Assembly: GCA_018883105.1 (NCBI GenBank)
Contig: VEQS01000006.1
Location: 1 to 34,609 of the forward strand
DNA from: Phycisphaerales bacterium
GTDB taxonomy: Bacteria; Planctomycetota; Phycisphaerae; Phycisphaerales; SM1A02
Direction of reading: 5' to 3'
DNA: 34,609 nucleotides
Shown here: positions 1 through 34,609 of the stretch, piece after piece
Layout of the letters: each line of letters starts with the position of its first letter
How positions within the stretch are numbered: position 1 is the stretch's first letter
The notes under the pieces: model-generated
The model's database searches: none
The model's input: the letters and a program-made list of their open reading frames with translations, nothing else
What the model was told of the DNA's origin: nothing
Position numbers and translations under genes: made by a program

Positions 1-1749
1 GTCGGCGCGGCCTCGCTCCTCATCCTGATGGCCTGGGACCGGATCAGGTTCCTCAAGCAGTCCGTGGTGCCCGGGCCGCTGGTCGCGGTGGTGGCCGGCA
101 CGCTCATGAGCGAGCTGATGCGCTCGAACGGGTCGACGTGGGCCATCGACGCCTCGCACCTGGTGTCCGTGCCGGTGATCGGCGGCGAGGGCTTCGCCTG
201 GGGCGACCTGCTGCGCATGCCCGACTTCTCGCGTGCCGCGGACCCGGCGATCTACCTCGCCGCGGCGACGCTCGCGATCGTCGCGTCGCTGGAGACGCTC
301 CTCAACATCGAGGCCACCGACCGCCTCGACCCGCAGCGCCGCTGGACCCCGCAGAACCGCGAGCTGGTGGCGCAGGGCGTGGGCAACATGGCGGCCGGCA
401 TGGTGGGCGGCCTGCCGATGACCTCGGTCATCATCCGAAGCTCCGTGAACGTGAACGCCGGCTCGCGCACCAAGCGCTCGGCGATCTTCCACGGGATCCT
501 GCTCCTCGGCAGCGTCGCGCTGCTGCCCGGGCTTCTCAACCGCATCCCGCTCTCGGCGCTCGCGGCCGTGCTGGTGGTGACCGGCTTCAAGCTGGCGAGC
601 CCCAAGCTCGTCCGGTCGATGTGGGCCGAGGGCAAGGCGCAGTTCATCCCCTTCATGGTCACGGTGCTGGCGATCGTCCTCACCGACCTGCTGGTGGGCG
701 TCCTCATCGGCCTCGGCACCAGCCTCGCCTTCATCATGTGGAGCAACATCGACCGGGGCATCCGCGTGATCAAGGAGGACCACGTGGGCGGCCTGGTGCA
801 CCGCATCGAGCTGCCGAGCCAGTCGACCTTCCTCAACCGCGCGCGCCTCAACCTGACGCTCGGCGAGTTCCGCCCCGGGGACCACGTGCTGATCGACGCG
901 CGCACCTGCGACTTCATCGACCCGGACATCCTCACGACGATCCACGAGTATGCGAAGGAGACGGCCCCGGGCCGCGGCGTCAAGCTGAGCCTGCTCGGCT
1001 TCCAGGACCGCTACGCGCTGAAGGACACCGTGCAGTACGTCGACGTCAGCACCCGCGAGGTGCAGGCGGCCCTCACGCCGGGCAAGGTGCTCGCGCTCCT
1101 CAGGGAGGGCAACGAGCGCTTCTCGTCGGGCCGCCGGCTCAACCGCGACCTCGTCCGGCAGGTGGACGCCACCGCCGCCGGCCAGCACCCGATGGCCGCG
1201 GTCCTGAGCTGCATCGACTCGCGCGCCCCGGCCGAGCTCCTGTTCGACCTGGGGATCGGCGACATCTTCAGCGTGCGCCTCGCCGGCAACGTGGCGAGCC
1301 CCAAGGCCCTCGGCAGCCTGGAGTTCGCCTGCCGCGTGGCGGGCGCAAAGCTCATCCTGGTGCTCGGCCACACCCGCTGCGGCGCGGTCAAGGCCACGTG
1401 CGACTTCGTCGCGCGCGGCGTGGACCCGGTGAAGGAGACCGGCCTGACCAACCTCGGGGCGATCACCCAGCCGATCTCCGACGCCGTGCACATGGAGCGC
1501 CTGACGAAGGACCGACGCGATGCCTCGAACCCGGAGTTCGTCGACCGCGTGGCCGCGATCAACGTGCGCAACATGATGAAGTGGATCGTCGACAACAGCC
1601 CGACGCTCGCGTCGATGGTCGCCAACGGCGAGATCGCCATCGTGGGCGCGATGTACGACGTGGCCACCGGGCGCGTGGAGTTCCTCGACGGGGCGTCGGT
1701 GGCCGCGCAGGTCGCGCCGCCGGCCGTCGCCGCGGGGACCCGCCGCTGA
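1..1749 (+). CDS. SulP-family anion transporter (C-terminal part) with STAS-like region fused to beta-class carbonic anhydrase; 5' end truncated by window
   Basis: Frame 1 is open from base 1; SulP-like membrane region, STAS-like segment, then beta-CA motifs CIDSRAPAELLFD..RLAGN and GHTRCGAVKA; stop at 1747-1749. Confidence 0.93.
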   Translation, partial: VGAASLLILMAWDRIRFLKQSVVPGPLVAVVAGTLMSELMRSNGSTWAIDASHLVSVPVIGGEGFAWGDLLRMPDFSRAADPAIYLAAATLAIVASLETLLNIEATDRLDPQRRWTPQNRELVAQGVGNMAAGMVGGLPMTSVIIRSSVNVNAGSRTKRSAIFHGILLLGSVALLPGLLNRIPLSALAAVLVVTGFKLASPKLVRSMWAEGKAQFIPFMVTVLAIVLTDLLVGVLIGLGTSLAFIMWSNIDRGIRVIKEDHVGGLVHRIELPSQSTFLNRARLNLTLGEFRPGDHVLIDARTCDFIDPDILTTIHEYAKETAPGRGVKLSLLGFQDRYALKDTVQYVDVSTREVQAALTPGKVLALLREGNERFSSGRRLNRDLVRQVDATAAGQHPMAAVLSCIDSRAPAELLFDLGIGDIFSVRLAGNVASPKALGSLEFACRVAGAKLILVLGHTRCGAVKATCDFVARGVDPVKETGLTNLGAITQPISDAVHMERLTKDRRDASNPEFVDRVAAINVRNMMKWIVDNSPTLASMVANGEIAIVGAMYDVATGRVEFLDGASVAAQVAPPAVAAGTRR

Positions 1750-1758
1750 GCGGACGCG

Positions 1759-2541
1759 TCACGCCGCCCGCGTGCGGTACCAGCCGGTGAAGGTCGCGAA
1801 CCGCCCGCGGCCGCGCAGCCAGTCCACGTACTGCGCGAGGCGGTCGCACGCGCGTTCGCCGTCCACCCGGCGCATGTAGCGCGGAAGCCCGCTCCGGGAG
1901 AGGTCGATGAACTCCCACGGGTGCCAGAAGACGTTGAGCAGCCCGTCGGCATCGAGGCAGCGGGCGCTCGCGTCGCGCACCAGGGCCATCGGCAGGTTCT
2001 TCCAGGCCAGCCAGAAGAGCGGCAGCCGCAGGCGCGGCGTGGCCGAGATCGGGATCTCCAGCAGGTCGCCCTTCAGGTACGGCACGCGCGGACGGCCGAG
2101 GTTGTTGTAGCGGCCGGGCAGGAAGATCGGGTTCTCCGAGCTGTCCCACGCGTACCCGGCGGCGCGGATCGCGACCGGGTCGGTCGGCTGCAGCCGCGGG
2201 CGGCGGAACCCGAGCACCTCCTGTCCGCTGGTCTCGCGCAGCACCGCGCGGCTGGCGGCCAGGTCCGCGTCCTCGAAGGTGAGGTGCACGCGGCCGTGGC
2301 TGGCGATCTCGTGGCCGGCCGCGGCGCGGCGGTGGAGCGGCGCATGCCACGTGGCGAAGCTCGCCGTGGTGAACATGGTGGCCGGCACGCCGAGCGCGTC
2401 GAGCATGCCGAGCACGCGTTCCTGCCCGCGGCCGCCGAGCTCCATCTGCTCGGCCATCTCCATGGGCCGGCCGTAGGCGAGCGGCGCGTCGAACTCCTCG
2501 ACGTCGAAGCTCAGCAGGATGGCCGGGTCGGTCCGCGCCAC
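1759..2541 (-). CDS. Polysaccharide deacetylase family protein
   Basis: LSFDVEEFDAP..., GHEIASHGRVHLTFE, GFRRPRLQPT, FWHPWEF motifs of NodB/DUF3473-like deacetylases; GTG start, 1 bp downstream of the GT2 stop. Confidence 0.85.
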   Translation of the reverse strand: MARTDPAILLSFDVEEFDAPLAYGRPMEMAEQMELGGRGQERVLGMLDALGVPATMFTTASFATWHAPLHRRAAAGHEIASHGRVHLTFEDADLAASRAVLRETSGQEVLGFRRPRLQPTDPVAIRAAGYAWDSSENPIFLPGRYNNLGRPRVPYLKGDLLEIPISATPRLRLPLFWLAWKNLPMALVRDASARCLDADGLLNVFWHPWEFIDLSRSGLPRYMRRVDGERACDRLAQYVDWLRGRGRFATFTGWYRTRAA

Positions 2542-2542
2542 G

Positions 2543-3349
2543 TCAGTCGCGGTAGCGGCCGAGGATGGCGTCGGCCCGGATGCGCAGCAGGCTCACCAGC
2601 ATGCGCAGCGGGTCGCGCAGCAGGCGCACGTTGGAACCACCCGCATCGTGCGCGGGATTGACGCGCACCGGCACCTCGGCCACCGTCAGCCGGCGGCGCT
2701 TGGCGATGAACAGGAGCTCCGCGTCGAAGCCGAAGCCGCGGCTCGTGCGGCGCGCGAAGAGCTGGCGCGCGGCATCGAGCCGGAAGCCCTTGATGCCCGC
2801 CTGGGTGTCGCGGAATCGCAGGCCGAGGATCGTGCGCACCAGCAGGTTGTAGCCCTCGCCCATGACCCGGCGCAGGACACCGGCCTTGCGGTCGCCGTCG
2901 GCGATGCCGCGCGAGCCGATCGCCACGTCCGCCTGGCCGAGCGCGCGCTCGAGCTCGACCAGGAGCTCGGGGTCGTAGGCCAGGTCCCCGTCCATGAAGT
3001 ACACGAGCGGAGCCGAGGATCCCTCGATGCCGTGGGACACGGCATCCGCCTTGCCCACGTTGCGCGCGAGCGCATCGAGCGTCAGGCGCCCGCCGGCATC
3101 GTCGGAGGCAAGCAGCGCGCGCAGCGCATCGGCCGTGCCGTCCGGGCTGCCGTCGTCCACGAACCGCACCGCCCAGCCCGGGTGGCGGCACACGAATGCC
3201 GCCATCGCGGCGTGCACCTCCCCGACCATCGACCGCTCGCGGTAGAGCGGGACGATGACCTCGCTGGTGACGTCCGTGTGGTGCATGCGCGCGGGGAAGG
3301 CGTCGCGGGCTGGCCGTCCGATGGCCGGGGCCGCAGCGTGACTGGGCAT
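2543..3349 (-). CDS. Glycosyltransferase family 2 (dolichol-phosphate mannose synthase-like)
   Basis: VIVPLYRERSMVGEV, VDDGSPDGT, ARNVGKADAVSHGI, MDGDLAYDPE; start uncertain (3349 or 3286). Confidence 0.85.
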   Translation of the reverse strand: MPSHAAAPAIGRPARDAFPARMHHTDVTSEVIVPLYRERSMVGEVHAAMAAFVCRHPGWAVRFVDDGSPDGTADALRALLASDDAGGRLTLDALARNVGKADAVSHGIEGSSAPLVYFMDGDLAYDPELLVELERALGQADVAIGSRGIADGDRKAGVLRRVMGEGYNLLVRTILGLRFRDTQAGIKGFRLDAARQLFARRTSRGFGFDAELLFIAKRRRLTVAEVPVRVNPAHDAGGSNVRLLRDPLRMLVSLLRIRADAILGRYRD

Positions 3350-3404
3350 CCGGGAAGGATATCGGCATGCTCCAGCCCGCGAGCGCCCGTCCCCGCGGCG
3401 CACC

Positions 3405-3893
3405 TCACTTGCCGCGCGGCTTGCCGCCCGAACCCGCGAGGCTCAGCGGCACCTGGCGCGGCTTCACCTCCGGACGCTTGGGGATGCGCACCGTGACGAC
3501 GCCGTCGGACAGCCCGGCCTTCGCGGAATCGGGATCCACCGTCGCCGGCAGGTCGATCACGCGGCGGAAGGAACCGAAGCGCCGCTCGCAGCGGTACCAG
3601 TCGGCACCGCCCTGCTCCTCGTCGGAACGCTTCTCGCCCGAGATCACGAGCGAGTTGCCGATCATGGCCACCTCCACCTGGTCCTCGGCGATGCCGGGGA
3701 CCTCGGCGCGGACGGTGAACTCGTCGTCGGACTCGCTGACGTCGACGACGGGCATCCAGCCCTGGGTGCGGAACAGCTTGGGCTCGACGATCGGCTCGCC
3801 GAGGAAGGTCTCCAGGGTGCGCTCCATCTCGTCGCGGAAGCGGCCGAGCGGGGAGTCTGATGGCAGGCGGCGCGGGATCAGGCTGAGTGACAT
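3405..3893 (-). CDS. Hsp20/alpha-crystallin family small heat shock protein
   Basis: MSLSLIPRRLPSDSPLGRFRDEMERTLETF...WMPVVDVSESDDEFTVRAEVPGI...GVVTVRIPKRPEVKPRQVPL; SD-like AAGGAG upstream. Confidence 0.92.
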   Translation of the reverse strand: MSLSLIPRRLPSDSPLGRFRDEMERTLETFLGEPIVEPKLFRTQGWMPVVDVSESDDEFTVRAEVPGIAEDQVEVAMIGNSLVISGEKRSDEEQGGADWYRCERRFGSFRRVIDLPATVDPDSAKAGLSDGVVTVRIPKRPEVKPRQVPLSLAGSGGKPRGK

Positions 3894-3967
3894 GGGTGCT
3901 CCTTCGTTGCGTGGTGAACGTGGCGAACGTGCATTGGGTGCGTCAGGGGAACGAGGCATGCGGTGCC

Positions 3968-4654
3968 TCACGAGTAGGGGTCGACCACGATGCGGTCGTC
4001 GATGCCGGTCACGCCGGACGCGCAGCCGGCGACGCGTTCGACGGCATTGCGCTCGGCCCACGACTGGACCGCGCCGGAGAGCGTCACCACGCCGTCCTTC
4101 ACGGCGACGTTGATGCGACGCGCCTCGCGCTCGGCGCGGCGCTCGAGCGCGCGCTCGATCTGCAGGCGGATCGCCGCGGGGTCGACGGTCTTCGACTCGA
4201 CCGTCAGCCGGTTCACCACCTGCCGGACGCCGGTCAGCCGCTGCACCGCGCGCTCGGCATCGCCGCGCTGCGCCCAGGTGTCGACGCTGCCGCGCAGGGT
4301 CACCGTGCCGGAGGACACCGTGCACGAGATGCGCTCGTCCGGCAGGTAGGCGTCCCACTGCAGGCAGTCGCGCACCGCGCGGGCGATGTCGACGTCGCTG
4401 CGCAGCGACTCGGGCGTGGGCGCCACGGTCATCTCGTCGACCACGTCGAGCACGCCCTGCACGCGGTGCGCGGCCTCGATCACCGAGACTCGCGCGGCGA
4501 GCGACGGCGCCTGCCCGGTCACGGTGACGGCGCCGTTCTCGACGTTCACCTTGCACGGGACATCCCGGATGAACGGGTCCCACTCGATCTCGGACATGAT
4601 GTCCGCGCGGATGCGCGCATCCGACTTCATCATGGGCCTGGCGGTGATTGTCAT
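3968..4654 (-). CDS. BON-domain protein with three tandem BON domains
   Basis: Three repeats of the form I...EWDP..., V.V..G.VTL.G.V.SWAER..AER.......V; SD AAGGAGGAG upstream of ATG. Confidence 0.88.
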   Translation of the reverse strand: MTITARPMMKSDARIRADIMSEIEWDPFIRDVPCKVNVENGAVTVTGQAPSLAARVSVIEAAHRVQGVLDVVDEMTVAPTPESLRSDVDIARAVRDCLQWDAYLPDERISCTVSSGTVTLRGSVDTWAQRGDAERAVQRLTGVRQVVNRLTVESKTVDPAAIRLQIERALERRAEREARRINVAVKDGVVTLSGAVQSWAERNAVERVAGCASGVTGIDDRIVVDPYS

Positions 4655-4671
4655 GGCTCCTCCTTGGTTTC

Positions 4672-4688
4672 CGGGCCCGCGGGGCCCG
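4672..4688 (-). other. Perfect 7-bp hairpin in the 5' leader of the BON gene
   Basis: + strand cgggccc-gcg-gggcccg, about 18 nt upstream of the BON ATG, adjacent to but not including the SD. Confidence 0.5.
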
Positions 4689-4805
4689 ATCTCGACTGCC
4701 GCGCCGGCCGGACGTCGGCCGATCCGCGCATGAATGCAAACCTATGGAGTGCGGCACGGGAATGGAAGCGACCGGCGCGCGGGACCTTTCCGCGTTCCTC
4801 GGGCC

Positions 4806-6800
4806 CTACAGCCCAAACGGGTACGTGCCGGGGTCGGCGTCGTGCGTCGGCCCTGCCTTCGCGTCGACGGCGTGCGTCTCGGCGAACCACGCCCACTCGT
4901 CGAACTGCGCGGGAAGCGACGCGGCGAAGTAGTGGCTCGCCAGCTCCGTGTCCGCGCGGTAGATGACGCCGACCGCGCGCTCGAGCATCGGCTCGGCAAG
5001 CGCCTCGCGCACGGTGTCGCGGCCAAGCCCGCGCATCGGCAGCAGGAACCGCGGGATCCCCGAGCGCGTGCACGCCCGCTCGTAGCTCTCCGGATGCGAG
5101 TGGCGCAGGTCCCGGACGGCCATCGGCCCGTCCCACTCGAGCGCGGCAGCCACCGTGCCGCGGTCGGTCCCCATGCCGATCAGGTAGGCGCCGTCGCCGA
5201 ACGCGGAGCGGGCGAGCGCCCCCAGGCTGGTCTCGCCGCGCGCGCCCATCTCGGTGGCGGTGGCGTCGCCGACATGCGAGTTGTGCGCCCACACCACCGC
5301 GCGGCAGCCAGGGCCGCCCCGCTCCATCACCGCCTGGAGCGTCTCGAACATGTGCGTGTCGCGCAGGTTCCAGGACTCGCGGGACCCCAGGTACATGGCG
5401 CGGTAGTAGGCCTCGGCGGACCGCACCAGCGCGGCGTTGCGCTGCGCGTCGAAGAGGTCGTCGTGCGCCGCGGCCGCGACGCGGGTGCGCAGCATCTCGC
5501 CGAGCATCGCGACGGCGTCCTGCTCGCAACCCTCGAGCGTGCCCGACACCACCGCACGCCCGTAGCGCGCCGGGTCGTCCGCCCATGGCGAGAGGCACCC
5601 GTACCGGCGGCGCGCCCGCGCGGCGGCGGCCGGGTCGCTCCGGTCCAGGAAGCCGAGCACCGCCGCGATCGACCGGTCCATGGCGTAGATGTCCAGGCCG
5701 CAGACGCGCACCCGCGGCACGGAAGCATCGCGCTGGCGCACGCGGAGCCAGTCGATGAACTCGGCGGTCTCGCGGTTTCGCCACATCCACGCGGGGAAGC
5801 GCGTGAACGCGGATGTCCGCGCGGGATCGTCGCCCTCGCCGCGTGCGTGCCGGTCGAGCACCGCGGCATCCGGCCAATCGGCCTCGAGCGCCACCACGCG
5901 GAAGCCGCGCTTCTCGATCAGTTCGCGCGTGATCCGCGCGCGCAGCCGGTAGAACTCGCTGGTGCCGTGCGTCGACTCGCCGATCAGGACGACGCGCGCC
6001 GACCCGATGCGCGCAAGCAGCCGGCCGAAGTCCGCCAGCTCGATGTCGGCGAACGGCTCGCACGCGACGGCGATGGCGCCCGAAGCCACCTCGGCCCGCA
6101 CGTCGGAACCGCGGGTGCTGCGCTTGCGGCGCACCGGGACGGCCGGTCCCGCCGACCACCCCTGCGCGCCCACGAGCGGCACGAAGCGCACTGCGCCGAG
6201 CGACTCGCGCTCAATGGTGCCGTCGAGCGCGCGGACGATCCGCACCAGCTCCTGTCCCTGCGGATCGCGCCCGACCGGGATCACCAGGCGCCCGCCGGGC
6301 GCCAGCTGCGCCAGGAGACTCGGCGGCACGTCCGGTCCGCCGGCGGACACGACGATCGCTTCGAACGGCGCGCGCGTCGGCACGCCGACCGAGCCGTCCC
6401 CCTGCAGCACCGTCACGTTCCGGAACCCAAGCCGCTGAAGGCGCTCGCGCGCGATCTCCGCAAGCTTCGGATGGCGCTCGATGGCCACCACCTCGGCGCA
6501 GAGGAGCGAAAGCACCGCGCTCGCGTAGCCCGACCCCGCACCGACTTCCAGCACGCGGTCGCCGGGCGACAGCCGTGCAGCCTCGGCCATCAGCGCCACG
6601 ATGTACGGCTGCGAGATCGTCTGCCCGTCCTCGATGGGAAGCGGAAGGTCCTCGTAGGCCATGGCGCGGTAGCGGTCGCCGACGAACTCCTCGCGCGGCA
6701 CCGCGTCCATCGCCGCGACCACGCGGGAATCCACCACGCCGCGCGCCACCACCTGGCGTCGCACCATGTCATGCCGTCCGGCGGCGCTTGCGAAGGTCAT
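4806..6800 (-). CDS. Fusion protein: protein-L-isoaspartate O-methyltransferase (N-terminal) and erythromycin esterase family domain (C-terminal)
   Basis: N-term: VGDRYRAMAYEDLPLPIEDGQTISQPY, VLEVGAGSGYASAVLS (PCMT). C-term: VVLIGESTHGTSEFYRLR...VVALEADWPDA, VVWAHNSHVGDA (EreA/EreB family). One uninterrupted frame; SD GGAGG before ATG. Confidence 0.93.
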   Translation of the reverse strand: MTFASAAGRHDMVRRQVVARGVVDSRVVAAMDAVPREEFVGDRYRAMAYEDLPLPIEDGQTISQPYIVALMAEAARLSPGDRVLEVGAGSGYASAVLSLLCAEVVAIERHPKLAEIARERLQRLGFRNVTVLQGDGSVGVPTRAPFEAIVVSAGGPDVPPSLLAQLAPGGRLVIPVGRDPQGQELVRIVRALDGTIERESLGAVRFVPLVGAQGWSAGPAVPVRRKRSTRGSDVRAEVASGAIAVACEPFADIELADFGRLLARIGSARVVLIGESTHGTSEFYRLRARITRELIEKRGFRVVALEADWPDAAVLDRHARGEGDDPARTSAFTRFPAWMWRNRETAEFIDWLRVRQRDASVPRVRVCGLDIYAMDRSIAAVLGFLDRSDPAAAARARRRYGCLSPWADDPARYGRAVVSGTLEGCEQDAVAMLGEMLRTRVAAAAHDDLFDAQRNAALVRSAEAYYRAMYLGSRESWNLRDTHMFETLQAVMERGGPGCRAVVWAHNSHVGDATATEMGARGETSLGALARSAFGDGAYLIGMGTDRGTVAAALEWDGPMAVRDLRHSHPESYERACTRSGIPRFLLPMRGLGRDTVREALAEPMLERAVGVIYRADTELASHYFAASLPAQFDEWAWFAETHAVDAKAGPTHDADPGTYPFGL

Positions 6801-6994
6801 GGAACCTCCACCCGGCTGGCGCGCACCGAACCGCCCGACAGCAGCGTCTGCACCGCACGCTCGGCCTCGAGCATGTTGAGCACATGGTTGCCGCCCACCG
6901 AACGCTGCAGTTCCTCGGCAATGACGCAAACGACGCGATCGGTCACGTCGACCACTCGCGAAGGCTCGGATATCGGGCGTATCACCAGCCGCAT
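6797..6994 (-). CDS. Small hypothetical protein (65 aa) overlapping the PCMT-Ere start by ATGA
   Basis: Strong SD AGGAGGAG upstream of ATG; 4-bp stop/start overlap with the next gene, suggesting translational coupling. No family recognised. Confidence 0.65.
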   Translation of the reverse strand: MRLVIRPISEPSRVVDVTDRVVCVIAEELQRSVGGNHVLNMLEAERAVQTLLSGGSVRASRVEVP

Positions 6995-7089
6995 GGGGGC
7001 TCCTCCTGGCAGAAATTGTCACGCGATCCAACGACGGTCGACGATCGCCCTCATCACGCATCCTCGTGGCACGGCCGCGATGCGCAAGC

Positions 7090-7115
7090 GGGGAGGTTTC
7101 CCCCAAACCCGGGGG
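7090..7115. promoter_or_regulatory. Palindromic GC element GGGGAGGTTTCCCCCAAACCCGGGGG in a divergent intergenic region
   Basis: Contains GGTTT-CCCCC-AAACC and CCCCC-AAACCC-GGGGG alternative dyads, 57 bp upstream of the histidine kinase ATG. Confidence 0.4.
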
Positions 7116-7171
7116 TGATGTGCGTGACCGGGGCGTCTTCCACGGGTACATCCTTGAGGCGGAGGGGAATC

Positions 7172-9106
7172 ATGCATACGTTCCACCGGGTGATGGCGGC
7201 CGTTCCTCCAGATCATGGCGTGCGCGAGATTCCCGTGCTGCTCGCTTCCGCGGCGCGGATGGGCGGCGTTGACGCGGCCGCGCTGCTCCTCCAGGAACCG
7301 GGAAAGTCCGGCACCACCGCCGTGGCCTGGCACGGCCTGAGCGACCGCGAGGCCTCGGCCATCATCCCGTTCGCGCAGACGTCGTACGTCCCGCGCAGCA
7401 TCACCGAGCCCTGCACCATCACGGATCTGGGCGTGGGCGATGCCGTCCCGGACTTCGCGGCGCTGGCCATCCGCGACGCGGGCTTCCGCGCCATGCGCCT
7501 TTCCCCGATCCGCGACAACGACGGCACCGCCTTCGCGGTGTTGCTGGCGCTGCGACGTGCGCCCCTGACCGACCCTCGGCCCGCCGACGAGCTCCTCGAC
7601 CTCGTCGGCGGGCACGCCGCTGCGCTCGCGCAGGCGGACTTCGCGCGCCGGCAGCAGGCGCTCAGCGAGGCACAGCTCCGCGCCATCGTCGAGAGCCTGG
7701 GCGAGGTCATCCTGCGATTCGACGCGATGGGGACCATCGAGGCCGCCAGCCCGTCGTCGGAGACGGTGCTCGGGTGCACGCCGGATTCGCTGGTCGGCAC
7801 GCCGATCGACGGCGTGCTGCAGGAGGTCGATCCGTCGATCTCTCCGCGCGCCGTCGCGACGTACGCCGCGGGCGGCCGGGCGCCGCGATTCGGTCGCACC
7901 GTCCAGGCGAAGGCACGGCGTTCCGACGGCCGCTCGGTACCGGTCGAGCTGGTGGTCTGCGAAGTGGAGCGTCGCGCGCGCTTCGTGGCCATCCTGCGCG
8001 ACAACGAGGCCGAGCGCATCGCCGATGCCCGGCTTCGGCAGGCGGACCGGCTCACCGCGCTCGGCACGCTCGCCGCCGGACTCGGCCACGACATGAACAA
8101 CGTGCTGCTGCCGGTGCGCGCGCACCTCAACGCACTGGAGCGGACGACCGCGGCACCGGACGCGGCGCCTGCCTCCGCGGGCGACCATGTCGCCGAGATC
8201 CGAAACGGCCTCGAGTACCTGCAGGGGCTGGCCGACGGCCTGCACTCGCTCGCCAACGACCCCGGGCACGCCAACGGCAACGGGGACGGCACCGACCTGA
8301 ACGCCTGGTGGGCGCGCGTGCAGGCACTGCTGCGCCAGGCAGTGCCGCCGCTCACCATCGTCACGGCCGAGATCCCTGCCGGGCTGCCACGTGTCGACGT
8401 GGCCGAGCGCGCCCTGACGCAGGCAGTGCTCAATCTCTTCGTCAATGCCGGCGAAGCCATCACGGCCGCACGACGGGATGCACCCGGCAAGGTGACGCTT
8501 CGCGCCTCGTGCACGCCCGACGGCCAGTCCATCGAGGTCTCGGTGTCGGACACCGGCTGCGGCATGAGCGAGGAAACCCGCGCCCGCGCCTTCGACATGT
8601 TCTTCACCACGAAGACCAGGCAGGTCGGATCGGGGCTCGGGCTTGCCCTCGTCCAGCGCGTGGCGCGCGAGGCCGGCGGCTCGGTGGCGATCGACTCCGT
8701 GCCGGGCGAGGGGACGGTGATCCGCATGGCGCTGCCGCCCTGCCCGCTGCCGACATCGGTCACCGACCTGCACGTCGCCGTCTCGCTCGCCGACGGCCGC
8801 GCCGCCGCGTTCATGGAATCGGCGATGCGCGCCCGCGGCATGCGGATGGTGACCCAGGACGACCCATCCGAGGCCGATGCGTGGATCGCCGATCCACGCA
8901 TCGTCGCCGCGCGCGACGCGGTGCGTTGGCTGGCCAGGCGGGCCGGACGCACGCTCGTCCTCTCCGGCGAGCCGATCCCCGCCGCGCGGCGCGCCTGGCG
9001 CGGCATCGCGGCCGGCATCATCCCGCGCCACACCGATTTCGACACCCTCCTGGTCGGCGTCGACCAGGCATGTTCCATCATCCAGAGGAGGAGAGACGAT
9101 GAATGA
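7172..9106 (+). CDS. GAF/PAS-domain sensor histidine kinase with C-terminal degenerate receiver-like extension
   Basis: SD GGAGGGG; PAS-like AIVESLGEVILRFDAMGTIEAASPSSETVLG; H-box AAGLGHDMNN; N-box QAVLNLFVNAGEAI; G1 VSDTGCGM; G2 GSGLGLALVQ. Confidence 0.9.
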   Translation: MHTFHRVMAAVPPDHGVREIPVLLASAARMGGVDAAALLLQEPGKSGTTAVAWHGLSDREASAIIPFAQTSYVPRSITEPCTITDLGVGDAVPDFAALAIRDAGFRAMRLSPIRDNDGTAFAVLLALRRAPLTDPRPADELLDLVGGHAAALAQADFARRQQALSEAQLRAIVESLGEVILRFDAMGTIEAASPSSETVLGCTPDSLVGTPIDGVLQEVDPSISPRAVATYAAGGRAPRFGRTVQAKARRSDGRSVPVELVVCEVERRARFVAILRDNEAERIADARLRQADRLTALGTLAAGLGHDMNNVLLPVRAHLNALERTTAAPDAAPASAGDHVAEIRNGLEYLQGLADGLHSLANDPGHANGNGDGTDLNAWWARVQALLRQAVPPLTIVTAEIPAGLPRVDVAERALTQAVLNLFVNAGEAITAARRDAPGKVTLRASCTPDGQSIEVSVSDTGCGMSEETRARAFDMFFTTKTRQVGSGLGLALVQRVAREAGGSVAIDSVPGEGTVIRMALPPCPLPTSVTDLHVAVSLADGRAAAFMESAMRARGMRMVTQDDPSEADAWIADPRIVAARDAVRWLARRAGRTLVLSGEPIPAARRAWRGIAAGIIPRHTDFDTLLVGVDQACSIIQRRRDDE

Positions 9107-9881
9107 CAGCGCGATCGCGACGGCCGAACCGGCCGCGTCCGCCCGCACGCTGGCGCGGAAGAAGGCCGTCAGCCCCGTCACCGGGACGTGCGAGGTGGTG
9201 GTGCGCCTCATGTGCGTCGACGACCACGCGCTGCTGGTGCAGGGAATGCGCGTCCAGGCCGAGCTTGACCCGGAGATCGACTTCGTGTCGGGCCTGCCCG
9301 ACACATCACGCCTGGTCGACGAGGTGGCCCGAATCCAGCCCGACGTCATCACGCTCGACGTCGAGATGCCAGGCCCGGACGTGTTCGAGACCGCCGACCG
9401 CCTGCGCCAGCGATTCCCCGACGTCCGCTTCGCGTTCCTGAGCGCGCACGTGCGCGACGGGCTGCTGGCGGCGGCCTACCGCTGCGGCGCATCCGGATAC
9501 TTCGCCAAGGGCGACGACCTGCGGGACATCCTCGACGGCCTGAAGCGGATCGCCCGCAGCGCGCGCGGCACGTTCATCATGGGGCCGAAGGTCGTGGCGC
9601 AGTGCCCCGCGGCCCGGGCCGTGCGCGGCACCAAGCGGTCGCGCCGGGGCAGCCGCGACGCCGAGCAGATCGTCAGCGCGGTCGACCGCCTGAGTTCCCG
9701 CGAGATCGAGGTGCTTCGGCACATCGGCAACGGCATGTCCCGCGTCGAGATCGGAAAGGCGCTCTCGCGCAGCCCCAAGACGATCGACGGCCACCAGGAG
9801 CGCATCATGCGCAAGCTCGGCATCGCCACGCGCAGCGAGCTGATGCGCTTCGCGATCCGCGAGGGCATCGTCCAGGCATGA
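9099..9881 (+). CDS. NarL/LuxR-type response regulator
   Basis: REC domain (VRLMCVDDHALL...VITLDVEMPGPD...FLSAHVR...GASGYFAKGDD) and LuxR HTH (LSSREIEVLRHIGNGMSRVEIGKALSRSPKTIDGHQERIMRKLGI); overlaps the HK by 8 bp. Confidence 0.93.
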   Translation: MNDSAIATAEPAASARTLARKKAVSPVTGTCEVVVRLMCVDDHALLVQGMRVQAELDPEIDFVSGLPDTSRLVDEVARIQPDVITLDVEMPGPDVFETADRLRQRFPDVRFAFLSAHVRDGLLAAAYRCGASGYFAKGDDLRDILDGLKRIARSARGTFIMGPKVVAQCPAARAVRGTKRSRRGSRDAEQIVSAVDRLSSREIEVLRHIGNGMSRVEIGKALSRSPKTIDGHQERIMRKLGIATRSELMRFAIREGIVQA

Positions 9882-9954
9882 GCCCGCGCGGATCCACGCC
9901 CGGGGTCCGCTGACCCACCAATCATCCGCGCGCACCGCTGCGCGCGTCCCCTTC

Positions 9955-9998
9955 CGCGCCCGCGCCGCACGAATCGTGCACGCGGGCGCGCTTTGCTT
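9955..9998 (+). terminator. Rho-independent terminator-like hairpin downstream of the response regulator
   Basis: Arms CGCGCCCGCG (9955-9964) and CGCGGGCGCG (9981-9990), inner stem GCACG-AAT-CGTGC, followed by CTTTGCTTCATTT. Confidence 0.75.
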
Positions 9999-10041
9999 CA
10001 TTTCCCGGGACATCCGGGGGCACCTCCTTACGGTCGGGCCT

Positions 10042-10067
10042 GGGCGCGCACATGCCCGGGCGCGCCC
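10042..10067. repeat. Inverted repeat upstream of the secreted protein gene
   Basis: GGGCGCGC (10042-10049) / GCGCGCCC (10060-10067). Confidence 0.4.
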
Positions 10068-10127
10068 TCGTCCCCCGTTCCCACGGGCGTCCGGACCGGG
10101 CACCGGACGCACCCCTGAGGAGAAGCC

Positions 10128-10775
10128 ATGACACCCAAGCGCAAGAAGCCACTGGCCGCCACGACTGCGGCGGCGGCAGCCGCGTTCGCCATCCAGGCCG
10201 CGGCACATGCCGCCGTGACCGTCGCCAACTACGCCCCGTGCAAGTCGACCGAGGGATTCGGTGACTTCCTGGCCACCGTCACCTACACCTACACGGGCGG
10301 GACCAGCGCGTCGCTCTCGGTCCAGCTGGACAACACGACGCTGCCGGCCCTCGGTGGCTACATCACCGCGTTTGCGCTGAATCCCGGCACCGGCGTGACG
10401 GCGATGGCGTTCGTTTCCAGCACGTCGGCGAACTTCTCGGGCTTGTCAGGGCCGGTGTCCACCCCGCCGTTCGGGTCGTTCATGACCGGCGCATCCACCG
10501 GGAGCGGCTGGCTCGGCGGAGGCAGCCCGAACGGCGGCATCGGCATCGGCATGTCGGCGACCTTCGTGTTCTCGATGACCGGCAGCGCCGCCGCGCTCGG
10601 CGCACTCGACGCCGAGACGGTGCTGGCCGCGGGCTGCGACGCGATGGCGGTCCGCTTCCGCGGCGGCGCGGTCACCGGCTGGTCGGACAAGGTGCTCGGG
10701 CAGGCGCTGCCGACGCCGGGCACGCTGGCCGTCGCCGGCCTCGCGGCGCTCGGCCGTCGCCGTCGACGCCGGTGA
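10128..10775 (+). CDS. Secreted protein with C-terminal PEP-CTERM-like sorting tail
   Basis: N-terminal signal peptide (MTPKRKKPLAATTAAAAAAFAIQAAAHA); C-terminus LPTPGTLAVAGLAALGRRRRRR; SD GAGGAG. Confidence 0.82.
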   Translation: MTPKRKKPLAATTAAAAAAFAIQAAAHAAVTVANYAPCKSTEGFGDFLATVTYTYTGGTSASLSVQLDNTTLPALGGYITAFALNPGTGVTAMAFVSSTSANFSGLSGPVSTPPFGSFMTGASTGSGWLGGGSPNGGIGIGMSATFVFSMTGSAAALGALDAETVLAAGCDAMAVRFRGGAVTGWSDKVLGQALPTPGTLAVAGLAALGRRRRRR

Positions 10776-10793
10776 GCCGCACGACGCATGCAG

Positions 10794-10821
10794 CCGCGCG
10801 CGCCACGGAGGGCGCGCGCGG
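10794..10821 (+). terminator. Perfect 11-bp hairpin downstream of the sorted-protein gene (no T-tract)
   Basis: CCGCGCGCGCC-acggag-GGCGCGCGCGG, flanked on both sides by GCATGC. Confidence 0.5.
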
Positions 10822-11007
10822 CGCGGCATGCGGGAAGTGTCCGCGCGCTTGCGAGGCGATTGCATCGAAGTCACGCGAGAACCGACCACGGCCATTGAAC
10901 CGCGCACCCCGTCGGGCCACCATCCGGCCCCTGTGACGCGCGAGCCCCACGTCGGCGGACACGCGCGGCACCAAAGACCTGACCGCGAACCAGACCAGGA
11001 GCACTCC

Positions 11008-11754
11008 ATGCAGATTCGAACGAGCGTCGCCGTCCTCGCCATCGCCGCCGCGGCATCCGCCGCCGGACACGCCCACGCCGTGGTCGTGCTGGCGAACGGG
11101 CAATCCATCGGCCTGTCGAGCCTGCTCACGCGCAACGGCGACAGGACGGTGCAGATCGACGACAAGGCCTTCACCTTCCAGTCCGTGACGTCGTCGACCT
11201 TCTCCCTGGCGAACTTCAGCATCCGCGCCTACGTCTCCGCGGGCACCAACCAGTGGGGGCTGCACGACGTCGGCTTCGACATCGTGGGGCCGTTCGCGGA
11301 TTCCACGCCGGGCAACGGCATGTATGCCGACATGAACATCCGCTACACCGTGGAGGTCCTGCCGGCGGCCTACGCGGCCGACGTGAGCCTCCGCGGCATC
11401 GGGCTGTCCTTCGACGGCGCCGTCACCGGCACGGGGTCCATCGCGCGGGTCGACGAGACGGTGTTCGACCTCGACCGCAACGCGTTCATGGGGAACCTCG
11501 CGGCCTTCGCGGCCGCAGGTCCGCCGCCGAGCGGCACCTGGTCGGGCTCGCTCGACTTCACCCAGATGCACGGGGTCCTCGGATACCGCGCGCTGGAGGT
11601 CAACAAGAACATCAAGTTCCTGGCAACGGCCGGCGGCAGCGCCACGGCGACGTTCGTCCGCCAGGAATTCAGCCAAGTGATGCTCCCCGCCCCGGGCGCG
11701 GTTGCGCTCCTCGGCGTCGGCACGGCATTCGCCCGCGGCAGGCGCCGCCGGTGA
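11008..11754 (+). CDS. Secreted protein, sorting-tail paralog A
   Basis: Signal peptide MQIRTSVAVLAIAAAASAAGHAHA; tail LPAPGAVALLGVGTAFARGRRRR; shares VDETVFDLD.N.F.GNL and GYRA.EVNKN.KF with the next gene. Confidence 0.82.
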   Translation: MQIRTSVAVLAIAAAASAAGHAHAVVVLANGQSIGLSSLLTRNGDRTVQIDDKAFTFQSVTSSTFSLANFSIRAYVSAGTNQWGLHDVGFDIVGPFADSTPGNGMYADMNIRYTVEVLPAAYAADVSLRGIGLSFDGAVTGTGSIARVDETVFDLDRNAFMGNLAAFAAAGPPPSGTWSGSLDFTQMHGVLGYRALEVNKNIKFLATAGGSATATFVRQEFSQVMLPAPGAVALLGVGTAFARGRRRR

Positions 11755-11767
11755 ATGCGCGGATTCC

Positions 11768-11797
11768 GTTCACGTTCACGTTCCAGTTCCAGTTCCC
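11768..11797 (+). repeat. Imperfect hexamer tandem repeat in the spacer between the paralogs
   Basis: GTTCAC GTTCAC GTTCCA GTTCCA GTTCCC, five 6-bp units. Confidence 0.6.
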
Positions 11798-11817
11798 AAC
11801 CCTCACAGGAGACATGC

Positions 11818-12543
11818 ATGACACCCATTCGAAGCGCCGCGTCCCTCGCCCTCGTGCTCGCCCTCGCCGGAACCGGCTCCGCCTCGGCCAGCGTGGTGGT
11901 GCTCGGCAACGGCGACTCCATCAAGCTGGAGGACCTCATCGCCGGCGGCGGCCAGTTCATCGTCGAGGACAAGCTCTTCACCATTGAGTCCTGGCGGTCG
12001 GACGTGTTCTCCGCCGGCAACATCTCGGTGATCGGCTTCATCTCGCTGAACCCGAACCAGTGGGGCCAGTACAACGTCGGGTTCGACCTCGTCGGGCCGT
12101 TCGGCGACGGCACCCCCGGCGACCAGGTCGTCCACGAAGGGAACATCCAGTACACGGTGGAGGTGCTTCCGCAGTACTACCAGCAGGGAGTCCGGCTGTT
12201 CGACATCGGCCTGGTGTTCAACGGTTCGTCGGGCGGCCCCGGCTCGTTCTCGCGCGTCGACGAGACGGTCTTCGACCTCGACACCAACACCTTCCTCGGC
12301 AACCTGTCGGTGTTCTACAACGACAACACCCCGCCGCAGGTGCAGTTGTCCGACGAGGACGTGTTCAGCCTCGCCGGCTACCGGGCCTTCGAGGTGAACA
12401 AGAACATGAAGTTCTTCTCGCCGACCGCGGGCGGCTTCGCCACCGCCTCGTTCATCCGACAGGAGTTCAGCCAGATCCCGGCCCCGGGCGCGCTCGCGCT
12501 GCTCGGCGCCGCGGGCCTGGCGGCGCGCCGCCGTCGCCGCTGA
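11818..12543 (+). CDS. Secreted protein, sorting-tail paralog B
   Basis: Signal peptide MTPIRSAASLALVLALAGTGSASA; tail IPAPGALALLGAAGLAARRRRR; clear tandem paralog of 11008..11754. Confidence 0.85.
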   Translation: MTPIRSAASLALVLALAGTGSASASVVVLGNGDSIKLEDLIAGGGQFIVEDKLFTIESWRSDVFSAGNISVIGFISLNPNQWGQYNVGFDLVGPFGDGTPGDQVVHEGNIQYTVEVLPQYYQQGVRLFDIGLVFNGSSGGPGSFSRVDETVFDLDTNTFLGNLSVFYNDNTPPQVQLSDEDVFSLAGYRAFEVNKNMKFFSPTAGGFATASFIRQEFSQIPAPGALALLGAAGLAARRRRR

Positions 12544-12568
12544 CCGACCGTTCGTTCCCGAGGACACC

Positions 12569-12600
12569 GGCCGCGGGGCGCCGAAGCGCGCCCCGCGGCC
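12569..12600 (+). terminator. Perfect 13-bp hairpin between paralog B and the Ser/Thr kinase gene (terminator/attenuator-like, no T-tract)
   Basis: GGCCGCGGGGCGC-cgaagc-GCGCCCCGCGGCC, ending 17 bp before the kinase GTG. Confidence 0.55.
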
Positions 12601-12617
12601 AGGGGAAGGAGGGCCAC

Positions 12618-13556
12618 GTGCCGGACGCATGGACTCGAGGGTGGGCCTGCATCGACCGGATCGACGCCGAATTGCCGTGCGCGGCAGGCGGCGCCGGCCC
12701 GGCTGCCGTCCCGGCAGCGCGACCGACGATCACGGGCGCGCGCCTGGAGGAACGGATCGCCGACGGCGGCACCGGCACCGTCTATCGCGCGTGCCTCGAC
12801 GACGGAACCGCCGCAGCGGTGAAGGTCGGGGACATGGCAGGAAGCCGGCATGCCGCACGCGCACGCTTCGCCCGCGAGCGCGCGCTCCTCGACCGGCTCG
12901 ACCACCCAGGCATCGTGCGCGCCGTGGCGGATGGCCGCACCGCCGACGGACGACCATGGATCGCCACCGAGTTCGTCGAGGGCATCCGGATCGATGCGGC
13001 CTGCACCCGTCGTGGGACGGGCGACGGCGCGTGCATCCAGCTCGTCATGCAGGTGCTCGACGCACTCGACCACGCGCACGCGAACGGCGTGGTGCACCGC
13101 GACGTCAAGCCATCGAACATCCTGGTGGGGACGGGCGGCGTGGCCACCCTCATCGACTTCGGCGCCGCGCGCGACCTCGATCGCCCGGAGGTCCCGCCCA
13201 CCGACGCCACCGAGACCGGCAGCATCGTCGGCACCCTGGCATGGATCAGCCCGGAACAGGCCGACCCATCGATCGGCGACGTCGGACCAGCCGTCGACGT
13301 GTACCAGTCGGCACTCCTCCTCTACCGGTTGCTGACGGGCGAGATGCCCTACCCCGGCCGGCCCTCGCATCCAGCGGCCATGCTGCGCGCGGCGCTCGCC
13401 GAGGAACGCGTGCCGGCGTCCGCACGCCGGCCGGATCTCGACGGCCCGCTCTCGGCGCTGCTCGCACGTGCGCTCGCCCGCGATCCGGCGCGGCGGCCGC
13501 CGACGGCACGCGACTTCTGCCTGGAACTGATGGACGCCTGCTGCGTCCTCGGATGA
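12618..13556 (+). CDS. Soluble Hanks-type serine/threonine protein kinase
   Basis: GGTGTVYRA, AAVKV, VVHRDVKPSNILV, LIDFGAAR, GTLAWISPEQ; GTG start with AAGGAGGG SD; no recognisable TM or PASTA segment. Confidence 0.88.
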   Translation: MPDAWTRGWACIDRIDAELPCAAGGAGPAAVPAARPTITGARLEERIADGGTGTVYRACLDDGTAAAVKVGDMAGSRHAARARFARERALLDRLDHPGIVRAVADGRTADGRPWIATEFVEGIRIDAACTRRGTGDGACIQLVMQVLDALDHAHANGVVHRDVKPSNILVGTGGVATLIDFGAARDLDRPEVPPTDATETGSIVGTLAWISPEQADPSIGDVGPAVDVYQSALLLYRLLTGEMPYPGRPSHPAAMLRAALAEERVPASARRPDLDGPLSALLARALARDPARRPPTARDFCLELMDACCVLG

Positions 13557-13578
13557 GTCGCCCCCGCGCGGCGACCGA

Positions 13579-15294
13579 TCAACGCGGCGGCGCGGGCGCA
13601 AACTCGACCAGCGCCCAGCCGCGATGATCGCTGCGATGGGCCGGCGCGGGCACGCCGGGCAGCGAGACGAGCCGATCGACGATGTCCGTCGCCGCGGCGA
13701 CGCAGGCGGAACCGTGGGCCCGCGCAGCGGCCAGCCGCTGCGGGAACTCCGCTTCCGCCACGAGCCGCGCGTCATCCTCGGGCCGGCCAAGCCCATTCTC
13801 GAACTCGCGGGGCGCTCCGATCACCAGGAAATCCTCGCGGTCGAGGAACCACGCCGACGCGTGTGCCAGCTTCTGGTCGCAGAAGAGCGTGCCGGCGCCG
13901 CAGAGCGTGGCCCGTTCCGACTCGACGGTGCGACCTGACGCCAACGAGTCATTCAGCAGCGCATCGGGGAAAAGGAGCCCAAAGGACGCCAGCGCCGCCA
14001 CCGGCGACAGCCCCATCCACGCCAGCCGGCGCGGCCCGGCAGGCGCGCGCTGCGCCAGCCAGTCGCCGACGCCCCACAGGACGAGCACCGCCCCCAGCAC
14101 CGCTGCGTGCGCATGCGGTGCATCCAGCCACGCACGCGAGAGGAGCGCACCGGACGCATCGCCCGCCAGCGACAGCACGAACGCCGACAGTCCAAGCACC
14201 GCGAGCACCGCCCCGGGCACGAAGGCCGCCGCGCGCGCAGCGCGCGGCGGCATCGCCGCGAACGCCGCCAGCACGCCCTCCACCAGGAGCCAGGCAAGCG
14301 GCGGAAACACCGGCAGCGAATACGTCGGCAGCTTCCCGCGGCTGAGCGACAGGAAGAGGAGCGGCCCGAGCACCGCGCACGCCGCAAACCGAACGCCCTC
14401 CGAGACGCGCGCAAGCGCCGGCCACCGCTGCGCCGCCATCGGCAGCGTGACGATCCATGGCACCGCCCCGAGCGGCACGACCAGCAGGTAGAAGGCCATC
14501 GGCTCCTTGGGCTGGTTCGACCCCGTGCCCAGGAATCGCTGGACGTGCTCATGCACGATGAAGCGGTGCCAGAACCCGGGTTCCGCGCGGCTGACGGCCA
14601 GCGCCCACGGCAGCACCACGAGCGCCCCGACCGCAAGCGGCACCCACGGCAGCACCACCAGGTCGCGCCAGCGTCGCTCCCACATGAGCCAGGGCGCCAC
14701 CGCCATCGCCGGGAAGACGAGGGCCAGCAAGCCCTTCGTCATGAAGGCAAGTCCCGCCATCACGCCGGCCACGGCCAGCCACCCCAGTCGCGCACGCCCC
14801 GCCGGCCCGGTCGCCGCCATGAACACCGCCACCGACGCGGACACGGTGAACGCCGCGATCGGCATGTCGAGGATGGCGACGCTCGCCCCCACCGCCGGCA
14901 GCACCATGGTGAGCGCGCACAGCGCCACCAGCGCGCCGGTCACCGTGGCCTCGTCGCGCGTGCGCCCAGCGAGAATCGCCGCTCGACGCGCGCCCACCGC
15001 CGCGGCCAGCGCCGCCAGCCCGCCGCACAGGGCCATCGGCAGGCGAATCGCGAATCCCGTGTGCCCGAGCAGCTCGATCGACGCCGCCATCATCCACGTG
15101 ACGAGCGGCGGCTTCTCGTAGAACTTGAACCCGCTCATCTGGAGCGCGAGCCAGTCGCCACGCTCCACCATCTGCGCGGCGATGCTGCCGTAGCGCGTCT
15201 CGTCGGCGGTGAGCACCGGACGTGCACCCAGGAACAGCACGTTCACCGCGATGAACGCGGCCACGGCGGCGAGGATCGCGCGTCTGGGGGACAT
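13579..15294 (-). CDS. ArnT/GT39-like integral membrane glycosyltransferase
   Basis: ADETRYGSIAAQMVERGDWLALQMSGFKFYEKPPLVTWMMA, multi-TM, FYLLVVPLGAVPW, LSRGKLPTYSLPVFPPLAWL. Confidence 0.9.
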   Translation of the reverse strand: MSPRRAILAAVAAFIAVNVLFLGARPVLTADETRYGSIAAQMVERGDWLALQMSGFKFYEKPPLVTWMMAASIELLGHTGFAIRLPMALCGGLAALAAAVGARRAAILAGRTRDEATVTGALVALCALTMVLPAVGASVAILDMPIAAFTVSASVAVFMAATGPAGRARLGWLAVAGVMAGLAFMTKGLLALVFPAMAVAPWLMWERRWRDLVVLPWVPLAVGALVVLPWALAVSRAEPGFWHRFIVHEHVQRFLGTGSNQPKEPMAFYLLVVPLGAVPWIVTLPMAAQRWPALARVSEGVRFAACAVLGPLLFLSLSRGKLPTYSLPVFPPLAWLLVEGVLAAFAAMPPRAARAAAFVPGAVLAVLGLSAFVLSLAGDASGALLSRAWLDAPHAHAAVLGAVLVLWGVGDWLAQRAPAGPRRLAWMGLSPVAALASFGLLFPDALLNDSLASGRTVESERATLCGAGTLFCDQKLAHASAWFLDREDFLVIGAPREFENGLGRPEDDARLVAEAEFPQRLAAARAHGSACVAAATDIVDRLVSLPGVPAPAHRSDHRGWALVEFAPAPPR

Positions 15295-15351
15295 CGCCGG
15301 GCGAGGATAGCCGTGCCCCGGGATACGCTGCGGACAACGGAGGTCACCCGC

Positions 15352-16854
15352 ATGCCCATCGCACCGCTCGCCGTCGCCGCCCTGCTCGCCGCCGTACCCG
15401 ATGCTCCCGCACCGGGCACGTCGCTCACCGTCTACTCGTCGGCGGACCCCGCGGGATTCGACCCGCGACAGTTCGTGCAGCAGCAGCGCGCAAGCGGCAT
15501 GGACAACGTCTGGGGCGTCCCGGGCTACGGCGTGGTGAAGGTGGTGCGCAAGGTGGCGGTCCCCAAGGGCACCGGCGACGTCGCGTTCACCGACGTGGCG
15601 GCCTGGATCGACCCGACCACCGTGTCGTTCGCCGACCTCGAGGACGCGTCGACCACGGTGCTCGAGCAGAACTTCCAGTTCGACCTCGTGAGCCCGTCGA
15701 AGCTCATGGAGCGCTACGTCGGGCAGCCGGTGTCGCTGACGGTGCCGATGGGCGACTCCGCGAGCAACGTGATGGGCACGCTCCTCAGCGCGACGCAGGG
15801 CCAGCTGGTGCTCCAGGGCGGCGACGGCATCCGGATCGTGCCGATGCAGGGCGCGCAGGTGCAGCTCGGCGCCCTGCCGGGCGGCCTGCTCACCAAGCCC
15901 ACCCTGGTCTGGAAGCTCTCGAGCAAGGGGGGCGGCGACCATCTGGTGCGCACCACCTACCAGACCGCGGGCATGACCTGGCGCGCCGACTACAACCTGG
16001 TGCTCGACGGCGCCGACGCCAACGCCGGCATCACGGCATGGGTCACGCTCATGAACCTCTCGGGCGCGTCATACCTGGACGCGGAACTCAAGCTCGTTGC
16101 CGGCAACGTGCAGAAGGTCGAGCCGCAGCGCCCGATGATGCGCGGCGTCCGGATGGAGGCCATGGCGATGGCCGACGGCTCCGCCGCCGGCTTCGAGGAG
16201 AAGAGCTTCTTCGAGTACCACCTGTACACGCTGCCGCGGCGCACGGACGTGCTGCAGAACTCGACGCAGCAGCTGGCGCTCTTCCCCCCGGTGGCCGCCT
16301 TCAAGGTGACCAAGGAACTGGTGCTCGACCTCGCGGGCGGGGTCGGCGCGCCGGGTGCGCCCATCGTCGACCGCGACTTCGTCGTGGCGCGCAAGGGAAA
16401 CCCCGCCGTCCTCGTGTCGTTCGAGAACCGCAAGGAGAACCAGCTCGGCATGCCGCTGCCGGCCGGCAAGGTGCGCGTCTACAAGGAGGATCCCGCCGAC
16501 GGCACGCTCGAGTTCGTGGGCGAGGACCTGATCGGCCACACGCCCCGGAACGAGACGGTGAAGGTGAAGCTCGGCGAGGCCTTCGACGTGGTCGGCGAGC
16601 GCACGCGCACGGACTTCTCGATCGACAACGCGGCCCGGCGCATGACCGAGACCATCAAGGTCGAGGTACGCAACCAGAAGGCCGTGGCACAGGAGGTGCG
16701 CGTGCTGGAACGGCCCTACCGCTGGACGAACTGGCAGCTGACCCAGAAGTCCGACGACTTCACGAAGCTCGACAGCGCCACCATCGCCTTCGACGTCGAG
16801 ATCCCGGCCGAGGGCACGAAGGTGATCACCTACACCGCCACGTACGCCTGGTGA
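15352..16854 (+). CDS. DUF4139-like secreted protein
   Basis: N-terminal signal; SSADPAGFDP...YGVVKVVRKV...TYQTAGMTWRADYNLVL..., NRKENQLGMPLPAGKVRVYKED, FSIDNAARRMTETIKVEVRNQK. Confidence 0.82.
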   Translation: MPIAPLAVAALLAAVPDAPAPGTSLTVYSSADPAGFDPRQFVQQQRASGMDNVWGVPGYGVVKVVRKVAVPKGTGDVAFTDVAAWIDPTTVSFADLEDASTTVLEQNFQFDLVSPSKLMERYVGQPVSLTVPMGDSASNVMGTLLSATQGQLVLQGGDGIRIVPMQGAQVQLGALPGGLLTKPTLVWKLSSKGGGDHLVRTTYQTAGMTWRADYNLVLDGADANAGITAWVTLMNLSGASYLDAELKLVAGNVQKVEPQRPMMRGVRMEAMAMADGSAAGFEEKSFFEYHLYTLPRRTDVLQNSTQQLALFPPVAAFKVTKELVLDLAGGVGAPGAPIVDRDFVVARKGNPAVLVSFENRKENQLGMPLPAGKVRVYKEDPADGTLEFVGEDLIGHTPRNETVKVKLGEAFDVVGERTRTDFSIDNAARRMTETIKVEVRNQKAVAQEVRVLERPYRWTNWQLTQKSDDFTKLDSATIAFDVEIPAEGTKVITYTATYAW

Positions 16855-16860
16855 CGGGGC

Positions 16861-17661
16861 TCACGCCTCGCCGAGCAGGATCCGCACCGCGAGGTTCGCC
16901 TGCACGTGTGCGGCGACGCCGACGCGCGGGGCCATCAGCCCACGCCCGGGTTCGGCGGCGCTCGCCAGGTCGCCCACCACGTACACCCCGCCGCCGAGCC
17001 GGCGCACGCCGATCGAGCCGGTGTCGCCGTGCCCCGCCACCCCGGAAGCGCCGACGAACGGCACGCCCGGGCGAGCCGCGGAAAATGCCTCGAGCAGCAT
17101 CTCCTTCTGGTCGGCGCGGTCGAAGGCCTCGACCAGAAGGTCGACGGAGGCGAACGTGGACGCGACGCTTGCCGCATCGAGCCGCACGGCGTGGGCCTCG
17201 ATGGCCACGTAGGGGTTGATGCGGCGCAGGTTCGCCGCAAGCGCCTCGGTCTTCGGCATCCCCAGCTGGTCCACGAAGTACTGCTGGCGGTTCAGGTTGC
17301 TCGGCTCCACCACGTCGAAGTCGGCGAGGACCAGCCGCCCGACGCCGACGCGCGCCAGCGCCACGGCCACCGCGGACCCCAGGCCCCCGAGGCCCGCGAT
17401 CCCCACGCACGACCGCCTGAGGCGCGCATGCACGCCCGGCGTGTGGCGCGCCACCATGAGTGCCTCCAGCTCGTCCGCCGCCGGAACCTCGCCACGGCGG
17501 ATGAGCGTCACTTCGTCGCCGTCGCGCACTGGATGGCCGTCCTCGACCACCGCGCCGTTCACGATCACGAGGTCCGCGCCCGGCTTCACGCGCGCGCGCA
17601 CCGCCGCCGCGTCGGCCGCGTGGGGCATCTCGGTGGAACGGCCGTTGACCATGATCCGCAT
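16861..17661 (-). CDS. thiF: ThiS-like domain fused to ThiF/MoeB-like adenylyltransferase (ThiF family 2-like)
   Basis: MRIMVNGRS...ADLVIVNGAVVEDGHPVRDGDEVTLIRRGE then VGIAGLGGLGSAVAVALARVGVGRLVLADFDVVEPSNLNRQQYFVDQLGMPKTEAL. Confidence 0.82.
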   Translation of the reverse strand: MRIMVNGRSTEMPHAADAAAVRARVKPGADLVIVNGAVVEDGHPVRDGDEVTLIRRGEVPAADELEALMVARHTPGVHARLRRSCVGIAGLGGLGSAVAVALARVGVGRLVLADFDVVEPSNLNRQQYFVDQLGMPKTEALAANLRRINPYVAIEAHAVRLDAASVASTFASVDLLVEAFDRADQKEMLLEAFSAARPGVPFVGASGVAGHGDTGSIGVRRLGGGVYVVGDLASAAEPGRGLMAPRVGVAAHVQANLAVRILLGEA

Positions 17662-17875
17662 CGGTACCTCGTGACGGGCGCGCAAGGCTAGCACCGTGCG
17701 CAACTCTCCCCATCGTGCGGCACGGCCCGTTTCGGGGACGCGTCCGGTTTCCGCCGCCACCCCCTCCGCGCGACACTTCCGACGTCAGCCCCGCACGTGG
17801 GCGCGGGCGGCGCGGTGCCGTCCGATCTCTCCGGCCGCCGGTCCTCCACCGGGCCGCAACTCAAGGAGGCAACCG

Positions 17876-19384
17876 ATGCCACGATCGATCCGAACCGTCC
17901 GTTCCCTCGCCGCCTGCGCCGCGGCGTTCGCGATGGCCGCCTGCGAGACCAAGCAGGCCTGCAAGATCAACGGCGACGGCACCATCACTGCCGAGCTCGC
18001 CTTCCCCACCGGCGACCGCTCGACCAGTGCGGTGCTGGTGCGCCAGTGCAGCCCGGGCGAGGTGCAGGTGGGCCGGGAGGCCGAGTACGTCATCGAGGTC
18101 GAGAACCTGACGCGGGGCGACCTGCAGAACGTCTCGGTCAACCTCGAGAACATGTCGAACATGCGCTACGTGAGCGCGACCCCGGCACCGGTCGAGGGTC
18201 CGAACGGGCACGTCTCGTGGATCCTGCCGGAACTCCCCGCGAAGGGCATGCGCACCATCCGCCTGCGCGCCGTCCCGACGGGCGCCGGCACCGCCAGCAG
18301 CTGCCTGACCGCCAGCTACGCCAACATGCTCTGCGCCTCGACGTCGGTGGTCTCGCCGGCCTTGAGCCTGGAGAAGGAGGCGTCCCCCGGCGCCTGCACC
18401 TCCTGCGACGAGATCTCCCTCACCTACGTGGTGCGCAACTCGGGCACCGGCACGGCGCAGGACGTGGTGGTGCGCGACACGCTGCCGGCGGGCCTGCGCA
18501 CCGCCGACGGCCGCACGGCCATCGAGCTGAAGGCCGGCGACCTCGAGTCCGGCAAGGAGCGTCGCTTCACGGTCGCGGCGAAGGCCGAACGCAGCGGCAC
18601 CTACGCCTCGGCGGCCTCCGCGTCCAGCGCAACCGGCGCCACCGCCACCTCGGACATGGCGGAGACCGTGGTCCGACAGCCCGCACTTGCCTTCAGCTGC
18701 GACGCCAACAACCGCGTCTTCGTGGGGCGTGATCTCGACTACCGGCTCACCGTCCGCAACGTGGGACAGTGCGACGCCGCGGACACCGTGCTCAAGGCGG
18801 CCATTCCCAACGGCGCGCGCTTCGTCTCGGCGGACGGCAACGGCAAGCTCGAGGGCTCGAACGTGGTCTGGGACCTCTCCACCCTGCCCGCCGGCCGCGC
18901 GCAGACGGTGCGCATGAACATCCGTCCCTCCGGCGTCGGTGCCGCCAAGGTCCGCGCCAGCGCCTCGGCGCAGTGCGTCTCCGCGGTGGACACCGAGTGC
19001 TCCACCGAGGTGTCGGGCGTGCCGGCCATCCTGCTCGAGGTGATCGACATGGTGGACCCGATCGAGGTGGGCCACGACGTCACCTTCAGCGTCGTGGTCA
19101 CCAACCAGGGCTCGTCGCAGGACTCGAACGTGAAGGTCGCCGCGACGCTTCCGCCCTCGCTCCAGTTCGTCTCGGGCACCGGCGCCACGGCCGTCAGCGG
19201 CAGCGGCCAGACGGTCACCATCGCACCGGTGGCCTCGCTCGCCCCCGGCGCGCGCGCCGAGTGGAAGGTGGTCGCCAAGGCGAAGTCGGCTGCCGACGCC
19301 CGCAGCCGCTGGGAGCTCTCGAGCGACCAGTTCCGCAGCGCGATCTCCGAGACCGAGTCGACCACGCTCTACCAGCAGCAGTGA
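17876..19384 (+). CDS. DUF11 repeat lipoprotein (OmcB-like, multiple cysteines)
   Basis: SD AAGGAGG; signal ending AMAAC lipobox; repeated EYVIEVENLTRGD..., ISLTYVVRNSGTG..., DYRLTVRNVGQCD..., DVTFSVVVTNQGS. Confidence 0.85.
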   Translation: MPRSIRTVRSLAACAAAFAMAACETKQACKINGDGTITAELAFPTGDRSTSAVLVRQCSPGEVQVGREAEYVIEVENLTRGDLQNVSVNLENMSNMRYVSATPAPVEGPNGHVSWILPELPAKGMRTIRLRAVPTGAGTASSCLTASYANMLCASTSVVSPALSLEKEASPGACTSCDEISLTYVVRNSGTGTAQDVVVRDTLPAGLRTADGRTAIELKAGDLESGKERRFTVAAKAERSGTYASAASASSATGATATSDMAETVVRQPALAFSCDANNRVFVGRDLDYRLTVRNVGQCDAADTVLKAAIPNGARFVSADGNGKLEGSNVVWDLSTLPAGRAQTVRMNIRPSGVGAAKVRASASAQCVSAVDTECSTEVSGVPAILLEVIDMVDPIEVGHDVTFSVVVTNQGSSQDSNVKVAATLPPSLQFVSGTGATAVSGSGQTVTIAPVASLAPGARAEWKVVAKAKSAADARSRWELSSDQFRSAISETESTTLYQQQ

Positions 19385-19397
19385 CGGGCCACGCCAA

Positions 19398-19436
19398 CGG
19401 CCCGGGCCGCGGCGCCTCGGCGCCCGGTCCGGGCCG
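19398..19436. terminator. Hairpin between convergent genes
   Basis: CGGCCCGG (19398-19405) / CCGGGCCG (19429-19436) with inner GGCGCC/GGCGCC. Confidence 0.5.
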
Positions 19437-19448
19437 GGCGGAAGGGGG

Positions 19449-22271
19449 TCATGCGGCCGGTGGCCTCGTGGTCCCTGCGCACCCGCGCGCCGCGCGCAGG
19501 CGCTCGAGCGAATCGCGCGTCGCGCCCGCCCCGTCACGGATTCCGGTGCGCGTTCCCGCGGAAACACCGGCACCGGCGCTGGCACCGGCGGTGACGCGTG
19601 CAAGCATCTCGGCGGCATCGTCACGCGCGAAGGCGAGCCGGCGCCACGCCACGTCGAGCACGAGGAGCGCGCCGGCGATGATCGTGAGCAGGTCCCACAC
19701 CTGGCGCGACGCATGCGAGGAAGCCAGCCCGGAACGGTCGAAGAGGTCGACCGCCTGCAGCCGGTCCACTTCGATCACGCGGCCACCGGAGCGCTCGGCG
19801 ATCGCGCGCAGGGCGGCGGCATCGTCGCGCACCGCGCGATGCTCGGCCGCGTAGGGAATGGCCACGGCCACGTGCGAGGTGGACGCACGCACCGAACCGT
19901 CGGCACCCTCGCGCGCCGACGCCACGGACACCATCCATGGACCGATGCGTCGCGCATCGAACGCGGCCTCGAACGTGCCGGGCCCGACCTGGAGCACCGG
20001 CAGCGTGCTCACCATGCCGTCCGGATCGACGAGCCGCGCGTCGAGGCGCATTGCCGGCGCGAAGCCCCCCCGCTCCTCCGTCGCCACCATGCGCAGGGTG
20101 ACGCGCTCGCCCTCGAGCGCGACGGTCGTGTCGATCGACCGGTCATCGGCCGGCCGCATCGCCCACCGCAAGAGCCGTTCCGCGAAGGCCTGGAACCCGC
20201 TCCATGACTTCCACCCCGCCCCCCATCGTCCTCCGAGGTCGCCCGTGATCGCCACCGACCGACCCACGCCGTAGTTCTGCCATGCGAGGAATGGGTCGAC
20301 GCCTTCCTTCGCGCGGATCGACGCACCCAGCTGCGCCACGCCCCCGGAGGCAGCCGTGAGCACGTAGCCGCGCACCGGGGGGAGCGCGGCGACCCCGGCC
20401 AGTGGCCCGCCCGCACCCACGGCGACCGTCGGCACCCACTCACCTTCCTGGACCAGCGCGCGGCCCTCGAGCGACAGCTCGCGCATGAAGACTTGCGGCA
20501 GCCGGCGTGCGCTCGCATCGCTGTCGATGGCGTGGAAGCGTCCGCCGCCCGCGGCCGCGATCCGCCGCAGCAGGTCGTTGTTCGCGCCGTCGCCGACGCC
20601 GATCGCCGACACGGTCATGCCTGCCGCCCGGGCACGACGCGCGATCTCCACGCCCTCGGACTCGTCACCGGTGGTCTGGCCGTCGGTCAGCACCACCATG
20701 TGCCTGGTGCGTGCACGCGACGCGCGCAGCTCCTCGAAGGCCAGCTCCATCGCCGGGAACATGTTGGTGCCGCCGCAGGGCTGGATGCCGGAGATCGCGC
20801 GCGCCATGGCACGCCCGTCGTCGATCGTCGCGCGCGGCACCACGAGGTCCGGGTCGCCGCTGAAGGCGACCACCGTCGCCTCGTCAAGCCGGCTGAGCGA
20901 GCGCAGGCCGGCGATCGCGGCCTCGTTGGCCACTTCCTGCTGCGTCTGGCCGGCCGCGGTCACCTGGGACGCCATCGAGCCAGACGCGTCGATCACCAGC
21001 GCCACCGAAGCGCGAAGCAGCACGCGGGTCTGCGGCGGATCCATCCGCACGGGAAGGGCACGGGCGGCTTCGGATCCGTTCCATCCGCCCGCCCCGAACG
21101 ACTCCGGACCGCCGAGCATCAGCAACCCGCCGCCGGCGTCGTGGCAGTACGCGTGCAGCGCGCGGTCGAATGCGTTGTCGACGGTCCAGCGGGCGACGTT
21201 CGCCAGCGTCACGGCGTCGAATCCCACGAGGCATGGCAGGCCGCCGCGCATCGCCCGCTCGGGCGTCGCCACCTCGACGTCGATGCCGCCGCGCCGCAGC
21301 GCCTCGGCGAGCACCGCGGATTCCGACGCGCCCTCGGGCTCGATGATCGCCACGCGTCCCGCCCCACCGACGAACACGGTGGCGGCACCCCGATTGTTCT
21401 CGGGGACGGCATCGGCCCCCGGATCATCCGGCACGAAGAGCGCCTCGAACCGCTGCGCTCCGCCGCCGTCGGGCACGGCCGGAAGCACCACGAGGTTGGC
21501 GCCCGCATCGAGCGCCACCGGGAACCCCGTCGCCGCGGAAGCGGGGTCGAGGTCGACCGGCTCGCCATTGTGCCGAAGCTCGATCCGGCCGGTCGCCGCG
21601 CCGATTGCGCGCACCGAGAGCCGGAGGTCGATCGACTGCCCGGCACGCACGCGTGTCGGCGCGGCCATCCGCTCGACGACCACCTCGCGTTCGTGCGTGT
21701 AGCGCAGCGGCACCACGTCGATCGGCACACCCGCCGCACGTGCGAGGTCGGCGGCCTCGTGCACGCTGCCGTCGGTCGCGTTGCCGTCCGACACGAGCAG
21801 GATGCGCGACGCGGTATCCGAGGGTGCCACCGCAAGCGCCATGCGCACGGCCGCCGCGATGTCGGTGCCATCCGCCTCGCCGCCGTGGCGGACGAGCGAC
21901 GCCGCAGGATCCTCGGTGGGAAGCGAGGTCACCTCGGCACGGCGTGCGAACGTCACCGCACCCACGCGGTCCTCGGGCCGGCGCCGGGCCAGCGCCAGGA
22001 GCAGCTCGCGCTCGGCGCGGTTGCGCAGTTCCGGCGGGACGCTGCCGCTCGCGTCCATCGCCACCACCACGGACGTGGCGCTCGAGGCCCACCCGACCAC
22101 CGGCCGCGCCAGGGCCAGCGCCAGGAGCAGGATGACCCCGAGCCGGAACGCGAACCCGATCGCCGCCGACGATGCCGACAGCACCGGCACGCTCCGCCAC
22201 GCCAGCAGCGCGCATGGCACCGCCAGGCACGCAGCCAGCAGCAGCCATGGATGGTCGAAGGCGAGGTGCAC
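19449..22271 (-). CDS. Large membrane protein with two von Willebrand factor A domains (BatA/GATase-like planctomycete type)
   Basis: MIDAS DxSGS motifs VVVAMDASGSVPPE and ALVIDASGSMASQ; N-terminal TM segments; GGLLMLGGPESFGAGGW; GTG start. Confidence 0.87.
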   Translation of the reverse strand: MHLAFDHPWLLLAACLAVPCALLAWRSVPVLSASSAAIGFAFRLGVILLLALALARPVVGWASSATSVVVAMDASGSVPPELRNRAERELLLALARRRPEDRVGAVTFARRAEVTSLPTEDPAASLVRHGGEADGTDIAAAVRMALAVAPSDTASRILLVSDGNATDGSVHEAADLARAAGVPIDVVPLRYTHEREVVVERMAAPTRVRAGQSIDLRLSVRAIGAATGRIELRHNGEPVDLDPASAATGFPVALDAGANLVVLPAVPDGGGAQRFEALFVPDDPGADAVPENNRGAATVFVGGAGRVAIIEPEGASESAVLAEALRRGGIDVEVATPERAMRGGLPCLVGFDAVTLANVARWTVDNAFDRALHAYCHDAGGGLLMLGGPESFGAGGWNGSEAARALPVRMDPPQTRVLLRASVALVIDASGSMASQVTAAGQTQQEVANEAAIAGLRSLSRLDEATVVAFSGDPDLVVPRATIDDGRAMARAISGIQPCGGTNMFPAMELAFEELRASRARTRHMVVLTDGQTTGDESEGVEIARRARAAGMTVSAIGVGDGANNDLLRRIAAAGGGRFHAIDSDASARRLPQVFMRELSLEGRALVQEGEWVPTVAVGAGGPLAGVAALPPVRGYVLTAASGGVAQLGASIRAKEGVDPFLAWQNYGVGRSVAITGDLGGRWGAGWKSWSGFQAFAERLLRWAMRPADDRSIDTTVALEGERVTLRMVATEERGGFAPAMRLDARLVDPDGMVSTLPVLQVGPGTFEAAFDARRIGPWMVSVASAREGADGSVRASTSHVAVAIPYAAEHRAVRDDAAALRAIAERSGGRVIEVDRLQAVDLFDRSGLASSHASRQVWDLLTIIAGALLVLDVAWRRLAFARDDAAEMLARVTAGASAGAGVSAGTRTGIRDGAGATRDSLERLRAARGCAGTTRPPAA

Positions 22272-22310
22272 CGCGGGTTGCCCTGCCCCGATGCTACGCC
22301 TGCCGAGCCA

Positions 22311-23879
22311 TCAGAACAGCACCTGCATCTGCGCGCGCACCACCACCTCGCCGGCACCCTCTCCCGTCTCCGAGGCGCGCCAGTCCGCGCCGGTGATCGA
22401 CTCGCCGTAGAGGCCACGGTCGAACTTCACCGGATTGAATGCGACCCCGCCGTCGAGCGCGAACTTCGCGGCGTTCTTGGCGAAGTACCAGCTGATGCCG
22501 ACGGTGGCGGCGTTCATCGTCTGGGCGACCAGGGCGTTCGCGACGAACTTCCCGCCCACCATGCCGTCGTTTCCGGAACTGACCCACAGGCCCTCGTACC
22601 GCGCGAAGAGCTCGACCGAGTCCGTGATGAAGATCCCGCCCTGGACGACCGCGCCCAGGGAAAGGACGCTGCCTACGCCGCGGGCGGCCGCACCGGCGTC
22701 GCTGGAAGACATGTAGTTGCCCAGGAACGCCGCCCACCCGCTCCATCCGGACCCGCGCAGGTTGATGTCCGCGGTCCAGCTGGTGAGGTTGAGCGGCGCA
22801 ACGGTCGCGACGAGTCCGTCCAGTCCCGGAATCGCGCCGTTGCCGACCGTCAGCCGGTTCTCCGTCACCACGCCGCTTGCGCGCTGCGCGTTGACGGCCA
22901 AGCCCGCCATCGCCGCGAACGGGCTTCCCACCCAGCCCTGCATGTCGCGCATCTGCCCCCACTCGCCGGTGAGCAGCCAATCCACGCGGCCCGTGAACGC
23001 CCAGTCGGTGGGGTTGCCGTTCTTCTGGATGACGGCGATGTTTCGGTTGCCGCCGCCGTCGTTGTAGGAGAGGTAGGTGCGGACGTGCTGCGATTCCCAG
23101 CCGAGCAGCGCACCCTGGATGAACTGCGTCGTGAAGTACTGGTTGAGCATCGAGCGCTCGATGAGCTGCTGCGTACGGCTCGAGTTGATCTCCTCGTAGT
23201 TGAAGAAGTTCTTCCACTGCCCCATGCGGAAGAACCAGCCTCCGCCGAGCGCCTTCTGCAGGAAGGCGTCCTCGAGCGTGAGCGGCCGGTTCTGGATCGT
23301 GCCGTCGCGCTCGAAGGCGATCTGGACGCGGTAGGTCCAGGACGGGTCGACGACGTTGCCGAAGAAGTTGAGCCGCACGCGGCGGAGCTCGAAGCCGTAC
23401 TCGTTCTGCTTGCCGCCCGGGGTCACGGGCCCTGCGGTCAGGCCGGGGGTCGGCATGAAGTTGAACGACCAGCGCGACTGGATCTGGCCCTCGATGTTGA
23501 GGCGGTAGTTGCCGTCGGGGCTGGCGATGAAGAAGTTCCGGTCGAAGCCGCTGGTCGCCCCATCCTTCCGGAAGGACGCCCGCTGCTCGCTGTCCGACAG
23601 CACGTCGCGCACGATGCCACGCACCTGCTCGGCGCGCTGCTCGGTCAGCCAGCGCTCGCCGGTCTCGGCCTCGAGCTGGCGGATCCGCTCGTCCTGCTGC
23701 CTGGACTTCTTCAGCAGGGCGTCCAGTTCCTGCTGCATGGCCTGGAACCGGTCCTCGTATCCGGGCGGCGCCGGCTCGACCGGTCCTTCCCCCGGACTGG
23801 CAGGAACCGGGGCCGCGTGGGGCGCAGGCTGCAGCGAGACGGCCAGGACGAGGGGGAACGCCATCGGGGTGGTGAACAT
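22311..23879 (-). CDS. OprO/OprP-like (phosphate-selective) porin with N-terminal coiled coil
   Basis: Signal peptide, coiled coil DRFQAMQQELDALLKKSRQQDERIRQLE, YGFELRRVRLNFFGNVVDPSWTYRVQIAFERDG, terminal Phe (AQMQVLF) typical of outer-membrane beta-barrels. Confidence 0.85.
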   Translation of the reverse strand: MFTTPMAFPLVLAVSLQPAPHAAPVPASPGEGPVEPAPPGYEDRFQAMQQELDALLKKSRQQDERIRQLEAETGERWLTEQRAEQVRGIVRDVLSDSEQRASFRKDGATSGFDRNFFIASPDGNYRLNIEGQIQSRWSFNFMPTPGLTAGPVTPGGKQNEYGFELRRVRLNFFGNVVDPSWTYRVQIAFERDGTIQNRPLTLEDAFLQKALGGGWFFRMGQWKNFFNYEEINSSRTQQLIERSMLNQYFTTQFIQGALLGWESQHVRTYLSYNDGGGNRNIAVIQKNGNPTDWAFTGRVDWLLTGEWGQMRDMQGWVGSPFAAMAGLAVNAQRASGVVTENRLTVGNGAIPGLDGLVATVAPLNLTSWTADINLRGSGWSGWAAFLGNYMSSSDAGAAARGVGSVLSLGAVVQGGIFITDSVELFARYEGLWVSSGNDGMVGGKFVANALVAQTMNAATVGISWYFAKNAAKFALDGGVAFNPVKFDRGLYGESITGADWRASETGEGAGEVVVRAQMQVLF

Positions 23880-23899
23880 GTGGAAAACGCTAAGACCGT

Positions 23900-23941
23900 G
23901 TTCAGGCCACCGTGTTCAGGTTGTGTTCAGGAACCGTTCAG
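23900..23941 (-). promoter_or_regulatory. Pho-box-like direct repeats upstream of the porin
   Basis: Minus strand CTGAACggttc CTGAACacaac CTGAACacggtggc CTGAAC; unit spacing 11, 11 and 14 bp. Confidence 0.6.
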
Positions 23942-23963
23942 TCCCGTCGGCGAACCGCTGAAA

Positions 23964-24467
23964 TCACGCCCCAGCAGCCATTGCCGCCGCCTTGTTGATC
24001 CCCGCGGCCAAGGCGGACAGGTCCGCATCCAGCTTCCGCTCCTCGGTGAGGGCCAGCTGCAGCCGGGCCACCGACTGGGGGAACCCGAGGAGCTCCACCC
24101 AGCTGCGCGCGCACCCGTAGCCGGCGATCCGGTCGTGGGCGATGTGCTGGACGCCCGCGATGATCGCCGCGTCCCGGACGCCCGAGTCCGTCTTGGTGGC
24201 CTTGGCGAGGTCCACGCAGTCCCGCGCCAGGCCCTTCATGCCCTCGGTCTCTGCGCGCGCCGGGTGCGGCCGTGCGCCGAGCTCGCGGAACACGTCGTCC
24301 AGCCGGCGCTCGCGCTCCTTCGCCGACTCGCCGTCGCGGCGCAGGAGCGCCGCCAGCTGCTGGTCGGACGCCGTGCGCGACAGTTCGGGCATCAGCTTCG
24401 CGGCGCGCCGCTCGGCGGCATAGAGCTCGTTGAGCTGCGTGACGAGGAGTTCCTTGAGGGTGTTCAT
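23964..24467 (-). CDS. DUF892/YciF-type ferritin-like stress protein
   Basis: MNTLKELLVTQLNELYAAERRAAKLMPELSRTASDQQL...GVQHIAHDRIAGYGCARSWVELLG...LTEERKLDADLSALA. Confidence 0.88.
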   Translation of the reverse strand: MNTLKELLVTQLNELYAAERRAAKLMPELSRTASDQQLAALLRRDGESAKERERRLDDVFRELGARPHPARAETEGMKGLARDCVDLAKATKTDSGVRDAAIIAGVQHIAHDRIAGYGCARSWVELLGFPQSVARLQLALTEERKLDADLSALAAGINKAAAMAAGA

Positions 24468-24594
24468 GGGCATGCGACGAAGCATCCACGGGAACACGCC
24501 GGTTCCCAAGCCGGAAAGTGCCGCGCTTTCGCGGGGTGCGCGGGACGATGCCCCTCTGGAGCACCGCGAGCCGCCGATTCACTACCGTACCCAC

Positions 24595-25902
24595 ATGGAG
24601 CACGCGTCCCCGAGGCACCATGCCATGCTCGCGTTCCAGGCGCTGGTGGCCGCGACGACCGTCGCGGCGTCGGTGCTGGTGCCGCTGCAGCTGGCGTTCC
24701 CGGAATCGGGCGTGTGGACGGGCTTCGGGCTCGACATGGCCGTGACCGCCGTCTTCGCGGTCGACCTGGCCACCAACCTGGCGCGGGCGCGCCGCCCCGC
24801 CGGGCCGCACGCGCGCGCGCAGGGCACGGGCAGCGTCGCGTGGTGGACGGCGGTCGACCTCGCGGCCGCGGTGCCGTTCGACCTGATGTTCGCATCGCCG
24901 CTGGCGATCCTGCCGCGCATGGCGAAGGTCCTCCGCCTGGCGCAGTGGTTCGGCTCCTGGCGCATCCGGTTCGTCAAGCGCGTCGAGCTGGTGAAGCTCG
25001 GCATCTTCGCGTTCTGGCTCCTGCTCACCGCACACTGGCTGGCCTGCGTCTGGAGCTCGATCACGCCGACCTACGAGGGCGACGCCGCCACGCGCTACCT
25101 CGCCTCCTACTACTGGGTGGTGGAGACGCTGGCCACGGTGGGCTACGGCGAGACCACGCCCGTCACCAACCTGCAGCGCGTGTTCGCGATCGGCGTGATG
25201 CTGACGGGCGTCGCCGTCTACGGCTACGTGATCGGCAACGTGGCCGGCATGCTGGCGCGGCGCGACCCTGCGAAGACGCAGTACTTCGAGAACATCGACC
25301 GCCTGAACACCTTCATCAAGCACCGCGACCTGCCGCCGGAGCTGCGGGCGCGGATCCTGGACTACTACGCCTACGTGTGGCGGCGCCGGCTGGGGTTCGA
25401 CGAGGCGTCGTTCCTGGGCACCCTGCCCCCCGGACTGCGGCGCGAGGTGGAGATGGAGCTCAAGCGCGACCTGCTCTCGCGCATCCCGCTCTTCCGCGGG
25501 CTCTCCGAGGCGTTCCTGGAGGAAGTGGCGCTCTCCTTGCGTCCGGACGTGTACGTGCCCGGCGAGCATGTCTTCCGCCAGGGGCAGCCTGGCGACCGGA
25601 TGTACTTCGTCATCGAGGGGACGCTCAAGGTGCTGCGCGGCGACGACGAGGTGGGACGGCTCTCCGACGGCAACTTCTTCGGCGAGGTCGCGCTCTTCAC
25701 CAACCAGCCGCGCAACGCGTCGGTCCAGGCCGCCACCTACTGCGACCTGTATGCCCTCGACCGCGGCGCCTTCACGCGCCTGCTCGAGCGCTTCCCCGAC
25801 GTCGGCGAGCGGCTGCGCGAGGTGGCGCTGACCCGCCACGGCACGCCGGTGGCGGCGGCGGCCCCGCCCGCGCCGCCCTCCACGCCGCCCGCCGCGCCAT
25901 GA
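24595..25902 (+). CDS. Six-TM cyclic-nucleotide-gated K+ channel (SthK-like) with C-linker and CNBD
   Basis: Pore filter ATVGYGETTP; S4-like PRMAKVLRLAQWFGSWRIRFVKR; C-linker and CNBD FGEVALFTNQPRNASVQA. Confidence 0.92.
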   Translation: MEHASPRHHAMLAFQALVAATTVAASVLVPLQLAFPESGVWTGFGLDMAVTAVFAVDLATNLARARRPAGPHARAQGTGSVAWWTAVDLAAAVPFDLMFASPLAILPRMAKVLRLAQWFGSWRIRFVKRVELVKLGIFAFWLLLTAHWLACVWSSITPTYEGDAATRYLASYYWVVETLATVGYGETTPVTNLQRVFAIGVMLTGVAVYGYVIGNVAGMLARRDPAKTQYFENIDRLNTFIKHRDLPPELRARILDYYAYVWRRRLGFDEASFLGTLPPGLRREVEMELKRDLLSRIPLFRGLSEAFLEEVALSLRPDVYVPGEHVFRQGQPGDRMYFVIEGTLKVLRGDDEVGRLSDGNFFGEVALFTNQPRNASVQAATYCDLYALDRGAFTRLLERFPDVGERLREVALTRHGTPVAAAAPPAPPSTPPAAP

Positions 25903-26717
25903 ACCCGGTCGCGCTGACGATCGCCGGCTCCGATCCCTCGGGCGGGGCCGGGCTGCAGGCCGACCTCAAGGCCTTCCACGCGCACGGCGCATACGGCGAG
26001 GCCGTGGTCACGCTGCTCACCGTCCAGAACACCCGGTCCGTCTCGGCGGTCGAGGTGCTCGACCCGGCGTTCGTGCTGCGGCAGATCGATGCGGTGATCG
26101 ACGACATCCCGCCTCATGCCGCCAAGACCGGTGCGCTCGGCAGCGCCGCGGTGATCGAGGCGGTGGCGTCGCGGGCGCGGTCGTTCGCATTCCCGCTCGT
26201 CGTCGACCCGGTCATGGTGAGCAAGCACGGCGCGCCGCTGATGGCCGATGACGCCGTGGACACGTTCGTGCGCTCCCTGCTTCCCTGCGCACACCTGGTG
26301 ACGCCGAACCTGGCGGAGGCGTCGCGGCTTGCCCGCATCGAGGTGCGCGACGCGGACGGCATGGAACGCGCGGCGCGCGCCATCGCGGCGCTCGGCGCGC
26401 GCCACGTGCTGGTGAAGGGCGGCCACCTCGACGGCGATGCGATGGACCTCCTGTGGTCGGACGGCCGCGCCACGTGCCTGCGCGCGGCGCGCATCGCCAG
26501 CACACACACCCACGGCACCGGCTGCGTCCTGTCCGCGTCGATCACGGCACGCCTGGCGCACGGCGAGCCCCTGGTGGACGCGGTCGCCGAGGCGAAGCGC
26601 TTCGTGCGCACCGCGATCGAGCGCGCCCCAGGCCTCGGCGGCGGGTGCGGCCCGATCGACCTGTTCGCGCCGGTCAGCCCGGTGCGCGACCGGCCCGCGA
26701 ATACACCACGCTCGTGA
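25899..26717 (+). CDS. thiD: Hydroxymethylpyrimidine/phosphomethylpyrimidine kinase
   Basis: ALTIAGSDPSGGAGLQADLKAF, VVDPVMVSKHG, TPNLAEASRL, VKGGHL, THTHGTGCVLSASI; ATGA overlap with upstream gene. Confidence 0.95.
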   Translation: MNPVALTIAGSDPSGGAGLQADLKAFHAHGAYGEAVVTLLTVQNTRSVSAVEVLDPAFVLRQIDAVIDDIPPHAAKTGALGSAAVIEAVASRARSFAFPLVVDPVMVSKHGAPLMADDAVDTFVRSLLPCAHLVTPNLAEASRLARIEVRDADGMERAARAIAALGARHVLVKGGHLDGDAMDLLWSDGRATCLRAARIASTHTHGTGCVLSASITARLAHGEPLVDAVAEAKRFVRTAIERAPGLGGGCGPIDLFAPVSPVRDRPANTPRS

Positions 26718-28089
26718 CCACGAGCAGGATGCCGGTCACCATCAGGGCCACCACGCGCCACGCGGGCTCCGCCTCGGACATGTCGATCACGAGCACCTTC
26801 ACCGCGACGGTGCCCAGGAGCCCAAGGCCCACCCAGCGCGTGCGCACCTCCGCACGGCGGAACCCCATCACCACCAGGCCCACGGCCACCAGCGCCACCC
26901 ATGCGCTGAGGGCCACGCGCTGGATCGCCACGGTCGACGCAAACGGCGGGCTCGCCGCGGGCTCGAAGAACCTGACCACCATGGCGGACGTGAAGACGAC
27001 CGCCGCCAGCGCGAAGAGGCCCGGCAGCAGCGGGCGCAGCGCCCACGCGCACCCGGCGATCACCAGCGCCGCAAGCGTCGACGCATTGAGGAGCCAGTGC
27101 TCCACCCACGTCCGCCCGGCGCTCGGCGCGGCCGCCTCGGCGACCGCCACGAAGAGCACGGCACACGTCGCAAGCCCGACGCCCACCTGCCCGACCGACT
27201 CCACCATCTCCATGCGCGCGCGGCGCGCCCAGCGCGTGCCGAGGGTCGCGACGACCCCGACCGCCATCGCGGCGAACTCGACGCCCAAGCGCTCCGATGC
27301 CACCCCGTCGCCACGCAGGTGCGTCTCGATGACGAGCAGCACCGCCATCGCCGCCAGCCCGAACCCCAGCGCCGCCGCCGCGGGCACCTGGCCGAAGCGC
27401 TCGGTGCGGTAACGGCGCGAGACCAGCGCCAGCACCGCGCACACCAGCGCCGCCAGCACCATGCCGCCCGCCGGGCGCGACGGCGGACCGTCGAGCCCCG
27501 TCGCCTCGACGAGGGTCACGACGTACCACCCGCACGCCGCGATCAGCGCCCAGGTCATCGACACGAGCTTCACCAGGCCGTGCGTGCGCCCCGCAAGCAC
27601 CGCCGCCACGGGAATCGCGAGCAACGCCGCAAGCGCCGCATACCGGTCGCATGCCAGGAACGACAGCACCGTCCACGCGATCGCGGCGCACCCCGCCAGG
27701 AACACCGACCCCGCGCGCGGCCGGCCCGATGGATCGCTTCCCAACGACCACGCACGCGCCGCGAAGAGCAGTGCAAACGCCACCGCCACCGGCGACCACA
27801 TTCCGGTCGAGATGCGGATGCCCCACATCGACTGCTCGCCCGACCCGGCCGGCGGATGCTGCCACACCACCGTTCCCGCGACGCCAAGCCCCGGCAGCAG
27901 CTTGAACGCCGCGAGCGCCAGCACCGAGAGCACCATCGACGCGAACCCGAGGCCCGCCAGGATCGGGGTGCGCGACGATCGGCCCATGTGCACCGTGACC
28001 ACGCCGAGCACCGCCCATGCGGCCGGCAACGCATCGCCCCGCACCAGGATCCCCACCTGCACCAGGATCAGCGCCCCGCCCAGCGCCAT
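26674..28089 (-). CDS. DUF2339-like multi-TM membrane protein, C-terminal part (possible frame-broken half)
   Basis: Polytopic hydrophobic protein ending VALMVTGILLVVTSVVYSRAGRAPG; in the -1 frame relative to the upstream half; ATG at 28087-28089 with GAAGG-like SD. Confidence 0.7.
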   Translation of the reverse strand: MALGGALILVQVGILVRGDALPAAWAVLGVVTVHMGRSSRTPILAGLGFASMVLSVLALAAFKLLPGLGVAGTVVWQHPPAGSGEQSMWGIRISTGMWSPVAVAFALLFAARAWSLGSDPSGRPRAGSVFLAGCAAIAWTVLSFLACDRYAALAALLAIPVAAVLAGRTHGLVKLVSMTWALIAACGWYVVTLVEATGLDGPPSRPAGGMVLAALVCAVLALVSRRYRTERFGQVPAAAALGFGLAAMAVLLVIETHLRGDGVASERLGVEFAAMAVGVVATLGTRWARRARMEMVESVGQVGVGLATCAVLFVAVAEAAAPSAGRTWVEHWLLNASTLAALVIAGCAWALRPLLPGLFALAAVVFTSAMVVRFFEPAASPPFASTVAIQRVALSAWVALVAVGLVVMGFRRAEVRTRWVGLGLLGTVAVKVLVIDMSEAEPAWRVVALMVTGILLVVTSVVYSRAGRAPG

Positions 28090-29246
28090 TGCACCTTCGC
28101 CTGCTGCGCCGCAGCCGCCACCATCGCCGATGACGCCGGGTCTTCCTCGGCATCGCGCGCATCGACGCCGCCCGCCGGCACCAGCGCACGCAGCGGCACG
28201 GCGGCGCCGGCACACGCCGCTGCCATCACGAGCGGGATCCACGCATGCACGTCCGCCCACGGGACGGCATTCCGCAGGCCGTGCACCGCGATCGGCGCGG
28301 CCACCAGCGTCGCGCCCACGGAGTAGGCGAGGTTCATGGTGCGCAGGCGCCCCTGCAGGGCCGCATGGGTGCACTCGCCCACCGCCATCGCCCACCACAG
28401 GAACACGAACGACGCGATGGTCACCGACGGCTGCCACCCCACCGAAATGCAGAGCTGCACGCCCGCGAGCGCCTGCAGCACACCCGCATGCCGGAACCCG
28501 GCGAACGACGGCGGACCCACGCGCGCCAGCACCAGCGCGATCGCATAGGTCGCGGTGAACGCCGCGCCGGACATCACCAGCTGCCCCGGCAGTTCCATCA
28601 CCTCGGGGCGGTTCCATCCCATGAATGCCGGCACCAGGTATGCGCCGATCAGGCTGATGCCGCCGACCACGGGTTCGGACGAGCGGTAGGTGACCAGCCC
28701 GCCGGCCACGGCCACCGCGACGCCCGCCAGCAGCGCCGCGCCCGGCCCGAACACGTCGAACGGCGTGACGCCCGCGCACGTCGACACGTAGAGGCCCCCG
28801 ATGCCCGCCGCCAGCAGCGCCGCGCTCGGGAATCGCCCGATCCGCTCGCGCAGCACGCTGCCCGCGACCACGAACGCGCCCGAGAGCGCGTAGGCCAGCG
28901 CCAGCTTGAGGGACGGCGCCAGGCGGCCGAGCCACCCCTGCTCGATCACGAAGCGCGCGAAGACCGCGATCGCGGCGATGACGATGATGCCGCCGACCCA
29001 CGCCGCGACCTTGACGCCGAGGAAGCGCTCGAGGCCGTCGCGGTGCGCGGCGGCGGATTCGGGCGTGCGGGCGGGTGCGGGGACCGACGCCGGCGTCGCA
29101 GGCACAGGCACCCGCATCGGCGCAGTCGGCGCCATCGGTTGCACCGGCGGCTCCTTCTCCCACGCGACGCCGCTCAGCCGGCGCTCGATCCCCGAGAGAC
29201 GTGCCTCGATCGCCGCCAGCCGGTCGCCAAGCCCTTGGTCGTCCAT
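28068..29246 (-). CDS. DUF2339-like multi-TM membrane protein, N-terminal part (possible frame-broken half)
   Basis: N-terminal coiled coil LAAIEARLSGIERRLSGV, HRDGLERFLGVKVAAWVGGIIVIAAIAVFARF typical of DUF2339; stops at 28068 within the overlap. Confidence 0.8.
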   Translation of the reverse strand: MDDQGLGDRLAAIEARLSGIERRLSGVAWEKEPPVQPMAPTAPMRVPVPATPASVPAPARTPESAAAHRDGLERFLGVKVAAWVGGIIVIAAIAVFARFVIEQGWLGRLAPSLKLALAYALSGAFVVAGSVLRERIGRFPSAALLAAGIGGLYVSTCAGVTPFDVFGPGAALLAGVAVAVAGGLVTYRSSEPVVGGISLIGAYLVPAFMGWNRPEVMELPGQLVMSGAAFTATYAIALVLARVGPPSFAGFRHAGVLQALAGVQLCISVGWQPSVTIASFVFLWWAMAVGECTHAALQGRLRTMNLAYSVGATLVAAPIAVHGLRNAVPWADVHAWIPLVMAAACAGAAVPLRALVPAGGVDARDAEEDPASSAMVAAAAQQAKVQWRWAGR

Positions 29247-29295
29247 GCGCGCAAGCCTAGTGCCCGCACGAATGCCCTGCCCCGGGCCGCCGCGT

Positions 29296-29994
29296 TCAGC
29301 CGATCATCCCCACCGCCCGGGCCGCCAGCATCAGCAGGACGGTCATGGCGATGGTCACCTGCAGCATCATCCCCAGCTGGATCGAGGCGCGCAGCGGCAC
29401 CGGGATGGTGGGGCCGAACGTGCTGGATGTGTTGAAGGAGAGGAAGAAGTAGTCCATGTAGCGCGGCACCCAGCCCTTGAGCGACCGGAAGCCGAGCGTG
29501 CCCTGCGGGAACAGGATGCCCGGGTAGTCGCGCTCGTCGCCGTCGGCATACAGGTGGTGGTGCGTGTGGTCGAAGCGCCAGTAGTACGCCGCGAAGACGG
29601 CCACGTTCTCGGCATACACCAGGCCCGCCGAGAGGAGCAGGAACCCGGGGTCGTCCTTCGGATCGAAGAGCGACACCACCAGCCCCGCCACGTTCACCAC
29701 CAGCGCCAGCAGCGCCAGGAAGAGCGACAGGTCGAACATCCGCACGAACGACCGGCCCGTGCGCATGAACCAGAGCACCAGCGCCACCGCGGACGACATG
29801 AGCGCCAGCGGGCTCACCCACACGTCGATCGCCTGGAAAGCCAGCACCGCGCGCGACGGCGCCTCGTCCGTCAGCCGCAGCGCCGACGACGTGCCGAGGT
29901 CGATGAGCGATGCCACCATCAGCGTGACGAGCAGGCCGCCCGCCGTGCCACGAAGGCCGGTGCGCAGTTCCTGGTGCTCGTGCGCCGTCGGCAT
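29296..29994 (-). CDS. Integral membrane protein, DUF1345/ion-channel-like
   Basis: Multi-TM; DYPGILFPQG...YMDYFFLSFNTSSTFGPTIPVPLRASIQLGMMLQ pore-loop-like segment. Confidence 0.65.
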   Translation of the reverse strand: MPTAHEHQELRTGLRGTAGGLLVTLMVASLIDLGTSSALRLTDEAPSRAVLAFQAIDVWVSPLALMSSAVALVLWFMRTGRSFVRMFDLSLFLALLALVVNVAGLVVSLFDPKDDPGFLLLSAGLVYAENVAVFAAYYWRFDHTHHHLYADGDERDYPGILFPQGTLGFRSLKGWVPRYMDYFFLSFNTSSTFGPTIPVPLRASIQLGMMLQVTIAMTVLLMLAARAVGMIG

Positions 29995-30022
29995 CAAGTG
30001 AGTGTACGGGCGCGGACTCGCC

Positions 30023-30637
30023 TCACCGCCGGCGCAGCACCAGCCCCAGCTCATGCATGCCGTTTGGGTGAGGCACGCGCGCATACGGCGGCACCGGCCA
30101 CTCCCAGCGCGCGTCGTCGAAGAGCATGCGCATCGCGTTGATGTCGCCGTGGTACGGCGGGCCCTCGATGATGCCGGCATCGACCGCTTCCCGCCGCGGA
30201 CGCTGGGCGATCATCGCAAGCAGCGTCCCGCCCGGCCGCAGCCACGCCGCGAGCGCCGTTTCGTAGGCACGCCACATGGTCGGGTGCATGGCGCACAGGC
30301 ACGTCTGCTCGTAGACGGCGTCGAACGGCCGCGCCGGCCGCCACGCGCACACGTCGGCGTGCACCATCTCGGCGCGAAGCCCACGGTCGGCAAGCAGCAT
30401 GCGCGCGCGTTCGCACGCCCCCGCCGACATGTCGATGCCCACGGCGTCGAACCCACGCGCGGCAAGCTCCGCGACGTCCCATCCGCGGCCGCACCCGGGC
30501 ACCGCGACGTGCGCCGGCGGCACGATCACTCCCGCCGCCAGCCACTCGAGGAGCTGCGGCCCGGCGCCGCCCCGGTCCCACGGCGTATCGCCGCGCGCGA
30601 AGCGGTCGTCCCAGAAGGCGGCATCCGGCCCGGCCAC
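30023..30637 (-). CDS. TPMT-like SAM-dependent methyltransferase
   Basis: AAFWDDRFARGDTPWDRGGAGPQLLEWL, VAVPGCGRGWDVAELAARGFDAVGIDMS; GTG start. Confidence 0.87.
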   Translation of the reverse strand: MAGPDAAFWDDRFARGDTPWDRGGAGPQLLEWLAAGVIVPPAHVAVPGCGRGWDVAELAARGFDAVGIDMSAGACERARMLLADRGLRAEMVHADVCAWRPARPFDAVYEQTCLCAMHPTMWRAYETALAAWLRPGGTLLAMIAQRPRREAVDAGIIEGPPYHGDINAMRMLFDDARWEWPVPPYARVPHPNGMHELGLVLRRR

Positions 30638-30641
30638 GTGC

Positions 30642-31181
30642 TCAGCGCGGGGGCTTCGGCGTCAGCGCGGGCGACGGGTCGGTGTGGTGGTGCACCAGCT
30701 TCCACGCGTCGCCCTCCTTGCGGAAGACGTTCGTCGAGCGGAAGCGGAGCTCCGCCACCTTGCCGTCGATCATCACGCCGTTGCCGCGCTCCAGGCACGT
30801 GGCGATCGCATGGTCGCCGGCCTGCACCACCTTCACGTCCTCGCACGTGATGCTGCCGCCCATCTTGAGCGCGGCCTCGGCCCGGAACTGCTCCTCGACG
30901 GCCGGCCAGCCGACGTGGCGCTTGCCGTCCGGGCCGAAGTCCGAGACATCGGGCGAGTGCGACCAGACCGCATCCATGCCGTCGGCGCTTCCGGCCATCA
31001 GGCGGTTGATCGCGGCGTAGAAGGCCTCGTTCGCGGCCAGCACGTCGGCGTGCTGCTCGCCGGAGTGGTCGAGCGCCTCGTGGGCGAGCCGGTGCATGGC
31101 CATGCGCGCGCAGCCGGACGCGCCGGCGGCGCCGAGGAGGGCGGCGATCGAGAGGACCGAGGCGATTCGGATGGTGGTCAT
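30642..31181 (-). CDS. SnoaL/NTF2-like protein, putative lipoprotein
   Basis: Signal MTTIRIASVLSIAALLGAAGASGC; ANEAFYAAINRLMAGSADGMDAVWSHSPDVSDFGPDGKRHVGWPAVEEQF...STNVFRKEGDAWKLVHHHTD. Confidence 0.85.
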   Translation of the reverse strand: MTTIRIASVLSIAALLGAAGASGCARMAMHRLAHEALDHSGEQHADVLAANEAFYAAINRLMAGSADGMDAVWSHSPDVSDFGPDGKRHVGWPAVEEQFRAEAALKMGGSITCEDVKVVQAGDHAIATCLERGNGVMIDGKVAELRFRSTNVFRKEGDAWKLVHHHTDPSPALTPKPPR

Positions 31182-31213
31182 CGGTGGTGTTCCTGGGGTG
31201 GTTCGGGGCGCGC

Positions 31214-31744
31214 TCAGCGGCGGGACACCGGGGCGAGCGTCGCGTCGGCGTGGTGGTGGATCATCTTCCAGGCGCCGCCCTCGCGGGTGAACACGTTGGT
31301 GGACCGGGTGCGCACCGTGACCGGCTTCCCGTCGATCATCAGGCCGCTCGCCGCCTCGATGCAGGTGACGATTCCCATCTCGTCGCCGACGAACGCCGCC
31401 GCGTTCTCGCACGTCACGGAGCCGCCCATCCGCTTGGCGGCCTCCTCGCCGAAGCGGTGCTCGACCTCGGGCCAGCCGTCGAGCATCTTGCCGAAGGGCC
31501 CGAAGTCCGAGACGCCGTTGCCGTGCGACCAGACGCCGGACATGCCCGACGGGTCGCCCGCCAGCACCTTGTTCAGCGCCGCATAGAAACCGTCGTTGGC
31601 GGCCATCAGCGCCGCCGCCTCGGTGCTGCCCTCCGGCGACTGCCCGATGGCCGACACCTCGAGGCCCGGGGCGGCGGACAGGACGGCGAGCGCCGCGGCC
31701 AGGCCGGCGGCGCGGGAGGAGGCAAGGCGCGACGGTCGATTCAT
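31214..31744 (-). CDS. SnoaL/NTF2-like exported protein, tandem paralog of the downstream gene
   Basis: ANDGFYAALNKVLAGDPSGMSGVWSHGNGVSDFGPFGKMLDGWPEVEHRF...STNVFTREGGAWKMIHHHAD. Confidence 0.85.
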   Translation of the reverse strand: MNRPSRLASSRAAGLAAALAVLSAAPGLEVSAIGQSPEGSTEAAALMAANDGFYAALNKVLAGDPSGMSGVWSHGNGVSDFGPFGKMLDGWPEVEHRFGEEAAKRMGGSVTCENAAAFVGDEMGIVTCIEAASGLMIDGKPVTVRTRSTNVFTREGGAWKMIHHHADATLAPVSRR

Positions 31745-31805
31745 GGCGCGGATGGTAACGATCGCGCACCGGCGCACGGGGCGCCGCGGCTACGCTCCGC
31801 GCGCG

Positions 31806-32213
31806 ATGACTCCCGACGCGCGCCACGCCGACGACCCGCGACCCGTGGTCGTCATCCGCTGGCTCGCGCGCGCCGCGAGCCTGGCGAGCATCGGGCTCCT
31901 CGTCGCCTTCGCCACGAGCGGCGGCAGCTGGCCGACGGCGCTCGAATGGGCACTCATCGCGTGCTTTCCCGTCGGGACGGTCGCCGGCATGGCACTCGCG
32001 TGGTGGAAGGAGATCGCGGGCGGGCTGGTGACGCTCGCGAGCCTCGTGGCCTTCTACGCGATCTACGCCGTCGCCGGCGGCGGGCCGCCGACCGGCCCGT
32101 GGTTCATCGCCTTCGCCGCGCCGGGGCTTGCGCTGCTCGGCTGCGGGATTGCCGCGCGACTCACCCGCCGATCCGCCAGAGCTTCCGGACGGCGCCCTCG
32201 ACCCGGTCGATGA
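31806..32213 (+). CDS. Small membrane protein (about 4 TM; DUF7670-like)
   Basis: Hydrophobic segments ASIGLLVAFATSG, ALIACFPVGTVAGMALAWWKE, GLVTLASLVAFYAIYAV, WFIAFAAPGLALLGCGIAARL; C-terminus overlaps the Kef gene antisense. Confidence 0.65.
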   Translation: MTPDARHADDPRPVVVIRWLARAASLASIGLLVAFATSGGSWPTALEWALIACFPVGTVAGMALAWWKEIAGGLVTLASLVAFYAIYAVAGGGPPTGPWFIAFAAPGLALLGCGIAARLTRRSARASGRRPRPGR

Positions 32214-33930
32214 CCTCGCGGGGCGTCCCCCGTCGCGCCAGCACGTGGCGTGCGATCGCCGTGCCGGTCTCGCCTTCCTCGACGATCACGGCGTTCGCGC
32301 CCGCGGCCAGGAGCATCTCGCGCTCCGCGAGGTAGCGCGCGCGCACCGTGATCTCGACGTTCGGATCGAGCTCACGCGCCGCGCGCACGAGGCCGGCCAT
32401 CCCCTCCGGGGCGCTCAGCGTCAGCACGAGGTGCGACGCACCGTGGATTCCCGCGCTCTCCAGCACCTCGGCCCGCCCGGCATCGCCGTAGACCGCCGCG
32501 CGCCCGTGTCGGGCAAGCGACCGCACCGTGTCGATGTTCATGTCGACGACGACGGTCCGGAACCCTGCGCTCGTGAGGAGTGCATCGACGAGCCTTCCCA
32601 CCGGTCCATGGCCGACGATCACCGCGCGCGGACGTTCGTCGCCCGGCCGGACCCCGACGGCCCCCGACCCGGCCTCCGCGGCGCGGCGCGAGTGGCGCGC
32701 GTCGAGCAGGCGCCAGAGCCAGGGGATCCGCGCGATGCCGCGCTCGAGGCGGTCGACCGAGCGGAAGAGGATCGGGTTCACGGTGATCGAGAGCATGGCC
32801 ACCGTCACCAGCATCTCCATGCCGCCTTCGTGGAGCAGCCCGTTCGCGTCGGCGACCTGGCCCAGGATGAACGAGAACTCGCCGATCTGCGCCAGCCCGA
32901 TCGCCACCACGAGCGCCGTCCGCACCGGGTAGCCGAGCACCGCCACGACCGCGACCGCGACCAGCGGCTTGACCAGCATCACCACCGCCAGCCCGGCCAG
33001 CACCAGCCCCGGCTCGTTCGCGATGAACGCCGGGTCGATGAGCATGCCGACGGACACGAAGAAGAGCACCGCGAATGCATCGCGCATCGGAAGCGCGTCC
33101 GCCGCGGCCTGGTGGCTGGTGGGCGACTGCCCCACGACGATGCCGGCGAGGAACGCCCCGAGCGCCATCGACGCGCCGAACACCGTGCCGGCCACGACCG
33201 CGATCGCGACCGACAGCACCAGCACGGTCAGGGTGAAGAGCTCGCGCGACCGCAGCTTGGCCGCCTGCTCGAGGATCCACGGCACCACGCGCGAACCGCC
33301 CAGCAGCACCAGCGCCACCAGCACCGCCAGCTTGCCGAGGGCCCATCCGAGGGTGATCCACCATGGCTCGCGCACCACGGCGGCCGCCGCATCCGCGTCG
33401 CCGGCGGCCAGCATCGGCACGATGACCAGCGCAACCACCGTCAGGATGTCCTCCACGATCAGCCAGCCCACCGCCACGTGGCCATGTGCCGTGGCCAGCA
33501 TGCCTCGGTCGGCGAGGACGCGCATCAGGACCACGGTGCTCGCCACCGCCATCGCCATGCCAACCACGACGCCGGCCGTCGGCGTCCAGCCGAACCACAG
33601 CAGGATCGCCGTGGCCGCCGCGGTGGCGACGGCGCTCTGGACGATCGCGCCCGGCAGCGCGATCCGGCGCACGGCCCAGAGGTCCTTGACGTGGAAGTGG
33701 AGGCCCACGCCGAACATCAGGAGGATCACCCCAAGCTCGGCGAGCTGCTGTGCGGCGGGCAGGTCGCCCACGAACCCCGGGGTGTTCGGGCCGATCACGA
33801 TCCCCGCAAGCAGGTAGCCGACGATCGGCGAGAGCCCAAGCCGCTGCGTGATGATGCCGAGCACCCAGGCGCCGACGAATCCCGCGGCGATGGTGGTCAG
33901 GAGGGGAAGCGAGGACGCGGCGGCGAGCAT
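32161..33930 (-). CDS. Kef-type (CPA2) cation/H+ antiporter with TrkA-N domain
   Basis: GLSPIVGYLLAGIVIGPNTPG, ELGVILLMFGVGLHF, AVASTVVLMRVL, GAFLAGIVVGQS, GLAQIGEFSFIL; C-terminal AVIVGHGPVGRLVDALL Rossmann/TrkA-N. Confidence 0.93.
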   Translation of the reverse strand: MLAAASSLPLLTTIAAGFVGAWVLGIITQRLGLSPIVGYLLAGIVIGPNTPGFVGDLPAAQQLAELGVILLMFGVGLHFHVKDLWAVRRIALPGAIVQSAVATAAATAILLWFGWTPTAGVVVGMAMAVASTVVLMRVLADRGMLATAHGHVAVGWLIVEDILTVVALVIVPMLAAGDADAAAAVVREPWWITLGWALGKLAVLVALVLLGGSRVVPWILEQAAKLRSRELFTLTVLVLSVAIAVVAGTVFGASMALGAFLAGIVVGQSPTSHQAAADALPMRDAFAVLFFVSVGMLIDPAFIANEPGLVLAGLAVVMLVKPLVAVAVVAVLGYPVRTALVVAIGLAQIGEFSFILGQVADANGLLHEGGMEMLVTVAMLSITVNPILFRSVDRLERGIARIPWLWRLLDARHSRRAAEAGSGAVGVRPGDERPRAVIVGHGPVGRLVDALLTSAGFRTVVVDMNIDTVRSLARHGRAAVYGDAGRAEVLESAGIHGASHLVLTLSAPEGMAGLVRAARELDPNVEITVRARYLAEREMLLAAGANAVIVEEGETGTAIARHVLARRGTPREVIDRVEGAVRKLWRIGG

Positions 33931-33988
33931 GTCGTGGACCGGAGGGCACCGCACTGTAGCCGCGCATCCGCTGCCCTACCATCGGGCG

Positions 33989-34609
33989 GTGGACTCGACC
34001 GAGCTCGCCGAGCGGCTGCGCGACCCGGGCGCGTTCCCGGGCCGCGCGGGAGCATCGGTCGACGTCGCGCAGACCCATGCCTCCGTCGTCTTCCTGGTGG
34101 GAGACACCGCGTGGAAGGCGAAGAAGCCGGTCGACCTAGGCTTCCTCGACTTCTCGACGCTCGAGCGCCGGCGCGCCGACTGCGAGCGCGAGCTGAGGCT
34201 CAACCGGCGGATGGTGCCCGAGATCTACCGCGGGCTCGCGGCGGTCATCCGCGAGGGCAGCCGGCTGCGAGTCGTGCGCGAGCCGCCGCCGGGCGCGGAC
34301 GTGGTCGAGTGGCTCGTCGAGATGCGCCGTCTCCCGGCGGAGGGCATGCTTGACCGCCTCATCCCGGCAGGCGGGGTGACCCACGGCCATCTGCGCGACT
34401 TCGCGATGCGCCTGGCCGGCTTCCACGCGCGCGCCGATGCCGGTCCGGACGTCCGGCGCCATGGCGCGCTCGACGTGGTGCGTGCACGGCAGAACGACTG
34501 CCTGGTTCGGCTTGCCGCGAGCGCGACGCGACCGGCACCCGGAATCGCCGCGCCGCTCGGCGCGGGCTTCGTGGCCGCGCTCGACCGAGCCGCACGAACG
34601 TGGCTCGGT
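33989..34609 (+). CDS. Aminoglycoside phosphotransferase-like/AAA kinase protein, N-terminal part; truncated by window
   Basis: GTG start; VVFLVGDTAWKAKKPVDLGFLDFSTLERRRADCERELRLNRRMVPEIYRGL typical of bifunctional APH/ATP-binding proteins; open to the window end (absent from the ORF track). Confidence 0.8.
   Translation, partial: MDSTELAERLRDPGAFPGRAGASVDVAQTHASVVFLVGDTAWKAKKPVDLGFLDFSTLERRRADCERELRLNRRMVPEIYRGLAAVIREGSRLRVVREPPPGADVVEWLVEMRRLPAEGMLDRLIPAGGVTHGHLRDFAMRLAGFHARADAGPDVRRHGALDVVRARQNDCLVRLAASATRPAPGIAAPLGAGFVAALDRAARTWLG

Follow-up and report, generated by a model that had tools for sequence, protein, structure and literature searches.

The stretch of DNA analysed here (the window, 34,609 nucleotides) is a single contig from a draft genome of 2.76 Mb which is 87% complete. 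It probably carries the core, at this site, of a stress regulon that is conserved among planctomycetes and governed by a two-component system; the cue would be low oxygen, shortage of energy or quiescence. The closest relatives of the window in the open collection are the MAGs labelled Phycisphaera mikurensis (L002 and L003). As a preliminary description of the sequence had reported, six minus-strand genes diverge from a plus-strand pair, namely a PAS histidine kinase and a NarL/LuxR-type regulator; all of these genes except the 65-aa reading frame have Pfam support. In order of transcription the six are the 65-aa reading frame, PCMT-Ere, triple-BON, Hsp20, GT2 and CE4. The intergenic gap of 177 bp between the 65-aa reading frame and the kinase, also reported before, was measured at 6995-7171. 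The features discussed below are the following.

1759 to 2541, minus strand: CE4 polysaccharide deacetylase (Polysacc_deac_1)
2543 to about 3286 or 3403, minus strand: GT2 glycosyltransferase (Glycos_transf_2)
3405 to 3893, minus strand: Hsp20 small heat-shock protein (PF00011, E=2e-21)
3968 to 4654, minus strand: triple-BON (OsmY-like) protein of 228 aa, with three PF04972 stretches
4776 to 4797, no strand assigned: candidate box 2, CGCGCGGGACCTTTCCGCGTTC, between PCMT-Ere and BON and 121 bp upstream of the start of BON
4806 to 6800, minus strand: PCMT (isoaspartyl methyltransferase) plus erythromycin-esterase-superfamily domain, 664 aa (PF01135, PF05139)
6797 to 6994, minus strand: 65-aa small protein of an unnamed conserved family, relatives 37-46% identical
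7086 to 7107, no strand assigned: candidate box 1, AAGCGGGGAGGTTTCCCCCAAA, 91 bp from the small gene and 64 bp from the kinase
7172 to 9106, plus strand: PAS histidine kinase with H-box GLGHDMNN and an extra C-terminal tail (PF00989; PF02518, HATPase_c)
9099 to 9881, plus strand: NarL/FixJ (LuxR)-type response regulator (PF00072, Response_reg; PF00196, GerE)
23964 to 24485, minus strand: DUF892 (YciF-like) gene (PF05974), with a weak box at 24507-24528 just upstream

The minus-strand genes had been described as separated by short gaps or overlaps. This holds for the 65-aa reading frame, which overlaps the start of PCMT-Ere by 4 bp, but not for the 151 bp between PCMT-Ere and BON or the 74 bp between BON and Hsp20; Hsp20 and GT2 are probably some 118 bp apart, if the ATG at 3286 is the start of GT2. 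As not all gaps are short, one six-gene operon is unlikely, and we rejected it in view of the 151-bp gap, which contains a candidate regulator box of its own (box 2), and of the independence of GT2 and CE4. These two genes probably lie outside the regulon. Orthologues of CE4 were found in 10 other genomes (61 examined); a relative of GT2 is adjacent in 8 of the 10, and neither Hsp20 nor BON stands beside CE4 in any of them. The window is the single case in which the pair adjoins Hsp20. In a genome of the same genus (G058), the GT2-CE4 pair is on one contig (C105) while PCMT-Ere, BON and Hsp20 are on another (C136). Because the pairing occurs in relatives without Hsp20 or BON, GT2-CE4 would be a separate module which is downstream by chance here. 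The suggestion that the response is coupled to polysaccharide remodelling by these two genes is thus left without support.

The PCMT-Ere protein matches both of its Pfam families strongly (PCMT, E=2e-59; Erythro_esteras, E=2e-116, over positions 1-358 of the 358 of PF05139), and it contains the motifs GQTISQPY, EVGAGSGY, GESTHGTSEFY and AHNSHVGD. Its PCMT part exceeds the NCBIfam cut-offs (NF001453, 233 bits for a cut-off of 188; TIGR00080, 199 for 159). The EreA/EreB cut-off of 750 is missed by far (NF000209, 34.8 bits; NF000208, 23.2 bits), so that a role in macrolide resistance is not indicated by the sequence. The fusion as such is already known and widespread: at least 531 loci, mostly of Alphaproteobacteria, encode relatives of it. 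Like these, the protein of the window is a single chain of the 660-670 aa class with both domains at full length, and only its gene neighbourhood is different. Within the family of the window full-length PCMT-Ere is found in just 8 of 101 genomes (one of them a fragment).

The BON protein is 39-81% identical to BON genes of the conserved clusters described below. It shares with OsmY/BON stress proteins the BON repeats and a match to the OsmY-like model NF007858, but it has three BON domains and stays under the OsmY cut-off. Hsp20 is the single match of its kind in the genome assembly of the window. The 65-aa reading frame is a genuine gene family, as judged from its conservation. Six relatives share 37-46% identity with it, the family consensus is IRP..P...DVTD.LV.AIA.EL.R..GGN..LNRLEAE.HL, and members were found in 38 of 301 genomes of the order, in 23 genera. 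No Pfam or NCBIfam model matches the protein. DUF2934 (PF11154) was considered and dropped, as it gave no match apart from one relative at 7 bits (E=5.8). The predicted structure, of moderate confidence, is b-b-a-a with a pLDDT of 77 (one of five models exceeded 70), and a fold search with this model gave no match.

The kinase had been described as a GAF/PAS protein. The PAS domain stands; the GAF domain is without Pfam support in the window kinase (none at E<0.1), although GAF_2 is present in the kinase of one relative (L127). The kinase is 32-35% identical to those of the clusters of relatives, with the histidine invariant, and its structure is predicted with a pLDDT of 41 only. Orthologues of the regulator are 45-70% identical and keep the acidic pair, the phosphorylated Asp and the Lys intact. 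They form a subfamily set apart within the class (the top 22 matches score at least 257 bits). Among solved structures, VraR and NarL are closer to the regulator than DevR (3c3w), which is also a relative.

In relatives, the two-component pair repeatedly adjoins genes for PCMT-Ere, BON, Hsp20, USP, DUF892, CBS and host attachment. Within the genus of the window, one genome (G604, locus L282) has the small gene, PCMT-Ere, BON and Hsp20 in the same order as here, G058 has PCMT-Ere, BON and Hsp20, and in G099 the regulator is divergent from the small gene and PCMT-Ere, with no kinase there. Two genomes of another genus (G045 and G072) show USP-BON-Hsp20-DUF892 and PCMT-Ere-HostAttach (host-attachment/baeRF)-small gene, with a divergent kinase-regulator pair; the same parts are found rearranged in G089. 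Hsp20 adjoins BON in G058, G604, G045, G072 and others, and DUF892 adjoins Hsp20/BON at four loci (L112, L113, L129, L130). DUF892 is thus a member of the cluster in relatives; in the window it lies 14 kb away from the core locus. Several genera and families within the order thus keep the kinase-regulator pair in synteny with PCMT-Ere, BON and Hsp20, which is what a neighbourhood search in Planctomycetota had been expected to give. For Proteobacteria this conservation was not found: among the best 80 PCMT-Ere loci, which are mostly proteobacterial, the cluster was seen in the relatives of the window only, and the others gave no more than scattered Hsp20 matches.

We also compared 20-kb regions around members of the regulator subfamily with those around other LuxR regulators, using profiles of BON, Hsp20, USP, DUF892, CBS, host attachment and the small protein. 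The profiles were run in six frames, self-trained gene calling having picked antisense frames in GC-rich loci. Stress genes turned up at 11 of the 19 subfamily loci but at only 2 of the 21 control loci. For some members of the subfamily (L131, L136-L139, L142, L143) no stress gene and no box was found. From the conserved synteny we concluded that the gene cluster is beyond chance.

The second line of evidence is a palindrome of 22 bp, GATnGGGGAAnnTTCCnCGT. It occurs in the interval that separates the small gene from the kinase, and also before BON, USP and the small gene. Over 22 sites its consensus is GATCGGGGAAGTTTCCGCGTGG, with A2, GGA (7-9) and CC (15-16) nearly invariant. Box 1 has one mismatch to GGGGAANNTTCCCC and is the best match in the window; the stretch GGGGAGGTTTCCCC at 7090-7103 is the only one in the 34.6 kb with fewer than three mismatches to it. 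The same kind of site is carried by the interval between small gene and kinase at L112, L113, L126, L128, L264-L270 and L280. In G604 box 1 is a conserved block, but its score there is low. Box 2 taken alone is weak (held-out p=0.05). It is the best-conserved block of the PCMT-Ere/BON gap in G058 (AACGCGGAAAnnTCCCGCG) and is absent from G604, and its position matches that of boxes before BON at other loci, where the sites found with a matrix stand at 94-135 bp. The box before DUF892 is weak as well (held-out p=0.03), and other sites of the window score as high as these two.

This matrix was trained solely on kinase-divergent sites of other genomes. Applied to other genes, it picked up sites before stress genes, with p<=0.05 for 11 out of 38 upstream regions (binomial p of 1.7e-6). 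We then took 20 loci outside its training, drawn by the small-protein family and amounting to 335 kb. There we found 24 boxes of at least 15 bits, 12 of which lie within 250 bp upstream of stress genes, a zone that makes up 4.2% of the sequence and should hold 1.0 of the 24 (p=5e-11; this and the other p-values of boxes overstate independence, because the sites come from related genomes). Several of the remaining strong boxes stand before the kinase, and a control with the reversed matrix gave no box in the 20 loci. With the threshold at 13 bits, there were 26 boxes in the 11 loci with the regulator against 3 in the 9 without it, those 3 being on short contigs. Boxes thus occur almost solely where the regulator is found, and the synteny and the palindrome common to the regulator locus and the stress genes speak for the two-component control of stress genes that the preliminary description had proposed.

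The nature of the cue is suggested by the genes which carry the box in relatives: Dps-like ferritins, a bacterial globin, S30AE (one of these hibernation proteins being fused to TrkA_N), COX1-FixO cbb3 oxidase, PEP synthase (PPDK_N) and USP. Genes of the same kinds belong to the DevR/DosR and OsdR regulons (PMC5069765). In Bradyrhizobium, microoxia induces a PCMT protein (bll4651), host attachment, CBS, USP, Hsp20, PEP synthase and cbb3 oxidase genes (PMC6515984). Because of this match, low oxygen, energy limitation or quiescence/dormancy is the most likely cue, by analogy. The reading rests on the relatives, since the genome of the window has no USP and no convincing box at its S30AE genes; its CBS genes have none either. 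A pattern search for a wider regulon in this genome gave strong sites outside the contig which fall for the most part inside genes, so that we claim none there. Judging from the missing USP and the single Hsp20, the regulon looks reduced there. The cluster and the box could also be real and run by the two-component system but respond to damage of proteins or of the envelope by heat, oxidation or desiccation. The conserved targets in the window are exactly PCMT repair, the Hsp20 holdase and BON, and the lack of USP fits such a cue. We nevertheless consider it improbable, as cbb3 oxidase, globin, S30AE, Dps and PEP synthase headed by the box in relatives are typical of microoxia and quiescence, and GT2 and CE4 are outside the set. 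The envelope-damage signal proposed before is therefore unsupported, these targets, with USP, pointing elsewhere.

The preferred system, with its low-oxygen, energy or quiescence cue, is best compared with DevR/DosR of Mycobacterium and OsdR of Streptomyces. In all three a NarL-type regulator stands beside its own kinase, and a palindromic box of about 16-22 bp, first G-rich and then C-rich, lies some 80-145 bp before the genes. The regulator of the window resembles DevR in its NarL/FixJ type, with an intact receiver and a GerE HTH. Candidate targets of kinds that are also found under DevR/DosR are USP, a small heat-shock protein, an Ere fusion and pyruvate phosphate dikinase (PMC5069765, PMC4410610); of the DevR/DosR set, Hsp20 and an Ere fusion are in the window, USP and CBS in relatives only. 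The DevR/DosR target Rv2030c is itself an erythromycin-esterase fusion, with a PRT domain (PMC4410610), whereas here Ere is fused to PCMT. Other differences are the inclusion of BON and of the new small protein, the missing USP, and the sensor, which is a GAF-heme protein there (DosS/DosT) and a PAS plus HATPase_c kinase with no GAF detected here. The box itself is GGGGAAnnTTCC here against GGGACTTNNGNCCC; no DevR-type box (GGGACTTNNGNCCCT) was seen upstream of the targets, the box found being GATnGGGGAAnnTTCCnCGT, of similar architecture but different sequence. Since no GAF sensor was detected in the kinase and the boxes are unlike in sequence, we read the system as one that acts like DevR/DosR/OsdR but is outside that family. 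It would also act like the FixLJ-FixK2 microoxia regulon of Bradyrhizobium, with which it shares the gene kinds of the relatives' clusters (bll4651 being compared as a PCMT protein). In that regulon, part of the genes are under FixK2, a CRP/FNR protein, which uses another site.

Another explanation is that a different regulator (a CRP/FNR-like protein or another LuxR protein, for example) binds the box, the two-component pair being one target only. Adjacency and co-occurrence are what connects the window regulator to the box, and three loci (L271, L277, L283) have the regulator and the gene cluster but no box. We hold this for quite unlikely, because boxes tend to occur where the regulator locus does and because the palindrome agrees with DevR and OsdR sites in its size and its G/C-flanked form. 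Finally, stress genes cluster in many bacteria and the neighbours of PCMT-Ere differ in Proteobacteria, but a coincidental neighbourhood of generic stress genes with no specific regulatory link is very hard to reconcile with the subfamily comparison, with the box counts, or with the 20 new loci that were drawn with the small family as the sole query, 11 of which have it divergent from the same kinase-regulator pair.

If the two-component reading is right, the PAS kinase would sense a cellular cue and phosphorylate the NarL/FixJ-type regulator, which would then bind the 22-bp palindrome. Through box 1 the regulator would control its own locus together with the small protein and PCMT-Ere, and through box 2, BON and Hsp20; we suppose that the control is an activation. 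The products may preserve proteins and membranes in non-growing cells, by isoaspartate repair, by holdase activity and by the association of BON with lipids or membranes.

To our knowledge, the control of stress and quiescence in Planctomycetota has been little described. We found no account of such a planctomycete regulon in the literature searched, which points to an undescribed regulon of a known kind. Its regulator, its box and its target list are proposed here together. More tentatively, it may be a master regulon for dormancy or microoxia that evolved independently in Planctomycetota. A PAS-kinase/NarL pair would then act through a 22-bp box of its own on genes of protein repair, chaperone function, ribosome hibernation and high-affinity respiration and on a small protein divergent from the kinase; were this true, the small protein could be a new quiescence effector. 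The PCMT-Ere fusion gains a physiological context other than antibiotic resistance. The same toolkit (Hsp20, USP, CBS, Ere fusion, hibernation factor) would answer to DevR in actinobacteria, to FixK2 in rhizobia and to the present regulator in planctomycetes. This would suggest that a single set of survival genes has been placed under unrelated regulators again and again in bacteria.

In the window's own draft genome (G000), the strongest box-like site among those found beyond the window, resembling the candidate 22-bp palindrome proposed for the NarL/FixJ-type regulator, is CACCGGGGAAAGTTCCCCGTTC (2979-3000 of the fetched locus L225; G000:C154, about 5978-5999). This near-perfect palindrome lies 17 bp upstream of a 124-aa STAS/anti-anti-sigma-like gene. 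This 87%-complete assembly yielded no universal stress protein gene; members of the family occur in 13 of the 14 control genomes.

In relatives, candidate boxes lie ahead of fusion genes:
L317, 2872-3765: fusion of S30AE (ribosome hibernation) and TrkA_N, candidate box at its head
L265, 4177-6579: COX1 (FixN-like) and FixO as a single fused protein of 800 aa, candidate box 109 bp upstream

Within the window, the stretch immediately following the regulator gene (10128-12543) encodes several small proteins, exported in appearance, whose arginine-rich C-terminal tails are PEP-CTERM-like; one of them has a box-like site ahead of its gene, at 10827. Further on, a weak candidate box (24507-24528) is faced both by the DUF892 gene and by its divergent neighbor:
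24625-25902: ion channel with a cyclic-nucleotide-binding domain

Where the contig begins, a gene convergent with CE4 (28-1749) encodes a beta-carbonic anhydrase fused to the remnant of a SulP-family permease, which lacks its N-terminal half in the frame read.

The GT2-CE4 gene pair itself is conserved among Phycisphaera relatives (L331-L340). As GT2 resembles AglJ/PpgS-type synthases, the product of the pair is possibly a deacetylated polyprenyl-linked sugar.
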